A stretch of 64,000 nt of DNA, taken from positions 496,001 to 560,000 of the forward strand of contig NZ_CP065383.1 in assembly GCF_015775515.1 (NCBI RefSeq), given 5' to 3'. Of the stretch, positions 1 through 64,000 are shown in pieces (within the stretch, counting starts at the first letter, position 1; every line of letters starts with the position of its first letter). Position numbers and translations under genes: made by a program. The notes below the pieces were generated by a model. That model was not told the origin of the DNA and searched no databases. It saw only the letters and a list, made by a program, of their open reading frames with translations. Origin of the DNA: Atribacter laminatus. GTDB taxonomy: Bacteria; Atribacterota; Atribacteria; Atribacterales; Atribacteraceae.

Positions 1-482
1 CTCATTTATTAAAATCAGTGAGCCGTGAAAAGTGAACCGTGAACCGGATGCAAAATAGAGCAATGATAAAAAAGCATTGTGAAATTTTTTGAAACTCTGA
101 GGATCTCACCCACCTGTTCCGTCATCCTGAGGATTCGCTTTTCGAATCCGTGAGGATCTCATCCTTTAATTTTTTCTTTTTTTATTACTCTTCTTTTTCT
201 CCCACTCGCCCCCTCGCGCCCTCTCCCCCTCTGCATTTCTTGCATTCTTTTAATGTAGCGACATGCCATGGCATGTCGAATCATGGTTTTCACCCATACC
301 TCATTCCACTAAACTACATAAATATCATTCCACATTTCGGTATTCTGCCTTTAAAAGCACTATTATTATACCAAACCAGCCAAAAAGAGAAGAATAAACA
401 GCGAGGAGTATAAAACTGTAGATCGTGAAAAGTGAGCCGTGAATCGAAAAAAATCGCAAAATGGAGAAACGTCTTTTATTGT
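1..482. repeat. Intergenic repeat mosaic, no gene
   Basis: No convincing coding sequence is seen. Positions 20-52 hold heptads of the GTGARNN type (GTGAGCC, GTGAAAA, GTGAACC, GTGAACC), and another short run lies near 425-445. Positions 121-163 are a family-1 hairpin: constant ATCCTGAG and GTGAGGATCTCAT flanks around the stem GGATTCG/CGAATCC. Positions 259-278 are a perfect 20-bp palindrome, CGACATGCCATGGCATGTCG. A C-rich tract near 195-235 (cccctcgcgccctctccccct) recurs elsewhere in the window next to the same palindrome. An open frame across 150-413 is composed entirely of these repeats and is not called. Confidence 0.75.
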
Positions 483-2318
483 CTAAATTTCTGAATTCCT
501 TTTCAAAAATTCCGTTATTTCATTTTTAACTTCAACCGGTTTTCCTTCCAGGATTCTCATTTCCAAATCTCGGACAAACTGGACCAAATCATCCCATGGT
601 AAAGAATCAGTGTTGTTAACAATTTTCAAAATTTTCTGATGGGCAGTATCTGAAACCTCTTCATTATCTTCCCATAGTTTTTCAATGATCTTTTCACCGG
701 AACGGATACCGGTTACCTCGTATTGAACATCTTTTCCTAAATCATATCCCTGTATTTTACAAAATTCTTTCGCCATGTCTAATATGGGCACTAATTCACC
801 CATCTTTAATACATAGGTTCCACCATTGTCACCCAATAGACTCGCTTCCAAAACTAAAGTGACCGCTTCTTGAGTGGTCATAAAATATCTTTTCATCGCC
901 GGATCGGTAATAGTAAGGGGTTGATTCTTCTGTAATTGACTTTTCCAAACTTCTAAGACATTTCCACGGCTTCCCAACACATTTCCAAACCGGACGACCA
1001 CCATCTTAGAGTCAAGCTTTAATTTTGCCGACGAAGAAATCAAAATTTCAGCCATTTTCTTGCTCAAACCCATCATATTCTCCGGTTCAACCGCTTTATC
1101 AGTAGAAATAACCACAAATTTCTCGATTTCTTCTCCCATAGCTTCAATGCAATTTAAAGTTCCAACTACATTGGTCAGGAAAGCTTCCTCATGGTTATCC
1201 TCCATAAGAGGAACATGTTTATAAGCCGCAGCATGATATATCAAATTGGGATGATACATTTTTACGATATTTTTTAACCTTCCCAAACACCGAATATCAC
1301 CAACCAAAGGATGAACTTGAGTTAAATTACTAAGTTCATTATTGAGGTCAAAAATACCGGTTTCGTTGTTATCCAACAAAATGAGCTCAACTCCACTGAT
1401 TGCTAATTGCCGGCTGATTTCACTTCCGATCGAACCACAGGCTCCGGTAATCAATATCCGTTTCCCGGAAAAGTAAGCGGCAACTTTCTGCAAATCAAAA
1501 AAAACTGGATCACGGGAAAGCAGATCTTCCATCTTAAATGGTCGCAAGATGTCAAATGAGATCTTTTTCCCAATTAATTCATAAATCCCTGGCATAACTA
1601 AAGTCTCAATGGCAAAAGGAGAAACTAAATCGTAAACCCTTTGAATGATTTTTCTTCCGGCACTGGGAATGGCCACAACAACCGTTTCAATATTTTTCTT
1701 CTTGACAATCTCAGGAAGTTTATCGATTTTTCCCAACACTCGGATCCCATGGAGATGTGAGTTGATCTTTCTGGCATCGTCATCAACAAAACCAACAACT
1801 CGATAACCCAGTTCAATATGTCGATTGATTTCCCGGTAGATTTTCTCTCCGGCATCACCAGCCCCAACTATCAAAGCTTTTTTGGTATCTTTTTTTAATA
1901 AATTAAGAGATCGCTCAGAATAATACCCAATAACAAAACGAGGGATTAACATAAAGCCAAAGCTAATTATTGGCATTAAAAGAAAAACTGAACGGGGAAA
2001 ATTTCCACGAAAGAAAAGAAGCATACCAGCAATAAAAAAGGCGGTTTCTAAAAGAACAACTTTAATGAGTTGAATAATTTCCCGAAAGCTCGTGTATCTC
2101 CAAATCTGTCGGTAGGTTTGATAGTAGAAAATAAAAAATAAACCGAGAATACTATTAACAAGTGTCCCCCAAAAAAGCGCTTGCTGGTGACGGCTAATGA
2201 CAGTATAGATGTTAAGATCCAGACGCAACCAAAACGCTATTATTGTGGCTAAGAAAAAAGCTAAAAAATCAATGATAAATTTTATTCTGGTCGAAAACAT
2301 TCTTTCAGTCTGCCTCAC
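483..2318 (-). CDS. Membrane-bound nucleoside-diphosphate-sugar 4,6-dehydratase (PglF/WbpM/CapD family)
   Basis: The protein is 611 aa, the usual length for the long form of the FlaA1/PglF/WbpM family. Residues 10-140 hold four hydrophobic segments. A first Rossmann-like motif GAGDAGEKI (152-160) is followed by the catalytic short-chain dehydrogenase domain with TGACGSIG at 291-298, HAAAYKHVPLME near 362-373, STDKA at 405-409 and MGLSK at 416-420. Met in place of the usual Tyr of YxxxK is typical of this family. Known relatives convert UDP-GlcNAc to UDP-4-keto-6-deoxy sugars for surface glycans at the inner membrane. It lies at the downstream end of the polysaccharide locus, separated from it by repeats. 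The ORF opens with GTG at 2318. An ATG at 2300 (MFSTRIKF) is an equally plausible start. Exact substrate is inferred only. Confidence 0.9.
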   Translation of the reverse strand: MRQTERMFSTRIKFIIDFLAFFLATIIAFWLRLDLNIYTVISRHQQALFWGTLVNSILGLFFIFYYQTYRQIWRYTSFREIIQLIKVVLLETAFFIAGMLLFFRGNFPRSVFLLMPIISFGFMLIPRFVIGYYSERSLNLLKKDTKKALIVGAGDAGEKIYREINRHIELGYRVVGFVDDDARKINSHLHGIRVLGKIDKLPEIVKKKNIETVVVAIPSAGRKIIQRVYDLVSPFAIETLVMPGIYELIGKKISFDILRPFKMEDLLSRDPVFFDLQKVAAYFSGKRILITGACGSIGSEISRQLAISGVELILLDNNETGIFDLNNELSNLTQVHPLVGDIRCLGRLKNIVKMYHPNLIYHAAAYKHVPLMEDNHEEAFLTNVVGTLNCIEAMGEEIEKFVVISTDKAVEPENMMGLSKKMAEILISSSAKLKLDSKMVVVRFGNVLGSRGNVLEVWKSQLQKNQPLTITDPAMKRYFMTTQEAVTLVLEASLLGDNGGTYVLKMGELVPILDMAKEFCKIQGYDLGKDVQYEVTGIRSGEKIIEKLWEDNEEVSDTAHQKILKIVNNTDSLPWDDLVQFVRDLEMRILEGKPVEVKNEITEFLKRNSEI

Positions 2319-3709
2319 AAGAAACTTTATTAATAGAATTAATAATTATTAAAACTCTTTAGGAGAGTAAAATAAAGCCCCTAAAACATTTTACTCTATA
2401 GGGGCGATAATGAATTTTCTCAACAGTTCTTATATTGTACCATCTTAAACACATTAACTCGTGATGAGTATAAAACCCTAAGTCATGAAGAGTGAATGGG
2501 AAAAGATACGTAGATGCTTTTCATTACAAATGGTACCTATTTAATTTTACACTTCTTGATTTCATCAGCTCAATCATTACCAAATTTGAACTTTATCTCA
2601 TCTGACGCCGCAGACGTCATCCTGAGGATTCGTCTTTTGAATCCGTGAGAATCTCATCTGACACTGAAGGTGTCATCCTGAGGCTTCGCTTTTCGAAGCC
2701 GTGAGGATCTCATCTTTTCAGTTTTTTCTTTTATCCTTTAATTCTTTTTTCATTCTCTCCCTCGCCCTCTCGCGCCCTCTCCCCCTCTGCATTTATTGCG
2801 CCCTTTTAATGTAGCGACATGCCATGGCATGTCGAATCTTGGATTTTCACCCTCATCCTTTCCATCTCCCATTTTCTTTTCTTTCCTCTCCCCTGGTGGG
2901 AGAGGATTAAGGTGAGGGGGTCCTTGTACTTTCCTCAATCTTTGTCTTAGAGCATCAAGCTTGAATCTTCATCTTAAGTTATCACCCTCATCCTGACCTT
3001 CTCCCATTTTCTTTTCTTTCCTCTCCCCTGGTGGGAGAGGATTAAGGTGAGGGGGCTCTTGTACTTTCCTCAATCTTTGTCTTAGAGCATCAAGCTTGAA
3101 TCTTCATCTTAAGTTATCACCCTCATCCTGACCTTCTCCCATCAAGGGAGAAGGAATTTAAATCCGTCATCGCGAGGAGCGAAGTGACGTAGCAATCTCA
3201 TTTATTAAAATCAGTGAGCCGTGAAAAGTGAACCGTGAACCGGATACAAAATAGAGCAATGATAAAAAGGCATTGTGAAATTTTTTGAAACTCTGAGGAT
3301 CTCACCCACCTGTTCCGTCATCCTGAGGATTCGCTTTGCGAATCCGTGAGGATCTCATTTTTTCAGTTTTTTTTACTTATTATTTTTCTTTTTCTCCCCC
3401 TCGCCCCCTCGCGCCCTCTCCCCCTCGGCACTTCTTTCATCCTTTTAATGTAGCGACATGCCATGGCATGTCGAATCATGATTTTCACCCTCATCCTGAC
3501 CTTCTCCCATCAAGGGAGAAGGAATTTAAATCCGTCATTGCGAAGAACGAAGTGACGTTGTAACCTCTTAAGAACAATTCTTTTATTTTTTATTTTGTAA
3601 ATAAAAACCCACAGGTTTGATAAATTATGCCCCTACCAAATCTCTAAAACAGTAGGGGCATAATTAATTACTTCCCAATTTAACCAAAAAAATAATCACA
3701 GAAATCCTT
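2319..3709. repeat. 1.4 kb intergenic repeat mosaic
   Basis: No gene is recognised. Visible elements: a stem-loop at about 2377-2405 (GCCCCTA/TAGGGGC), in the 5' leader of the dehydratase gene; family-1 hairpins at 2616-2658 (GGATTC/GAATCC), 2672-2714 (GGCTTCG/CGAAGCC) and 3317-3358 (GGATTCG/CGAATCC); 20-bp palindromes at 2815-2834 and 3454-3473; GTGARNN heptads at about 3213-3240; a family-2 unit (cattgcgaggagcg, gcaatctcat) at about 3166-3200. A further inverted repeat, TGCCCCTAC/GTAGGGGCA, lies at about 3628-3660 just downstream of the Wzz-like gene. It has no following T-run, so it is not called a terminator. Short open frames here are repeat translations. Confidence 0.75.
2848..3141. repeat. 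135-bp tandem repeat, about 2.2 copies
   Basis: The segment from the Caccctcatcc run through atcttaagttat recurs with a period of 135 bp. The attttctttt box starts at 2871 and 3006, and the third, partial copy diverges at 3141 (atcaaggg). The copies differ by a handful of bases. No ORF spans it. It looks like recent tandem amplification of intergenic sequence. Confidence 0.8.
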
Positions 3710-4996
3710 TTATACTTTCTTATACTGCTTCATCTTATCTAAGAATTCAACAAAAAAGGCCATAAATATGGCTAAAAATAGACCGGCTACTGCTGCCACT
3801 GCCAGAATAAGTTTAGCTGAAGTACCTGCCGTTGGTTCAGATGGTGGGATTGCTTGAGAAAGCAAAGTTACATTAGTATCTCCTGTCCAAGCTGAAATCA
3901 AGGTTTTTATTTCATTCAATTTTCTAAAAGATGTTTGATAGTTATTAAAATATACTTCATACTGTTTCTCAAGAGTTCCCAACTCTTTTTCAAGTTTAAG
4001 TAATTGTGTCTGCTTTTCTAAAATCTTCTTATGAAGGTTGTCAATGATTCCTGATTCCTGGAGTGTCTCTTTCCTTTTCAAATCACCAGCCAAGCAAATA
4101 TCCAGATCAGCAAGTTTCTTGGATAGTTCTATGTAATTTTGGTTCAACTCCTGACTTATAATTGAAAAAGACATAGGTTCAATTGGTTTTTCGGCAGATA
4201 ATAAATACTCCATAATAATCGGTTCGTTTATAATCGATTTTTTGATTTCAATAAATTGGCTTTCTTTTTCAAGACTTTCTTTGGTTTTTTGAATCTCAAC
4301 TTCCTGGGCTTTAGCTATAAAATCTAAATCAACCAGTGTTTTTTGGTAATCAAGATATTGCTCGGTCAATTTATCCATCTCTTTTTGAATTACGATACGA
4401 TCCATATTCTTTTCTTTTATCAATTCTATCTCTTGCGAAATCCAGTCAAGGTCTTTCCTGTCGGCATCCACTCGGATGGTTACCAGTTCAATTATCTTAT
4501 TGAACTGATCTTGAATGGACTCATTTAATGCCTCCGTAAAAACAATTGCCCAGTTATTCGCTATTTCAGCTGCTCGTTCAGGATCTTTATCCTTAACCGT
4601 TAATCTCATCAGATAGGTTTTTTCAGAATATTCTGCTTTCAGCTTTTTACTCAAACTCTGAACAGTGTAATTTTCGGATGGCTCCAAATTTTCAATCAAT
4701 TTTTCGATAATCATAAAACTTGTAGCTATTGTTATATAAGTTTCGTTGGTAAATTGGGGGTAGGGTAAAGTTGCATTCAGCAAATTTTCATAGGAATCAT
4801 TCGATTGCACAATCCCTGTCAAGCTAAACGGATTCACCATTATGGTTGCAACTGCTTCATAGTCTTTGGAAGAATAACGCATATACCCGGCATAGAGAAT
4901 TCCCAAGGCAAATACCAGTAAAAAAATTCCCCACATTAGTTTTTTCCGCCGGCTTAAAACTTCAAATAAATCATATAAAGACACTTCTTCTTCCAT
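3710..4996 (-). CDS. Wzz/Wzc-N-type polysaccharide chain-length determinant
   Basis: This 428-aa polysaccharide co-polymerase has an N-terminal cytoplasmic stretch (MEEEVSLYDLFEVLSRRKK), a first membrane helix at about 21-42, a long periplasmic region rich in Glu/Lys/Leu heptads (coiled coil, about 150-360), then a Pro-containing segment (IPPSEPTAG) before a second C-terminal membrane helix. This is the classic Wzz topology. No kinase domain or Walker motifs follow, so it is not a Wzc tyrosine kinase. The start is placed at the ATG at 4996 because GGAGGAG lies 5 nt upstream. A TTG 15 nt further upstream has no such site. It likely sets glycan chain length together with the Wzy-like protein at 24.4-25.7 kb. 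Confidence 0.85.
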   Translation of the reverse strand: MEEEVSLYDLFEVLSRRKKLMWGIFLLVFALGILYAGYMRYSSKDYEAVATIMVNPFSLTGIVQSNDSYENLLNATLPYPQFTNETYITIATSFMIIEKLIENLEPSENYTVQSLSKKLKAEYSEKTYLMRLTVKDKDPERAAEIANNWAIVFTEALNESIQDQFNKIIELVTIRVDADRKDLDWISQEIELIKEKNMDRIVIQKEMDKLTEQYLDYQKTLVDLDFIAKAQEVEIQKTKESLEKESQFIEIKKSIINEPIIMEYLLSAEKPIEPMSFSIISQELNQNYIELSKKLADLDICLAGDLKRKETLQESGIIDNLHKKILEKQTQLLKLEKELGTLEKQYEVYFNNYQTSFRKLNEIKTLISAWTGDTNVTLLSQAIPPSEPTAGTSAKLILAVAAVAGLFLAIFMAFFVEFLDKMKQYKKV

Positions 4997-5107
4997 AAAA
5001 CTCCTCCACAAGCTTCAATTTCACTAAATTCTCTGAAAATTTTTTCCTAATATTAAATTAAAAGAAATGATTGTATTAAAGACCAATAAATATGACTCTA
5101 ATTATAA

Positions 5108-5713
5108 TCAATATACTCCCTTTTTGCTTCTCATTACACTAATAGTTTTTAAAATTATGCTGATATCCAAGCTAAATGATAAATTTTTTAAGTAATACTC
5201 GTCGGCATCTACCTTTCCCTCCAAACTCAAATCCTCACCACCACTAATTATTGCCCATCCAGTCATACCTGGTCTTATTGTATGAATATTCCTCTTCGTT
5301 CTCATTTCAATAAGATCATATTGATTGAACAATGCTGGTCGAGGCCCAACTAAAGACATGTCTCCTTTAAGAATATTAATTATTTGCGGTATCTCATCGA
5401 AAGCATTTTTTCTTAATTTTTTACCAACTTCGGTCATATAGGTATCCATTCCATTTGGTGAGTTCTTTAATATTTCTTTAGCAACATTTGGAGTATCAAT
5501 TCTCATCGTTCGAAACTTAAAAATCATAAACTCTTTATTACCTTTACCAATCCTTTTTTGTCTAAAGAATACTGGACCTGGTGAGTCTCGCTTTATTAAA
5601 ATTGGAATGATAAGAAAAAAAGGAGATAAAACAATAATACCGATTAAAGAAACAACAAAATCGAATATTCTTTTAAATGGAAGGTAAAGTTTATTCTTAT
5701 TCTCCATAACCAT
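5108..5713 (-). CDS. Initiating sugar-1-phosphate transferase (PglC/WcaJ C-terminal type)
   Basis: The 201-aa monotopic phosphoglycosyl transferase has an N-terminal KRIFDFVVSLIGIIVLSPFF re-entrant helix (about 13-32), then DSPGPVFFRQKRIGKG and FKFRTMR, the acidic pair in AFDEIPQ, and MSLVGPRP. The FDE pair is the family's catalytic Asp-Glu dyad. The length matches the minimal PglC form without the four extra helices of WbaP/WcaJ. The enzyme transfers a sugar-1-phosphate from a UDP-sugar to undecaprenyl phosphate at the inner membrane, beginning repeat-unit assembly. It sits about 100 bp upstream of the Wzz-like gene on the same strand. No strong ribosome site is visible before ATG 5713 or ATG 5707, so the start is uncertain by two codons. 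Confidence 0.9.
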   Translation of the reverse strand: MVMENKNKLYLPFKRIFDFVVSLIGIIVLSPFFLIIPILIKRDSPGPVFFRQKRIGKGNKEFMIFKFRTMRIDTPNVAKEILKNSPNGMDTYMTEVGKKLRKNAFDEIPQIINILKGDMSLVGPRPALFNQYDLIEMRTKRNIHTIRPGMTGWAIISGGEDLSLEGKVDADEYYLKNLSFSLDISIILKTISVMRSKKGVY

Positions 5714-5879
5714 TATTTAATCTTTTTTTATTTTTTAGCTTTTATAAATTTAACAAATCCTTTTCTGATCGAATAATATTATTTATTCCCTAGATTAACA
5801 ACCAATCGACAATACTTGACTACACAAATAATCTTTCTTTCTGTTCTTTATTATACCGCTCCACTTTATATTCAAGTAT

Positions 5880-6545
5880 TTAAAGATTGCTTCTGACTTC
5901 TTCAAAATTAAGAAAGTTGAGGTAGCTCCCACCTAAGGATATAGCCAGAATTCCCATTTCAGAAGCTTTATAAATAATCGAATCGTCAAGACGGAAAGAA
6001 GCAATGCAGCCGACAAGTCGGTATTCCCGAATTTTAAACTCTGGAAGAAGTTCTTTGGCTTTCGGAAGAAGAACCTCGTAGAAATATTTAATATATTCAA
6101 TTTTGTTATAGGAGCTTTTCACATCAATTATAAAAAGGTATTCACCTGCTCGGGCTACCACGTCAAACTCCCAGGAATTGCCTTCTTGGTCTTTTATTCT
6201 CCTTCGAACACCAATATCTTCAACAGAAAAATTAAAAGTTTTTTCAATTAGAAAAGGGAAACCAGGTGCAACGATATCTTTATCGATAGTACCCATTTTA
6301 ATCGCTAATTCTTCCCATTTTCGGTTCATATCAGCTATAATATTATCCAATCGCTCCATATATACCTTCGTCTCATTTTTAAAGGTCGCCATCTTGTATT
6401 TGAAGACCTTCACCTCGTTCTTGAATACAGCCATTTCGTCAACAAACGCAGCAAAGCGAATATCCGTCTATTTCGACTGATAGACCATCTGCATTAATGT
6501 ATTTTCTAAATCAGTCACTCTTTTTTCAACCGTTGTTCTCGCCAT
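5880..6545 (-). pseudogene. DUF3782-type PD-(D/E)XK protein interrupted by one in-frame TAG
   Basis: Reading begins at ATG 6545 behind GAGAGG and gives MARTTVEKRVTDLENTLMQM and five more codons, then TAG at 6470-6468. The same frame continues without further stops to 5880 (TDIRFAAFVDEMAVFKNE and onward). The downstream part holds a short coiled coil and a nuclease-like core with FDVVA and IDVKSS. Alignment with the intact paralogue at 38997-39797 puts the TAG opposite Lys23 (QQKTEM), so one AAG to TAG change would explain it. The 184-aa open part from ATG 6434 might still be translated. The family is of unknown biological role, with a restriction-endonuclease-like fold. A sequencing error is also possible. 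Confidence 0.8.
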
Positions 6546-6946
6546 ACTTAAAACCTCTCTACTTTATTCTTCTCATTTTATAAAATTTAAATTGATTTAA
6601 CAATCTATCCGTCAGTTCAACTCTTTTTGCCCGAAAATACCGTGAACCGCTACTTTCGTTCTCACTTTCTATCATCCTACAAATACAATCAAATGAATTC
6701 CACCACTGAAGGGAGTTTGAATTTATTCCTGACCCGTCATTGCGAAAAATCCAACTGTTCTTTGTTTGGATGACATGGTAATCTCTATTTATTAGAATCA
6801 GTGAGTCGTGATGAGTGAGCCGTGAGCCGAATAGAAAAAAGTAGTGAAAAATGATGTTCCAAGGTTTCATTGTTTGATGTTTTGAAGGCATCATCTGACG
6901 CAACTGACGTCATCCTGAGCCCTCGCTTTTTGAGGGCGTGAGGATC
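6546..6946. repeat. Intergenic repeats between DUF3782 pseudogene and hicB
   Basis: No gene is seen. Positions 6737-6787 form a family-2 hairpin: gtcattgcgaaa and ggtaatctc flanks around ATCCAA/TTTGGAT. Heptads of the GTGARNN type (GTGAGTC, GTGATGA, GTGAGCC, GTGAGCC) run at about 6800-6830. A family-1 hairpin with stem GCCCTC/GAGGGC begins at 6909 and runs into the 3' end of the following gene. A 114-codon open frame over this stretch is a repeat translation. Confidence 0.7.
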
Positions 6947-7159
6947 TCATCCTTTGATTTTTTCTTCACTATAATCATTGCCAGCAGCTGTTATTGCATC
7001 CTGTCGATTAAATTCCAGAGCCTCCCTTAAGGTAACCTCTAATGTCTCTTTCAACTCCTTGTAAGTTTTTTCCTGGCAATTCACCCCAGGAACTTCCTCG
7101 ATCCATCCTACCCACCAATCATCTTCTTTTTTAATAATAGCAGTATATTCATTCTTCAT
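6947..7159 (-). CDS. Orphan HicB/UPF0150-family antitoxin-like protein
   Basis: The 70-aa protein matches the small HicB-like fold: MKNEYTAIIKKEDDWWVGWI, then EEVPGVNCQEKTYKELKETL and an EALEF segment. The pattern of a strand pair, the PGVNCQ turn and an amphipathic helix is typical. Family members neutralise the HicA RNase or act alone as UPF0150 proteins. No hicA reading frame adjoins it, so it is an orphan. Its last codons (KIKG, then TGA) lie in the flank of a family-1 hairpin repeat, which supplies the stop codon. A promoter-like pair lies just upstream at 7174-7202. Confidence 0.8.
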   Translation of the reverse strand: MKNEYTAIIKKEDDWWVGWIEEVPGVNCQEKTYKELKETLEVTLREALEFNRQDAITAAGNDYSEEKIKG

Positions 7160-7173
7160 AGCTACAACCTCAA

Positions 7174-7202
7174 TATATAATAAATTTCAGTTATTATATC
7201 AA
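7174..7202 (-). promoter_or_regulatory. Predicted sigma70-type promoter for orphan hicB
   Basis: On the minus strand TTGATA (7202-7197) and TATATA (7179-7174) are separated by exactly 17 bp. The start codon at 7159 follows after a short leader containing GAGGT. Seen by eye; not tested. Confidence 0.45.
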
Positions 7203-8189
7203 ATATTTACTTCCCAAAAGCCGTTATTTCTAAGAGTCTAATCGTCTTTTGGTTAGACGACGTGGCAATCTCATTTATTAAAATCAGTGAGCCGTGAAAA
7301 GTGAATCGTGAACCGAATAAAATAATAAAGTACTGACAAAAAGACATTGTGAGGTTTTTTGAAACTCTGAGGATCCCAGGACGACACCGCAGGCGTCATC
7401 CTGGGGCTTCGTCTTCCAAAGCCGTGAGGATCTCATCTGGACACCGCAGGCGTCATCCTGAGGATTCGCCATTCGAATCCGTGAGGATCTCATCCTTTAT
7501 ACCTGTTTTTTCCGTTATTATCTCAGGACAACCATTAAAGATATAAAAACACCCTCCTCTCCTCAAGTGGTATCCCTCCACGGAAGGGAATTGTTGAATT
7601 CATTCCATCATTGAGGAGATTCTGGGGGGTGTGCCTTCATTTCCTTATTCACCTTTAATCGTTCCTGTATTTATGAAATAGATTCGACATGCCATGGCAT
7701 GTCGCTACATTATAAGAAGATCGGGCGCAACACATTGCGCCCCTCCATTTTATATTCTTTGGTAGGGGCTTGATTTATCATGCCCGTGTATTTTCAGGAT
7801 AGACCCTCATGCTGCTTTGCAGCACCAGATGAGGATGAAAATGCCTTCCCAGGAATCGTTTCCCCCTTTAGCAAAGGGGGTAAGGGGGATTTGAGTTTTT
7901 TTCCTGCTCGGTCATTGCGAGGAGCGTCTTGTGCGACGTGGCAATCTCTACCATCCACTTAGTCATTCTGAGGAGTCCGGTGTTTTTGCCGGACGACGTA
8001 AGAATCTCATCATTTAAAGTATTTATGAAGAAAAAAAACTAAAAAGATGAGATCCTCACGCCCTCAAAAAGCGAGGGCTCAGGATGACCGATTAAAGGCA
8101 CACCCCCCTTTATCCCCCCTCAATGGGGGAGTTTATAAGATGGTATCTTCAGGATAGACCCCAAAATTCCAAATTAGAATGAATTTGGT
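7203..8189. repeat. 1 kb intergenic repeat mosaic
   Basis: No gene is supported. Contents in order: family-2 hairpin at about 7234-7277 with stem GTCTAA/TTAGAC; GTGARNN heptads near 7290-7316; family-1 hairpins at 7395-7437 (GGCTT/AAGCC) and 7452-7494 (GGATTCG/CGAATCC); the 20-bp palindrome at 7685-7704; a family-3 hairpin at 7788-7842 with TGCTGC/GCAGCA; a GCAAAGGGGG-type inverted repeat near 7860-7890; a family-2 unit at about 7912-7946; a second family-2 hairpin at about 7964-8010 with GTCCGG/CCGGAC; a family-1 hairpin in reverse orientation at 8046-8088 with GCCCTC/GAGGGC. Short open frames on both strands are translations of these repeats. Confidence 0.75.
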
Positions 8190-8409
8190 TTACAAAAGAG
8201 TCTTTAGCTCTCCGATTGATAATCGGGATTGACGAAGGATTGATTGGAGTGTACTTCGTGAAAGGTCTCGATTATGGTAGGGGATGGTCACAAGAAGATT
8301 TCCTTTTTTCATCTGAATATGGCTTTCCTTTGGTTCTTTCAATGCTAAAGCCGGCTTTCTTAAGAGCTCGAATGAGTTGTTGGGGACGTAGAGCAAGAAA
8401 TTCAGACAT
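8190..8409 (-). pseudogene. hicA: hicA toxin gene with a one-base insertion
   Basis: From ATG 8409 the frame reads MSEFLALRPQQLIRALKKAG then FSIERTKG, the N-terminal half of a HicA mRNA interferase. It then runs out of register. The remaining half, SHIQMKKGNLLVTIPYHNRD and SLSIGELKTLL-like sequence, is in the next frame and ends at TAA 8190. Removing one A from the ggaaagcc stretch (about 8324-8331) joins the two halves into a protein of about 72 aa of normal HicA length that keeps the Ser-His of the active-site strand. The start overlaps the hicB stop by 8 nt, the normal hicBA coupling. As it stands the toxin should be inactive unless slippage restores the frame. Confidence 0.85.
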
Positions 8410-8689
8410 GAACCTTTACATCAAGTGATATTTTGATATCAAAGACTTCGGTTACTTGATCCGGACTTTTCATTAGAGGACTTTCATTTTTAGGAACTGG
8501 TCGAAAAACCGGTAGACCATTCTCAATTGCTGATTCTAGATAGAGAGATACCGCTTCTATGAGGTTCGACTTGGCTTCTTCTGGGGTCAATCCTTCAGAA
8601 GCGACATCAATTTCGATACAAATCGAACTAAACTCATTATTTTCTTTTATAATGACACCAGTAAAAACAAATGTATTATTTTGCATCAT
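8402..8689 (-). CDS. hicB: HicB antitoxin
   Basis: The 95-aa protein has the HicB layout: an N-terminal strand region (FVFTGVIIKENNEFSSIC), the ASEGLTPEEAKSNLIEAVSL segment, and a tail (EVFDIKISLDVKVHV). The ATG at 8689 is preceded by GGAG at a good distance. It overlaps the downstream hicA by 8 nt, and the gene order hicB-hicA is the reverse of the commoner hicA-hicB. Known HicB proteins bind HicA and autorepress. Because hicA carries a frameshift, this antitoxin appears intact beside a dead toxin. Confidence 0.85.
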   Translation of the reverse strand: MMQNNTFVFTGVIIKENNEFSSICIEIDVASEGLTPEEAKSNLIEAVSLYLESAIENGLPVFRPVPKNESPLMKSPDQVTEVFDIKISLDVKVHV

Positions 8690-9816
8690 TACGGCTCCAT
8701 GTTGTTTTAGAAATATCTTTTATTATTATATCTTATTTAAAAAAATACAGAAATCTAATTGGTTCATCCAGTAGTCGTTGGCACTAAATTGCGTTCCCCC
8801 AATCTTTAAAAAATCTTTTATAGTGGCTTGATTGATCAAGACCGTAGATTTTCAGGATTGACGGTCATGACACTTTCATGGTACCAGATGAGGATGAAAA
8901 TACTTACCCAGGAATCGTTTCCCCCTTTAGCAAAGGGGGTTAGGGGGATTTGATTTTTAACTGCTCAGTCATTGCGAGGAACGAAGTGACGTGGCAATCT
9001 CATTTATTAAAACCAGTGAACCGTTAGGAGTGAGCCGTGAACCGGATACAAAATAGAGCAATGATAAAAAGGCATTGTGAAATTTTTTGAAACTCTGAAA
9101 ATCTCACCCACCTGTTCCGTCATCCTGAGGCTTCGTCTTACGAAGCCGTGAGGATCTCATCTGACACCGCAGGCGTCATCCTGAGGATTCGTCATTCGAA
9201 TCCGTGAGGATCTCATCCTTTATACCTGTTTTTTCCGTTATTATCCCAGGATAACCATTAAAGACCGAAAGGCACCCCTCCACGGAGGGGAATTGTTGAA
9301 TTTATTCCCCCATTGAGGGGGGTTAGGGGGGTGTGCCTTCATTTCCTTATTCACCTTTAATCGTTCCTGTATTTATGAAATAGATTCGACATGCCATGGC
9401 ATGTCGCTACATTATATGAAGATCGGGCGCAATACATTGCGCCCCTCCATTTTATATTCTTTGGTAGGGGCTTGATTTATCATGCTCGTAAGTTTTCAGG
9501 ATAAATCCTCATACCGAACAGAGATACCAGGTGAAGGTGGAAAGATCGAAGAGAAGAGGATACAAGAGAATAAGAAAAATATAAAAGGATGAGATCCTCA
9601 CGCGGGAAAACACCGCTCAGGATGACGATAACGTAAAACGACGCTATATTTTCAGGATAAACCTTCATGCCACTTTTGTGACACCAGATGAGGATGAAAA
9701 TCCAAATTCGACATGCCATGGCATGTCGCTACATTAATTGGATGTAAAAAAGTTCAAGGGGAGAGGAAAAAATTTAATAAGGTGAAAATGGGAATAACGG
9801 TTCACGGTTCACGAAA
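8690..9816. repeat. 1.1 kb intergenic repeat mosaic
   Basis: No gene is supported. In order: a family-3 unit at about 8848-8902 with ATGACAC and TGGTACC in the variable stem; a GCAAAGGGGG inverted repeat near 8928-8955; a family-2 unit at about 8968-9002; heptads near 9013-9045; family-1 hairpins at 9119-9161 (GGCTTCG/CGAAGCC) and 9175-9217 (GGATTCG/CGAATCC); the 20-bp palindrome at 9387-9406; a decayed family-3 unit at about 9491-9545; a family-1 unit in reverse orientation at 9588-9626 with GCGG/CCGC; a family-3 unit at about 9649-9701 (GCCAC and GTGAC arms); a second palindrome at 9709-9728. The order palindrome, family-3, family-2 repeats that of the previous mosaic, so the two intervals share a duplicated ancestor. 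Confidence 0.75.
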
Positions 9817-10227
9817 TTATGGTTCTAACCGATTAATACCATCTACTTTATCAAAATCACCATCATAGGAATAAATTTCACATTTCTTTTGAGTAATCAT
9901 TTGAGCAGCAACGAAGGCGTCAGTCCAATCAATGTTTTTTTCAACATAAAGTTGAAAAGCTAATTTAGAAATTTTCTTGTTATTGTGGCGGAGACCTTTT
10001 AATTCCAGGATAGGAATAAGTAACTCTTGGATTCTTTGTTTTGGTTGTTTATAGAATTTCTCAAGAGTCCATACAATGCCAGCAAGGACTAAATCAGGAA
10101 GCCAAACCTCTTCCGAACCAGATTCAATACATTTTAACAATTTTGTACAATGATCAGCTTGTTTTGGAATATCATTGGTTAAAAAACGGAGAATAATATT
10201 GGCATCAATGATGGGTATTTCTTTCAT
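9817..10227 (-). CDS. PIN-domain VapC-like toxin lacking the second conserved acidic residue
   Basis: The 136-aa PIN-domain protein has Asp8 in PIIDANIILRF, WTDAFVA near 105-111 and YSYDGDFDKV near the C-terminus. Members of this subfamily cut RNA using four acidic residues that bind Mg2+ or Mn2+. The second is normally Glu in an AEIxWxLE motif, as in the relative at 36414-36851 (IIAEIIWTLE). Here the motif reads LAGIVWTLE, with Gly50 instead of Glu, encoded by GGC. Activity may be lost or reduced. The gene overlaps the upstream AbrB-type antitoxin gene by 23 nt, a normal toxin-antitoxin arrangement. Confidence 0.88.
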   Translation of the reverse strand: MKEIPIIDANIILRFLTNDIPKQADHCTKLLKCIESGSEEVWLPDLVLAGIVWTLEKFYKQPKQRIQELLIPILELKGLRHNNKKISKLAFQLYVEKNIDWTDAFVAAQMITQKKCEIYSYDGDFDKVDGINRLEP

Positions 10228-10453
10228 TGGCGAGCTCTTTCATTGCTTGGTGACGAACGACTTTAAAATCCTGTGGTTCACTTACCTGAATGGTTCCCCT
10301 TAATGCCTCAATCCCATTTTCAACTGGGACAATTCGAATGCAATCCTCTTCAAGAACGAACCGTACTCGAACACCGGGTTGAATATTTAAATGCTTTCTT
10401 GCTTCAATTGGAAGGGTAATTTGCCCCTTGCTTGAAACCTTAGAGCCTTTCAT
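10205..10453 (-). CDS. AbrB/SpoVT-type VapB antitoxin
   Basis: The 82-aa protein starts with KGSKVSSKGQITLPIEARK, the swapped-hairpin AbrB DNA-binding motif, then LNIQPGVRVRFVLEED. The C-terminal part (about 55-82) is the likely toxin-binding tail. The ATG at 10453 follows AGAGAGG. It is cotranscribed with the PIN-domain gene and would be expected to autorepress. Its promoter region faces the divergent mntA-hepT pair, with 180 bp between the two start codons. Confidence 0.9.
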   Translation of the reverse strand: MKGSKVSSKGQITLPIEARKHLNIQPGVRVRFVLEEDCIRIVPVENGIEALRGTIQVSEPQDFKVVRHQAMKELANERNTHH

Positions 10454-10621
10454 TCTTTACCTCTCTATTTAGAATTTACTTTATAATAATTATAAATCAA
10501 TAATAATATAAGTAAACCTTCTCATAATATGTAATGAATTTACTTCTCCCACTCTCCCCCTCGTCTTTTAAAAATCCCTTCCCTCTAAATATGTATCCTG
10601 CATAACATCTTTTAATTTTGT

Positions 10622-10627
10622 TATAAT
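10622..10627 (+). promoter_or_regulatory. Possible -10 box for the mntA-hepT operon
   Basis: TATAAT at 10622-10627 lies only 6 bp before the ATG at 10634. If used, the transcript would be leaderless or nearly so. No convincing -35 box is visible at 17 bp, so the call is weak. Confidence 0.3.
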
Positions 10628-10633
10628 AAAAAC

Positions 10634-11053
10634 ATGAAAAAGATAAGAGACATTTGTCAAAAATATAATATTGCTTTAGTCTATTTATTTGGCTCGCAGA
10701 AAGAAAATTCATTAAATATCCTCAATGAAGAAAAAGTCGATATCAAAGATCCTTTAGCTGATATCGATGTTGGAATTGTATTTTCTCAAGATATTGAAAG
10801 TATTCCGGATAGACACAAAGTCTACTCGAACATATATAATGACTTTGAAGACTTATTTCTACCCTATCATTTAGATTTGGTTTTTCTTCAAGAATGCCAT
10901 TCGGTTTTCCAATCCGAGGCTCTTTTGGGAATTTGCGTTTATAGTATTTCCGAAGAATTTAAAGACGAATATGAAATGATGGTTTTAAGAAGAGCTGCTG
11001 ACTTTAAATATGTCTTAGACAAATATGCTGAAGATGCTTTAGAAAAATATTAA
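10634..11053 (+). CDS. MntA-type nucleotidyltransferase antitoxin
   Basis: This 139-aa minimal nucleotidyltransferase has YLFGSQ (Gly20-Ser21) and ADIDVGIVF with Asp43 and Asp45. The span between the GS motif and the DxD pair is longer than in the minimal GSx10DxD pattern because of an insertion rich in Asn/Glu/Lys. In characterised HepT-MntA systems this protein modifies a tyrosine of the partner HEPN toxin with AMP and so silences it. The hepT gene follows 14 nt downstream on the same strand, which supports that role. The ATG at 10634 directly follows an AT-rich, TATAAT-containing stretch. Confidence 0.88.
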   Translation: MKKIRDICQKYNIALVYLFGSQKENSLNILNEEKVDIKDPLADIDVGIVFSQDIESIPDRHKVYSNIYNDFEDLFLPYHLDLVFLQECHSVFQSEALLGICVYSISEEFKDEYEMMVLRRAADFKYVLDKYAEDALEKY

Positions 11054-11067
11054 GGATGGAATGAGTT

Positions 11068-11505
11068 TTGATCAACAAACAATTTATTAATGAAAGATTA
11101 CTTTTAATCAATTCTTTCCTCAAAGAACTCCAAGATTTAGCTACCTTGGATAAAAATTCTTTCCTATCACAAAAGAGAAATGTAGCTGCAGCTGAAAGCT
11201 TCCTTCGAAGAACCTTAGAAGCGATATTTGACATAGGACGCCATATTTTAGCCAAAACTGATCATATAGACTTGTCTATAGAATATAAATCTATTGCGAG
11301 AGGACTCATAGAAATTGGTACTGTTGATAATAAATTAGGGGAAATATTAACACAAATGGCAGGCTATAGAAACCGTTTAGTCCATATGTATAACATCATT
11401 AGTGATGAAGAATTATACCAGGTCATTCAATCGAACACGAAGGATATAGAAAATTTTGTTTCTAAAATAAAAAAATACTTGGATACTCTTAAAAATGAAA
11501 ATTAG
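11068..11505 (+). CDS. HepT-type HEPN RNase toxin (DUF86)
   Basis: The 145-aa all-helical HEPN protein carries RNRLVHMY at 101-108, matching the RX4HXY motif of HepT, where Arg and His form the RNase site and Tyr is the AMPylation target. It starts with TTG at 11068, eight bases after AGGATGGA. The upstream ATG at 11061 is in another frame and stops quickly. It forms a two-gene operon with the MntA-type gene. Residues of the motif are all present, so the toxin looks intact. Confidence 0.9.
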   Translation: MINKQFINERLLLINSFLKELQDLATLDKNSFLSQKRNVAAAESFLRRTLEAIFDIGRHILAKTDHIDLSIEYKSIARGLIEIGTVDNKLGEILTQMAGYRNRLVHMYNIISDEELYQVIQSNTKDIENFVSKIKKYLDTLKNEN

Positions 11506-11650
11506 ATAGCTATCAACTATGAAATAATGATCTTCTACTTGATTTAGTAAAGACTTGGCGAATATAACCATCTAATAAGTCAAGGTTAAAAACCAGATCA
11601 CTATTCAATCACCACAATTTTTCCATTCTTTCCTCGTTGTTACTTTTTCA

Positions 11651-12523
11651 TTAAACCTTATTCTTTTCAGTTAGTTCTATAGACTCTTCAAATCCTACCT
11701 TACAATAATTCCAATCATAATGTTGGGATAGGTTTTTATCATAAATAAGATTACCAAATATTTTATTCACCATTGGAAACGTGTTCTTTCCAGCTCTCAG
11801 TAACCCACCTAAAGCTTTTGATACTAATATTTTCTTTCCATAAAAATGAGCAATTATTTTTGCCATGTTTAATGTATCCACATATTCCTTATTTTGTGGG
11901 AAAAATAATCCTTTATCCTGGTGATCAACTAAAAGTCTTATAAATTCAGTAAGGTTATTAATAAATATCATGCTCCTTTGGTTTTTGAGATCGGGTAAAA
12001 TTCTTATCCTCCTTGCATATTTTCTTAAAAATCCATAATTACCAGGACAATTTGGTCCATATACCATCGGGGCTCGAATAATAGCAATAGAAAAATGATA
12101 ATCTCCTAATTTATTTATTTCATTTTCAGCTTCAAGCTTGCTTCTACCATAAAAAGAATTTGGATTGCAGGGTGTATTTTTGTTTATAATTACTTGTTCG
12201 TCAATTTTTCCTTCATGTCCATATACCGCCATGCTGCTCATGAAAATAAATTGCTTAACACCTGACTTTTTGGCTTTTTTTGCCACCTCTACTGCAAGAT
12301 CTCTATTTACCGAAAAATAACTATTTTCCATATCTAGTTTTTCTTTTTGATGAACAATTCCCGCAACATGAAACACTTTATCGTAAAGAGAAAAATCATA
12401 ATTTTCCCAATTATCATTTATCAGGCAGATTGTATCTACCTGATAGACATCAGGCCATTGATTTAACCATTTCTCAAAACTCATCCCTATATAACTGTTT
12501 TTGCCAGTTATAAGGATTTTCAT
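11651..12523 (-). CDS. NAD-dependent sugar epimerase/dehydratase (extended SDR)
   Basis: The 290-aa protein opens with MKILITGKNSYIG, a glycine-rich NAD-binding loop, then HVAGIVHQ, FMSSMAVYG and the catalytic YGRSK (YxxxK). RAPMVYGPNCPG fits the sugar-binding region of extended SDR enzymes acting on nucleotide sugars. It is somewhat shorter than GalE (about 330 aa) and resembles capsule enzymes of the CapN/WbpV type. It belongs to the polysaccharide locus by position and strand. Substrate cannot be given from sequence alone. A leader of about 0.4 kb precedes it. Confidence 0.85.
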   Translation of the reverse strand: MKILITGKNSYIGMSFEKWLNQWPDVYQVDTICLINDNWENYDFSLYDKVFHVAGIVHQKEKLDMENSYFSVNRDLAVEVAKKAKKSGVKQFIFMSSMAVYGHEGKIDEQVIINKNTPCNPNSFYGRSKLEAENEINKLGDYHFSIAIIRAPMVYGPNCPGNYGFLRKYARRIRILPDLKNQRSMIFINNLTEFIRLLVDHQDKGLFFPQNKEYVDTLNMAKIIAHFYGKKILVSKALGGLLRAGKNTFPMVNKIFGNLIYDKNLSQHYDWNYCKVGFEESIELTEKNKV

Positions 12524-12935
12524 AAAAACCTCCTATTTTAAGCAAAAGAAAAAAACTAAATTTTAAAAAAATTTTTTAACAGAGATATGGATAAAACTTA
12601 TCAAATACCCTTATTAAATTCTTTTTTATACCATTAAACTTTTATCTATTATTCCATAATTTTTTTAATCCATAGCTTTTATGAAATTCCAAACTTCTTT
12701 TAATTTTATTTTCATGAATAATTTCAGTTACTTCCCTAAATCCTGAATAATTCTTAAATAAAAGCAGTTCCCCCCTGTTCATCAGTTTCTTTCTATATTT
12801 CTTTTAAAATACTGTTAACGGGATTGATCGTTTAAACTCTCATTACTCGGCATCGTCCTTTAGGTTTCCTTTTTAATGTATAAAAAAATTAAGACCTTAA
12901 AATTAGAAAACAAACGAGTACACAAAATTTAAGAA
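12524..12935. other. AT-rich gap, no feature seen
   Basis: This 412-bp gap lies between the SDR gene and the aminotransferase gene. It is AT-rich, has no reading frame worth calling and carries none of the repeat families seen elsewhere. It may hold the promoter of the SDR gene, but no clear box was found. Confidence 0.5.
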
Positions 12936-14084
12936 TCAGGGGCTAACTTCAGATGCTACTGTTTTTACTGCTTCAACAACCACCGAGAGTTCCTCATCTG
13001 TAAGCAATGGTTCTATCGGCAAGCTCAATACTTGCTGAGTTGCTTGTTCGGTAGCCTCCAAAGGATAAGGAATGCGACACTTTCCTTCAAAAACCTTCAT
13101 TTGACTTAGGGGAATAGAATAATAAATCATGGTTTGTACGCCCTTGTCTGACAGCATTTTTTTGAAGGTATCTCTATTTTGTGTCCTTATAGTAAACTGG
13201 TTATAAACGTGATAGGCTTTTTCGGATTCTTTGGGGAGTAGTATCTTTGAACAATCGGATAAATGGGATTGATAATATTTAGCGATTCTTCTCCGTTTCT
13301 CGTTCATTTCGTCAACGTATTTCATTTTTGCCAATAAGAGCGCTGCCTGCATAGTATCTAAACGGCTATTGTAGCCAAGATGTTCAACATTGTATTTATC
13401 TTTCCCTCCGTGTTTGCGGAGCATTTGGATAATATCGTAAAGTATGGGATTGTTGGTCGCGATCATCCCACCATCACCGAATCCACCTAAATTTTTGGTG
13501 GGGAAAAAGCTGAAAGCGCCACAATCTCCCAGGGAACCGCTTTGCTTCCCGTCCCAGCGGGCTCCAAAACTCTGTGCGCAATCCTCAACCACAAAGAGGT
13601 TATATTTTCTCGCACACTCCATGATTGCGTCCATATTCGTCGGATACCCATAGAGGTGAACAGGAACGATACCAACTACTTTTTCTCCATGTTGACCTAA
13701 ATAGCGTTCTACTTGCTCAGTATCGAGACAATAATTATCTAGATTGATATCCAGGAATACTGGAGTGGCTCCAGAGCGAAGTATCGAGGTACCGGTCGCT
13801 GTAAAGGTAAAAGCTGGGGTTAGGATTTCATCACTTTTTTCAAAATATTCAATTCCTTTTCTTTGAATCGCCAAGGCACGCAGAGACAAAACTAAGGCAT
13901 CAGTTCCAGAGGCTACCCCTACAGCATTGTTCACTCCTAAATAGTCAGTGACCTTTGCTTCCAATTCTTTCACTTCAGGGCCTAAAATCCACTGTTGGTG
14001 CGATAAGGCCTGAGCCAGCGCACCGTCGATCGCTTCTTTCATGTATTGGTATTCTCTATTGAGATCTAATAAAGGGATGCTCAT
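12936..14084 (-). CDS. DegT/DnrJ/EryC1 sugar aminotransferase (WbpE-like)
   Basis: The 382-aa PLP enzyme has PLLDLNREY at the start, ASGTDAL near 58-64, VVEDCAQSFGA with Asp168 contacting the PLP ring nitrogen, and FFPTKNLGGFGDGG with Lys197 as the Schiff-base lysine. Length and motifs match the family that aminates 3-keto or 4-keto nucleotide sugars with glutamate as donor. The upstream gene is a fused 3-dehydrogenase/N-acetyltransferase and ends 3 nt before the ATG, so the pair is coupled. The context points to WbpE, amination at C3 of the UDP-GlcNAcA 3-keto sugar. RBS AAGGAG supports the start at 14084. Confidence 0.92.
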   Translation of the reverse strand: MSIPLLDLNREYQYMKEAIDGALAQALSHQQWILGPEVKELEAKVTDYLGVNNAVGVASGTDALVLSLRALAIQRKGIEYFEKSDEILTPAFTFTATGTSILRSGATPVFLDINLDNYCLDTEQVERYLGQHGEKVVGIVPVHLYGYPTNMDAIMECARKYNLFVVEDCAQSFGARWDGKQSGSLGDCGAFSFFPTKNLGGFGDGGMIATNNPILYDIIQMLRKHGGKDKYNVEHLGYNSRLDTMQAALLLAKMKYVDEMNEKRRRIAKYYQSHLSDCSKILLPKESEKAYHVYNQFTIRTQNRDTFKKMLSDKGVQTMIYYSIPLSQMKVFEGKCRIPYPLEATEQATQQVLSLPIEPLLTDEELSVVVEAVKTVASEVSP

Positions 14085-14087
14085 CCT

Positions 14088-15674
14088 TTAACTCCTTTCC
14101 GTTTCCGGTCTTACAGCGCCATTTTCTAGCCGGTAACGTTGCCCACACTCCGGACATACCAGTGTATTTCCATCATCCTCTCTCAATCTCACCCCACATC
14201 GGCACATCCAACCAATTTGACGAGCGGGGTTTCCCACCACCAGAGCATAATCGGGGATGTCTCGGATCACGACTGTCCCTGCGCCCACAAAGGAATATTG
14301 GCCTAGTGTCACCCCACACACGATGGTGGCATTAGCTCCAATTGAAGCACCCCTTTTCACCAAGGTTTTACGGTATTCGTGTTTACGCTCAATAAAAGCA
14401 CGGGGGTTGATTACATTGGTGAAAACCATGGAAGGACCACAAAAGACCTCGTCTTCCAGGGTAACATCTTTGTAAATAGAAACGTTGTTTTGAATTTTAC
14501 ACCCATTACCGATGGTAACATCAGGGCCAATTACCACGTTTTGCCCAATTACACAGTTTTTACCTATACTCGTGTTTTTGAGAATATGAGAAAAGTGCCA
14601 AATTTTTGTCCCTTCCCCAATCTGGACGTTTTCATCAATAAATGATGATGAATGAACAAAATACGGTGTTTGTTCTCTTTTACCTTCTGACTCTTCCACG
14701 TTTTCCTCCTTCAGGGCTCTTTGAGCGGCAATAAGCGTTTTCAGTACCCGTAGTCCTTCCTTACCGTTGGTCAAAGGAGTCTTTCTTTGTTGAACACACT
14801 CTAAAAAATGAATACACTCGTTACGTAAGGGTTCGCTGTCATCCAGCTCCACTATAGTTTTTTTTGCAAAAGAAAACGGTCGGTTGACCATTTCTTTCAA
14901 AGGGCTACCATATTCATACCATACGAGCTTTTCATTCTTTTGCAGATCATCAAACAATAGCATCCCCTGACTTCCCACTAAGGTAATCCGTCGTTCCTTG
15001 AGCGGACTAAGCCAGCTCGTATAGATATGGGCTTTTCTATGGTCCCCGAAATCCAGGGTAACCATGACCTGATCCTCAACTCCCGGCTGGATAAAGTCTC
15101 CTCCAGCAGCATAGATTTCTGTTGGCTCAGAATTGAAGAAAGCCAGATGGAGTGAGATATCGTGCGGTGCCAAGCTGAACAAGGCATTTTCATGCCGGCG
15201 AATGATCCCCAGGTTCAGTCGGTGGGAAGAGACATACCACAGATCACCAATCGCCCCTTCTTGCAATAACTCCTTGATTTTCATCACCGCTGGGTGATAG
15301 TGAAGGAGATGACCAACCATCAAAATTCTCTTCTTGTTACTGGAAAGCTCCACAAGTTCCTTTGCCTCATCCACCTTGAGAGTCATAGGTTTTTCCACAT
15401 AGAGGTCTTTATTCCATTTCAGACATTCTTTTGCCAATTCATAATGGCTTTCTGGCGGCGTTGCAACCACCACGCAATGGATAGCCGGATCACGTAAAAT
15501 CTCTTCAAAGGATGCGGTAACATTTAAACCTGGATACTTATTCCTTAAATCTTCACCAATAATCGGGTCTTTCTCGCAAACCGATCGCAATACTCCCAGT
15601 TCATGAAAAACTCTCACCAAATTTTTTCCCCAGTACCCGGCTCCAACCACCGAGATTTGTATGTTTTCACTCAT
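14088..15674 (-). CDS. Fused Gfo/Idh/MocA dehydrogenase (WbpB-like) and left-handed beta-helix N-acetyltransferase (WbpD-like)
   Basis: The protein is 528 aa with two domains that are usually separate genes. Residues 1-320 are an NAD-binding sugar oxidoreductase: [10 protein letters not shown] at 9-18, VATPPESHY, then EKP at 94-96, typical of WbpB/WlbA. After a linker (about 320-340) residues 345-485 are hexapeptide repeats ([32 protein letters not shown]), the WbpD/WlbB acetyltransferase fold. The tail carries CRC and CPEC, a zinc-ribbon-like end seen in this acetyltransferase group. The fusion would oxidise C3 of UDP-GlcNAcA and acetylate the later 3-amine, with the WbpE-like aminotransferase encoded 3 nt downstream acting between. 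The start ATG 15674 follows GGAAG. Confidence 0.92.
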
Positions 15675-15699
15675 CCAATTCTTCCTTTCTGCTTCATAC

Positions 15700-16866
15700 T
15701 CAAAGCCCTTTTAAAGTGATATCTCCGGTTAATGCGGGAAATCCCCATAATATTTCAAGAATATATCGCGAAGTTTTTCCATCACCGTAGAGTTGTGGGC
15801 GTATCTCTAATCTATCTTTCTTTAAAACTGCATTCGAAATAGCCTGTGGATCAGTCCCAACAAGGACATTCCATCCCATCTCTACCGTTTCTACCCACTC
15901 TGTCTCACTTCGCAAGGTGATACAGGGCGTTCCCAATATATACGCCTCTTTTTGCAAACCACCTGAATCGGTCAATACCGCTCTGGCGTTTTTGACCAAT
16001 ACCAGCATATCAAAATAGCTAACTGGGTCTATACATTTAATGTTATCGGCTGAAATTAACTCCCGGTTTATCTGTTCCATTAATTTCTTCGTACGGGGAT
16101 GAATAGGGAAAATGACTGGTTTCCACTTACTAACCTGAGCTAAGCCTTTCAAGATGTTTATAAAATTCTCAGGATTATCGGTATTTTCTGCTCGGTGTAC
16201 GGTAACAACATAGTAGGAATCGGGATCAAGCCCGAGTGAAGGAAGGATAGTCGATTCTCTACCTGCAATGTCTAGACTCATATTCAGAACCTCGTACATC
16301 AGATCACCAACCATAGCACACCATTGGACCGATCTTTCTTCTCCAGTTTTCACCCATCGAGCATTTTCTAATATTAAACGGCCTTTCATTCCTTCCCTAC
16401 TCAGGTTATCCATTCCAGCCTTGGTTGGACAAAAAAGGACTGTGGAACAATGATCTGTGAGTACTCGATTAATCTCCTCCGGCATTGTACGGTTAAAACT
16501 TCTTAAACCGGCTTCGATATGGGCTACAGGGATATGGAGCTTCACTGCCGCCATTGCTCCGCCAAGAGTTGAATTAGTATCTCCATAGACCAACACCCAG
16601 TCAGGTTTTTCTTTTAGAAGCACCGGTTCAATATTTTTCACCATTTCAGCAGTCTGCCAGCCATGAGTTCCCGATCCAATCTCAAGATTCCAATCAGGCT
16701 CTGGAATGCCCAGTTGATCAAAAAAAATCTTGGACATCCGATAATCATAATGCTGACCGGTATGGAGAACGACATGGTCAACGCCGGGGTATTCCCGGAA
16801 CCTTTGACACAGCGGGGCAAGTTTCACAAACTGTGGCCTCGCCCCAACAACTGATAAAAGTTTCAT
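15700..16866 (-). CDS. UDP-N-acetylglucosamine 2-epimerase family (WbpI/WecB-like)
   Basis: The 388-aa GT-B-fold epimerase has [12 protein letters not shown] near the N-terminus, [40 protein letters not shown], and [10 protein letters not shown] further on. These are the family signature, including the conserved Asp, Glu and His residues. In the neighbouring gene set it most likely performs the last step, C2 epimerisation of UDP-2,3-diacetamido-glucuronic acid to the manno form (WbpI). The alternative is ordinary WecB acting on UDP-GlcNAc. The start ATG 16866 follows GGAAGG. The gene lies 25 bp upstream of the fused wbpB-wbpD. Confidence 0.9.
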
Positions 16867-17062
16867 TATATACCTTCCTAGTATTAGTTGAGAGTTGAGT
16901 GTTTAGGGTTTAGGGTTGATTAAAATTTTAATATCAACAGTAAAGCTGTTTAGGGTTTAGAAATTATACACCAAAGGCCATCCCTCAACACTCAACTGCC
17001 TTTTTGCTCTCAACTGCAAAAGCTGTTTAGGGTTTAGAGTTTAGAGTTGATAAAATATTATA
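16867..17062. repeat. GTTKAGN heptad repeats in opposing orientations
   Basis: A run of 7-bp units starts at about 16890 (GTTGAGA, GTTGAGT, GTTTAGG, GTTTAGG). The complementary orientation (CTCAACA, CTCAACT) follows near 16985-17020, and another forward run lies at about 17029-17050. The opposing arrays could pair as a long imperfect stem. No gene is seen. Confidence 0.7.
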
Positions 17063-17213
17063 TCAACTGTCCACGGCTTTCGCGTGATTGTGTAACGCGC
17101 TAAGGCGGGGTGCGATGGCATCTATACAACTCCTCAGGGATATATACTCTTCTTCGGAAATGAAATCAAGTTCTTGAGCAATTATCAACTGCGATAGTAC
17201 TTCCATCAGAGAA
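17063..17213 (-). pseudogene. C-terminal fragment of a four-helix-bundle (S23/IVP-type) gene
   Basis: Minus-strand translation gives about 50 codons, SLMEVLSQLIIAQELDFIS and on to NHAKAVDS then TGA at 17063. This closely matches the last 50 residues of the intact gene at 20269-20676 (SLMEVLSQLIIAQELNFIT to NHAKAVDS). No start or N-terminal half is present. Both ends are bounded by heptad repeats. It looks like a partial duplication carried along with the repeats. Confidence 0.85.
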
Positions 17214-17459
17214 CCGCAGAAGCTGTTTAGGGTTTAGGGTTTAGGGTTTGGAACTATACATTAACAGCAAAACGTTTTTTCTCCCTCAACTGTTTTTAGC
17301 CTTATTTTTTTCTTCTCTAAACCCTAAACTCTCCACCCTCAACTGCTTTTTCAGCTCTCAACCCTCAACCGCCCTTTTCTCTCAATCCTCAACTGCTCTT
17401 TTAGCCCTCAACTTCCTTTCCTCCCTCAACTCTCAACGCTAAACTCTCAACTGCTCTCC
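17214..17459. repeat. GTTKAGN heptads and reverse-orientation array
   Basis: Forward units GTTTAGG x3 lie at about 17225-17248. From about 17310 to 17458 the other strand's orientation dominates (CTCAACT, CTAAACC, CTCAACC and similar). The array ends at the stop codon of the downstream wbpA-like gene. Confidence 0.7.
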
Positions 17460-18719
17460 TCACGCTTTTACCACATTCCCTCCATCTACCACATTCCTGG
17501 TATCTACAATGAGTCGGGCGTGTTTCTGAATCCAAGAAAAATCATAGGAAGAATGGGCAGTGAGGATGACGACACAATCATATTGACTTAAATTTGCCTC
17601 GGTAAGGGGTACTGATGAAAGGGGGAAATGAAATTTTCTTAAAGATGGGAAGGTTGGAAAATAGGGGTCATTATAATCAACCTGGGCTCCCTTTTTCACA
17701 AGAAGGTCAATCACCCTTAAAGAAGGCGATTCCCGTAAATCGTCCACATCCTTTTTATACGAGAGGCCTAAAACAAGGATACGAGAACCTTTCAGACTTT
17801 TTTCTCGTTCATTAAGAGCATCTGCAACCCTGGAAACCACGTAATCAGGCATTGAATTATTAATCTCACCAGCTAACTCAATAAACCGAGTAGAGAAATC
17901 AAACTCCTTTGCTTTCCAGGTAAGATAAAAAGGATCTACCGGGATACAGTGCCCCCCGATTCCAGGACCGGGATAAAAAGCCTGAAACCCAAAAGGTTTG
18001 GTCGCTGCTGCGTCAATCACTTCCCAGATATCAATTCCCATGCGTGATAAAAGAACCTTTAGCTCATTAACCAGAGCAATATTCACTGCTCGATAAGTAT
18101 TTTCCAAGATTTTTGCCGCTTCCGCCACTTCTGGGGAAGAAACCGGTATAACTCGATCCACTATTGGCGAGTATAGCTCCACTCCTCGACGGAGACAGTT
18201 TTCAGTCATCCCGCTGACAATCTTTGGTATAGTTTTTAAAGTATGGATTTCATTACCGGGATCTTCCCGCTCTGGAGAATAAACCAAATAAAAATTTTTT
18301 CCCACTTCCAACCCACTCTTCTCAAGAATGGGTAACACCACTTCTCGGGTGGTTCCAGGGTAAGTGCTCGATTCCAGTGACACTAATTGTCCCTTTCGCA
18401 GGTATTTCGCAACGGTTTCTGCTGTGCTTTCCACGAAGACCAAATCTGGCTCCCGACGTTCAGTAATCGGCGTTGGAACGCAAATAATTAGCGCATCTGG
18501 TTCTCCTAAGCGGGACATATCGTCGGTTGCTTCAAATGAAGATAATGATGAAATTGTTTCTTCGGCAATATGTGAAATGTAAGACTTCCCATTCTGTAAA
18601 GCCCGAACTTTTTCTCTATCAATATCAAATCCAATAACTTTTTTTCCTACCTGGCAAAATCGAATTACCAGCGGCAACCCCACATAGCCAAGACCAATGA
18701 TACCAACTCGTTCGTGCAT
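17460..18719 (-). CDS. UDP-N-acetyl-D-glucosamine 6-dehydrogenase (WbpA-like)
   Basis: The 419-aa nucleotide-sugar dehydrogenase has GIIGLGYVGLPL at 6-17 (NAD binding), SSTYPGTT near 118-124, and PGPGIGGHCIPVDPFY with catalytic Cys258. The GGHCIP form and the spacing are typical of the WbpA/WecC branch acting on UDP-HexNAc. The UDP-glucose dehydrogenase at 33831 has GGSCFPKD instead. It oxidises C6 in two steps to give the uronic acid. It supplies the first step of the wbp-like pathway whose other genes lie at 12.9-16.9 kb, though about 0.6 kb of repeats separates it from wbpI. RBS GGGAG precedes ATG 18719. Confidence 0.92.
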   Translation of the reverse strand: MHERVGIIGLGYVGLPLVIRFCQVGKKVIGFDIDREKVRALQNGKSYISHIAEETISSLSSFEATDDMSRLGEPDALIICVPTPITERREPDLVFVESTAETVAKYLRKGQLVSLESSTYPGTTREVVLPILEKSGLEVGKNFYLVYSPEREDPGNEIHTLKTIPKIVSGMTENCLRRGVELYSPIVDRVIPVSSPEVAEAAKILENTYRAVNIALVNELKVLLSRMGIDIWEVIDAAATKPFGFQAFYPGPGIGGHCIPVDPFYLTWKAKEFDFSTRFIELAGEINNSMPDYVVSRVADALNEREKSLKGSRILVLGLSYKKDVDDLRESPSLRVIDLLVKKGAQVDYNDPYFPTFPSLRKFHFPLSSVPLTEANLSQYDCVVILTAHSSYDFSWIQKHARLIVDTRNVVDGGNVVKA

Positions 18720-19004
18720 AAATTTTCTCCCTTGTCTTTAGAATACCCAGCGATCAGCTCACTAAAGCAGTTTAGGGTTTAGGGTTAAGTGTTTAGGGTT
18801 GATGAAAATTTAATTACCAACAGTCAGACACCTTTTCTCCCTCAACTGTTTTTAGCCTTATTTTTTTCTTCTCTAAACCCTAAACTCTCCACCCTCAACT
18901 GCTAAAGATGTTTAGGGTTAAGTGTTTAGGGTTCTAAAACTATACATCAACAGTAAAACGCTTTTCCTCCCTCAACACTAAACTCTCAACACTCAACCGT
19001 TCTT
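18720..19004. repeat. GTTKAGN heptads, forward and reverse arrays
   Basis: Forward units (GTTTAGG, GTTTAGG, GTTAAGT) begin near 18770 and again near 18908. Reverse-orientation arrays follow at about 18838-18900 and 18965-19004. The same order of forward array, short AT spacer and reverse array recurs at 17.2, 19.9 and 20.7 kb. No gene. Confidence 0.7.
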
Positions 19005-19499
19005 TCAGCTCTCCATTTCTCCTTCATCTTGTAGTACTCGCAGGTAAAGTGCGTTACTTACATGAAAACCAGCTATATCACGTAACGTTGTCAAAATAGG
19101 TTTGACAGCACGAATAATCCTCTTATGTTTTGCTTCAATGAGTATTCCAATAAGCCCTGTATAATGCAATCCAAAGTAACGGGCAGTTTCCCGCCCCATG
19201 TGTTCATCCATCAGAAGTAACTCGGCTTTTATTTCCAATGCCAAAGCAATAGCTTCAGACTCTCCGGAATCAAGGTCCTGCTGCAATGCTTGAACTAGTT
19301 CTTTGTTGGTGACATTGAGCATTGTGATCCAGGAAGCTCGCTTGATAGCATCCGCCCCCGCCTGCCCTTCCCCCTCAACAACTACCTCTTTCCATACTGC
19401 CTCAGGAACGATGAGTTCACCATACAATTGGTGAAGTAAGTCAAGTTTTCCAATTCTCGACAAATTGATAAGCACAGAAGAGTTGCTGACAATGCTCAC
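19005..19499 (-). CDS. DUF3368 PIN-like toxin
   Basis: The 164-aa protein has the DUF3368 start SIVSNSSVLINLSRIGKLDLL, PEAVWKEVV, DLDSGESEAIALALE, LLMDEHMGRETA and GLIGILIEAK. These place it in the PIN-like family normally paired with UPF0175 antitoxins. The first acidic position is Asn (SNS), common in this family. Acidic residues in SGESEAI and MDEHMGR are kept. It overlaps the upstream UPF0175 gene by 4 nt, so the two are translationally coupled. Predicted RNase toxin; target unknown. The C-terminal end (GEMES) runs to the edge of a heptad array. Confidence 0.88.
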   Translation of the reverse strand: MSIVSNSSVLINLSRIGKLDLLHQLYGELIVPEAVWKEVVVEGEGQAGADAIKRASWITMLNVTNKELVQALQQDLDSGESEAIALALEIKAELLLMDEHMGRETARYFGLHYTGLIGILIEAKHKRIIRAVKPILTTLRDIAGFHVSNALYLRVLQDEGEMES

Positions 19500-19759
19500 A
19501 GCCGACCAAGTTCCTCCAACGTTTCAAGGTCTTCCTCATAGTCTTTAAGGTCATAATGTACGGGAATACCTCTACTGCCTAGTAGCTGTTGGAAAGCCCA
19601 AGCAGTCATAGCAGCCATCTCCCGAGCTTTGCCAAAAGAAAGCTTGCTTTGCTGGAAAAGATAGACAGCCAGTTCGCGTTTCAGTTCTTGCGGAGTCATC
19701 CGAGTAGCATGGACAACTTCACTAGGTATTTCAATAGAAACCACAGAAGACGCTTTCAA
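19496..19759 (-). CDS. UPF0175-family antitoxin
   Basis: The 87-aa protein shows the UPF0175 pattern: IEIPSEVVHATRMTPQELKR, AVYLFQQSKLSFGKAREMAA, then the PVHYDLKDYEEDLETL tail. Family members are DNA-binding antitoxins paired with DUF3368 PIN-like proteins, exactly as here (4-nt overlap). The N-terminal hydrophobic/charged pattern resembles a ribbon-helix-helix. Autorepression is likely but no operator was identified. Confidence 0.88.
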   Translation of the reverse strand: MKASSVVSIEIPSEVVHATRMTPQELKRELAVYLFQQSKLSFGKAREMAAMTAWAFQQLLGSRGIPVHYDLKDYEEDLETLEELGRL

Positions 19760-20268
19760 TCTCCACCCTCCGTTCTTCTCTTATAATATTGGCTTTCTTA
19801 AGATTTTCTATTATGCTCTCCGTTTAGCCTTAATGCAATTATAACAAGATACAAATAGCCAATCAACGGAATTTTAAGCAGGTGTTTTCCCGCACTATAC
19901 TGACCTTTTCTCTGTCAACCACTAAAGCTGTTTAGGGTTTAGAGTTTAGGGTTGATAAAATATTATATCAACTGTCTGACATCTTTCTTCCTTCAACACT
20001 CATCGCTCAACTCTCAACCAGTAAAGCTGTTTAGGGTTTAGGGTTTAGGGTTTAGGGTTTAGGGTTTAGGGTTTAGGGTTTAGAAATTATACACCAAAGG
20101 TCATCCCTCAACACTCAACTGCCTTTCTTCCCTCAACTTTCAACTGCCTTTTTGCTCTCAGCCGCCTTTTCCCCCTCAACACTAAACACTCAACTCTCAA
20201 CTGTCTTTCTCCCCCAACTCTCCACTCTCAACTGCTAAAGCTGTTTAGTGTTTAGGGTTGATAAAATT
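19760..20268. repeat. Heptad arrays including eight consecutive GTTTAGR units
   Basis: Positions 20029-20084 are eight perfect-register heptads, seven GTTTAGG and one GTTTAGA. Another forward run lies near 19929-19953. Reverse-orientation arrays lie at about 19985-20018 and 20100-20236. The TTTAGGG permutation equals the plant telomere repeat, but the sequence grades into GTTGAGA/GTTGAGT units, so it is a local bacterial microsatellite. No gene. Confidence 0.8.
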
Positions 20269-20676
20269 TCAACTGTCCACGGCTTTCGCGTGATTGTATA
20301 ACGCGCTAAGGCGGGGAGCGATGGTGTCTATGCGACTCCTCAAGGATATATACTCTTCTTCGGTAATGAAATTAAGTTCTTGAGCAATTATCAACTGTGA
20401 AAGAACTTCCATCAGTGAGCTATAAGCCATATGATAAAAATGCCCCTGATCCTTGCTGCTTTTCCGGGAAGCACCTTCGGCGATGTTAGAGGAAACCGAC
20501 AAAGCAGCTCGATTGAGCTGCGATACTAACCCATACTTTTCCTCAGAGGGAAATTTCTTTGTACAAAAATACACCTCTTTCACCAAATCCTTCGCTTGCT
20601 GCCATACCTCTAGTTTCTCAAAAGGGTATTTATGATATTCTCTGTTTTGCATCGCCAGTCGCTTTTTCTCCCCCAC
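20269..20676 (-). CDS. Four-helix-bundle protein (23S rRNA intervening-sequence / S23 family)
   Basis: The family hallmark FEKLEVWQQAKDLVKEVY is followed by FPSEEKYGLVSQLNRAALSV, SSNIAEGASRKSSKD, HMAYSSLMEVLSQLIIAQEL and a final helix. The protein is about 127-135 aa. Such proteins are widespread. Some are encoded in 23S rRNA intervening sequences, and the function is unknown. The ORF opens with GTG 20676. ATG 20652 (MQNREYHKY) is the more likely start by family length. A truncated copy of its 3' end lies at 17063-17213, and a distant relative is at 35838. It is bounded on both sides by heptad arrays. Confidence 0.88.
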   Translation of the reverse strand: MGEKKRLAMQNREYHKYPFEKLEVWQQAKDLVKEVYFCTKKFPSEEKYGLVSQLNRAALSVSSNIAEGASRKSSKDQGHFYHMAYSSLMEVLSQLIIAQELNFITEEEYISLRSRIDTIAPRLSALYNHAKAVDS

Positions 20677-20788
20677 TGCTAGAGATGTTTAGGGTTGAGA
20701 GTTGAGTGTTTAGGTTTTGGAACAAGACATCAACAGTAAAACGTTTTTTCTCTCTCTCAACCGCCTTTATCCCCTCAACCCTAAACAC
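20677..20788. repeat. Short heptad arrays
   Basis: Forward units (GTTTAGG, GTTGAGA, GTTGAGT, GTTTAGG) lie at about 20687-20715 and reverse units at about 20756-20800. The reverse array runs into the last codons of the downstream glycosyltransferase gene (stop near 20789). Confidence 0.65.
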
Positions 20789-22072
20789 TCAACTCTCAAC
20801 CTTTTTTACCGTTTTTTCAATAACTTCCTGATACTTATCGGTCAAAATTGAGAAGTCATGGTATTTTTTCACATATTCTATTCCCCGTTTTCCCATTTCT
20901 TCCCTCTCCTGCGGGCTCATTTTAAATAATTTTATCACAGCTTCTGCCATAGCTCGTAGTTGACGGGGAGGTACGGTCAGACCTGCGTTTGCTTCTGATA
21001 CAGGATTGTTCATAGAACAACAAGAGAATATGACTGGTTTTCCGGCGCTTAAATATGTGTATAGTTTATTTGGACTGACCCCATACTTAAATACCGGTGA
21101 ATCCTCAAGACAGAAAACAAAAGCATCAGCTTTTACCAATTTAGCCGGTATTTCATTGCTCGGTATCGGATCAGCAAAACGAACATTATTTATCTTTTTA
21201 TCTTTTACCATCGCCATTAAGTTTTTTTTCTCTGGCCCTTCTCCCACAAACTCGAAAAGAATGCCATCCTCTCCCTTTTCCATAATTAAAGCTGCCGCAT
21301 CAATTATCATGTCTAAAGCATTTGCCTTCCCATGAGCTCCAGCATACATAACCACAAATTGATCATTGTCGCTTTGTTTAAATAAAGAATTTTTTGAAAT
21401 GTAATTGTCTGCATTTACACCATTAGGTATCCAGAAGACCTTATCCTCCTTAACTCCTCGATTCTTAATATACTCTTTCGCACCTGGTAGCAATGTAACA
21501 ATCGCATCTGCTCTTTGATAAAGAAATTTTTCCAGCCTAGCTAATACCCAAATAAAGGGATGAGAGGGAGAAAATTCTCCAAGATCGATAAGTGACTGAG
21601 GCCAGAGGTCACGTACCTCGAAGATAAATTTTGCTCTTTTCCACTTGGTTAATAACCAAGCTGAAAACGCAGCAAAGAGATGAGGGGAAGAACCAATGAT
21701 TACCAAAGGTTTTTCTTTTTTTCGGAGCCCTATCCAAAAAACCCTCCAGGCAAAACTGATCATGTTCAGTACTCTTTTTCCGGTATTTCCCCTATAAGGT
21801 GAGGTCCTTATCCAGTTCCAGTCCATTCCCTCTAAAGTTTCTTGAAAGAGCTTCTTTTTATTCACTTCTGTTTTATGATATCGATAAGTATAATGAAGAA
21901 AATCTGAACAAAAAACCGAAACTCGATACCCTCTACTTGTTAAACGGCGACCAATGTCGAAGTGCCGACTTCCACCTGGAAGATCAGGAGTATGAGCATA
22001 ATGGTTAATAATCCATATCTTACAATTTCCTCCTTTTTTTTCCTCAAAGTTCAGCAGTTCATTTTCCATCAT
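20789..22072 (-). CDS. Glycosyltransferase family 4 (WbuB-like)
   Basis: This 427-aa GT-B retaining glycosyltransferase has IWIINHYAHTPDLPGGSRHF near the N-terminus, typical of WbuB-like GT4 enzymes. EVRDLWPQSLIDLG and IPNGVNADNY follow, then the donor-binding FGYGVSP-like KYGVSPNKLYTYLSAGKPV segment. It probably adds a HexNAc-type sugar to the lipid-linked repeat unit on the cytoplasmic face. It overlaps the preceding glycosyltransferase gene by 14 nt, showing an operon. An extra N-terminal stretch (MMENELLNFEEKKGGN) precedes the domain. Donor and acceptor cannot be assigned. Confidence 0.88.
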   Translation of the reverse strand: MMENELLNFEEKKGGNCKIWIINHYAHTPDLPGGSRHFDIGRRLTSRGYRVSVFCSDFLHYTYRYHKTEVNKKKLFQETLEGMDWNWIRTSPYRGNTGKRVLNMISFAWRVFWIGLRKKEKPLVIIGSSPHLFAAFSAWLLTKWKRAKFIFEVRDLWPQSLIDLGEFSPSHPFIWVLARLEKFLYQRADAIVTLLPGAKEYIKNRGVKEDKVFWIPNGVNADNYISKNSLFKQSDNDQFVVMYAGAHGKANALDMIIDAAALIMEKGEDGILFEFVGEGPEKKNLMAMVKDKKINNVRFADPIPSNEIPAKLVKADAFVFCLEDSPVFKYGVSPNKLYTYLSAGKPVIFSCCSMNNPVSEANAGLTVPPRQLRAMAEAVIKLFKMSPQEREEMGKRGIEYVKKYHDFSILTDKYQEVIEKTVKKVES

Positions 22073-23207
22073 TTAATATTAGCCTATAAGCCTCTAACAG
22101 CTTCTTCTCCTCTCCCAACCAATTATACTTCGTCTCAACTGCTTTTCGACCTCTATCCCCCATCTCTCCTGCTTCTTTTTGATTATCAAAGATAAATTGA
22201 ATAGCACTAGCGATCTCTTTTGGATTTTGAGGATCTACCGTCAAACCGCACTGATTCCCCTCGATAATCTCCTTCCAGAGGGGGAAGTGAGAGGCAATAA
22301 CCGGTAGTCCTGCTGACATATATTCAAACATTTTATTCGGCTGAGCATTAATATGGTTAGGAGCTGGATGAAATAAAACCATTCCTACTCGAGCCTTTGC
22401 TAGAGTATCTCCCACCTGTGTTCGATTTAACCATCCAAGATACTCCACCTGATTCCAACCTGGCATTTTTTTTGCAGCATCTTCCAATGAACTCGGAACA
22501 AACTTCCCACCAAGCAACAATTTCGCGTTATATGAGGATGGAATCATCTCAATAGCCTGTATCATTTCCTTTGTTCCCCTATTTACAGTTATGCCCCCAA
22601 CATAGACCACAGAGTTTGATCGATTCTTCCTCTCATCAGAATTCCCATCGCTTCTAAAAAGCTCTCCCAGTAAAGGATAGTTGTGAACGACATCTACCCT
22701 TCCCCGAAGATGTTCAAAGTTTTCCGCAATTGATGGCGTAGCACAAATAACCCCATCGAAACGATGGGAAAATGTTTTTTCGAGAAAGCCGGTCACTTTT
22801 GCAATCATTACTCTAACTGGTTTCCAAATCCATTCCTTAGTCCGAATCTGTCGAGGTACATCCTCGTGAACATCATAAATAACCTTTTTCCCTCTCCTTT
22901 TCAGCAGCCACCCAATAATGATAAGTTCTGGATCGTGAAAATGATAAAGATCGGCATCAACCTTTATTGCCTTGCGATAACACTCCAAAAGTGTTTTGGT
23001 CATTCGAACTATTCGATTTCGCGGTGTCTTCAAAGGGATTATTCTAATACCATCGACCAGCTCTTCTTTTTCATGCCTTGCAATAAGCGTTACTGAGTAG
23101 CCTGCTTTGGCTAAACTTTTCGCTTCTTTATGAAAAATACGAGTATCGAAAGGAGGATGAACCGTAGTTAGATGACAGATTTTAGGCTTTTCGGAGTACA
23201 TCTTCAT
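22059..23207 (-). CDS. Glycosyltransferase family 4
   Basis: The 382-aa GT-B enzyme has CHLTTVHPPFDTRIFHKEAK at the N-terminus, LYHFHDPELI, VIYDVHEDVPRQI, and the C-terminal GLPVIASHFPLWKEIIEG with the nucleotide-binding acidic pair region (about 300-330). The HDPELI and DVHED motifs are frequent in capsule and slime glycosyltransferases. It overlaps the upstream GT4 gene by 26 nt and the downstream one by 14 nt, so these three are one transcript. Sugar specificity unknown. Confidence 0.88.
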   Translation of the reverse strand: MKMYSEKPKICHLTTVHPPFDTRIFHKEAKSLAKAGYSVTLIARHEKEELVDGIRIIPLKTPRNRIVRMTKTLLECYRKAIKVDADLYHFHDPELIIIGWLLKRRGKKVIYDVHEDVPRQIRTKEWIWKPVRVMIAKVTGFLEKTFSHRFDGVICATPSIAENFEHLRGRVDVVHNYPLLGELFRSDGNSDERKNRSNSVVYVGGITVNRGTKEMIQAIEMIPSSYNAKLLLGGKFVPSSLEDAAKKMPGWNQVEYLGWLNRTQVGDTLAKARVGMVLFHPAPNHINAQPNKMFEYMSAGLPVIASHFPLWKEIIEGNQCGLTVDPQNPKEIASAIQFIFDNQKEAGEMGDRGRKAVETKYNWLGEEKKLLEAYRLILNDGK

Positions 23208-24378
23208 AAACCTTTATTGTTTTTCCAGCATTTTTCTCCCAAGTGTAATTCTCCAAAACCATTTGGCGTGCTCGTTCTCCCATTGCTTTTGCTTCTTCAG
23301 GATGGCTTAACAAATAATCCATAGCCTCGACAAGGCTATCAACGTATTTTAGCTTCACAAGCATTCCAGTTTTCTTATGAGTAACCACATCTTCAATGCC
23401 CTCGCCCTTACATGCAATAATCGGCTTTCCATGAGCCATTGCTTCAACATACACAACACCAAAAGCCTCATTCCAACTCGGCAGAGAAAAGATATCACAT
23501 TCAGCCATATATTTCATAACTTCCTGGTGTGATTTTCTACCAAGGAATTCAATGTGTTCATTCATCTTTAAATCATTAACCAATTTAGCCAATCGGTTTT
23601 TCTCAACTCCATCTCCAACGATTTTATAGTGTAAAAATGGGTATTTTTTGCTTAAAGCATGAATTGCTTTAATATTATAATCAATACCTTTAATATTTAT
23701 TAAATTGGATACACTAAGAACTATCGAAAAATCTTTGTACTTTTTTGTGGTAAATTCACCTTTCATAACCACCTTTGTAGGATCAATTCCATTAGGTATA
23801 ATGGTATATTTATCATTAATTTCATGAATACTATTCCCAATAGTGTATAGCTTTTTACTGACTAAAATTACTCGAGAAGCGTATTTAATAACTTTTGTTA
23901 CTGCCTGAAGGCATGAAAAATTTCTTTTAATTGTCTGTTGAAAGTCTTGACCATGAATTGTCACGATTAATGGTTTATTTAGCAATGATGATATACACAT
24001 TCCCGAATACCCATCAGGAAGCGCCACATGGGCATGTATCAAATCAAAAGAGGATTTTTTTTCTAACTCGGTAACTAAATTTTTTATACCATGAAACATC
24101 CGTTGTCCTGAAGAAGCAAAAAGAAATCCTTTAGGCAATGCGAGGTATCGAGGATGCCAAACAGGAATTCCCTCCAATTCCATATAACGGGGAACATTTT
24201 TATACCCTTTCCATTTAGAACTCAAAAAACTGAGAGGATAGGGAGACCAAGGTGTTGGACTAACAACCTTCACTACTATACCCTTTTTTGCTAATGCCTT
24301 TACCTGTTCATGTACAAATATTCCATGAACTTCATTATAAGGTTTAGGATACATATGAGATATAACAAGAACTCTCAT
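23182..24378 (-). CDS. Glycosyltransferase family 4
   Basis: From ATG 24378 the protein is 398 aa: MRVLVISHMYPKPYNEVHGI, then HAHVALPDG, VTIHGQDFQ, IPNGIDPTKV and LPSWNEAFGVVYVEAMAHGK, the canonical E-x7-E donor site of GT4. The start is placed here, not 63 nt upstream, because GGAG lies 10 nt before it and the upstream O-antigen ligase gene stops just before it (TAA, 2-nt gap). It likely extends the repeat unit on the cytoplasmic face. Confidence 0.88.
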   Translation of the reverse strand: MRVLVISHMYPKPYNEVHGIFVHEQVKALAKKGIVVKVVSPTPWSPYPLSFLSSKWKGYKNVPRYMELEGIPVWHPRYLALPKGFLFASSGQRMFHGIKNLVTELEKKSSFDLIHAHVALPDGYSGMCISSLLNKPLIVTIHGQDFQQTIKRNFSCLQAVTKVIKYASRVILVSKKLYTIGNSIHEINDKYTIIPNGIDPTKVVMKGEFTTKKYKDFSIVLSVSNLINIKGIDYNIKAIHALSKKYPFLHYKIVGDGVEKNRLAKLVNDLKMNEHIEFLGRKSHQEVMKYMAECDIFSLPSWNEAFGVVYVEAMAHGKPIIACKGEGIEDVVTHKKTGMLVKLKYVDSLVEAMDYLLSHPEEAKAMGERARQMVLENYTWEKNAGKTIKVYEDVLRKA

Positions 24379-24380
24379 GG

Positions 24381-25673
24381 TTAATATTCTCCAGTTTTGG
24401 CCCATTTTATAAAACTGACAGAAAACGCATATAATAACCAATGAGCAGTAATGGCCATAATTGAGCTTGAACTGATACTACCTATTAAAAAACCAATAAG
24501 AGAAAGGAAAAGTGCTTCAGATAGCATTTTTTCGCTTCTATCGATTGATTTTTTCCACACTCTCCAGAGAGAACGTAACATTCCAAAGAAGAAGAATAAA
24601 TATGCAAGAAAAATAAAAATACCATAATTTACCAAAACCTCAAACCACCAATTATGAATATTCATTATTCCTCTCGTATCATATATTGCACGGTTGGCCA
24701 TATAATATTCTATATTGCCCGGTCCCACTCCAAATCCAGCAGTTGAATAAAGAAAATGCAAGCCATTTTTAATTAAATTTAGTCTAACAGCTACAGAACC
24801 TATCCCCAATTTATATTGTGTTCTAAGTGATTCAATACCAGATATTATTTCTCCAATCAAATCTTTAACTGAACCAATATCATAACTCCAAAAAACACCC
24901 AAAACCAAAACAAAACAAACTAACAATGCTATTCTTGCCTTAGAACGAAAAAAGAGGAAAAATACAATCCCCTGTAGAAAAAAAGCTAAAATATTTGCTC
25001 GTGACCCGGTAGCTACTATTAACAATAATCCGCTTGAAGCTATTATTACTCCTAATAGCTTCAACCATAAAAAAGAGTTATAACTAGTTAACGCTAGTGC
25101 AAATGGAATGCTCAACACTAAATACGTTGCATAATCATTAGGATTGTGGAAAGTTCCAGTTGGTCTGTACATAAGCCATGTCCTTGTTTCTCTAAAATAC
25201 CCAGAAACCGGCAAATGAAATCCAGTTCTTATTTCCCAAAATCCAATAAAAATCAAAATTAAAAAGGCTACCATCCATAACCAGAAGTAAATATGAAAAT
25301 CTTTTTTGGATCGTAGGTAGAAACAAGAAAATATAATGGTAGAAATTCCCATAAAGAGGAATATCCAGTCACGAATCCCATCACTTATTGCTGCAGACCA
25401 AAGAAGAGATAATGTTCCATAAAAAAGCCATATAAACAAAAATAATAAATTAAAAATTGAATTTTTAAATAGTAAGCTAAAGCTTTCAGGTTTTAACAAT
25501 AAATGAATAATAAACATAAACCATAGAAAAATAAGAAATATACGATAAGGAAATAGATGAAATAAACCAACATTAATTGGGAATAAAGCAGATCCAAAAA
25601 AACCGGCAATAATAGCCAAAAAAAGTACATATTTTTCTAGTTTATAAAAACTAAAACAATATTTTAATCTCAC
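24381..25673 (-). CDS. O-antigen polymerase/ligase-like membrane protein (Wzy/WaaL family)
   Basis: The 430-aa protein is almost entirely membrane-embedded, with about ten to twelve hydrophobic helices, a larger loop around residues 270-330 (FGVGPGNIEYYM, NIHNWWFEVL), and an N-terminal polar stretch. The HNxWxEVL pattern with preceding FGxGPGN is typical of the O-antigen ligase/polymerase superfamily (Wzy_C). It either polymerises the repeat unit or attaches it. Together with the Wzz-like gene this indicates a Wzy-type system, although the only exporter seen is an ABC flippase. The family evolves fast, so Wzy and WaaL cannot be told apart here. Confidence 0.82.
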   Translation of the reverse strand: MRLKYCFSFYKLEKYVLFLAIIAGFFGSALFPINVGLFHLFPYRIFLIFLWFMFIIHLLLKPESFSLLFKNSIFNLLFLFIWLFYGTLSLLWSAAISDGIRDWIFLFMGISTIIFSCFYLRSKKDFHIYFWLWMVAFLILIFIGFWEIRTGFHLPVSGYFRETRTWLMYRPTGTFHNPNDYATYLVLSIPFALALTSYNSFLWLKLLGVIIASSGLLLIVATGSRANILAFFLQGIVFFLFFRSKARIALLVCFVLVLGVFWSYDIGSVKDLIGEIISGIESLRTQYKLGIGSVAVRLNLIKNGLHFLYSTAGFGVGPGNIEYYMANRAIYDTRGIMNIHNWWFEVLVNYGIFIFLAYLFFFFGMLRSLWRVWKKSIDRSEKMLSEALFLSLIGFLIGSISSSSIMAITAHWLLYAFSVSFIKWAKTGEY

Positions 25674-26653
25674 ATAATCACCGGGACCTTCAAAATCATT
25701 TTTCTAATATTGTTACCCTCAATCTATATGTTTGAATACTCTCTCAAATAGTTAGCCTTTCTATAAAGTATAACAAATTAGGTGTTCCCCAATAAAGTAA
25801 AAATATTAAGAAAAAAATTCCTCTTCTAAACCGTTTTGTATTCATATTCTTAAATTATTTTGAAACCAGATACAATTAGAAAGATTTCGATGATTTTTAA
25901 GACGCTGTTTCAAGCTTCTTTTTATGTTTGTTATCTTATATGATACTCAAATTTAGTTTATAGGTTTTAATGAAAGATTCATTGCGGAGCAAAATTCTCT
26001 TTATATTAGAAAAGAATCCATGGTAAACAAATATAGTTTGATATTCAAAACCAATTCACTTTACCCTAAATTAGAATTGAGAATAAAATCTTGAGCTGGT
26101 TTACTTTCTCGAATTGTCTTTTCTAAAGCAATAAAAACCATCATTATTAAATGGGTTGACTGTTCTAATATCCTTCTATTTTTAAGAAGAAGATCGAGAA
26201 TAGTCATTATATAAGGTTATTTTCCCAGTTTAGAATAAAGGTAACATCTGATATTTATGTCTTGTTGTATCAATAGATAAGAAGTAATGATTGAGAATAT
26301 TTTTATAACTGAATATAAATGATGAGAACAAAAAATCTTCTGATATCGGTGATGTGGCTCAAATCCATCATTATTTTTCTTTTTTAATTAACTACACCTT
26401 TCTCCACACAAGATTATCTTTCTTCTTTCGAAGAAACAAGATAATCCGAATTTTCTACAGCATTTTTTCTTAATAAACAGATAAATCCTATCTGACAGCA
26501 ATATATAGTCGATTATTATTCATCTTAAGTTAAGACTATTTATTGTTAGGTATAGTATCTGTAATAAAATTCACCTATCATTTTAGTTAATTAATAGTAT
26601 ATTTTTATAATTATTTATCTTTAACATTTATAATTATTAGCGTTATTTCTAGT
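25674..26653. other. 980-bp AT-rich gap, no gene recognised
   Basis: Very AT-rich sequence with frequent stops in all frames. None of the hairpin families, palindromes or heptads seen elsewhere occur. It separates the ligase-like gene from the GT2 gene and may be a decayed gene or a transferred junction. Nothing further can be supported. Confidence 0.5.
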
Positions 26654-27592
26654 TTATTTTTTTATTGCTTTTTGATGTTTGCGTCTTTGCAAAAAAAATC
26701 GTTTTCTATTAAGTAATATTATTTGTCGATAGAAAGAAACCCCTCCTAATGATATTAAAAAGTGCTTCCAAATTTTTCCGTAAAATGGTTTATAACTTAA
26801 AGCCTTCCTCCAACACAAAAATCCAGTCATCCGTTGACCAGACATAACATAGTATTGACCAAGCTTAAACATATATTTGTGTGTTAAGCCTAATCGACAT
26901 ATATCATTCATATAACGATTTACTATACATTGCAAACCTTGAGCTTTTAACTCCATATTTATACTAATACTATCATCTTGAAGCCTATATTCTATCAGAA
27001 TATCATCAATATAATTCACCTTATACTTTGAGCTTATGCGTAATAAAAATTCGAAATCTTGAAAGCTTTTAAGCTCATTATCAAAACCTCCAATTTCATC
27101 AAAGGCACTTCGTCTTACAACAAAAGCCGACGTACAAATTCCACTTGCACGCTTAAGATGATCACTGAATTGGAAGCCAATTATGCTAGGTTTTAATTCT
27201 TTATAAAAATCCTGATTAATTTGCTTAATACCACAGCAAACCATTCCCACATCTGGAAGAGATAATTCAATAGTCGAAACCTGCCTAGAAAGATAATCTT
27301 GGTACCATAAATCATCACTATCAAGAAAGGCAATATACTCCCCCTTTGCTAAGCTTATCCCGGTATTTCTTGCAGCAGATCCACCTTTGTTTTTATCGTG
27401 TTTGTAATAATAGATACGATTATCTTGAATTTTTTTTACCACTTCCTCTGTATTATCACTTGATCCATCATCTACAATAATTAATTCAAAATCTTGATAG
27501 GTCTGGTTTAAAACACTTTGAATTGCTCTATCAATTAAATGAGCACGGTTATAAGTTGGAATGATAACGCTTACCGTTGGTTTTACATTCAT
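26654..27592 (-). CDS. Glycosyltransferase family 2
   Basis: The 312-aa GT-A enzyme has VSVIIPTYNRAHLIDRAIQS, QDFELIIVDDGSSDNTEE, KGGSAARNTG, and FLDSDD (metal-binding DxD region). The acceptor-side YIDDILIEYRLQDDSIS follows, and C-terminal basic helices (RKRFFLQRRKHQK) could touch the membrane. It inverts sugar configuration at transfer. The gene stands between two long AT-rich stretches and a decayed methyltransferase, so it may have come in separately from the GT4 operon. Sugar not assignable. Confidence 0.9.
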   Translation of the reverse strand: MNVKPTVSVIIPTYNRAHLIDRAIQSVLNQTYQDFELIIVDDGSSDNTEEVVKKIQDNRIYYYKHDKNKGGSAARNTGISLAKGEYIAFLDSDDLWYQDYLSRQVSTIELSLPDVGMVCCGIKQINQDFYKELKPSIIGFQFSDHLKRASGICTSAFVVRRSAFDEIGGFDNELKSFQDFEFLLRISSKYKVNYIDDILIEYRLQDDSISINMELKAQGLQCIVNRYMNDICRLGLTHKYMFKLGQYYVMSGQRMTGFLCWRKALSYKPFYGKIWKHFLISLGGVSFYRQIILLNRKRFFLQRRKHQKAIKK

Positions 27593-27701
27593 TTTTTACC
27601 AACTCACCTCTAAGTTTAAAAAAGATAAAAGCTTTTTAAGCTTAAATCTTCCTTTGGTTAATTTTTAATTATTTAAAAATTTTTATCCAAATTCTCCAAC
27701 C

Positions 27702-28360
27702 CTATGCCTTTTTTCCAACAAATATCTTTTCTCCCCTTACTAAGCTGTACTTTATACAATCTTCCGGTTTTGCTGTGTAAAAAGTAACTTCAAATCCTGC
27801 ATTGGTAATTCTCTCAATAAAATCATGACTATAAAACCGTACATGATCGTGTTGTCCAAAATGAAGTTCTCGTTGCACAGGATCTTTAATAGCTATATTT
27901 TCATAAGTTTTTTCCCATCCTTCACAAATTGGAACCATAGCAATGAATTTCCCTACTGGCTTGAGAATAAGCTGATAGATTTGAGAGCTTTTTTATCATC
28001 CACATGTTCTAAAACATGTGAACATAAAACAGATTCCACGCTCTCAAATGGAAGTGATATGTTCTCAATATCCTCCTTAAGGTCGACATCTGATCTGAAA
28101 AGATCGGCTCAGGTATATTTATTCACTTTATTTTGCAAATAATTTCTCACGATTGGCTCAGGAGCAAAATGGAGAATAGATTGAACCCCCTCTAAAATTC
28201 CCTTATCTCTATCAATTAAAAACAATAATCTATGTCGTTCCAATGAACCACATTGCGGACATTTTGCATCATATCGTGGAGGGTTACCAAAAGCTTTAAA
28301 AATACCAAGATAACCACAACAAGGGCATTCTCTTGGATGTAATCCTTGTAAATTTTTCAA
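27702..28360 (-). pseudogene. SAM-dependent methyltransferase broken by TGA and a frameshift
   Basis: The 5' part encodes an N-terminal zinc ribbon (CPCC, then CPQCGSLERHR) and runs to NKYT. A TGA at 28111-28109 follows, and the same frame then continues (ADLFRSDVDLKEDIENI, HVLEHVDDKKALK). Near 27981-27985 one base is missing and the frame moves (IYQLILKPVGKFIAMVPI) until the true C-terminus at 27702. A TCA to TGA change and one lost A in an AAA run explain the damage. HVLEHV and the KPVGKFI segment identify a class I (type 11) methyltransferase. Sequencing error is possible but two lesions make decay more likely. Confidence 0.82.
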
Positions 28361-28492
28361 TATATTTTTAAATTACGTTCTATTACTAAGTATCCAAAAT
28401 AATAAAGTATTTAAAAAACCTAGGGTAATGAGTATTTTCTTAATTAGCTTTTTCCATACTCACCGATCACCCAGCATTGCTCTCCATTTAAA

Positions 28493-29722
28493 TTATTGAT
28501 ATTTACTATTAATCAGATTTCGATATATCTCCACTAACTGCTGATTCAATTTTTTGATATCATAATGCTCTTCCACAAATCTCCGTCCAGTTTTTCCAAA
28601 CTCCTGCCAAATCTCTGGATGTTTGATAAGATGTTCTAGCCGCTCAACCAGAGCATTCACATCTCGCGCAGGGGCGAGGAAACCAGACTTACCATCAATA
28701 ATCACTTTAGAGGTACTGCCTACAGAGGTAGCCACCACAGGAAGACCAACTGCTTGGGCCTCCATTAAAGAAACTGGTAATGCCTCAGCAATGCTTGGAA
28801 GAAGAAACAGGTTAGCCCTAAGCATTTCCTGTACCACATCTGCCTGTCCCATCGGTCCTAAGAAGTGTACAACTCCCCCTAGGCCTAGTTTTTCAACCAA
28901 TTGTTTTAACTGCTTTTCTAGTGGTCCCCCTCCAATAATACGATACTCTAACTGGAGCCCATGATTCAGTTCTAACAATTGAGCAACTGCTCGAATCCCA
29001 TACTCAAGCCCCTTTTCCTCAACTAACCGGGCAACAGTAAGTATTACGATAGCGTTTGAATGTCCAAACCCTGCAGATCTCCATCGATAAGGAAAAATAT
29101 TAAGATTAATCCCTACAGAATGGAAGAATATTTTTTTTGGGTCTGCACCCAAACGTATAAGGTTTTCATAGTTATAATCCGAAATAGCCAAAATGCAATC
29201 ACAAGATTTAAAAAGCTTATGATAAATATTCCCACGTTTTTCTATACCAAGTCGAATATCATAGCCATGAAACGTTGTTACAAGAATACCTTGAATACCC
29301 AGTTGTTTAAGCAAAGCCCCCAAATTACCATTCGGCCCAAATTGACAGTGAATAACGTCGTAATCTTTCTTCTTACCAAGGAATGGAATAATAGCATAAA
29401 GAAGCCGAAGCGATAGTGCACTCTTCCCAAATATAAAAATATTTAATGCTTTTAATAGTATGACCGGGTCTTTATGAAAATTAGTAGTTAACAAAACTAA
29501 ACCTTTAAACACCCTCCTAATTTTATTGGTCGGCATGTTTAAATAATAGACATTTTTCATTATTTTGTATTTCTCTATATCTGGTTGCACCTTTTTCTCG
29601 TAAGGGTTAAAACCAGCAAAAATATCAACTTCATGGCCTAGCTCCAATAACCCAGTAATTTGGTTTAAAATAAATGTCTCAGATAATTTTGGGAATGCTC
29701 CGACGATAAAAGCTATTTTCAT
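28493..29722 (-). CDS. Glycosyltransferase family 4 (WcaL/AmsK-like)
   Basis: The 409-aa GT-B protein begins MKIAFIVGAFPKLSETFILN, characteristic of colanic-acid-type GT4 enzymes. Then come HCQFGPNGNLGALL, TTFHGYDIR, VARLVEEKGLEYGIRAV, and LLPSIAEALPVSLMEAQAVG, the donor-site E-x7-E. The gene overlaps the pyruvyl transferase gene by 4 nt (ATGA), so the two are coupled. Probably adds a sugar to the repeat unit that the neighbour decorates. Specificity unknown. Confidence 0.88.
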   Translation of the reverse strand: MKIAFIVGAFPKLSETFILNQITGLLELGHEVDIFAGFNPYEKKVQPDIEKYKIMKNVYYLNMPTNKIRRVFKGLVLLTTNFHKDPVILLKALNIFIFGKSALSLRLLYAIIPFLGKKKDYDVIHCQFGPNGNLGALLKQLGIQGILVTTFHGYDIRLGIEKRGNIYHKLFKSCDCILAISDYNYENLIRLGADPKKIFFHSVGINLNIFPYRWRSAGFGHSNAIVILTVARLVEEKGLEYGIRAVAQLLELNHGLQLEYRIIGGGPLEKQLKQLVEKLGLGGVVHFLGPMGQADVVQEMLRANLFLLPSIAEALPVSLMEAQAVGLPVVATSVGSTSKVIIDGKSGFLAPARDVNALVERLEHLIKHPEIWQEFGKTGRRFVEEHYDIKKLNQQLVEIYRNLINSKYQ

Positions 29723-30978
29723 TTTATGTACCCAATTTTGTTTTTAATTAAGTTAAAAACAAGCTCAGCATTTTGTTCTGATTTCTCTTTTATATGAGGA
29801 AGCTTTTCGTTGATTTTAGCTTTAATCTGCTCATTATGGGTTAAGGCTTCACTCACCTTTTTTATTAAAATTTCTAAATTAATTTGATTGATATCTATTA
29901 AGTAATTTTCAAGGTCAAAGAAATTCAAGAGACCTAATGTCTTAAACTCATATTGAATGGCAACTACCGGTGTCTTCGCTAGCATAGCGAGTATATTGGA
30001 ATGCATCCTAGTCCCCACGTGTAGGTCCATGGTTCTATAAAATGCCAATAATTCCTGCGGTGTATATTCACCATATAAAATCACTGGGTTTTTCTCTTCA
30101 TAATGTTTCATATGATTAATAACTTCGTGAGCTATTACCCGATCATCATTGTGGTAACCAGCAAAACCGGTACAGGTGGACGCAAAAATAACCTTAGCAT
30201 TCTTTTCTATTATAAGCCAGTCTGCTAAAGCAGCTATGATTTTAATATATTTCTTATGTCCATCAGCTGTCTTATAATGACCCCACTGTCGAACAGAGAT
30301 ACTTACCTTTAGCTGATCTTTATTGTTTAATTCAATTTTCTCATAACGCATCATTTGCATTGGTTTACATTCAGTTAAGGGCATTGCAAAGGCAGAATCA
30401 GAAGTAACATAGATAGGTGGTCTGGTAACTCCAATCGAGTCAAGAATGCCCTTAGACTCTTTATCGCGTAAGGTGATGAGGTCCGCTTTATTGAGCACAT
30501 ACCTAGCGATCCATCTATAGAATGGTTTTTCAAAAGGACCTATAGATTGAGCATAAATAATAACCGGTTTCCCTAAAACCTCAGCGAAATAAAGTCCCCA
30601 AAAGCGCCCAAGTACATCTGGGGCATAGTAATCACTAAGAAAACTTCCACCTTTGCTAATAACTATATCAGCATCTAAATAGGGCTGTATTCGCGGATGC
30701 TTAAATTTGGGGACAGTAATTTTGTGTTTTTGTAATCTGGCACCAATTAACAGATAAACCATGGCTAATCCCATCTTCCATTTGTTCCATTTAAAATTAG
30801 TCATTGGTTGTCTATTTGCTTTTACCCCGTTGATGATTTCCGCTGCCTCTGGGTATTCTGTCATCACTACAAAGTCAGCATTAGGGAAAAATTTTTTTAA
30901 ACACCATATCGCTCCTTCCAAGATTGCTGAATCTCCTCTTTCAGCAGCACAATGGTGATCGGTAATTACTATTTTCAT
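29719..30978 (-). CDS. Polysaccharide pyruvyl transferase family protein
   Basis: From ATG 30978 the protein is about 419 aa: MKIVITDHHCAAERGDSAIL, DIVISKGGSFLSDYY, YAQSIGPFEKPFYRW, TLRDKESKG, then HVGTRMHSNILAML, the signature of the PS_pyruv_trans domain. These enzymes add ketal pyruvate from PEP to sugars in exopolysaccharide or cell-wall polymers. The start is taken at 30978 because AGGGGG lies 7 nt upstream. The longer reading from 30996 runs through that site. It is translationally coupled to the downstream GT4. A second member (CsaB type) is at the window end. Confidence 0.88.
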   Translation of the reverse strand: MKIVITDHHCAAERGDSAILEGAIWCLKKFFPNADFVVMTEYPEAAEIINGVKANRQPMTNFKWNKWKMGLAMVYLLIGARLQKHKITVPKFKHPRIQPYLDADIVISKGGSFLSDYYAPDVLGRFWGLYFAEVLGKPVIIYAQSIGPFEKPFYRWIARYVLNKADLITLRDKESKGILDSIGVTRPPIYVTSDSAFAMPLTECKPMQMMRYEKIELNNKDQLKVSISVRQWGHYKTADGHKKYIKIIAALADWLIIEKNAKVIFASTCTGFAGYHNDDRVIAHEVINHMKHYEEKNPVILYGEYTPQELLAFYRTMDLHVGTRMHSNILAMLAKTPVVAIQYEFKTLGLLNFFDLENYLIDINQINLEILIKKVSEALTHNEQIKAKINEKLPHIKEKSEQNAELVFNLIKNKIGYIK

Positions 30979-31986
30979 ATCATACCCCCTGATCATAGCT
31001 TAGCATTTTTATGACAATTCCTTCATCCCATTTAAGCCTACAAAGAGTAAAAAAAGATAAAAAAACAACAATCTCTAAAAATACTAATATTGTCTTAATT
31101 ACCATCAGCATCAAGGACGACCTGATGATTGGTAACACTATAGATATAAAAAATTCCTTAAACCTTCATTGTGAGCTTTTTTGATTCTTTCATACAATTT
31201 TGAAAGGATAAAAAGCCACTCCCTGGAAAATATGCCTATTCAAGCCTTGATACTTGAATTTTCTTTTTTCCGCACATAAAAAATACTTTGCAATTTTAAT
31301 TAATTCTTGCATATTTTCTAATATTCCCATAAATTTAAAAATTCAATAATTGTTTCTATATCAAAAATAAAATTACTTAAGCTTACTTGAGATTAAACCG
31401 TTTATACTAACAATGGTTATCTTGTCTTTCTTGCATTCATCTTCCAAATCCTCATGCTCTTGATATTATTATCTAGAATTAATTATTACTTTTTGACTAT
31501 CTCCAACAATAGTAATACTAGTTCATATCGAGAAGATCTGAATTAGGAAACAACTGATCAACTGAATTAATATTCTTCATAATATCTGGATACATATCCA
31601 TTCAAAGAAAAAATTTACGATTGATTATCATGACCACTCTCTTACTCTTTCCTATCAAATAGTATTTGAAAAAGGTTTTTTTCTTAAGCAAAGGTTTTTT
31701 CTGCTTGTTTCAATATTTGATCCAATTACACTTCAACTAATAAGGCTACTAAGCTTGCTTCTGAAAATTAACTCAGGTTATTAATTTATTTTGGTTCCTT
31801 TAATACGATAAATAAGATATTCTGTATTTTATTAGAAACCAAACTATCGGGAAATTAGTAAATCTAACTCCACTCATATAAACAATATTTATCAAATAAT
31901 CCCACCAAATACTAGGTTAATTCGACATGAAAAAATCCACAAAAGTTGAATATTATAAATAGATATAAAAAAAATATTTACTTTCT
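30979..31986. other. 1 kb AT-rich gap, no gene recognised
   Basis: AT-rich sequence with stops in all frames and none of the repeat families. It resembles the gap at 25674-26653. It may be a decayed gene (for example a lost glycan-assembly gene) or a foreign junction. No function can be supported. Confidence 0.5.
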
Positions 31987-33834
31987 TTAATTATGTCTAT
32001 CATACTTTCTTACAATCTCCTGAAACTGAGGGTTTTCATTGGCTAATACATCAAATTTCCCTTGAGCAATTATACTACCTCGATCTATGAGATAAATTGT
32101 ATCGCAATTTCTCACCGTACTAAGGCGATGTGCAATAATAATTAGTGTTTTCATTTTTGATAAATTTTCAATGGCTTGGTAAACCATCTCCTCAGTGATC
32201 ACATCCAGGGAACTGGTGGCTTCATCAAGAACCAGAACCTCCGGGTCGTGATAAAGTGCTCGCGCAATGCCAATCCGTTGTCGTTGGCCCCCGGAAAGGC
32301 GTATTCCTCTTTCTCCTACGATTGTCTGGTAATCTTTGGGGAGTTCATTGATAATAAAGTCATGGATTCCCGCAGTGCGAGCAGCAAGCTCAACTGCTTG
32401 GTGGTCAATTATTTGTTCTGGAATGCCAAAGGCAATGTTATTAGTGACGGTGTCGTCACTCAGAAAAATTTGTTGGGGAACATACCCTAAATTTTCTTGC
32501 CAGTTTGCTTTATTTCCATTTGTAAGAGGAATACCATCAATAAGAATTTCTCCTGAAGTTGGATCTAAAAGCCCCAGGATGAGATCTACAGTGGTAGTTT
32601 TCCCCGAACCAGTCGGTCCAACAAATGCCACCGATGTACGCCAGGGAATGGTTAAAGATATATCCCTCAGGACTGGTTCTTTCACTTCCGGATAGTAAAA
32701 ATTTACCCTTTCTAAACGAATTTCTTTTTGGAAAGGAAGGGGTGGTTTATCAACAAAATTTTGAATGCCCTCAGGAACTACTTGTTCTGCTCCTGATAAT
32801 TCTTCTGTTACTTTCAATACAGTAGGATAGTTAAAACGAACTTGGGTTAATGAGAGAAAAAATTGTTGGAGTGCTGGCATCAACCGATAGCCAGCAAATG
32901 CATAAAGGCTTACCATCGGAATGATCTCGCTTGCACTTCCTCCTGTACGAAGCAGGTAAAGAACCAAAACAATAATTCCACCGAAAGCAATTGTTTCCAA
33001 GGCAAAACGAGGGAGGCTTCCAATTAGAGAATGAGAAATCATCAAATTTGAAAAGAGATGAGAAGCAGAAGAAAATTTTTTGAAATAGTAGGATTCCCGT
33101 CCCATCAGTTTGAGGTCTTTAATCCCTCCGAAGGCTTCATTTACTGAAGTATAGCGTTCCCGATTGGTTCTTATTCGTTGTACACCGGTTATACCCAAAC
33201 GTCTTCGATTAAGCCAATAGACAATGAAATAAGGCACACCAAGAAGGAGAAGTGTCACCAGGGTAGTTGAAGGATTTACGAAAAAAAGTAACAAAAGAAC
33301 AAATAACACCACAAACAAATCTGAAATCATAGTAAAAAAAGGAATCAGAAAGCCATTAGTTAGTTGTTGAACTTCTGAAAGAACATTCTTCCCTAAATCG
33401 GCACTATTTCGATTCAAGAAAAATGAATATGGTCGCGAAAGGTATGAATATAAAAGCTTTTGTGATAGTAAATGGTTATTTCTCCATGTAAAGCGCAATC
33501 GCATCCAGACAGTTAAAGCAGAAATCGCATTGGCTAAAATAATTATTCCGAGGGTAATGAATCCAACTGTAATTACAAAAGATTGTAAATTTTGGAAATT
33601 TCCCCATTGATAAAACCATTTTAACCATTGATTGGTTTCAACCATCTCTGGATTAAGTACCAAATTCATAAAAGGAAGTATCGAAGCTACTCCTATTGCT
33701 TGAAACAAGCCCATCAAAATCATTAAGAAAAGAAGTATGAACATCTGTCGTTTTTCTTGAGTAGTAAAAATTTTAAGAAAGGAAAGAGGGGAAAACCCTC
33801 TTAAAAATGAGTGTAAGAAATGAACCTTTTTCAT
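31987..33834 (-). CDS. ABC transporter, PglK/MsbA-like lipid-linked oligosaccharide flippase
   Basis: The 615-aa half-transporter has about six membrane helices in residues 30-330, then a nucleotide-binding domain with Walker A GPTGSGKTT at 406-414, a Q-loop in GYVPQQIFLSD, signature LSGGQRQR at 513-520, Walker B VLVLDEA and an H-loop in IIIAHRLSTV. The TM-NBD fusion matches PglK, which flips lipid-linked glycans, as well as MsbA and general exporters. In this locus no Wzx-type flippase was found, so a PglK-like role is a reasonable inference. The gene overlaps the ugd stop by 4 nt. Confidence 0.9.
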   Translation of the reverse strand: MKKVHFLHSFLRGFSPLSFLKIFTTQEKRQMFILLFLMILMGLFQAIGVASILPFMNLVLNPEMVETNQWLKWFYQWGNFQNLQSFVITVGFITLGIIILANAISALTVWMRLRFTWRNNHLLSQKLLYSYLSRPYSFFLNRNSADLGKNVLSEVQQLTNGFLIPFFTMISDLFVVLFVLLLLFFVNPSTTLVTLLLLGVPYFIVYWLNRRRLGITGVQRIRTNRERYTSVNEAFGGIKDLKLMGRESYYFKKFSSASHLFSNLMISHSLIGSLPRFALETIAFGGIIVLVLYLLRTGGSASEIIPMVSLYAFAGYRLMPALQQFFLSLTQVRFNYPTVLKVTEELSGAEQVVPEGIQNFVDKPPLPFQKEIRLERVNFYYPEVKEPVLRDISLTIPWRTSVAFVGPTGSGKTTTVDLILGLLDPTSGEILIDGIPLTNGNKANWQENLGYVPQQIFLSDDTVTNNIAFGIPEQIIDHQAVELAARTAGIHDFIINELPKDYQTIVGERGIRLSGGQRQRIGIARALYHDPEVLVLDEATSSLDVITEEMVYQAIENLSKMKTLIIIAHRLSTVRNCDTIYLIDRGSIIAQGKFDVLANENPQFQEIVRKYDRHN

Positions 33835-35138
33835 CTCCTCCCCACTCCTTCATACAAGAATCCGGTTTGATGACACGTTTCTGGATCAAGGACATTACGA
33901 GTATCAAAAATGATCTTTTGTTTGAGAAGTGATTTAGCTTTTTCTAGGGCAAGGTTCCGATAGGCATTCCATTCGGTTAAAATAACAATGGCATCGCAAT
34001 CCTTCATGGCTTGGTACATGTCTTCATAGTAATTCACAGCATTTTCGAATAGCTTCTTTGCATTCTCAAGGGCTTGGGGATCATGGAGGTTTACTTGAGC
34101 TCCTTTTTGAAGAAGGATTTTGATGATATCAACTGCTGGTGATTCGCGGATGTCATCGGTTTCAGCTTTGAAAGCAATACCTAAAGCACAAATCTTTTTC
34201 CCTTGTAAGGACCCAAGGAGGCGTTCAAGTTTCTCAATCATTCTTGATCTTTGTTTTTCATTTATCCTCACCACTTCACGGACCAAACTCATATCCGTAT
34301 CGTAGTGTTCTCCGATTTTTATCAGAGCTCGAGTGTCTTTGGGAAAACAACTCCCTCCGAAGCCGGGACCAGGATGAAGGAACTTAGGGCTGATACGTCC
34401 ATCCATTCCCATGGCTTTGGCAATGATATTCACGTCAGCTCCGATCTCATCACAGAGATTGGCAATCTGGTTGATAAAAGTGATTTTAGTAGCTAAAAAG
34501 GCATTATTGGCATATTTAATCAGTTCGGCAGTTTCATAATTACAAAAAATAAAGGGAGTGTTGAGAAGATAGAGAGGACGATAAATTTCTTGCATGGTCT
34601 TTTGAGCTTTTTGATCATCGGTCCCAATCACTATCTTATCAGGGTGGAAAAAATCATACATGGCTTTACCTTCCCGTAAGAACTCAGGATTGGAAACGAC
34701 ACTGAAGGGAATATTGGGGTTTTGTTCTTTTAAGGTTTCTTCTATCCAACGGTTGGTTCCAACTGGGACAGTGCTTTTGGTTACTACCGTTTTGGGAGTA
34801 GTACTCTTGTTGGCAATGGTCTTTACGGCTTCTTGAAGGAAGGCAAGGTCCACCTCACCATCGTCTTTGGATGGGGTTCCAACAGCGATAAATATAATGT
34901 CACTGTTTTGGATGGCTCGATCAACATCTTTTTCAAAGGTAAGCCTTTGTTCTTTACGGTTTCGGATGAGGTATTCTTCCAATCCTGGCTCATAGATAGG
35001 AATGAATCCCTTGCTAAGGAGATCCATTTTATCTCCATCAATATCAGTACAGATAACTTGATTGCCAAAGTCTGCGAGTCCTACGCCACATACCAATCCG
35101 ACATACCCAGTTCCCAGAACGGTGATTTTATAGGGCAT
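33831..35138 (-). CDS. ugd: UDP-glucose 6-dehydrogenase
   Basis: The 435-aa enzyme has VLGTGYVGLVCGVGLA at 7-22, KSTVPVGT near 121-128, and GFGGSCFPKDTRAL with catalytic Cys264. The CFPKD form is typical of UDP-glucose dehydrogenase and differs from the WbpA-like gene at 17460 (CIPVD). It makes UDP-glucuronic acid from UDP-glucose with two NAD+. The start ATG 35138 follows AAGGAG and lies inside the 3' end of the HTH-nucleotidyltransferase-like gene (11-nt overlap), indicating coupled expression. The flippase gene follows downstream with ATGA overlap. Confidence 0.93.
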   Translation of the reverse strand: MPYKITVLGTGYVGLVCGVGLADFGNQVICTDIDGDKMDLLSKGFIPIYEPGLEEYLIRNRKEQRLTFEKDVDRAIQNSDIIFIAVGTPSKDDGEVDLAFLQEAVKTIANKSTTPKTVVTKSTVPVGTNRWIEETLKEQNPNIPFSVVSNPEFLREGKAMYDFFHPDKIVIGTDDQKAQKTMQEIYRPLYLLNTPFIFCNYETAELIKYANNAFLATKITFINQIANLCDEIGADVNIIAKAMGMDGRISPKFLHPGPGFGGSCFPKDTRALIKIGEHYDTDMSLVREVVRINEKQRSRMIEKLERLLGSLQGKKICALGIAFKAETDDIRESPAVDIIKILLQKGAQVNLHDPQALENAKKLFENAVNYYEDMYQAMKDCDAIVILTEWNAYRNLALEKAKSLLKQKIIFDTRNVLDPETCHQTGFLYEGVGRR

Positions 35139-35679
35139 GGTTTTTTTCTCCTTCTCCCCAAATCGGTATTGATTCCTTTATTTTTAAAGTCTCTTTTAGC
35201 TTTTCCAATTCTTTATTGTTTAATACCAGAAAGCGGATTTTGCGATGGATAAGAGACTCGCCTTTTTGGATGAGCTTTTGGAGGTAGGATTGATCGACTT
35301 CCCCTACTATGACCAGATCGATTATCCCGGAATCTCTACCTCGAGCGTAATCTCCGGTGATAAAAGCTAGATCGATTTTCCCTAACTTAGAAAGGACTTG
35401 TTCCAGGAGAGTATCGATACCGGTAAATTTCCGCACCATGCTTTGGATATCGGGGAATAGGGGGTGTTTGGGGTTGGATTGGTAAACTTTGGTTCTCCCG
35501 TTTTCAGTTGTTTCTAAAAGTCCTGCTTCGGCAAGGCGATTGAGCTCCAAGCGAACAGCATTGGTGGATTCCCCAAATTCTTCGGCCAATTCCCGAAGAT
35601 AGGATTTGCTCTCCGGATTGAGAAAGAACTTGAGGAGCAATTTTATCCTGGTTTTAGAAGTGATTAGCGAATCTAACAT
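35128..35679 (-). CDS. Winged-helix regulator fused to a nucleotidyltransferase-like domain
   Basis: This 183-aa protein has an N-terminal helix-turn-helix (TSKTRIKLLLKFFLNPESKS, YLRELAEEFGESTNAVRLEL, LLETTENGRTKVYQ, about 1-70). A C-terminal nucleotidyltransferase-like fold follows (AFITGDYARGRDSGIIDLVI, about 105-125). The usual GS motif reads GD and the DxD pair is reduced to ID, so catalysis is doubtful and the domain may only sense a nucleotide. The gene overlaps ugd by 11 nt and starts the ugd-flippase transcript, so it could control it. No characterised homologue is recalled with certainty. Confidence 0.8.
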   Translation of the reverse strand: MLDSLITSKTRIKLLLKFFLNPESKSYLRELAEEFGESTNAVRLELNRLAEAGLLETTENGRTKVYQSNPKHPLFPDIQSMVRKFTGIDTLLEQVLSKLGKIDLAFITGDYARGRDSGIIDLVIVGEVDQSYLQKLIQKGESLIHRKIRFLVLNNKELEKLKETLKIKESIPIWGEGEKNHAL

Positions 35680-35837
35680 TTTTTCCCCTTAAAAAACGTG
35701 ATCCGTGAACAGTGAGTCGTGAATGATTATCATTTAATAGTACCTTATCTCTACTCAATAACATACAATGATATTTACTCAATAATGAATTATTGTCAAG
35801 AGCAAAGGAAGAATTTTTAAAGGTTAAGGGGAGATAA

Positions 35838-36203
35838 ATGGAAAAACTTGTTAAAACTCACAAGGACCTAAGAATCTGGAAATCAGCGATAAACATGGTA
35901 GAAGAAATTTATAAATTAACCTATCAAATCCCAAAACATGAAGTGTATGAACTAACAAGTCAAATAGGACGCATTGCAGTTTTAATCCCTTCAAATATAG
36001 CTGAAGGTGCTGCCAGGAATTCTAAAAAAGAATTCCTTCAGTTTCTTTATGTTGCATTGGGCTCATTGGCTGAACTGGAAACTCAACTGATTATCGCCCA
36101 TCGACTCCATTATATTTCATCTTTTCCTGATGAGATAATTGAAGATGTTAGAAAGCCACTGGTTGGATTAATAAAAGCTTTAAAAAGAAAGGAAAATGAA
36201 TGA
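35838..36203 (+). CDS. Four-helix-bundle protein (S23/IVP family)
   Basis: The 121-aa protein shows the family pattern: HKDLRIWKSAINMVEEIYKL, YELTSQIGRIAVLIPSNIAE, GAARNSKKEFLQFLYVALGS, LAELETQLIIAHRL and a final helix. It is a diverged paralogue of the protein at 20269. It is the first plus-strand gene after the polysaccharide locus. The ATG at 35838 follows AGGGGAGA. A copy of the RAYT terminal sequence begins 40 bp after its stop. Function unknown. Confidence 0.85.
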   Translation: MEKLVKTHKDLRIWKSAINMVEEIYKLTYQIPKHEVYELTSQIGRIAVLIPSNIAEGAARNSKKEFLQFLYVALGSLAELETQLIIAHRLHYISSFPDEIIEDVRKPLVGLIKALKRKENE

Positions 36204-36242
36204 TATCCGCAGTTCGCCTCAATGCTCACGCCTCACGCCGTG

Positions 36243-36362
36243 GGGGTCAGGTCTTGATTCTTGAATTTCTCTGAATTTTAGTCTCTCTCTTTATTCCGAT
36301 TTTGAATGTGAGGATTTCATTTTTCCCTTTAGTTTTAATCTTTTTCTCCCCATCTCCCCCTC
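36243..36362 (+). repeat. 120-bp dispersed repeat beginning with a RAYT end sequence
   Basis: It begins with GGGGTCAGGTCTTGATTC plus TTGAATT (25 bp) and continues tctctgaattttag to a C-rich tract. Nearly the same 120 bp recurs at 39783-39900. The 25-bp head equals the inverted ends of the RAYT element at 45351-46287. Confidence 0.85.
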
Positions 36363-36413
36363 GGTTTTTTCATTGTGGGGTCTTTCCTTAGCATTTTCCA
36401 CCAAATATAATAC

Positions 36414-36851
36414 TCATTCCAAATCATTCAATAACACTCTAATGTCGCCATTTAGGCGAGAGAAATGTTTCTTATCTAAGGTATAAACGGTTAGAGGTCC
36501 TTTTTTATTGGCATATTGGACGAGATAGGAGTCAATAAAATCGACGTTTTTCTCTTTGTAGTCCTGTAACGCACCAACGATGACTTCTTTATCTGGGACT
36601 ACCACACCCTTCGCTTCAACGAGCTGTATCATTACTTCTGCAATCTTTTCTTTCGAATATTCATAGTAACTTTCTAAAGTCCAAATAATTTCAGCGATAA
36701 TGATAGGATGGATATATATCTCCAAATCACCTTGTTCAGCTTGAAGGAAAAGAGGTTCAACTGCCTGGAAAAGTTGAGGATCTTCTTTTAACAAAAAACG
36801 AAGAATTACATTGGTATCAAGCCAAGCTGATTTTTTCATTTTTTTATTCAT
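36414..36851 (-). CDS. VapC-type PIN-domain toxin
   Basis: The PIN protein is about 145 aa with all four acidic positions: Asp in AWLDTNVILRFLL, Glu in IIIAEIIWTLE, Asp in NVDFIDSYLVQ and Asp in VYTLDKKHFSRL. Close relatives cut tRNA or mRNA. It overlaps the AbrB-type antitoxin gene by 8 nt from ATG 36851 (MNKKMKKS). A further in-frame TTG lies at 36860. Compared with the relative at 9817, this one keeps the Glu. Predicted active. Confidence 0.9.
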   Translation of the reverse strand: MNKKMKKSAWLDTNVILRFLLKEDPQLFQAVEPLFLQAEQGDLEIYIHPIIIAEIIWTLESYYEYSKEKIAEVMIQLVEAKGVVVPDKEVIVGALQDYKEKNVDFIDSYLVQYANKKGPLTVYTLDKKHFSRLNGDIRVLLNDLE

Positions 36852-37107
36852 TCTGAGCAATCTTATGTGCTACTTTCATTTTGGTGAGTTCTTCTTCTTC
36901 CTCTATCCCGGGAAAAACCTTTTTCTTGGGAAAAGTCCCAGCTAAATCGAGTAATTTTATCTTTTTTACAAATTTAACTCTTATTTCCTTCTGATCAGTA
37001 AGCTCAAAAAGGAAAGTATCCCCAATTTCAGCTCCAATAGCTTTACGAATTTTGGCAGGAAGTTGTATTTGTCCTTTTCCGGTTAAGCTGGTTTCCTCTC
37101 TAATCAT
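36844..37107 (-). CDS. AbrB/SpoVT-type VapB antitoxin
   Basis: From ATG 37107 the protein is 87 aa: MIREETSLTGKGQIQLPAKI and RKAIGAEIGDTFLFELTD form the AbrB swapped hairpin, then a charged toxin-binding tail (EEEEELTKMKVAHKIAQNE). AAGGTGG lies 8 nt before this ATG. The GTG 12 nt upstream lacks such a site. A good sigma70-type promoter at 37134-37162 lies directly upstream. Coupled to vapC by overlap. Confidence 0.9.
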   Translation of the reverse strand: MIREETSLTGKGQIQLPAKIRKAIGAEIGDTFLFELTDQKEIRVKFVKKIKLLDLAGTFPKKKVFPGIEEEEELTKMKVAHKIAQNE

Positions 37108-37133
37108 TGATATTACCACCTTTCATGATATAT

Positions 37134-37162
37134 ATTATAGCATTGAATTTTTTATCAATCAA
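37134..37162 (-). promoter_or_regulatory. Predicted sigma70-type promoter of vapBC
   Basis: On the minus strand TTGATT (37162-37157) and TATAAT (37139-37134) are 17 bp apart, followed by a leader of about 20 nt with AAGGTGG. This is the best promoter match noticed in the window. Confidence 0.6.
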
Positions 37163-37177
37163 TGAAATAACATCACT

Positions 37178-38021
37178 GGGTCAGGTCTTGATTCTTGAAT
37201 TTTAATCTCATTAATCCGCTCTGGGATTTGATGGATCAAACTTTTTCAACAGATGATATAAAGCTTTGGAAGTATGCATATTAGTAGTAACGAGTGGAAA
37301 AACAGTGATGAGTCTAAATATAGCGATTTATAAATTAAATTTCGAATAAAAATTATCGAGAATTATGATATCAAATGATGAAAACCTAATATTTATTCGG
37401 CATGCCATGGTATACCGCTACATGAATCGGGTTCAATAAAGGCTGAGGGGGTGAGGGGGAGAGGGGGGAGAAAAGTAAAAAAACTGAAAAAGATGAGATC
37501 CTCACGCGGGGAAGCACCGCTCAGGATGACGCCGGTGGCGTCAGATGAGATCCTCACGCCCTCAGCCCTGAATGTATTTTTCAGGGTTAGCTTTGAATCC
37601 TTACATTGTTTTTTCTTACGTCGTAGACTGCGGGCTCAGGATGACCGATGAAAGGCACACCCCCCTAACCCCCCTCAATGGGGGAATTCATTCGATGGTA
37701 TTTACAGGATAGACCACCATGCTGCTTCGCAGCACCACATGAGGATGAAAACTGAGAGGGTCTATCCTCTATCAGTTTCAGTTTTTTTATCTTTTCATCT
37801 TACGCCGTAGGCTGCTATCCTGTGCAGTTTACAGGATAGATAAAATTTTCAGTTAAACCTCAGGAATCATTGGCATAACTTCATTTTCCAAAAAAAAGCC
37901 CTTCCCTTTCACATTTTTCTTGCAATCACTGGCGAATTAAATATTGTATGATTAATCGTCGGATAAAATATTGAATAATATGATGATATATTATAACATT
38001 ATTTGTAGGAGGTGCTGTAGG
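37178..38021. repeat. Repeat mosaic with a solo RAYT end sequence
   Basis: A solo copy of the RAYT end lies at 37178-37201. A decayed palindrome copy (ggcatgccatggtatacc) is near 37400. Family-1 units in reverse orientation lie at 37492-37530 (GCGG/CCGC) and 37544-37647, the latter with a longer insertion between its arms. A family-3 unit with TGCTGC/GCAGCA is at about 37700-37752. The region ends with an AT-rich stretch and the ribosome site of the phd-like gene (GGAGGTG). No gene is called. Confidence 0.7.
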
Positions 38022-38291
38022 ATGAAATTTGTTTCGAGCAAGGAATTACGAAATAATCCAGCGGAACTTTGGAAATCTATAAATAAAGAAGAAGTAATTA
38101 TTACAGTGAATGGAAAACCAAAAGCTATTGTTATTGAGGCTGAAAATAATATCGAAGAACAACTCAAAACTATTAGGAAAGCCCGGGCTGAGGTCGCTCT
38201 GGAAAAGTTAAGGTCCTATTCGGTAAAACAAGGCCTTAATAAGCTTACTGAAGACGATATCGAAAATGAAATTAAAAAAATACGACGGTAA
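38022..38291 (+). CDS. Phd/YefM-type antitoxin
   Basis: From ATG 38022 the protein is 89 aa: MKFVSSKELRNNPAELWKSI, then EVIITVNGKPKAIVIEAEN, the Phd/YefM N-terminal DNA-binding fold. A helical tail follows that should bind the toxin. GGAGGTG at the right distance fixes this start, 51 nt inside a longer open frame. The PIN-domain gene starts 26 nt before its end. Likely autorepressor. Confidence 0.87.
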   Translation: MKFVSSKELRNNPAELWKSINKEEVIITVNGKPKAIVIEAENNIEEQLKTIRKARAEVALEKLRSYSVKQGLNKLTEDDIENEIKKIRR

Positions 38292-38694
38292 TAGCGTAAA
38301 CAACATCGTTCTCGATACCAATGTATTAGTATCTGGTATCATTAACCCTTATGGGAATCCCGCTAAAATATTAAACCTTATCCTCAATGGGAATCTTATT
38401 ATCAATGCTGATGCCAGAATTCTTACCGAATATGAACGAGTTTTAAAAAATCCGAAGTTTTCATTCCCTCCGGATCATATAAAAATTCTCATTCAATTTA
38501 TTTTCCACCAATGTTCCTTCATCGTTCCTTCACCCCTTCAGATTGATTTGATTGATGAATCCGATCTTCCTTTTATTGAAGTTGCAATTCATGAAAATAT
38601 ACCTTTTATCACGGGAAACAAAAAACACTTTGATAATATCGATGAACTCAAAATCTTTTCTCCAAATTCTCTGGGGTCAGGTCTTGATTCTTGA
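38266..38694 (+). CDS. PIN-domain toxin (TIGR00305-like) with a repeat-derived C-terminus
   Basis: The 142-aa protein has NIVLDTNVLVSGI (Asp17), ARILTEYERVL, DESDLPFIEVA and PFITGNKKHF, the usual motifs of this PIN subfamily. The last seven residues and the stop (SGLDS then TGA) are encoded by a solo copy of the RAYT end at 38673-38697. The original C-terminus has therefore probably been replaced. Core residues are intact, so activity is plausible. It overlaps the phd-like antitoxin gene by 26 nt. Confidence 0.87.
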   Translation: MKLKKYDGNSVNNIVLDTNVLVSGIINPYGNPAKILNLILNGNLIINADARILTEYERVLKNPKFSFPPDHIKILIQFIFHQCSFIVPSPLQIDLIDESDLPFIEVAIHENIPFITGNKKHFDNIDELKIFSPNSLGSGLDS

Positions 38695-38697
38695 ATT
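38673..38697 (+). repeat. Solo RAYT-end (REP-like) sequence overlapping a stop codon
   Basis: A 25-bp copy (GGGGTCAGGTCTTGATTC then TTGAATT) supplies the last codons of the PIN gene. The following tctctgaatttta matches copies at 36243 and 39783. Confidence 0.85.
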
Positions 38698-38996
38698 TCT
38701 CTGAATTTTAACCTCATTTATTCACCTGTAGGCTTGATAAACAATATCCATCCACCCCACCCCTTCCACCGTTTTTTTACTTCTTCCCAAAATTAGGAGC
38801 AGAGAGCTCTCATTGTCACCCTTATCCGCGAGCCAAAATTGGGCAAAGCATTTTTTAACTCTTTCTCTCATCCGAGATTGCTTCGGGGGCGTATACGCCC
38901 TTGCAATGACGAAAAAGTGGAGCTCTTTCAATGAAGAGTAAGCATCTTAAAATATTTCTTCTCATGCTATATAATATAACTGCGAGGTGATATTTT
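38698..38996. other. Intergenic; one family-2-like hairpin
   Basis: No gene is supported. At about 38876-38910 GATTGC and GCAATGAC flank the stem GGGCGTATACGCCC, another variable-stem member of family 2. The end holds the ribosome site GAGGTGA of the DUF3782 gene. Confidence 0.6.
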
Positions 38997-39797
38997 GTGG
39001 CAATTGAACAAAAAGTAGATAAACTCGAAGAAGCCTTAATGAGATTAGTATATATTCAACAGAAGACCGAAATGGAGCTTCAGTCATTCAAAAATGAAAT
39101 GTTAGACTTTAAGAATGAAATGAAGGTCTTCAAAGATGAAATGTTAGAGTTCAAGAATGAAATGAAGGTCTTCAAAGATGAAATGTTAGAGTTCAAGAAT
39201 GAAATGAAGGTCTTCAAAGATGAAATGTTAGAATTTAAGAATGAAATGAAGGTCTTCAAAGATGAGATGTTAGACTTTAAGAATGAAATGAAGGTCTTCA
39301 AAGATGAGATGTTAGACTCTAAGGAGTGGTCAAAAAAGAACATTGAAAGTATCAATCGCCAGTGGGGTAATCTGGCGAATAGAATGGGAACGCTTGTGGA
39401 AGATATCTTCTTCCCCTCCATGGATCAAACTATCGAGAGATATTTTCATATACGGTGTGACATCCTTGAGAGGAATAAACGTATCCGTAAGGATGACAAA
39501 TCTTTAGAGATTGATATAATGGCTACCTTGAAGAAGGCCAAGCAGGCTTTTATCGTGGAGGTAAAATCGAATCCCGATCGAACAGAATATATCGAAGAAT
39601 TTCTTGAAAAACTGGATAAAATAACTCAATTTCTTCCGGAACTTGAAGAGTATACCCTAATCGGTATTTATGCCGGATTAGATATGAGCAAAGAAACGGT
39701 TCATCTTCTCACCAAAAAGAGAATCTATGCTATGGTATTTAAAGGAGATATCCTCGAAATTGTAAACTATGATGAATTCTCTGGGGTCAGGTCTTGA
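38997..39797 (+). CDS. DUF3782-type PD-(D/E)XK nuclease-like protein with an expanded coiled coil
   Basis: The 266-aa protein starts with GTG 38997 behind GAGGTGA. Residues 1-30 form a helix. Residues 31-107 are eleven near-identical heptads (FKNEMKV, FKDEMLE and similar), an ideal coiled coil encoded by 21-bp DNA repeats. Residues 140-260 are the nuclease-like core, with SLEIDIMA and FIVEVKS (D and E-x-K positions). The last residues (SGVRS, then TGA) come from a solo RAYT-end copy. The family occurs in many thermophiles and cyanobacteria. Its role is unknown. The broken paralogue at 5880-6545 has far fewer heptads. Confidence 0.85.
   Translation: MAIEQKVDKLEEALMRLVYIQQKTEMELQSFKNEMLDFKNEMKVFKDEMLEFKNEMKVFKDEMLEFKNEMKVFKDEMLEFKNEMKVFKDEMLDFKNEMKVFKDEMLDSKEWSKKNIESINRQWGNLANRMGTLVEDIFFPSMDQTIERYFHIRCDILERNKRIRKDDKSLEIDIMATLKKAKQAFIVEVKSNPDRTEYIEEFLEKLDKITQFLPELEEYTLIGIYAGLDMSKETVHLLTKKRIYAMVFKGDILEIVNYDEFSGVRS
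39087..39320 (+). repeat. In-frame 21/42-bp coding repeat (eleven heptads)
   Basis: Eleven tandem 21-bp units encode FK(N/D)EM(L/K)(E/D/V). Alternate units are nearly identical at 42-bp spacing, which suggests recent slippage expansion. The open frame on the opposite strand here is only its mirror. Confidence 0.9.
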
Positions 39798-40199
39798 TTC
39801 TTGAATTTCTCTGAATTTTAGTCTCTCTCTTTATTCCGATTTTGAATGTGAGGTTTTCATTTTTCCCTTTAGTTTTAATTTTTTTCTCCCCCTCGCCCCC
39901 TCGCTCCGTCTCCCCCCTTCTCGAAAATTGCTGCCAGGTCTTGATTCTTGAATTACCTTATTTGTCAATCTCATTCATTCCTCCGCCGGTTGGGACAATG
40001 AAAGCATTCATAAAAAGAATTGTGAAACTTGGGAGTCGGCAAAAAAGTTGATAAGCGATGAAATGAACTGCAGAAGCTGAAGTATTGGGTAAATAGAGAA
40101 AATGTTTGAACTCAAACTTGCTCTTATCAGGATCGATGAATATAATGTGGGAAAAATATGTGATAAGTAGGAAGATTTATGTGAGCAAGAGGGAGAGAA
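39783..40199 (+). repeat. Two solo RAYT-end sequences and a 120-bp repeat
   Basis: The 25-bp head at 39783-39807 overlaps the end of the DUF3782 gene and begins a 118-bp near-copy of 36243-36362. A second, shorter head is at 39935-39954 (CAGGTCTTGATTCTTGAATT). The rest up to 40199 holds no recognised gene. Confidence 0.8.
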
Positions 40200-40451
40200 A
40201 TGATTAAAACATTGAAAATCGGCAAAAAATCACAGATCGTTTTACCTGTGTCTATAAGAAAAAAGCTTCATATTTCTGAAGGAGACGAAATCATTATCCA
40301 TTCAATTGGAAATACCATTGTATTGGTCCCAAAACCAAAAAGTTATGCCAAATATATGAAAGGCCTTCATGCAGAGATGTGGGAAGATGAAAATCCCGAC
40401 CTTTATGTAAATAAATTACGAGAAGAATGGAAAAATTCAAACACCTGCTAA
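40200..40451 (+). CDS. AbrB/SpoVT-type antitoxin
   Basis: The 83-aa protein opens with MIKTLKIGKKSQIVLPVSIR, then KLHISEGDEIIIHSIGNTIV, the AbrB DNA-binding hairpin, with a tail (LHAEMWEDENPDLYVNKL) for toxin binding. The ATG follows GAGGGAGAG. Its last 25 nt overlap the PIN-domain gene. Predicted autorepressor of this pair. Confidence 0.88.
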   Translation: MIKTLKIGKKSQIVLPVSIRKKLHISEGDEIIIHSIGNTIVLVPKPKSYAKYMKGLHAEMWEDENPDLYVNKLREEWKNSNTC

Positions 40452-40873
40452 ACAATCATCGCATTATTGCCCTCGATACCAATTGTTTCATTTATTACTT
40501 CAAAGAAAAAAGATACCTTAAAGCGCTTGAATATTTGTTCTCCGGCATAGAAAATGGCAGTTTTCAAGCTTTAACTTCAGTCCTGACGATCACTGAAATT
40601 CTGGTCAAACCTCAATCTTTAGGTTTACAAAATGTTGTTGACGAATATATTGCCCTTTTGGGTGCATATCCGAATTTGAAAATAATACCCTTCACTTTAG
40701 ATATAGCGGTACGTGCTGCAGAAATACGATCTACACATAAGTTAAGAACACCAGATGCCATCCACTTGGCTACTGCCTGGGAGAATCAGGCTACCCTTTT
40801 TCTTACCAATGATTTAGATTTTCCTCCTGAAATCGGAAATATAAGGATTATTCATTTAAACCAATTCTCTTAG
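40427..40873 (+). CDS. PIN-domain VapC-like toxin
   Basis: This 148-aa PIN protein has acidic residues in IIALDTNCFIYYF (Asp17), VLTITEILVKP, TPDAIHLATA and LTNDLDFP, so all four metal ligands appear intact. TPDAIHLATA is typical of the VapC group with AbrB-type partners. It overlaps the antitoxin gene by 25 nt. Target RNA unknown. Confidence 0.9.
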   Translation: MEKFKHLLNNHRIIALDTNCFIYYFKEKRYLKALEYLFSGIENGSFQALTSVLTITEILVKPQSLGLQNVVDEYIALLGAYPNLKIIPFTLDIAVRAAEIRSTHKLRTPDAIHLATAWENQATLFLTNDLDFPPEIGNIRIIHLNQFS

Positions 40874-41898
40874 CAAGGTAAATCCTTTTAGATTAGTTCT
40901 AGGTTATTGAATTTTTTCATTTCAATTAAATTACTTATCCCCAGGCTTGACTGACTAAAACATTACCCAAAGGTTGTGGAAGCTCATAAAAGCTGTAAGG
41001 GGTAATCAATGAAAAGGTCTTTTGGTAGAAGGTCTAATTAGGAATACTAATGGGTAAATAATATCAAGAAAAGAAATCGCAAGTATCTTATTTTTTCAAT
41101 ATTTTTGTACTCTACAAATACTTTAAAGATGAGATTGCCACGTCACTTCGTTCCTCGCAATGACGGAGCAGGTGGATGAGATTGCCACGTCACTTCGTTC
41201 CTCGCAATGACGGAGCAGGTGGATGAGATTGCCACGTCGCTGCGCTCCTTCGCAATGACGGATTTAGATTCCTTCTCCCTTGATGGGAGAAGGTGAGGGT
41301 GAAACCAGGATTTAGTGCTTGGCTTGGTATTTAAAGCTAAGATTGTTGGAAAACCAAGCATCCCCCTCACCTTAATCCTCTCCCACCAGGGGAGAGGAAA
41401 GAAAGGAAAATGGGAGAAGATGAGAATGAGGAAGGCAACTAAGATTCGACATGCCATGGCATGTCGCTACATTAATTAAAGACCGGACACAAGAAGTGCA
41501 GGGGTACGAGGAGATTTTTAAATTCCAAGAGGGTAAGGGGGCGAAAAAGAAAAATAATAAAAAAAGAAAAAAGATGAGATCCTCACGCCCTCATAAAGCG
41601 AGGGCTCAGGATGACGCTTGCGGTGTCAGATGAGATCCCCGGGGTTTCGAAAAAAACCTCACAATGTCGTTTTATTGGTGCCTACTTTTTTATCCGGCTC
41701 ACGTCTCACTTATCACGGTTCACTGATTTTAATAAATGAGATTGCCACGTCGCTGCGCTCCTCGCAATGACGGATTTAGATTCCTTCTCCCTTGATGGGA
41801 GAAGATGAGAATGAGGGTGAAACCAGGATTTAGTGCTTGGCTTGGTATTTAAAGCTAAGATTGTTGGAAAACCAAGCATCCCCCTCACCTTAATCCTC
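40874..41898. repeat. Repeat mosaic with 47-bp tandem array and first copy of a duplicated block
   Basis: Up to about 41120 nothing is recognised. Three tandem family-2 units start at 41128, 41175 and 41222 (period 47 bp; GATGAGATTGCCACGTC then a variable core then TCGCAATGACGG). A block from about 41257 to 41640 follows, with the palindrome at 41457-41476 and a family-1 hairpin at 41573-41615 (GCCCTC/GAGGGC, loop ataaagc). The start of a second copy of the same block (about 41768-41898) is cut by the IS481 element. A family-2 unit lies at about 41737-41775. Short open frames are repeat translations. Confidence 0.75.
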
Positions 41899-43204
41899 GG
41901 TATGATCCGGACACATAGGTAACAGAAAGTTCCTGACACATAGGTAACACTTTGTATACTACTGGCATAAGGAGGAATGCCTTATGCCATGGACGGAGGT
42001 ACACAAAGTGGATCTCAGACAAGAATTGATTTATCGTTATCTCAACAAGGAAAAGGTGACAGATTTGTGTCGAGAATATGGAATCTCTCGAAAAACCGCC
42101 TATAAGTTTATTCATCGTTTTCAAGCCTTTGGTTTGGATGGACTTAAAGATCAATCCCGACGTCCTCATCACCTGGCGGGTCAAACTGATGCCCTGACCG
42201 AGCAAATGATTCTGGATACCAAATTCAAGCATCCCAGTTGGGGAGCTAAAAAGCTCAAGCCCGCCTTGGAAAGACAGTATCCCGATATTGTCTTTCCAGC
42301 AATCAGTACCATCAGTGCCATCTTATCTCGCCATGGACTGGTGAGATCACACCCTCGTCGATTGAGAAGAAGTGTGCCAACCAGTCAACTTCGAACCAGC
42401 CATGAACCCAATGAGATCTGGTGTGTCGACTTTAAAGGACAATTTCGAACCCAAGATCGGAAATACTGTTATCCTTTAACCATCACCGATCACTATAGCC
42501 GGTATCTCCTTGCCTGTGAAGCTCTTTCCTCTCCCAGCATTCAAGAATCCCTTCCGGTCTTCAAAGAGTGCTTTTCCACATATGGTCTTCCCCAGGTGAT
42601 CCGCAGTGATAACGGGAGTCCCTTTGCTTCTCTTCACTCTCCCTTTGGACTCACTCAACTCTCGGTGTGGTTAGTGAAACTCGGCATCATCTTAGAGCGC
42701 ATTGATCCGGGACATCCAGAACAAAATAGCCGTCATGAACGGATGCACCGCACCTTAAAAGAAGAGGCCTGTCAAAAACCAGCCACCAATCTTTTCACCC
42801 AACAAGACCGCTTTGAAACCTTTAAAACCATCTATAACACCGTACGACCCCATGAAGCAATCAACCAAGAAACCCCAGCTTCCTGGTACCACAAAAGTGA
42901 CCGGCCCTATCCAAAAACCTTAAGTGATTGTGAATATCCTCATCATACGCTCACTCGTAAAGTCGATTCCTCAGGACGGATTTCTCTTTATGGCAACCGT
43001 CTGATCAGAATCAGTAAAGTCTTTGCTGGTGAACTTCTCGGATTCAAAGACTATACTCATTCCTGGTTAGTTAGTTTCTCTACCTATGATATTGGTATAA
43101 TTGATAAAAAGACCCTTACTTTTGAATCAACGGAGATTCAAGATGATTAAAAAGTGTTACCTATGTCCTTAGACTAAAGTGTAACCTATGTCCCCGTTCG
43201 TACA
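41899..43204 (+). mobile_element. IS481-family insertion sequence, about 1306 bp
   Basis: The element carries one transposase gene and imperfect inverted ends: GGTATGATCCGGACACATAG on the left, TGTACGAACGGGGACATAGG on the right when read inward. Each end also has a second inner copy of the GACATAGGTAACACTTT motif (about 41935-41955 and 43148-43165). It sits in the intergenic repeat between ...ttaatcctc and tctcccaccagg, and the uninterrupted block at 41370-41400 shows the original site. The flanks suggest a 3-bp CTC target duplication (41896-41898, 43205-43207). Boundaries could shift by a few bases. Confidence 0.85.
41984..43150 (+). CDS. IS481-family DDE transposase
   Basis: The 388-aa protein has an N-terminal helix-turn-helix (KVTDLCREYGISRKTAYKFI, about 24-43), a second DNA-binding region, and the integrase core with IWCVDFKG (Asp149), IRSDNGSPF (Asp209) and SRHERMHRTLK (Glu252), the DDE triad. 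The C-terminal part is beta-rich. IS481 transposases lack the IS3 orfA. A single complete ORF suggests the element may still be active. It lies 85 bp inside the left end. Confidence 0.93.
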   Translation: MPWTEVHKVDLRQELIYRYLNKEKVTDLCREYGISRKTAYKFIHRFQAFGLDGLKDQSRRPHHLAGQTDALTEQMILDTKFKHPSWGAKKLKPALERQYPDIVFPAISTISAILSRHGLVRSHPRRLRRSVPTSQLRTSHEPNEIWCVDFKGQFRTQDRKYCYPLTITDHYSRYLLACEALSSPSIQESLPVFKECFSTYGLPQVIRSDNGSPFASLHSPFGLTQLSVWLVKLGIILERIDPGHPEQNSRHERMHRTLKEEACQKPATNLFTQQDRFETFKTIYNTVRPHEAINQETPASWYHKSDRPYPKTLSDCEYPHHTLTRKVDSSGRISLYGNRLIRISKVFAGELLGFKDYTHSWLVSFSTYDIGIIDKKTLTFESTEIQDD

Positions 43205-43207
43205 CTC

Positions 43208-43649
43208 TCCCACCAGGGGAGAGGAAAGAAAGGAAAATGGGAGAAGGTGAGGATGAGGGTGAGAAAGCCTAAGATTCGACATGCCATGGCATGTCGCTAC
43301 ATTAATTAAAGACCGGGCACAAGAAGTGCAGGGGTACGAGGGGATTTTTAAATTCCGAGGGGGTAAGGGGGCGAAAAAGAAAAATAATAAAAAAAGAAAA
43401 AAGATGAGATCCTCACGGCTTCATAAAGCGAAGCCTCAGGATGACGCCTGCGGTGTCAGATGAGATCCTCACGCGGGAGAAAGCACCGCTCATGTGATAA
43501 CAGATTAAAGGTGCACTCCCCCCTGAATCTCCCTTTAATGGAAAATGAGTTTTATTCTACTCAATAACTCAACAACATGAAATTCCTCTCTTCGGAGGGG
43601 TGGAGTTTTATAATCTTAATGGTTATCTTTATGTAATTGCTCTCTTCTT
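43208..43649. repeat. Second half of the duplicated repeat block
   Basis: Continues the block interrupted by the IS: palindrome at 43277-43296, then the same C-rich and A-rich stretch as at 41477-41572, and a family-1 hairpin at 43403-43445 with stem GGCTTC/GAAGCC and the same loop ataaagc as its partner at 41573-41615. A further GCGG/CCGC unit follows at about 43463. No gene. Confidence 0.75.
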
Positions 43650-44060
43650 TCAAAGATTATTCTGGAAAATCTCAAAGCCTTGATGAAGAAAGTGTGAATC
43701 GAAAGTAAATACTGTCGATATGTTAAGACGGTTCATAGTATAAAAAGAAGAACAATCTACTATGCTCAAACCTCGGGCATTCATTTCAAATAGAAAATAA
43801 ATACTCGTGTTGAATGAGTCTTCTTCTATCCAATCAATTAACAGGATTGGTTGAATTTTTCTAATAAATGTTTTTAAGGCATTGATACCCAATCTATTTT
43901 GAATCAGTGCACAACTTTCAACCAGTACAAAAGAATTAATAACCAACTCCGCCTTGGAATCTAATAGCTTTACCCAAGCTGATTTAGCTATAGTATGATA
44001 ATTGTCATTTCGATTGAGAACCGCCAAAAACGCTGAAGTATCAACATAAACATCTCCCAC
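43650..44060 (-). CDS. PIN-domain VapC-like toxin
   Basis: The 136-aa protein starts with GTG 44060: MGDVYVDTSAFLAVLN (Asp7), then FVLVESCALIQ, LSIVDCSSFYTM and VFTFDSHFLHQGF. The four acidic positions are kept. It follows the ribbon-helix-helix antitoxin gene after 6 bp on the same strand. The ATG in the same stretch is out of frame, so GTG is the start. Predicted RNase toxin. Confidence 0.88.
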   Translation of the reverse strand: MGDVYVDTSAFLAVLNRNDNYHTIAKSAWVKLLDSKAELVINSFVLVESCALIQNRLGINALKTFIRKIQPILLIDWIEEDSFNTSIYFLFEMNARGLSIVDCSSFYTMNRLNISTVFTFDSHFLHQGFEIFQNNL

Positions 44061-44066
44061 GGGAAG

Positions 44067-44297
44067 TTACTCCCAGTATTGGTCGTGGTTGATTGATAAG
44101 TCATGAGGACCACTAAATTGCCCTGCTATTTCTTTAGCCCTTTGGCGATTCATCTTATCAGAATGCGCTCCTTCTCCCTCTAGAAAATTGTCTACCGATT
44201 GGCGAATAAGCTCGGATAGGGAAATCCCTTTTTGATTGGCAATTTCTCGAAGCTTTTTTGATTGAGTTTCGGTTAATTGAATTTGAGTTCGAATCAT
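44067..44297 (-). CDS. Ribbon-helix-helix (CopG-type) antitoxin
   Basis: The 76-aa protein opens with MIRTQIQLTETQSKKLREIA and NQKGISLSELIRQSVDNFLE, the ribbon-helix-helix DNA-binding fold, with a C-terminal toxin-binding tail (RAKEIAGQFSGPHDLS). The gene starts at ATG 44297 after CAGGTG. A palindromic operator-like region with an embedded -10 box lies at 44321-44353. Autoregulation is likely. Confidence 0.9.
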   Translation of the reverse strand: MIRTQIQLTETQSKKLREIANQKGISLSELIRQSVDNFLEGEGAHSDKMNRQRAKEIAGQFSGPHDLSINHDQYWE

Positions 44298-44320
44298 TTA
44301 TTTCACCTGTTTATTATGAT

Positions 44321-44353
44321 TACATGATGTATATATTATAACATTATGATGTA
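44321..44353 (-). promoter_or_regulatory. Candidate promoter-operator of the RHH-PIN operon
   Basis: TACATGATGTA (44321-44331) is a perfect palindrome. A related ACATTATGATGTA lies at 44341-44353. Between them, on the minus strand, is TATAAT (44340-44335). Paired palindromes around a -10 box fit binding by two ribbon-helix-helix dimers. Confidence 0.5.
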
Positions 44354-44386
44354 ATTATTAAAATAAAGGTAACCGTTATTAGAATT

Positions 44387-44405
44387 AGGTCTTGATTCTT
44401 GAATT
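44387..44405 (+). repeat. Partial solo RAYT-end sequence
   Basis: AGGTCTTGATTCTTGAATT matches the inner 19 bp of the RAYT terminal sequence. The outer GGGGTC is missing. The rest of the gap to 44590 has no recognised feature beyond a decayed palindrome copy near 44520. Confidence 0.75.
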
Positions 44406-44590
44406 GAACTGGTTTTCAACCTGGTTAATTTATTGGGGAGTTTGTCAAATCAAACTCCCTACAAAAGAATTTAAAATTGTAGGGGTACGAGATATTGCAC
44501 TCGATTGAGGTAGCAACATGCCACGGAATGTGGAATCTTGATTTTCATCCTCACTTGGTGCCGCTAGGCAGAGTGAAAGTCTATCCTTAA

Positions 44591-45178
44591 TTATTTATTG
44601 TCATTCTTTATGATTTCATTATAAATCAATTTAAATTGATTTATAAAATTAAGATTGAGTGCTTGAGAAAAATCCTGCAACCATTTATCGACGTATTGGA
44701 TATCAAAATGAGGATTTTTTAGTATCATGGTTTTTATATCTTCGATGTCCCTTGGCCTACCCGAGATAGTTTTTTGAATGAGTAAATCTTCAAAGGATGC
44801 ATAACACACATCAATAGATCCAATTTTTATCTTATTCACTCTTTTTAACGCTTCCTGTTCATACTTTGAAAAGGAGAAAATGAGATCCACTCGAAAACCA
44901 GAAGGTTCATGGAAGGTTGGTAATACCATCGTTTCTCGAACAAATTTCTCCTCGTTTTGAACCAGAAGCGTTAATCCAATTTGAATGGCGATATTTCTTA
45001 TGCGAGGGAGCTCGTTAATATCAAGACCAAGAGTGACATCTATGTCTTTCGTTAGCCTTGGTTCCCCATAGAGCAAAACTGCCTGACCACCAATGATCAT
45101 ATATGGAATATGTTCTTTCTCAAATACTTTGGCAATTTTCTCAAGGAGCTTTGGAAGCGAAGTTGATGGCTCGGGCAT
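44591..45178 (-). CDS. AbiEii/DUF6036-like nucleotidyltransferase
   Basis: From ATG 45178 the protein is 195 aa: PSTSLPKLLEKIAKVFEKEH, PYMIIGGQAVLLYGEPR (Gly30-Gly31) and TKDIDVTLGL (Asp45, Asp47), the nucleotidyltransferase core, then a helical C-terminus (SFEDLLIQKTISGRPRDIED). This layout is shared with toxin-like nucleotidyltransferases of AbiEii type. The open frame extends upstream but the conserved domain starts at MPEPSTS. A small gene at 45141-45347 overlaps its start. A toxin role is inferred from family and context. Confidence 0.8.
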   Translation of the reverse strand: MPEPSTSLPKLLEKIAKVFEKEHIPYMIIGGQAVLLYGEPRLTKDIDVTLGLDINELPRIRNIAIQIGLTLLVQNEEKFVRETMVLPTFHEPSGFRVDLIFSFSKYEQEALKRVNKIKIGSIDVCYASFEDLLIQKTISGRPRDIEDIKTMILKNPHFDIQYVDKWLQDFSQALNLNFINQFKLIYNEIIKNDNK

Positions 45179-45347
45179 AGCGAATTTTATCCTCTCTATT
45201 GATCGTTTGGTCTTCTTTAAATACACCAAGAAATAGCGCCTGTTGGTGCAACTCATGAACAACTCGGAGATTTTGATAAAAATCAACCGGTGAGTTACGT
45301 ATTAAATTTTTTTCAAATTGTTCAAATAGCTTCTGATTTTTAATCAT
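45141..45347 (-). CDS. Small partner protein of the AbiEii-like nucleotidyltransferase
   Basis: The 68-aa protein (MIKNQKLFEQFEKNLIRNSP, then NLRVVHELHQQALFLGVF and INREDKIRYARAIN) resembles the short helical proteins often encoded just upstream of such nucleotidyltransferases, which are presumed antitoxins. It overlaps the partner gene by about 38 nt. The ATG is only 3 nt from the end of the RAYT element, so no ribosome binding site from the original locus remains. Expression may be altered or lost. Confidence 0.65.
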   Translation of the reverse strand: MIKNQKLFEQFEKNLIRNSPVDFYQNLRVVHELHQQALFLGVFKEDQTINREDKIRYARAINFASKAP

Positions 45348-45350
45348 TTT

Positions 45351-46287
45351 GGGGTCAGGTCTTGATTCTTGAATTTAATCCTTTCTGGCATTTTTCTCAA
45401 TAAACCTTTTTAAGGCTTTACTGACTGTTGAATAGTGAACACCTAAATAATTGGCAATCTCTATTTGAGTATAACCATGCTCAACGTGAGCACTATAAAT
45501 CTTGCTTTCTTTATCTGGGTGCAGCTTCCCTTCGTTAAAAATCTCAGTTAATTTCTTCCGAGCCGCAAATCTTTCAACTTTAGGTAATTCTCGAATGGTT
45601 TTCTTCTTATCGATGTAATGCTCAATCTTTTCAACAAAGCTGTCCTTACCTAAAATAAACCTCCCCCTTAAGTCTTTCCAGGGAGCTTCTTTCCCAAGCC
45701 CAGCTAAAACAAAGTCTTCATAGCTTTTTTTGGCAATTCCTTGTTCTTCATGAAACTGAGAAAGGATCCATTCGGTTGATAATAATTTAGGTTTTTCGGC
45801 TTGTTTAGCCGTTGCTTGATAGCTACTCCATTGCCAATCCCAGGGATATTGTACGAAACCAGCTCGGACAGGATTTAAAACAATATACCTGCATAACTCT
45901 AAAAGATAGCTTTCCTTCTCAACTAAAATCGCCTTAAATCTCCCTTGAAATACATGGCCTACTGTCTTATAAGCCCAATTCAATTTTTTGGCATACACTC
46001 CATTTAATTCCCTGATCCCTAAGGATAGATTCCCATTGGGAGTTTCTATCATTAGATGGTAATGGTTGGGCATGAGACAATAGGCATAACAAATGAACTG
46101 ATACCTGGTTACCGTCTCATTCAGGATCTTTAAAAAGACCATTCGGTCTCGGTCACTATTAAATATATTCTCTTTTTTATTCCCCCTGGCGGTGATATGA
46201 TACAGGGCACCAGGGAATTCAATTCTAACTGGTCGAGCCATGGTAAATCATTCAGATATTAAAATTCAAGAATCAAGACCTGACCCC
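45351..46287. mobile_element. RAYT element bounded by inverted 25-bp REP-like ends
   Basis: GGGGTCAGGTCTTGATTC plus TTGAATT at 45351-45375 is repeated in inverted form at 46263-46287. Between them is one Y1 transposase gene. The same 25-bp sequence occurs alone at 36243, 37178, 38673, 39783, 39935 and 44387, all in the orientation of the left end. Left end is 3 bp from a start codon; right end is 5 bp from the stop codon of the aldo/keto reductase gene. A compact mobile unit of 937 bp. Confidence 0.88.
45375..46241 (-). CDS. REP-associated tyrosine transposase (Y1/IS200-like, RAYT)
   Basis: The 288-aa protein has the family start ARPVRIEFPGALYHITARGN, AYCLMPNHYHLMIET with the His-hydrophobic-His motif (His60, His62), SLGIRELNGVYAKKLNWAY with Tyr83 as likely nucleophile, VGHVFQGRFKA and LCRYIVLNPVRAGFV. 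A C-terminal helix-turn-helix (YTQIEIANYLGVHYSTVSKA) is added. RAYTs nick and move single-stranded DNA at REP hairpins. The matching repeats at both gene ends support cis use. All motif residues are intact. Confidence 0.93.
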   Translation of the reverse strand: MARPVRIEFPGALYHITARGNKKENIFNSDRDRMVFLKILNETVTRYQFICYAYCLMPNHYHLMIETPNGNLSLGIRELNGVYAKKLNWAYKTVGHVFQGRFKAILVEKESYLLELCRYIVLNPVRAGFVQYPWDWQWSSYQATAKQAEKPKLLSTEWILSQFHEEQGIAKKSYEDFVLAGLGKEAPWKDLRGRFILGKDSFVEKIEHYIDKKKTIRELPKVERFAARKKLTEIFNEGKLHPDKESKIYSAHVEHGYTQIEIANYLGVHYSTVSKALKRFIEKNARKD

Positions 46288-46292
46288 AGAAA

Positions 46293-47276
46293 TTACCAGC
46301 GGTGGTGAACATCCTGCTTTATTGAGGTTTCATAGATTTTTTGGATTTCTTCCATTACTTTTTCTCCGAGGGGTGGAAGGCTGGAAGCTTTGGCGTTGTC
46401 TTCAGCCTGCAGGGGGTTTTTGGCACCGGGGATGACGACACTCACTTCTGGAAACATGAGAATCCATTTCAGAGCAAACTGTGTCAGGTTAAATCCTCCA
46501 GGGGTTAGATTCCGCAACTCCTCTACCGCATGTAATCCTTTTTCATAATCAACCCCGGCAAAGGTTTCACCCCGATCAAAGGCCTGGCCAAATCGGTTGT
46601 AATTGCGATGATCATCGGGAGGAAAGGTGGTTTCTTTGGTCATTTTTCCGCTGAGGAGACCACTGGCTAATGGAACCCGGGCAATAACCGCTACTCTTCT
46701 TTTTCGACATTCAGCAAAAAACAATTCTGTCGGTCGCTGTCGGAAGATATTAAAAATGATTTGGACGCTCTTCACACCAGGGTATTCAATTGCTTTCAAG
46801 CCCTCTTCAACCTTTTCCACGCTCACTCCATAATTCTGAAGCTTTCCTTGTTTGACCATATCATCTAACACTTCGAATACCTCCGGTCGATAATAGACCT
46901 CGGTTGGCGGACAATGAAGTTGTAAAAGATCAATGGTTTCAACCTCTAAATTTTTTAAACTTCGGTCTACAAAGGCATTTAAATTTTCCCGGTTATATCC
47001 ATCGGCGACATGGGGTGAGAGGCGTCTTCCTGCCTTGGTGGCAACATATACCCTTTCTTTCCGCTCTTTTAAAACCTTAGAAACTATTTTTTCACTTCGC
47101 CCATCGCCATAGACATCAGCAGTATCTATGAAATTCAAGCCACAATCAATTGCTCGATGGAGAGCTGCAACGGCATCATCTTCCTGCACCTTTCCCCAGC
47201 TCCCTCCGATTGCCCAAGCTCCAAAACCAACTTCACTTACTGCCCATCCACATTTCCCAAATATTCGGTAATTCAT
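46293..47276 (-). CDS. Aldo/keto reductase
   Basis: The 327-aa TIM-barrel oxidoreductase has NYRIFGKCGWAVSEVGFGAW, FIDTADVYGDGRSEKIVSK (Asp and Tyr of the tetrad), VATKAGR (Lys), IDLLQLHCPPTEVYY (His), and SVVIPGAKNPLQAEDN for NADPH phosphate. It belongs to the AKR group that reduces small aldehydes or ketones. Substrate unknown. RBS GAGGAG before ATG 47276. It is a single gene between the mobile element and toxin-antitoxin genes, likely a metabolic gene of the core chromosome. Confidence 0.92.
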   Translation of the reverse strand: MNYRIFGKCGWAVSEVGFGAWAIGGSWGKVQEDDAVAALHRAIDCGLNFIDTADVYGDGRSEKIVSKVLKERKERVYVATKAGRRLSPHVADGYNRENLNAFVDRSLKNLEVETIDLLQLHCPPTEVYYRPEVFEVLDDMVKQGKLQNYGVSVEKVEEGLKAIEYPGVKSVQIIFNIFRQRPTELFFAECRKRRVAVIARVPLASGLLSGKMTKETTFPPDDHRNYNRFGQAFDRGETFAGVDYEKGLHAVEELRNLTPGGFNLTQFALKWILMFPEVSVVIPGAKNPLQAEDNAKASSLPPLGEKVMEEIQKIYETSIKQDVHHRW

Positions 47277-47383
47277 TTATTTCTCCTCGCTTTTAATTGT
47301 TTTTTTTTAAATAATACCTTCTTAGAAATGATATTTAAAATACACCTTATCGAGATTAGAATTTGATTATTAAGTACAACAAC

Positions 47384-47824
47384 TCAATCATTCAAACTCT
47401 CAGGGATAACTTTAAAATTTTCTTCTTTAGCTGCTTTCCAAAGTCGGTTGTCAAAACAAACGAAAGCGATATCTTCATCAACTTCTTTTTGGGTAAAAAG
47501 TGCTGACCCTAAATGAAGAGCATCAAGACTCCTCAGGGGATAAAACTCAAACAATTGACTGGAAATATTCAAAATTCGATTGGTGATTTCAATAACCGCA
47601 TAACTTTCCCAATCGACAATGAAACTTTTTAATATTCTTCGATAATCATTTTCTGTTATCGCCTGATCCCTTTTTATTCGGGAAAAAACCGAAAACATTT
47701 CGACATAAGAAATTTTTGAAGTGAAAACCACCTCTGAACTTTTCACGGTTTCCTTCACTAAGTCAGAGTCTTTTTCATCGATATAAAACTTAATCAAAGC
47801 ACTCGTGTCAAAATAGGCTATCAT
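47384..47824 (-). CDS. PIN-domain VapC-like toxin
   Basis: The 146-aa PIN protein has MIAYFDTSALIKFYI (Asp6), KISYVEMFSVFSR (Glu), RSLDALHLGSALF (Asp) and FVCFDNRLWKAA (Asp), the four expected acidic ligands. It overlaps the Phd-type antitoxin gene by 4 nt. This is the type II A/C-like group with SLDALHL. Target RNA not predictable. Confidence 0.92.
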   Translation of the reverse strand: MIAYFDTSALIKFYIDEKDSDLVKETVKSSEVVFTSKISYVEMFSVFSRIKRDQAITENDYRRILKSFIVDWESYAVIEITNRILNISSQLFEFYPLRSLDALHLGSALFTQKEVDEDIAFVCFDNRLWKAAKEENFKVIPESLND

Positions 47825-48099
47825 TTTTCTCTATCTTCGGCGACATATTGTGATGTCAATTTTATTCCTTTTAATTTAATTTTTCCTTTTAAACCTTTTG
47901 GTTTTGTTCCATCCCAATGCAAAGAATGATTTTCAACCAAGCTCCAGATAGGTTGTAATTCCTGGGTATCGAATGGAATAATACAGGCTACTGGTTTTGC
48001 TCTTTCACTAACAATTAGCCTCTCTCCTGATTTTACTTTTTCAATATACCCACTCAGATGAGTTTTGAGCTCTCGGATTCCAACTTTCTTCATCATCAT
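47821..48099 (-). CDS. Phd/YefM-type antitoxin
   Basis: From ATG 48099 the protein is about 92 aa: MMMKKVGIRELKTHLSGYIE and KVKSGERLIVSERAKPVACI form the Phd fold, then a tail ending in KLTSQYVAEDREK. Three consecutive ATG codons follow GAGGAG, so the exact start may be 48099, 48096 or 48093. A longer open frame upstream has no ribosome site and is not included. The PIN gene follows with a 4-nt overlap. Confidence 0.88.
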   Translation of the reverse strand: MMMKKVGIRELKTHLSGYIEKVKSGERLIVSERAKPVACIIPFDTQELQPIWSLVENHSLHWDGTKPKGLKGKIKLKGIKLTSQYVAEDREK

Positions 48100-48307
48100 T
48101 TTCTCCTCAGGAAAATCTTTATTATGTAGTTTCATTATATCAATAATGTAACCACAATGAAAGAGCATTCTAACCAATCAAGAAGTATTAAATAAAGCAG
48201 TAACATGTTTAAATATCATTTCGATAGATGGATAATGAGCTCAAATTTACATTCAAAAGGTTAAATATAGAAATTGTCTTGGAAAAATTCGAAATCTCGA
48301 CGAGCAC

Positions 48308-48670
48308 TTAATCCCAATATATCCATTTTACTTCATGGTTAATTCTTTTAAAAAAAGGCGTTTCTTCTTTTCTCATTACTTCCCACTCCTGTTGGGTGTA
48401 GATGAGAATGTCAGTCGGTATTGGTAATTGATGCTCGCGCCAATCTTGATTTCTTTTTTCAAAAGGAAGACCGGATTGGGATAGTATAATGATGAGATCT
48501 AAATCGCTTCCCACTCCCCAATCACCTCGAGCATAGGAACCAAAATATCCAATCCGAACGACATTTTTGTTCATTTTTAGAATAGCATTTGCCCATTTTT
48601 TAAGGGATGAAATAACCTGTTTTTCATCTGGCCATTTGATGACCGATGAATTCAATGATCTCACTGGCAT
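48308..48670 (-). CDS. MNT-type nucleotidyltransferase antitoxin
   Basis: From ATG 48670 the protein is 120 aa, with GYFGSYARGDWGVGSDLDLI (Gly44-Ser45, Asp56, Asp58), the complete minimal nucleotidyltransferase motif. Downstream DWREHQLPIPTDILIYTQQE is typical. GGAGG lies 9 nt before this ATG. The longer open frame upstream runs over the HEPN gene in another frame and is rejected. It overlaps the HEPN gene by 47 nt. Presumed to modify and inhibit the HEPN partner. Confidence 0.88.
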   Translation of the reverse strand: MPVRSLNSSVIKWPDEKQVISSLKKWANAILKMNKNVVRIGYFGSYARGDWGVGSDLDLIIILSQSGLPFEKRNQDWREHQLPIPTDILIYTQQEWEVMRKEETPFFKRINHEVKWIYWD

Positions 48671-49016
48671 ATTGAATTGCCTCCGAGCTTTGTAAAATAC
48701 CATAATGCTCAAAAGGGGCTCCCTCAGGATGGCTATTGGGATAACGAGCGGGGATATGATAATTATCAAGAACTCGAGCTTTCTCAATAAGCAGCTCTGG
48801 AATTTCTATTGAATTAGGAAGCTCGTGAAGAAGGCGAGAGACAACATGTCCCCAGGCTTCTTGTCGGTTTTTTAAATGAAGGGCTTTTACTGCTTTTTCA
48901 GCGGCTTGTTGTGCTGCAAAACACGCCCATTCATGGCGGCCTGAATTTTGAGAATCAACAGCTTGTTCTAAATCACGAAGAGCCTGCTTATACCAATCCT
49001 GGGAACGCTCTGGCAT
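48624..49016 (-). CDS. HEPN-domain toxin
   Basis: The 130-aa helical protein starts PERSQDWYKQALRDLEQA, then HEWACFAAQQAAEKAVKALH, LHELPNSIEIPELL and ARYPNSHPEGAPFEHYG, containing R-x4-H (Arg91, His96). This is the second HEPN subtype of the window and differs from the HepT at 11068 in the motif (no x-Tyr). It precedes the MNT gene with overlapping frames. Predicted RNase or inactive binding partner. Confidence 0.9.
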   Translation of the reverse strand: MPERSQDWYKQALRDLEQAVDSQNSGRHEWACFAAQQAAEKAVKALHLKNRQEAWGHVVSRLLHELPNSIEIPELLIEKARVLDNYHIPARYPNSHPEGAPFEHYGILQSSEAIQYASEIIEFIGHQMAR

Positions 49017-49036
49017 TCTTTCCCTCCAAAAAAATG

Positions 49037-49067
49037 AAGGATGGGTAGTTTAAAACTACCCATCCTT
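49037..49067 (-). terminator. Rho-independent terminator of the ferritin gene
   Basis: A 15-bp perfect stem (aaggatgggtagttt and its complement) lies directly after the ferritin stop. On the minus strand it is followed by tcattttttt. It separates ferritin from the HEPN-MNT pair. Confidence 0.75.
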
Positions 49068-49078
49068 TTAACAAATAA

Positions 49079-49573
49079 TTAATCTTCTTCTCTTTTCCCC
49101 AGATCACGATCCAGCATATGCAGACCATGGCCTTTATCACCAATCATCTTGAGGATAGCAATAATATCTGAAGCGTTTTTCTCTTCTTCAACCTGTTCAT
49201 CAATGAACCACTGCAACATGATTTGAGCTGGATAATCTTTCTCTTTCAAAGCAATTTCATAGAGGTTATTAATCATCGAGGTCACCAGTTTTTCATGCTC
49301 AAGAGTTTTATTAAACATATCAAGTACATTTTTGAATTCAGTTTCTGGTTGTTCTATTGCTTTTAAAAGAACTCGCCCGCCTCGGTCATTAATAAAATCA
49401 TAAAATTTCATCCCATGCTCTTGCTCTTCTTTGGCTTGCACCTTGAACCAATGAGCTACCCCAGGTAAATTCATTTCTTCTGATTGGGCTGCCATCGAAA
49501 GATATAAATAACCGGAAAAAAATTCGTTTTTAATTTGTTCGTTGATTGCATCTTCAAGCTTTTTACTCATCAT
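49079..49573 (-). CDS. Ferritin
   Basis: The 164-aa four-helix bundle has LEDAINEQIKNEFFSGYLYL, AKEEQEHGMKFYDFI, FNKTLEHEKLVTSMIN and LQWFIDEQVEEE. Glu17, Glu49/His52 region, and Glu in helix C provide the ferroxidase centre of bacterial FtnA proteins. It stores iron as Fe(III) in a 24-mer and limits Fenton chemistry. RBS AAGGAGAG precedes the two ATGs at 49573 and 49570. A hairpin (AAACCCA/TGGGTTT, about 49611-49627) in front could be regulatory. It is monocistronic, with its own terminator. Confidence 0.94.
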   Translation of the reverse strand: MMSKKLEDAINEQIKNEFFSGYLYLSMAAQSEEMNLPGVAHWFKVQAKEEQEHGMKFYDFINDRGGRVLLKAIEQPETEFKNVLDMFNKTLEHEKLVTSMINNLYEIALKEKDYPAQIMLQWFIDEQVEEEKNASDIIAILKMIGDKGHGLHMLDRDLGKREED

Positions 49574-50434
49574 AGTAGCATCTCTCCTTTTTTGTGTTTA
49601 TTCTATCTTATAAACCCATTGTGGGTTTGATAAATCAATGCTTGGATTAAACATTTTTTTCTTTTTATTTCATAAAAACTTTAAAAAATGAGATTGCCAC
49701 GTCGCTGCGCTCCTCGCAATGACGGGCCGGGTGGATGAGATTGCCACGTCGCTGCGCTCCTCGCAATGACGGAGCGGGTGGATGAGATTGCCACGTCGCT
49801 GCGCTCCTCGCAATCAGGCTGTGTCACAATCCCTTTCACACACCAAGAAGAGCTTGAAATTGGAGGATACATTCTATTTATCTTCATTTTTTTGGTTATC
49901 TATTCCCAATATTCCTGTAAAATATTAACATAAGTGGTGGTAAAAATTTTACAGAATAATTATGACACAGTCTGAATGACAGAACAGTAAAAAACTCAAA
50001 TCCCCCTAACCCCCTTTTCTAAAGGGGGGAATTGATCGGTATATACATATTTTCATTTTAATCTGGTACTGCAAGGCAGCATAAGGGGTCTATTCTGTAA
50101 ACCCACGGGCATTATGAATCAAGCTCCTACAAAATATTATTAAATGAAGGGTGCAATTTTTTATTGCGCCCGATCTCCATCTAATGTAGCGACAAGCCAT
50201 GGCATGTCGAACTCTTGGGCTTTCACCCTCATCCTCACCTTCTCCCATCAAAGGAGAAGGTACTATGAATTCTTTTGTTCTTTTTTCCCTCGCCCCTTCG
50301 CGGGAGAGGATCAGGGTGAGGGGGATACCATTTTTCATCCTCATCTGGTGTAATAGAGACATGAATACCTAATTTTAATGATTACAACAAAGCTAAATAA
50401 TTGAATTTAGACTAAAAAGACTGCATCTTATTAA
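49574..50434. repeat. Repeat mosaic with 47-bp tandem array and a MITE
   Basis: Three family-2 units repeat with a 47-bp period (starts near 49688, 49735, 49782), the last split by the MITE at 49815-49974. Further on are a GGGGG inverted repeat near 50000-50030, a family-3 unit at about 50049-50100 (CTGC/GCAG), a palindrome copy with one mismatch at 50190-50209, and C-rich tracts. No gene is supported. Confidence 0.75.
49815..49974. mobile_element. MITE, 160 bp, copy A
   Basis: Terminal inverted repeats are CAGGCTGTGTCACAAT and CAGACTGTGTCATAAT (two mismatches), flanked by AAT on both sides (49812-49814, 49975-49977). No coding capacity. Near copies lie at 51915-52059 and 54121-54280, in opposite orientation to this one, all inserted after the same bases (CTCGCAAT) of a family-2 repeat. 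Confidence 0.85.
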
Positions 50435-51655
50435 TTAACCATTTTTTTCAGAATTCATTCCCGATAAGACCATTTCAGCGAATTTTCTCCCGAATTCTTT
50501 TCCTTGAGCAAGAACCTCTTGAGAAGGACCACCTTGAAATACCAAAGTATCGGCCATCTGCCATTTTAACAGAGCCAGTTGTTTTTCTAATTCCCGAAGA
50601 GCTCCTCCCGCCCAACCATAACTTCCAAAATAGGCTACCTTTTTATGCTGAACTCCTTTTCTTATAGCAATATCAAGAACATGAGCCATCGAAGGAAAGA
50701 GCTCATTCTCATAAGTTGGAGCCCCAATGATAACTCCGCTTTTTGACCAGAGTGAGGCAAGTATATAACTGGTATGAATGCGAGAAACATCAAATATTTC
50801 AAGGCTGGAACCGGTCTGAGATATTCCCTGGGCAACAGAATCCATTAAAGCTTCGGTGTTCCCATACATGGTTGCATAGAGAAGGGTTATTCCCGGCTCT
50901 CCGGGTATTTTTGCATATTCCGCCCATTTTTTATAAAGATCGATAATGATCGATGGATTTTTTCTCCAAATTAAACCATGAGAAGGAGCTATAATATCTA
51001 CCGGTATTCCAGATAATTTTTCAATCGCTTTTAAAACCTGAGCGCTAAATTTTGCGACAATATTGGCATAATACCGTAATGCTTGTTTCTGATAAAATTC
51101 TAAATCAGTGCATTCATCATCAAATATGGCACCCCGAAGTGCTCCATAACTGCCAAATGCGTCGCATGAGAACAGTATTCGGTTTATCTTTTCAAAGGTC
51201 ATCATGGTTTCTGGCCAATGAACAAACGGCGTCATAAAAAATTGGAGTGTTAGTTCTCCCAGTTGCACCTCTTCCCCATCTTGGACAACCTGTACCTGAT
51301 CAGTAATTCCATAAAAAGCTTGAATCATGTCCTTGGCTTTTGGAGAACAGAGAATTTTAGCTTGGGGTGCAATTTTTCGGAGAACTCTTAAGACTCCTGT
51401 GTGATCAGGCTCCATATGGTTGAGAATGATATAGTCAACTTGAGAAGGATTGACAATTTCTGCTATTCGTTTAAAAAATTCATCTACTTTAATTGATTTG
51501 GCTAAATCGATTATGGCTTTCTTTTGATCATTGACCAGGTATGAGTTATAAGAAACTCCTTCCTGAGTAATCGGCCATAAACCCTCAAAAAGGTCGGTGG
51601 TGTGGTCATTGACACCGATCCAATGTATCTTGTTTCGTATCTCGACAGCCGGCAT
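50435..51655 (-). CDS. fprA: Flavodiiron protein (A-type flavoprotein)
   Basis: The 406-aa protein has an N-terminal metallo-beta-lactamase-like diiron domain with NHMEPDHTG (His80, Glu82, Asp84, His85), PFVHWPETM, LFSCDAFGS and APSHGLIWR. A flavodoxin domain follows with LLYATMYGNTEALM (FMN phosphate loop) and GSYGWAGGA. Such proteins reduce O2 to water or NO to N2O in anaerobes. Electron donors are usually rubredoxin or F420H2; none is encoded nearby. RBS was not decisive; ATG 51655. Confidence 0.95.
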   Translation of the reverse strand: MPAVEIRNKIHWIGVNDHTTDLFEGLWPITQEGVSYNSYLVNDQKKAIIDLAKSIKVDEFFKRIAEIVNPSQVDYIILNHMEPDHTGVLRVLRKIAPQAKILCSPKAKDMIQAFYGITDQVQVVQDGEEVQLGELTLQFFMTPFVHWPETMMTFEKINRILFSCDAFGSYGALRGAIFDDECTDLEFYQKQALRYYANIVAKFSAQVLKAIEKLSGIPVDIIAPSHGLIWRKNPSIIIDLYKKWAEYAKIPGEPGITLLYATMYGNTEALMDSVAQGISQTGSSLEIFDVSRIHTSYILASLWSKSGVIIGAPTYENELFPSMAHVLDIAIRKGVQHKKVAYFGSYGWAGGALRELEKQLALLKWQMADTLVFQGGPSQEVLAQGKEFGRKFAEMVLSGMNSEKNG

Positions 51656-52121
51656 AGGCTCCCATCCTCCTTCCCAATATGGAAATAAAAATTCAATCTC
51701 TATTATACCTGAATTTATTTGTTTGATGGTGATATCAAGGGAGAAGGAATTTTAGTTATTCGCTATCCTGAACCCTCGATTTTCGAGGTCGTGAGGATCT
51801 CATCCTATTATTGGTAATTTAAATATTTTAACATATGAGATTGCCACGTCACTTCGTTCCTCGCAATGACGGAGGGGGTGGATGAGATTGCCACGTCACT
51901 TCGTTCCTCGCAATCAAGATGTGTCATACAAATTACTCTGTAAATTATTTACATCCATTTATGGTAATATTGGGAATAGATAACCAATATATGAAAAAAT
52001 ACTATATCCTCCACTTTCACGCTATTCTTGGTGAAAGAAAGGAATTGTGACACAGCCTGAATGAGGGTTTTATATAGGGTTTTCATCCTCGTCGGTGCTC
52101 CAAAAGTGGCACGAGGGTTAA
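51656..52121. repeat. Repeat mosaic around MITE copy B
   Basis: A family-1 hairpin lies at about 51763-51804 (CCTCG/CGAGG), two family-2 units at about 51836-51910 (47-bp period), the second split by the MITE. A family-3 unit is at about 52079-52118 (GTGCTCC/TGGCAC). No gene. Confidence 0.7.
51915..52059. mobile_element. MITE, 145 bp, copy B
   Basis: Starts CAAGATGTGTCATA and ends with the complement of CAGGCTGTGTCACAAT. AAT flanks both sides. Somewhat shortened and diverged from copies A and C but same interior order. Confidence 0.8.
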
Positions 52122-53447
52122 TTAACCTGCTTTTTCCTCCATCATTTTAAGGAAGTTTTTGACCACCTCTGGATCAAACTGTTTCCCTGATTGGTTTTGC
52201 AATTCAATCAAAGCTTCTTGAGGTGCCAATGAGCTTTTATAGGGTCGAGGTTGAATCATCAAATCATAGGTATTTACCACAGAAGAAATCCTCGAAATCA
52301 GTGGAATATCTTCATGAGAGAGTCCACGTGGGTATCCTGATCCATTCCACCATTCACAATAGCTTAAGGCAGCATCTGCTATTTGATTGGTAAAAGGAAA
52401 ATATTGAAGAACGCGGTAACTAATTTCTGGAATTTTCCTAAGGGTTAATTTCTCTGTTATAGTTAACGGTTCTTTTTTTAAAAGCAGATGACGGTGAATA
52501 GTGATTTTCCCAATATCGTGAAGAGCGGCTAATAACAGAAGATTATTTAAGGCTTGTTGATCAAGTTGAAGAATTTCACCCAATTGATGATGATAAAGAA
52601 GATTTTGCGTGTTCCCTTCTTTCTGAAAAAGCTTTTTGACTTCCCAATATTTAAATTTTAATGAAGCAAACAGTTGATCCCTGATTAACTGACTTTCGAC
52701 TGTCTTTTTGTGATACATTTCGTCTTCAGCTTGTTTTAAAACTTCTTTGATTTGATCTCCAGGATGACTTTTAGTACCAATTCCAAGAGAAATGGTAATT
52801 GGTATCGTGTCGGTTTTTCTTTTTTGACAAAGTTCTGAGATCCGTTGGATAATAGCTTGGGCTGTTACTCCTGAGGTTTTTGGTAAAAGAATGATGAATT
52901 CATCCCCTCCCCAACGGGCTATGATATCTTCTTTTCGGCAAGAATCCCTGAGAATTGTTGCTACATCAACTAAAAGTTCATCACCACAGTCGTGACCGTA
53001 GATATCATTCACCAACTTCAATCCGTTGACATCACCCATAATTAAACTTATCGGTAGTTGGCGCTCAGTATCGAGTCTTTTTATTTCCTCTTCAAAAAGA
53101 ACCCGATTCCATAGTCCAGTGAGGGGATCGTGTAAAATCATATCACTGGAAAAATACTTCTGACTTTTTATCGTAAAATCTTGAAAAGATTCTTCATCTT
53201 CATAAAAATAAAACTTTACTTGATTATCCATTGGTTGAATCCTATTGTCTTCATTCTCTTCTATGAATATTTCGTCTTTTTCATCCTGATTAAAAGGAGC
53301 TTTCTGGTTATTTACTTTGATTTGATCTTTTGGTTGGAAAGAATTCGAGTTAAAATTATTTTGGTTGAATGAGTTGAAAAGTTCGTTTCTGTAATTTTTT
53401 TGGTTTATGGTAGGATTTAAACCCCTTTTAAGGGCTTTTCTTTTCAA
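52122..53447 (-). CDS. GGDEF diguanylate cyclase with a C-terminal HD-GYP-like domain
   Basis: The 441-aa protein has a Asn/Gln/Lys-rich N-terminus (about 1-75), a linker, and a GGDEF domain (about 100-255) with RWGGDEF at 178-184 (active site intact) and RKED at 171-174, a probable c-di-GMP inhibitory site. An HD-GYP-type domain follows (about 285-440) with AALHDIGK (His310, Asp311) and GSGYP. The usual HHE before xxxGxGYP reads YCE (363-365), so two metal-binding His are missing and phosphodiesterase activity is doubtful. No membrane segment. Start is TTG 53447 behind GGGGAAAG. Confidence 0.9.
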   Translation of the reverse strand: MKRKALKRGLNPTINQKNYRNELFNSFNQNNFNSNSFQPKDQIKVNNQKAPFNQDEKDEIFIEENEDNRIQPMDNQVKFYFYEDEESFQDFTIKSQKYFSSDMILHDPLTGLWNRVLFEEEIKRLDTERQLPISLIMGDVNGLKLVNDIYGHDCGDELLVDVATILRDSCRKEDIIARWGGDEFIILLPKTSGVTAQAIIQRISELCQKRKTDTIPITISLGIGTKSHPGDQIKEVLKQAEDEMYHKKTVESQLIRDQLFASLKFKYWEVKKLFQKEGNTQNLLYHHQLGEILQLDQQALNNLLLLAALHDIGKITIHRHLLLKKEPLTITEKLTLRKIPEISYRVLQYFPFTNQIADAALSYCEWWNGSGYPRGLSHEDIPLISRISSVVNTYDLMIQPRPYKSSLAPQEALIELQNQSGKQFDPEVVKNFLKMMEEKAG

Positions 53448-53597
53448 TTCAATCTTTCCCCTCGTTCCGGTAAAACTTCTGTTTTAAAAACCAATGATTT
53501 TCTTTTAAATCGCTTTTTCCCCTCTTTTAAAAATGAAAAAAAATGATGATTATATAATAATATTTTATTCAGATTTTTTGCTTTATGAAGGTTTTTT

Positions 53598-53672
53598 TGG
53601 TGGCGCAACCGGGAATTGAACCCGGGCTTGCGGATTGAGAGCCCGCCGAACTAACCACTATTCTATTGCGCC
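53598..53672 (-). tRNA. tRNA-Glu (CTC)
   Basis: The cloverleaf reads GGCGCAA/TTGCGCC acceptor, GAA/TTC D stem, GCGGG CTCTCAA TCCGC anticodon arm (anticodon CTC), CCGGG TTCAATT CCCGG T arm, discriminator A, and encoded CCA. Four bases separate it from tRNA-Gln upstream. Confidence 0.93.
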
Positions 53673-53676
53673 ACGT

Positions 53677-53750
53677 TGGCTGAGAGGGGTGGATTCGAAC
53701 CACCATTCCATGATCCAGAGTCACGTGTCCTACCCTTAGACGACCTCTCA
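53677..53750 (-). tRNA. tRNA-Gln (CTG)
   Basis: Acceptor TGAGAGG pairs with CCTCTCA, discriminator G, encoded CCA. Anticodon arm CGTGA CTCTGGA TCATG (anticodon CTG). T arm GGTGG TTCGAAT CCACC. U1 and G73 match the usual glutamine tRNA identity features. Confidence 0.93.
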
Positions 53751-54747
53751 GCGATCAAGCAGAAAATATAATACCATCACTATTCAGTATTTTCAATAAT
53801 TTATTGGCTTCTCCAAACTTTGATAAATTCAATTTTTACAAAATGAGGTCTATCCAGAAAATACCGTGAACCGTGAAGTGTGAACCGTGAACAGTTTAAA
53901 AATCCACCCTCATCCTCACCTTCTCCCATCAAGGGAGAAGGAATCATAGCGATGAGTCATCCTGAGCCCTCGCTTTTTGAGGGCGTGAGGATCTCATCTT
54001 TTTAATTTTTTATTTTTTTTATAAATACTTTAAAAGATGAGATTGCCACGTCGCCTAGGACGCTCCTCGCAATGACGGGCCGGGTTGATGAGATTGCCAC
54101 GTCGCTGCGCTCCTCGCAATCAGGCTGTGTCATAATTATTCTGTAAAATTTTTACCACCACTTAGGTTAATATTTTACAGGAATATTGGGAATAGATAAC
54201 CAAAAAACTGAAGATAAATATAATGTATCCTCTACTTTTAAGCTCTTCTTGGTGTATGAAGGGGATTGTGACACAGCCTGAATGACAGAGCAGGAGGAAA
54301 TAATTCAAATCCCCCTCACCCCCTTTGCTAAAGGGGGAAACGATTCCTGGGTTAGTATTTTCATCATCAATTGGTACCACAATGTGGCATGAGGGTCTAT
54401 CCTGAAAATACCAGAACGTTTTTTAAGGTAATTCTTTTAGAGCAACTCACCAGGATTTCACTCTGTCCTGGGCTTTCACCCTCATCCCCACTTTCTCCCC
54501 TCCAGGGAGAAGGAACTCTAAATCGTCATTGCGAGGAACGAAGTGACGTGGCAATCTCTCATGCTCAATCTTTATTATTTTCTCTCTTTATATAAAGGGA
54601 AATTAAGAGGGATTCAATTAGTTACTAAAAAACTCAAATCCCCCTCACCCCCTTTGCTAAAGGGGGAAACGATTCCTGGGTAAGTATTTTCATCATCAAC
54701 TGGTGCCACAATGTGGCATGACGGTCTATCCTGAAAATGGTTCCTTC
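53751..54747. repeat. 1 kb repeat mosaic with MITE copy C
   Basis: Heptads GTGAACC, GTGAAGT, GTGAACC, GTGAACA at about 53868-53895; a family-1 hairpin at 53956-53998 (GCCCTC/GAGGGC); family-2 units at about 54040-54120, the last split by the MITE at 54121-54280; GGGGG inverted repeats near 54310-54345 and 54640-54672; family-3 units at about 54354-54410 and 54687-54740 (GCCACA/TGTGGC); a family-2 unit near 54527-54560. The second family-3 unit ends at the gltX stop. No gene. Confidence 0.75.
54121..54280. mobile_element. MITE, 160 bp, copy C
   Basis: Ends CAGGCTGTGTCATAAT and CAGGCTGTGTCACAAT, AAT flanks at 54118-54120 and 54281-54283. Same interior as copy A in reverse orientation. Confidence 0.85.
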
Positions 54748-56235
54748 TCACTTACCACATTGCTTTCGTATTCTTATTTGGTTTAAGGTGCGATCAATCC
54801 TCAACAGTACTTTCTCTTTCCCTAAAATTTCCAAGAGTTCAAAAAGCCCGGGTCCTCCCTTCACTCCAGAAATTGCCATACGAAGAGGGTGAATAAATTG
54901 AGCAGCTTTTATTTTATGTTTCTCTGTTAAATTTCTAATCACATCTTCAGTGGCTTCAATATTAAATTCATCAAGTTTTCCGAACTCTTCTTGACAGAGA
55001 ACCAATCGATCTTCGGCACCTTCACCCATCAATACCTTATCAAAGGCTATCCAATCATATTCAAAATCATCAGTAAAAAAATACTTGGCATCTTCGGTTA
55101 TTTGACCCACATACTTCATACGCTCCCGCATAACGGCAACAATTTTTTCACAATAACGGATAAAATCTGGAGTTACTGCCTTCGGTTTAACGACTTGTTC
55201 TCGAATCAAAATTTCCGTTAACATTTGAACCAGTGTTGATTGATCGGCTTCCCGAATATAAACGCTGTTCATCCAATTTAGTTTATCCAGATCAAAAACC
55301 GCCGAATGTTTGCTCACTTGATCTAAGGAGAATCTTTCGATGATTTCCTGACGAGTAAATATTTCTTTCTCTTCTTCCCCAGAAGCCCAGCTTAATCGGG
55401 CTAAGTAATTAACCATAGCATCAGGGAGATACCCTTTATCCCGATAATAGGTAACCGAAGGGGAACCGTGCCGCTTGCTTAATCGGGTTTTATCTTTTCC
55501 AAGTATCATCGGTATATGCGCATATTGAGGTACTGGAAATCCTAATGCTTTATAAAGAAGAACTTGACGAGGGGTGTTAGAGATATGATCATCTCCTCTT
55601 ATTACATGAGTAATCTTCATATATGCATCGTCAACTACGCAAGCAAAATTATAAGTCGGCATCCCATCCGATTTTAATAGAACAAAATCATCCAGTTCGA
55701 CATTGTTGAAGGTTACATCACCTCGAAGCATGTCAATGAAAGATGTTTCGCCTTCGGGAATGAAAAACCGAACCACCGATCTGGCTCCCTGACTCAATCG
55801 GGTTTCAATTTCTTCTGGTGAGAGCCGAAGGCATTTGCGATCATAACGCCAATTTTTCCCTTCTGCCATTGTTTTTTCTCGACGTTCAGCTAACTCTTCA
55901 GCAGTACAAAAACACCGATAGGCTTTCCCGGTTTGTAATAACTTTAGGAGCTGTTCTTGATAAAAGGACAACCTCATGCTTTGATAATAGGGTTTAAAAG
56001 GACCATCAACTCCTGGACCTTCATCCCAATTAAAGCCAAGCCATTCTAAGCTATCAAGAATAACCTCTACTGACTCATCGGTGGAGCGGGCAACATCGGT
56101 ATCTTCAATTCGAAGCACAAACACTCCGCCCATTTTTCTTGCATATGCCCAATTAAATAATGACGTTCGGGCACCCCCTAAATGAAGAAACCCAGTAGGA
56201 CTCGGGGCAAACCGTACTCTAACTGTTTTTTCCAT
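54748..56235 (-). CDS. gltX: Glutamyl-tRNA synthetase
   Basis: The 495-aa class I synthetase has RFAPSPTGFLHLGGART (HIGH motif as HLGG 18-21), HVIRGDDHISNTPRQVLLY, and KTRLSKRHG (KMSKS loop). Length is normal for bacterial GluRS. It charges tRNA-Glu and, in organisms lacking GlnRS, also tRNA-Gln, which an amidotransferase then corrects. Both tRNA-Gln and tRNA-Glu genes lie about 1 kb downstream on the same strand. RBS GGAGG precedes ATG 56235. An internal Cys-containing segment (YRCFCTAEEL) is present. Confidence 0.95.
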   Translation of the reverse strand: MEKTVRVRFAPSPTGFLHLGGARTSLFNWAYARKMGGVFVLRIEDTDVARSTDESVEVILDSLEWLGFNWDEGPGVDGPFKPYYQSMRLSFYQEQLLKLLQTGKAYRCFCTAEELAERREKTMAEGKNWRYDRKCLRLSPEEIETRLSQGARSVVRFFIPEGETSFIDMLRGDVTFNNVELDDFVLLKSDGMPTYNFACVVDDAYMKITHVIRGDDHISNTPRQVLLYKALGFPVPQYAHIPMILGKDKTRLSKRHGSPSVTYYRDKGYLPDAMVNYLARLSWASGEEEKEIFTRQEIIERFSLDQVSKHSAVFDLDKLNWMNSVYIREADQSTLVQMLTEILIREQVVKPKAVTPDFIRYCEKIVAVMRERMKYVGQITEDAKYFFTDDFEYDWIAFDKVLMGEGAEDRLVLCQEEFGKLDEFNIEATEDVIRNLTEKHKIKAAQFIHPLRMAISGVKGGPGLFELLEILGKEKVLLRIDRTLNQIRIRKQCGK

Positions 56236-56286
56236 AAAAAAAGATCCTCCTCATAAATCCCATTTCCTTGTTGGTCATCAAAAGAA

Positions 56287-56682
56287 TCAGACTTGTCTTG
56301 GAACAACAAAAATTCCTTCCCCTTCGGCAACGATTTCTTGATCTTGAATTATCTCACCCTGGGCTTTAATTATTCTACCGTTGATTTCTACTATACGACC
56401 CCGTATCTGGATTTTCTCATCAGTGCGACAAGGTTTTCGATACTTTACAGTTAGGGTACCGGTCATGGCTTTTTGGCCGGATTTTTTTACTGCCTGGGCC
56501 ATTATTTCATCGAGAAAAGTTGCCACAATGCCTCCATGAACCACTCCATCAAAACCTTGATACTGAAATGGAATAGTGGTTTCGGAAATCGTGTCCCCTT
56601 TATCCTCTTTAAATTTCAACTTAAAACCTATGGGGTTTTTATCGCCGCAGAGAAAACAATGATGAGTATCGGGAAAATCCAT
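56287..56682 (-). CDS. PaaI-type hotdog thioesterase
   Basis: The 131-aa hotdog-fold protein has CFLCGDKNPIGFKLKF near the start, FDGVVHGGIVATFLDEIMAQ (His-Gly-Gly and the acidic helix of the active site), and TLTVKYRKP. Such proteins hydrolyse acyl-CoA thioesters. The substrate is unknown. Nearest neighbours are gltX and the YibQ-like gene on the same strand. Start ATG 56682 after AGGTGA. Confidence 0.88.
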   Translation of the reverse strand: MDFPDTHHCFLCGDKNPIGFKLKFKEDKGDTISETTIPFQYQGFDGVVHGGIVATFLDEIMAQAVKKSGQKAMTGTLTVKYRKPCRTDEKIQIRGRIVEINGRIIKAQGEIIQDQEIVAEGEGIFVVPRQV

Positions 56683-56787
56683 TATTCGGTATCACCTCGA
56701 ATCAGATTATTCAAAAAGAAATGACCCGCTCAAATAATTTTGTACGGGGGTTCTCTAAAAAAACATCCTTTCTTGGTGCAGCATTCT

Positions 56788-57921
56788 CTAAGGAGCGTTC
56801 TGACTCTTCTTCCTGCTTTGTTGAATTAATTCTGAAAGAAAAACAAACTCGACTTCTGGGTCATTGAAAGAATGAAAAAAAGACTCCAGAGCCAGGTAAG
56901 TTTCTGGCTTCACATGACCAATAGCAATCGAATAACCTCTTTTTTTAGCTATTGATACTGCTTCCCGAAGTTTTTGTTGGATATATTCAATCGAAGTATC
57001 TCCATCAATAAAAATATCCCTTCGAAAAGAAAGGAGCCCTAATTCTTGAGCTACATCAAAAGCCCGCGACTGATCACTGGTTACACTGTCTAAAAACATA
57101 AGATTCGATTTTTTTAAAGCTAACATGAGATTCCTCATTAGCTTAGAATCCTGGGTCGCTTTTGAACCTTTATGGTTATTTAGACCCCGTGCCGTTGGCA
57201 GATTGGTAATGGCCTTTTTTATAATATCATTAACCCGGGCTTCATCATCGCCGGTTCTCAAAATCAAAGTCTCATTATTATTTTGTTCATTATCCAAGGC
57301 TTCCATGGGAAGATGAATGATTATTTCTTTTCCCTGCTCACTAAACTTCTCTCCCAATGAACGGCTGAGAGGAAGGTGGGGGAAAACGGCATAGGTTATC
57401 TTTTGGGGAAGTTTTAAAAAGCGTTCTGCATTGGTTCGATTGTACCCTAAATCATCAATCACAATCGCCACCTGATAGCGAGGTTGGAAATAAACCTCCA
57501 AGGTAAACCATGGCATAAGATCTTGAAAAAGAAAATAGACGTCTTTTTCATTGAGAGTTCTTTTTTCACCATAAAATCCAAAGCCAAAAAGAACATTAAA
57601 AATTGCCAGGAGACGATCTGATATCTCCTCACGGTAGTATTCTGGAACATCCTCCATCATGACTTTCCAAGATTTTCCCGTTTCTGGATTTTCAATAATA
57701 TTTACAGTCAGTTCGGGAAAAAGGTTATTCATTTCATGGAATAGGAATAACGAAAGCCAACGGTCTTGCTGGGAAGGGATAACTTTTGCCAAAGCAATAT
57801 ATTTATTGTTGAGCGCTCCATCCTGTTGAATTTCATAAATTAAGACTGCCGAACAAATCAAGACCGAGGCAATTAATACCCAAAATATCGTCTTACTCAG
57901 GGACATTGTTTTCTTTTTCAT
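56788..57921 (-). CDS. Divergent polysaccharide deacetylase (YibQ/DUF610-like)
   Basis: The 377-aa protein has one N-terminal membrane helix (about 10-28), then an extracytoplasmic region and a deacetylase-like barrel with VAIVIDDLGYN, TYAVFPHLPLS, IIIHLPMEAL, RGLNNHKGS and MFLDSVTS. These are the YibQ family motifs, where some members keep Asp/His metal ligands. It overlaps the ctpA stop by 29 nt, so both are cotranscribed. A role in envelope glycan turnover is inferred. Confidence 0.88.
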   Translation of the reverse strand: MKKKTMSLSKTIFWVLIASVLICSAVLIYEIQQDGALNNKYIALAKVIPSQQDRWLSLFLFHEMNNLFPELTVNIIENPETGKSWKVMMEDVPEYYREEISDRLLAIFNVLFGFGFYGEKRTLNEKDVYFLFQDLMPWFTLEVYFQPRYQVAIVIDDLGYNRTNAERFLKLPQKITYAVFPHLPLSRSLGEKFSEQGKEIIIHLPMEALDNEQNNNETLILRTGDDEARVNDIIKKAITNLPTARGLNNHKGSKATQDSKLMRNLMLALKKSNLMFLDSVTSDQSRAFDVAQELGLLSFRRDIFIDGDTSIEYIQQKLREAVSIAKKRGYSIAIGHVKPETYLALESFFHSFNDPEVEFVFLSELIQQSRKKSQNAP

Positions 57922-59095
57922 TGATAATCCTTTTTAACTCCTGAATGGCAATATCTATTTGTTCTTCTTCATTTTCAACTACAACTTCGGGTTGAATTCC
58001 TTCACCATCAATATCAGTTCCATCGGGTAAGTAATATTTTGAAATAGTAAATATAACTCCTCCCTGGTGAGAAAGTGGAAAAATCTGCTGTACTACACCT
58101 TTTCCAAAGGTTGTCTCTCCAATAAGGGGTGTTTTTAAAATGTCCCGAAAAATTCCTGCCATTATCTCAGCTCCACTGGCCGTTCCCTTATTTATTAAAG
58201 CAACCATAGGGAGATCAACAATTTTTTCAACAGGATTTTCCAACGACTCACGGTTTCCGTTCCGATCTTCAATAAAAAGGATACTCGTATCTCTCGGCAC
58301 AAACAAACCCGAACAAATAATTGCCGAGGAAAGAAGACCACCTGGATTATTTCTTAAATCGATTACCAGCCCCTTGACCTCCAAAAGCTTTAATTGCTTA
58401 ATAGCATCTTCGACCTCAACATTGGTTCGTCCATGGTATTCAATAATTCGAATTAAACCGATGCCTTCTTCTAAGAGTTCAAATTCTACGCTTTTTATTT
58501 TAATAATATCTCTAATAACTGTTACGGTAATAGGATCCGCTATTCCTTCTCTTTGTAATTGTAGGACAACTTTTGTTCCCCTATCACCCCGAAGTCTCCG
58601 TACTGATTCATCTAATGGCATTCCCGAAGTAGATTCTCCATCTATTTGACTAATCACGTCACCAGCCTTTACCCCAGCCTGGGAAGCCGGTGATCCCTGA
58701 TAAGGTGTAATGATGGTCAATTTATCATCTTTAATCGCAATTACTATTCCTAAGCCAGAAAACTCGCCTTCAATACGATCGCTGGTTTCTATTTTGAGAT
58801 CTTCTTCATTTAAATAGCGAGCATAGGGATCTCCTGTGGCTTTCAATACACCTCGTATCGCTTCCTCCATCAAATCATTTTCATCAATTTCTTTCTCTGA
58901 ATAATATTGATTCTTTATTAGATAAATAGTCTCGAGAAGTGGTTGCCATTTATCGCTTTCTATTTCTGTTGAAAAATAAGTATCATAACGATTGGCCTGA
59001 ACTGAAGTAACAACGATTAGTCCCAAAAGAACCGCGATAATAACTACCCAAATGGCTAAACGTTTTTTTTGCAAGTTGTTCACCTCAAACTCCAT
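57893..59095 (-). CDS. C-terminal processing protease (S41, CtpA-like)
   Basis: The 400-aa protein has an N-terminal membrane anchor (about 12-32), a PDZ domain (about 105-180: FSGLGIVIAIKDD, AGVKAGDVISQIDG), then the catalytic domain with DLRNNPGG, NKGTASGAEIM (Ser307) and GETTFGKGVV (Lys332), the Ser-Lys dyad. It cuts envelope or secreted proteins near their C-termini. In several bacteria CtpA-type enzymes act near cell division and peptidoglycan, fitting the FtsEX-EnvC neighbours. Confidence 0.94.
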   Translation of the reverse strand: MEFEVNNLQKKRLAIWVVIIAVLLGLIVVTSVQANRYDTYFSTEIESDKWQPLLETIYLIKNQYYSEKEIDENDLMEEAIRGVLKATGDPYARYLNEEDLKIETSDRIEGEFSGLGIVIAIKDDKLTIITPYQGSPASQAGVKAGDVISQIDGESTSGMPLDESVRRLRGDRGTKVVLQLQREGIADPITVTVIRDIIKIKSVEFELLEEGIGLIRIIEYHGRTNVEVEDAIKQLKLLEVKGLVIDLRNNPGGLLSSAIICSGLFVPRDTSILFIEDRNGNRESLENPVEKIVDLPMVALINKGTASGAEIMAGIFRDILKTPLIGETTFGKGVVQQIFPLSHQGGVIFTISKYYLPDGTDIDGEGIQPEVVVENEEEQIDIAIQELKRIINEKENNVPE

Positions 59096-59607
59096 CTACC
59101 CTTAGGAGTAGATGAATAGCGCTTGATTTCCTTTTATTCATTGCAAATCTCATTCTATTCTGAAAATACAGGAATAAGTAAAAAATGATAAAGAAACCTT
59201 TATAAAAGACGAGATTGCCACGTCACTTCGTTCCTCGCAATGACAGGGCGGGAAAAAATTCAAATCCCCCGAACCCCTTTGCTAAAGGTGGAGATTATTT
59301 CTTGAGTATTTATTTTCATCCTCATTGGGTGCTGCAAAGCAGCATAAAGGTCCATCCTGAAAACCCACGGGCATGACAAATCAAGCCCCCACAAAAATAT
59401 TAAAAATTGGAGGGACACAATACATTATGCCCATTCTTTAATTCATGATTCGACATGCCATGGCATGTCGAATCATGGGTTTTCATCCTCATCAAGTGCC
59501 ACGAAGTGACACGAGGATCTATTCTGTATCGACAAAAAAAATAACTAAAGAATTATTTTAACATAGACTGAATAACCCAAACACAATAAATAAATTTAAG
59601 AAGAAAA
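59096..59607. repeat. Repeat mosaic with extended palindrome
   Basis: Contains a family-2 unit at about 59213-59245, a GGGGG-type inverted repeat near 59265-59290, family-3 units at about 59312-59363 (TGCTGC/GCAGCA) and 59485-59525 (GCCAC/GTGAC), and the 20-bp palindrome at 59451-59470, here extended to a perfect 34-bp palindrome (59444-59477). No gene. Confidence 0.75.
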
Positions 59608-60804
59608 TTACTTCAACCATTTGATAGGATTATCTTCCTGGGCATTGGTTCCCACTCTAACTTCAAAGTGTACGGCTGGGACATTGGTCAAGCCGGTTTC
59701 TCCGGCTAACCCGATTGTCTGTCCTCCCTTTACCATATCTCCTGGATTTACTTGAATTGAATCCAGATAAGCATACATGGTCACCACATCTTGACCGTGG
59801 TCGATTAATATCGTTTTTCCATAACCTCGTATACTTCTGGCTAATAAAACAACTCCGTCTTGAGCTGCATAAACATTATCACCCCGACTGGCAGCAATAT
59901 CAATCCCAGGATTAAATACTTGAATTTGGTAAACTGGGTCTTTTGACATCCCAAAATTTTTAATAACTTTCCCACCACTCACCGGCCAAAAGAAACGCCC
60001 CATCTTAACCGGTGGAAGATTCTTAGTTGAAGCAGAAGTACTTTCTCGACTTTTCTTGAGTTCCTTTTGGAGTTGGGAAATAAGATTGGTAACATTTTTT
60101 TGTGCAGCAACTAATTCTGCAAGGTTATTTTGGAATTTCTTTTTATCAACTAATAACTGGTTGAGTAAAGATTTGCGAGTTTCTTCAAGCTTTTTTACAT
60201 TTTTCTCATCAAGAACTAACTTCTCCTTTAACACGGCCTCTAATCTAATTTTCTGTTCAATTTCTTTGAGCTTATTTTGTAGATTTTGCCTTTTATTGAG
60301 ATATCTTGAAATGTTACCCATCTCATGCTCGCTATACTTCTGAAAAAGATACCATTGTTCCTCAACTTCCGCTGGATCACTGCTTCCTAAAAAAACACTC
60401 CAAAAGTCAAAGTTAACGTTATTTTTATATGCTCGAACCATAGCTTGTGAAATTTTTGTTTTACTTGAGGAAATATCTTGGCTAAGCCCTTCAATATCTT
60501 TACGAAGAAGAGCTCGATCCTTTTCCAGCTGTAAAATCCGATTTCTCGAAGTTGTTATATCATTCTCCAATTTCTCGATCTTATTTTCTATGTTATGTAT
60601 TTCAGCAGCCACATTTTTTTGAGTCTTTTCTAATTTTTTTAACTCTTGATCCAATTTAGCTTGTTCCGATTTCATTTTTTCTAATTCTTTTAATTGAGTA
60701 TCTATCTCAGCTTCAATATCATTACCAAAACAATCTGGACTAATTAAGAAAAGAAAAATGGCCGGAATTAGGCAAATGATTATGAGAAAAGAGAGTTTTC
60801 TCAT
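59608..60804 (-). CDS. EnvC-like murein hydrolase activator (coiled coil plus degenerate M23/LytM domain)
   Basis: The 398-aa protein has a signal-like N-terminus (about 1-27), long coiled coils (about 30-240), then a LytM/M23 domain (about 275-398) with FFWPVSGGKV, FNPGIDIAA, YAYLDS and AVHFEVR. The first zinc-binding His (HxGxD) is Asn here, and HxH is reduced to YAYL, so direct cleavage is unlikely. EnvC and NlpD activators show the same loss. The 4-nt overlap with ftsX supports an EnvC role: FtsEX changes EnvC shape and switches on amidases at the division site. Confidence 0.9.
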   Translation of the reverse strand: MRKLSFLIIICLIPAIFLFLISPDCFGNDIEAEIDTQLKELEKMKSEQAKLDQELKKLEKTQKNVAAEIHNIENKIEKLENDITTSRNRILQLEKDRALLRKDIEGLSQDISSSKTKISQAMVRAYKNNVNFDFWSVFLGSSDPAEVEEQWYLFQKYSEHEMGNISRYLNKRQNLQNKLKEIEQKIRLEAVLKEKLVLDEKNVKKLEETRKSLLNQLLVDKKKFQNNLAELVAAQKNVTNLISQLQKELKKSRESTSASTKNLPPVKMGRFFWPVSGGKVIKNFGMSKDPVYQIQVFNPGIDIAASRGDNVYAAQDGVVLLARSIRGYGKTILIDHGQDVVTMYAYLDSIQVNPGDMVKGGQTIGLAGETGLTNVPAVHFEVRVGTNAQEDNPIKWLK

Positions 60805-61673
60805 CTTAACACCTCCTTGAGCACCGAATTACAGGCAATAAGACTCCCTAAAATACCAATTACCCCACCCATAAAGGTGTCGACTACTAAGAGGGGAGCC
60901 ATGATATCGGTGAGGTTTATCCATGGAAAAAAAGGAAATGCAGCATGAAGAAAATCAAGGAGAAAATGAAATACCAATATACCCAGAAAAAATGCTGAAA
61001 TGCCAGCAAACAAACCTTCAAAAAAACCCTCAGTAATAATTGGACGCCGTATAAAAGTTTCAGTCGCTCCAATTAAATGAAAAACTCGAATTTCTTCTTT
61101 CCTGGATTGAATGGAAATCCGTATTAAATTAATAATGACAACCAATGAAAATATAAAAACCAAAAAGAGTACTATGCTTCCAACACTTAAAAGCATGTGA
61201 TAAAACCGTACAAAAACATCGACATTTTTACCACCATAAATCACATCATCAAATAATCCGGTATTTTTTACTTGATTTGCCAGTTCTGGAATCGATTCTA
61301 CACGTTTCGGTGTAATCTCTACTGAAAGGGGAAAAGGATTTTCATCAACCGGAAAATCTTCTGGTGTTAGTTCAAAGTATTCAAGGAACTTCTTCTGGGC
61401 ATCTTCTTTAGAAAGAAAAACGATAGAGCTGACGTTGGGAAGATTTTTTAACTTCTGGACAGTTTCTTGAGCCTTTTCATCTGTGATTTCAGATTGAAAA
61501 TACGCTTTAATGGTAAAACTCTGACCTGAAAACTTCCCCATTTTTTCCATTTCTAAATAACCAAAAATAAAAATGTTCACAATCAGCTGAGTAAAAAAGA
61601 TACTTAGAAATCCAATCAATACCAGGGATGGTCGCTTTCGTAAATTATAAAATGCATCGCGTACAAAACCCAA
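60801..61673 (-). CDS. ftsX: Cell division protein FtsX
   Basis: The 290-aa protein has four membrane helices (about 20-40, 170-195, 220-245, 265-285) and a large extracytoplasmic loop (about 45-165) between helices 1 and 2, with a MacB/FtsX permease core. The length matches FtsX. It starts with TTG 61673 behind GGAG and overlaps envC by 4 nt. With FtsE it forms the FtsEX complex that powers septal peptidoglycan hydrolysis. Confidence 0.92.
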   Translation of the reverse strand: MGFVRDAFYNLRKRPSLVLIGFLSIFFTQLIVNIFIFGYLEMEKMGKFSGQSFTIKAYFQSEITDEKAQETVQKLKNLPNVSSIVFLSKEDAQKKFLEYFELTPEDFPVDENPFPLSVEITPKRVESIPELANQVKNTGLFDDVIYGGKNVDVFVRFYHMLLSVGSIVLFLVFIFSLVVIINLIRISIQSRKEEIRVFHLIGATETFIRRPIITEGFFEGLFAGISAFFLGILVFHFLLDFLHAAFPFFPWINLTDIMAPLLVVDTFMGGVIGILGSLIACNSVLKEVLR

Positions 61674-61706
61674 AGTTCTCCAGCCCCTTCTGATCTTGTG
61701 TTGGAA

Positions 61707-62405
61707 TTAAAATCCAGTTTCAACTCTTACTCGACTATAACGATCGGCTACCAAGTGTCCCTGATCAAGTTGTAATATTCGACCAGAGAAACTTTTTAAC
61801 AGCCGATCATTATGTGTAGAAACAATTACACTCGCTTTTTCTTCCCGACAATAAAGATATAAGGTCTCTACCATTTCATAAGCAGAATATTGATCAAGAT
61901 TTCCAGTCGGCTCATCGGCTAAAACCAGTTGGGGTTGATGGATTAAAGCCCTCCCCAAGCATAATTTTTGCCTTTCCCCGCCTGATAACCATTCTACTAA
62001 ATGATGCTTGCGGTTTTCCATTTCTAACATAGCTAAAATTCGGCTACTTAACTTGGATATGAGATGCTTTTTAATTCCCATAATTTGCAAAGGAAATATG
62101 AGGTTTTCATATACTGTCCGGGAAGGTATCAGTTTTAAATCTTGAAAAATTATGCCTAAATTTCTACGAAGAAAAGGCAGATAGCCATCGTCTAAATGAT
62201 TGATACGGATATCATCAAACCAGATATCACCCGAGGTTGGAAGCTCTTCCCGGTTGATTAGTTTCATTAAAGTTGTTTTCCCAGCACCAGTAGGGCCAAC
62301 TAAAAAAATAAACTCACCTTCTTCGATCGAAAACGAAACATTTTGAAGGGCTTTAACCCCACTGGAATAAATTTTATATACCTTGTCAAAACCTATAAAT
62401 GCCAT
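61707..62405 (-). CDS. ftsE: Cell division ATP-binding protein FtsE
   Basis: The 232-aa ABC ATPase has LVGPTGAGKTTLM (Walker A, about 34-43), GIIFQDLKLIPSRTVYENLI (Q loop), LSGGERQKLCLGRAL (signature) and LVLADEPTGNLD (Walker B), then VIVSTHNDRLL. Sequence and length fit FtsE, and ftsX follows after 33 bp. It energises FtsX. Confidence 0.93.
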   Translation of the reverse strand: MAFIGFDKVYKIYSSGVKALQNVSFSIEEGEFIFLVGPTGAGKTTLMKLINREELPTSGDIWFDDIRINHLDDGYLPFLRRNLGIIFQDLKLIPSRTVYENLIFPLQIMGIKKHLISKLSSRILAMLEMENRKHHLVEWLSGGERQKLCLGRALIHQPQLVLADEPTGNLDQYSAYEMVETLYLYCREEKASVIVSTHNDRLLKSFSGRILQLDQGHLVADRYSRVRVETGF

Positions 62406-62580
62406 TTTTTAGATTTCTCTACTCTTCTTTGAACTTTTCTCTTTAAATGAGCTTAATCTATACATCTTTTGGTCATTATACCATTTACCGTTATACAATG
62501 ATGAACAAGGAGCATTAACTCATCAACTACCAATCTATTTATCCAAAGCGTATTGCCTATCAGGCTTGTTCAACCCTTCG

Positions 62581-63324
62581 TTATTTTATTCCCAATCTCT
62601 CTTTTAAAACCATCCAACCAAATCGAAAAAAAGCTGGAACAACTCTTTTTAAGCGATGCGGTTCGGAAGCTATTCGATAGAGCCATTCTAATTTCATTTT
62701 TCGAAACAATGATGGAGCCCTTTTTTTATCCCCACAGAGTACATCAAAACTCCCACCTATTCCAATCATAATCGAGGCTTGAAGCAAATTTCGATTCTTA
62801 TGAATCCACAATTCCTGTCGAGGAGAACCTAAACCCACCAAGAGAATATCCGGCTTCGATTGATTTATATCTTCGATAATTGGTAAAGAATCTTGAAAAT
62901 ATCCGTGATGATAACCCGAAATAATTGTTTTGGAAGCATGTATTTCAAGGTTTTTTACTAATCTGGTTACAATCTCTGGAGAGCTTCCCAAAAAATAAAA
63001 AGACCAACTTTTCTCTTGCCCGATCCTGAGAAGCTCTTCCATCAATTCAACCCCTGGTATACGGTGCTGGATGGTTATCCCTAATATTCGAGCTGCTACC
63101 AATATTCCATTCCCATCAACAATCCTTAAATCAGCACTATGCAAAGCCTGATAAAACTCGTCATCAGTTGCTTGCCGCGCAACCATTTCAGGATTGAGAG
63201 TGATGATGTGAGCTTTCTGACCAGATTGAATTGCCTCAGAAATAAAGGAAACTAAATCAGAAAAGGAGTAATCAGAAATTAAAATACCTAATAATGAATG
63301 TTCTGATGACGATCCCCCGTGCAT
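62581..63324 (-). CDS. WecG/TagA/CpsF-family glycosyltransferase
   Basis: This 247-aa GT26 enzyme has HIITLNPEMVARQ, VDGNGILVAARILGI, RIPGVELMEELL, WSFYFLGSSPEIV, and LLVGLGSPRQELWIHKNR, the family signature. TagA adds ManNAc to lipid-linked GlcNAc; WecG adds ManNAcA. Its place next to the CsaB-like gene suggests wall or S-layer-associated polymer synthesis. The ATG is at 63324; 18 bp separate it from the CsaB stop. Confidence 0.92.
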   Translation of the reverse strand: MHGGSSSEHSLLGILISDYSFSDLVSFISEAIQSGQKAHIITLNPEMVARQATDDEFYQALHSADLRIVDGNGILVAARILGITIQHRIPGVELMEELLRIGQEKSWSFYFLGSSPEIVTRLVKNLEIHASKTIISGYHHGYFQDSLPIIEDINQSKPDILLVGLGSPRQELWIHKNRNLLQASIMIGIGGSFDVLCGDKKRAPSLFRKMKLEWLYRIASEPHRLKRVVPAFFRFGWMVLKERLGIK

Positions 63325-63342
63325 GGAATATTTATTTTCCTT

Positions 63343-64000
63343 TCAGTTATCATTATCCATTTGTTCTAATATTTCTCCCAGCCATATCCGGCTTTGATCA
63401 TCAAGTCGTCTTAACTGGTTTTTGATTTCAATATTATTTTTAAAAATATCTTGGCATTGCATATATAATTTAAAAAAGGTTTCTTCCGAGAGGTCTTGCC
63501 ATAACACCAAGTTTCTCTTCCCCCACCAATTGGCAAAGGACTCAATCTTTGGATCAATATTCAAAGCATACCAAGGAACATCCATCATGGTGGCTAAAAT
63601 TGCCGGATGAAGTCTCATGGTGAAAACCGCAGCGAGTTGATGAAAATAAGGCTGGATTTCTTCAATTGATTGAAAATATTTCCATTGACAATTAACTTGA
63701 TTGGCAATTTGTGAAGCAATTTTATAATCATATTCATAATGAAAGGCAACGATTTCAATCCTTTCTGGAATTCTTGCCTGGAGGTATTTTAAAACATTAA
63801 CCAATAGGTCCTGGTTAGCTAAACTACTGTATCGAACAAAAAAACCTACCGTTGGTTTGGTATGAGTCATATTTAAAACATTTTCATCAATTGAGACTAC
63901 CGGATCGACTCCAATTTTTATTCTATTACTGGAACCACTTAATCTTCTTACCAAATCTGCACTTTCTTGATCACGGGCTACAAATAATTTCATTCTTTTA
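63343..64000 (-). CDS. csaB: Polysaccharide pyruvyl transferase, CsaB-like (partial, runs off the window)
   Basis: The C-terminal 216 residues and a few codons beyond the last internal Met are visible; the frame stays open to position 64000, so the N-terminus is outside the window. KLFVARDQESADLVRRL, VGFFVRYSS and AAVFTMRLHPAILATM fit CsaB. CsaB pyruvylates wall polymers so that SLH-domain S-layer proteins can bind. Gene order csaB-tagA next to ftsEX fits that group. Confidence 0.85.
   Translation of the reverse strand, partial: KRMKLFVARDQESADLVRRLSGSSNRIKIGVDPVVSIDENVLNMTHTKPTVGFFVRYSSLANQDLLVNVLKYLQARIPERIEIVAFHYEYDYKIASQIANQVNCQWKYFQSIEEIQPYFHQLAAVFTMRLHPAILATMMDVPWYALNIDPKIESFANWWGKRNLVLWQDLSEETFFKLYMQCQDIFKNNIEIKNQLRRLDDQSRIWLGEILEQMDNDN

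Follow-up and report, generated by a model that had tools for sequence, protein, structure and literature searches.

The 160-bp MITE described here is very probably a non-autonomous DNA transposon whose mobility is supplied in trans by a DDE transposase of the IS1182 family, encoded on the same chromosome; almost all of its insertions lie at one base of a REP-like repeat unit. Three copies lie in the window, a 64,000-bp stretch of the Atribacter laminatus chromosome, which is represented by one contig of 3,101,225 bp; the whole chromosome was searched for MITE copies, and the evidence throughout comes from sequence comparison. A sequence-only reading of the window had placed the three copies, and all of them are exactly where it put them; the common insertion base and the AAT duplications that it described were seen at all three junctions.

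Target unit and insertions in the window

The unit has the form CCGTC^ATT-GCGAGG…GGCAATCTC, where ^ marks the insertion base, and the chromosome contains about 300 units. The pattern CCTCGCAATGAC, searched with at most one mismatch, gave 300 genome matches, and the reversed pattern that served as control gave 5. One end of the unit is an unpaired tag, CCGTC at most insertion sites and TGTC or CCTC at others; the tag stretch alone, without the full unit, is CCGTCATTGCG. By sequence the stem is ATTGC...GCAAT, with a complementary A and T at its first two positions. Folding of four unit variants gave this stem for two of them and a different one for the rest, with results no better than for shuffled sequences. 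CGTC-tagged REPs carry a CGTC (or TGTC/CCTC) tag, a stem of 8-9 bp, and a loop of 4-5 (Di Nocera 2013, PMC3733652). The present unit resembles them in having CCGTC followed by an AT-starting stem, in its high copy number, and in its intergenic location, and differs in a stem that is interrupted and variable in length. By sequence, its tag, its AT-starting stem, and its copy number place it in this superfamily; the lengths of stem and loop do so less clearly.

Copies A, B, and C each interrupt a unit GAGATTGCCACGTCGCTGCGCTCCTCGCAATGACG after CTCGCAAT, and the AATGA on the far side represents the AAT duplication. Copy A (49815..49974, plus strand) is 160 bp long, has terminal repeats CAGGCTGTGTCACAAT and ATTATGACACAGTCTG, and is bordered by AAT at 49812..49814 and 49975..49977. 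It cuts the unit at 49784..49814 (plus strand), the hairpin part of which is whole and the tag side of which resumes at 49975; intact units, also on the plus strand, lie at 49690..49724 (GAGATTGCCACGTCGCTGCGCTCCTCGCAATGACG) and 49737..49771. Copy B (51915..52059, minus strand; 145 bp) is flanked by AAT at 51912..51914 and 52060..52062. It cuts the unit at 51884..51914 and stands beside an intact one at 51837..51871, both on the plus strand. Copy C (54121..54280, minus strand; 160 bp) is flanked by AAT at 54118..54120 and 54281..54283. It cuts the unit at 54090..54120, next to an intact unit with a longer loop at 54039..54077 (both plus strand), and a further intact unit on the opposite strand offers a free site downstream, at 54524..54558. 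The opposite orientation of copies A and C, already remarked in the sequence-only reading, is borne out by an inverted repeat (I1) in which they are 93% complementary across 168 bp; copy B is oriented as copy C. Copy B has diverged, with about 75% identity to copy A across its own length and a left terminal repeat decayed to CAAGATGTGTCATA, and it looks older than copies A and C. It is also found at the orthologous place in the sister species G003 and thus predates that split. A second short repeat (AAATCCCCCTAACCCCC...AAAGGGGG) often follows the REP unit, giving composite intergenic repeat blocks; in the window it occurs at 49988-50031, 54297-54340, and 54626-54669, among other places.

The MITE family across the chromosome

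The chromosome contains 24 MITE copies with a median pairwise identity of 92.5%. The family is 145-160 bp long and non-coding, and has terminal inverted repeats and AAT/ATT duplications, as expected of a MITE. The canonical junction is present in 21 of the 24 copies, most of them with a 3-bp ATT/AAT duplication; among the 21 is the second copy at L003, which lacks its right end. Relative to the unit, 11 canonical copies point one way and 10 the other. The three off-canonical copies are at CCGTC-AAT-GACG (L019), in the loop of a unit at GCAC-AAT-GCGC (L021), and at GC-ATT-GTTG with no unit (L023). When MITE and IS insertions are pooled, a C-A(A/T)T-G core is found at all 27 two-sided sites. Folding of the MITE on both strands gave no structured RNA better than shuffles, and an Rfam search around it returned two nearby tRNAs and nothing else.

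At six loci, here and in relatives (L002, L086, L091, L103, L094, and L107), the duplications differ at the central base alone, with ATT on one side and AAT on the other, and at L107 the two flanks mirror each other over eight bases. These mismatches and the mirrored flank look like the result of template switching or gene conversion across inverted repeats.

Targeting and an empty site

If there were no real targeting, insertions would be random and those in genes would be lost, leaving the ones in intergenic DNA, in which REP units abound. Nearly all listed insertions are indeed outside genes, and 51 of 201 non-coding CAWTG sites (25%) fall within units, a background rate taken from a 400-kb sample of the genome in which coding sequence was masked by a crude ORF rule (at least 100 codons). 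Yet 25 of the 28 insertions (MITE plus IS) are inside units (binomial P = 1.8e-12), and their position is fixed to one base. That P value rejects pure intergenic survival bias, which we regard as scarcely credible.

At locus A the sister species G005 has an uninterrupted unit, CTCGCAATGACGGAGCAGTAAAAAAC, where the present genome has CTCGCAAT[MITE]AATGACAGAACAGTAAAAAAC; aligned, the two read ...GCTCCTCGCAATGACGGAGCAGTAAAAAAC in G005 and ...GCTCCTCGCAAT[MITE]AATGACAGAACAGTAAAAAAC here. The uninterrupted unit shows an insertion rather than co-movement or segmental duplication. The MITE and its host repeat might otherwise be taken for one compound element, with REP flanks as its outer ends and both parts moving together, since in nearly all copies an identical 8-base stretch stands at one junction and AATGA at the opposite one. 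About 300 units without a MITE speak against this, as do the differing flanks past the unit and a unit loop whose sequence varies among MITE-bearing copies; the orthologous intact unit refutes it at locus A, and overall it is extremely improbable.

The copies might also have multiplied as parts of a larger repeat block, through segmental duplication or recombination. This could explain why short repeats, AAATCCCCC...GGGGG among them, are met again beside several copies, why the whole of locus C, units and MITE together, is missing from G003 and G005, and why L017 and L019 have MITE variants and the left flank in common. Past the unit, however, copies A, B, and C have only other short repeats in common, in blocks no longer than about 120 bp and about 75% identical, and the family shows both orientations, duplications in most copies, and unrelated genome positions; the full-length IS described below has this same junction at four unrelated loci. 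With flank blocks this short and an empty unit in G005, the block-duplication account was rejected, and we consider it very improbable.

Insertion at a targeted site, the explanation that the sequence-only reading had favoured over a compound unit, thus stands on differing flanks, 11 versus 10 orientations among the 21 canonical copies, the G005 empty site, and four of four IS copies. The checks proposed there came out the same way: flank identity over hundreds of bases was absent, both orientations were present, and insertions away from the canonical site were few (3 of 28, one of them in a unit loop, and all at C-AAT/ATT-G).

A full-length IS1182-family element

The sequence-only reading had also called for a search for a full element with the same ends, and one is present. 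It was found by tracing lone terminal-repeat matches in the chromosome and is 1751 bp long, with a single gene, for a 490-aa transposase, between terminal inverted repeats CAGACTGTGTCACA and CAGGCTGTGTCACA. Four copies (C1:59401-61151, 1183538-1185288, 1444426-1446176, and 1498688-1500438) are 98-100% identical, start with CAGACTGTGTCACAATT, and finish with CAGGCTGTGTCACA. All four are at CCGTC-ATT|ATT-GCGAGG or its reverse, at unrelated loci and with ATT/AAT duplications. The transposase matches the NCBIfam model NF033551 (IS1182) with E = 2.4e-114 and 382.9 bits, the cut-off being 270, and has Pfam matches to DDE_Tnp_1_6 and DUF772. In a decayed fifth relative at C1:155575 (77%), the left end lies at CCCTGCAAT. 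A scan for transposase relatives in viral contigs gave none.

The MITE and the IS have 14-19 bp of their ends in common (CAGRCTGTGTCAYAATT) and the same insertion site. That the MITE arose from the present IS by internal deletion is unsupported, as the match is confined to the ends; rather, the MITE took its ends from this IS or from a relative of it. For the same reason a different mover, now lost, is conceivable, and most MITE copies could have been moved by it.

Under the preferred mechanism, the IS1182 transposase would mobilise the 160-bp MITE in trans through the common CAGRCTGTGTCAYAATT ends. We infer that its cleavage site is a short sequence with C-AWT-G at the centre, reaching over the tag (YGTC-ATT-G). 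Insertion would fall between the CGTC tag and the foot of the hairpin and duplicate the first three stem bases, so that the hairpin stays whole on one side. Reading of this sequence, together with loss of genic insertions, would give the unit-bound pattern with the hairpin itself unread.

Sequence or structure, and relatives in other bacteria

The transposase might instead read the REP hairpin (cruciform) as a structure and not the tag, as has been proposed for IS1272. IS1272, an IS1182-family element of staphylococci, has been reported to take the place of stem-loops that have no sequence in common, with no target site duplication (PMC5678879). The present IS belongs to the same transposase family by curated model, and the family has palindrome-targeting members. 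Structure reading would accord with the stem-loop targets known for the family (PMC5678879), with the off-site copy L019 in CGTC-AAT-GACG, and with most of the IS's relatives below 60% identity, which sit in palindromes. Among those at 49-58% identity, none is at the REP tag: L156, L161, L164, L165, and L167 are in the loops of strong palindromes (p < 0.001), L147, L159, L160, and L166 are in weaker ones (p 0.008-0.034), and L157, L158, and L163 are in neither kind.

In contrast to the stem-loop replacement of IS1272, in which the target is lost and no duplication is made, the present IS enters at the hairpin foot of a single repeat family, not in a loop, with the REP sequence kept and a constant 3-bp AAT duplication. 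Nor do the surroundings of canonical sites show the palindromic target of some (not all) IS1182 members, since they are not palindromic beyond C-AWT-G (p = 0.34), though the hairpin adjoins. Of the GTCATTG occurrences in the 400-kb sample, 58 fall in units, 3 elsewhere in non-coding sequence, and 35 in coding sequence; because outside genes this motif is almost confined to units, a short tag plus loss of genic insertions suffices without hairpin recognition. Finally, MITE copies in two relatives, L087 (in G002) and L084 (in G001), have GTC-ATT before a different repeat family (ATTCTG...), sites that likewise point to the tag as what the transposase may read. Recognition of the hairpin as a structure is accordingly unlikely.

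Transposases 60-64% identical to the present one occur in Aminicenantes (L072/L144), Aerophobetes (L076/L148), and another bacterium (L073/L145). Their elements L144, L145, and L148 sit at the ATT of GTCATTGCGA-type units with the same tag; for L144 the right flank alone is clean, and many relatives' flanks come from fragmented assemblies. Relatives at about 60% thus keep the REP-tag aim, and slightly more distant ones use palindrome loops or other sites. We infer that the lineage would derive from IS1182 elements inserting in palindrome loops. A transposase tree had an unresolved backbone and did not recover the REP-targeting transposases as one clade, so it lends no support to a single origin of REP-tag use. 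Three distant IS1182 relatives from the phylum of the present genome (L113, L114, and L115; 34-35% identity) have GGGGACG[T/G], on one strand or the other, next to them and may represent a further repeat-specific lineage.

Comparison with known systems

REP-targeting ISs have been described as ISPsy8 (IS3), ISPa11/ISPpu9/ISPpu10/ISRm19 (IS110), ISRm22 (IS4), IS621, and IS1397 (PMC1525189). In these, as here, all or nearly all copies are at one REP position, and ISPsy8 likewise makes a 3-bp duplication. They belong to other transposase families, however, and neither a MITE nor IS1182 is mentioned in that report; ISPsy8 and ISRm22 insert at symmetry axes, whereas the present IS inserts between the tag and the hairpin foot. 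In Coxiella a MITE, a REP, and a site-specific IS are also nested (QMITE2/IS1111, PMC5896051), but there QMITE2 contains the GTAG REP that the IS targets, whereas here MITE and IS both target a CGTC-type REP. For CGTC-tagged REPs, no dedicated transposase was known to their describers, and Atribacterota, Aminicenantes, and Aerophobetes are absent from the phyla reported to carry them (PMC3733652). That transposons target REPs is already known for IS3, IS110, and IS4; a partial search of the literature found no description of CGTC REPs as the target of an IS1182 element or of a MITE.

REP-targeting transposons have been known mainly from Proteobacteria and with other transposase families. The graded relatives described above form a natural series for studying how a transposase shifts from DNA shape to short sequence, and the system bears on REPs as gene-sparing landing sites. 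More speculatively, and to our minds a long shot, an IS1182 lineage would have specialised across several phyla on the CGTC-REP tag, starting from palindrome-loop insertion and depending on the tag for non-genic landing, and perhaps also spreading or rearranging CGTC REPs.

MITE copies in sister species

Three species of the same genus (G002, G003, and G005) have further MITE copies at the same junction. In G005, at 98% completeness, the MITE is present in at least 13 copies and nothing matches the IS1182 transposase, so these copies may have been left stranded. Five matches in G003 (L092, L096, L100, L104, and L108) cover only the first 89 MITE bases, with the same identity and end point, which suggests a subfamily of the MITE whose right half is different.
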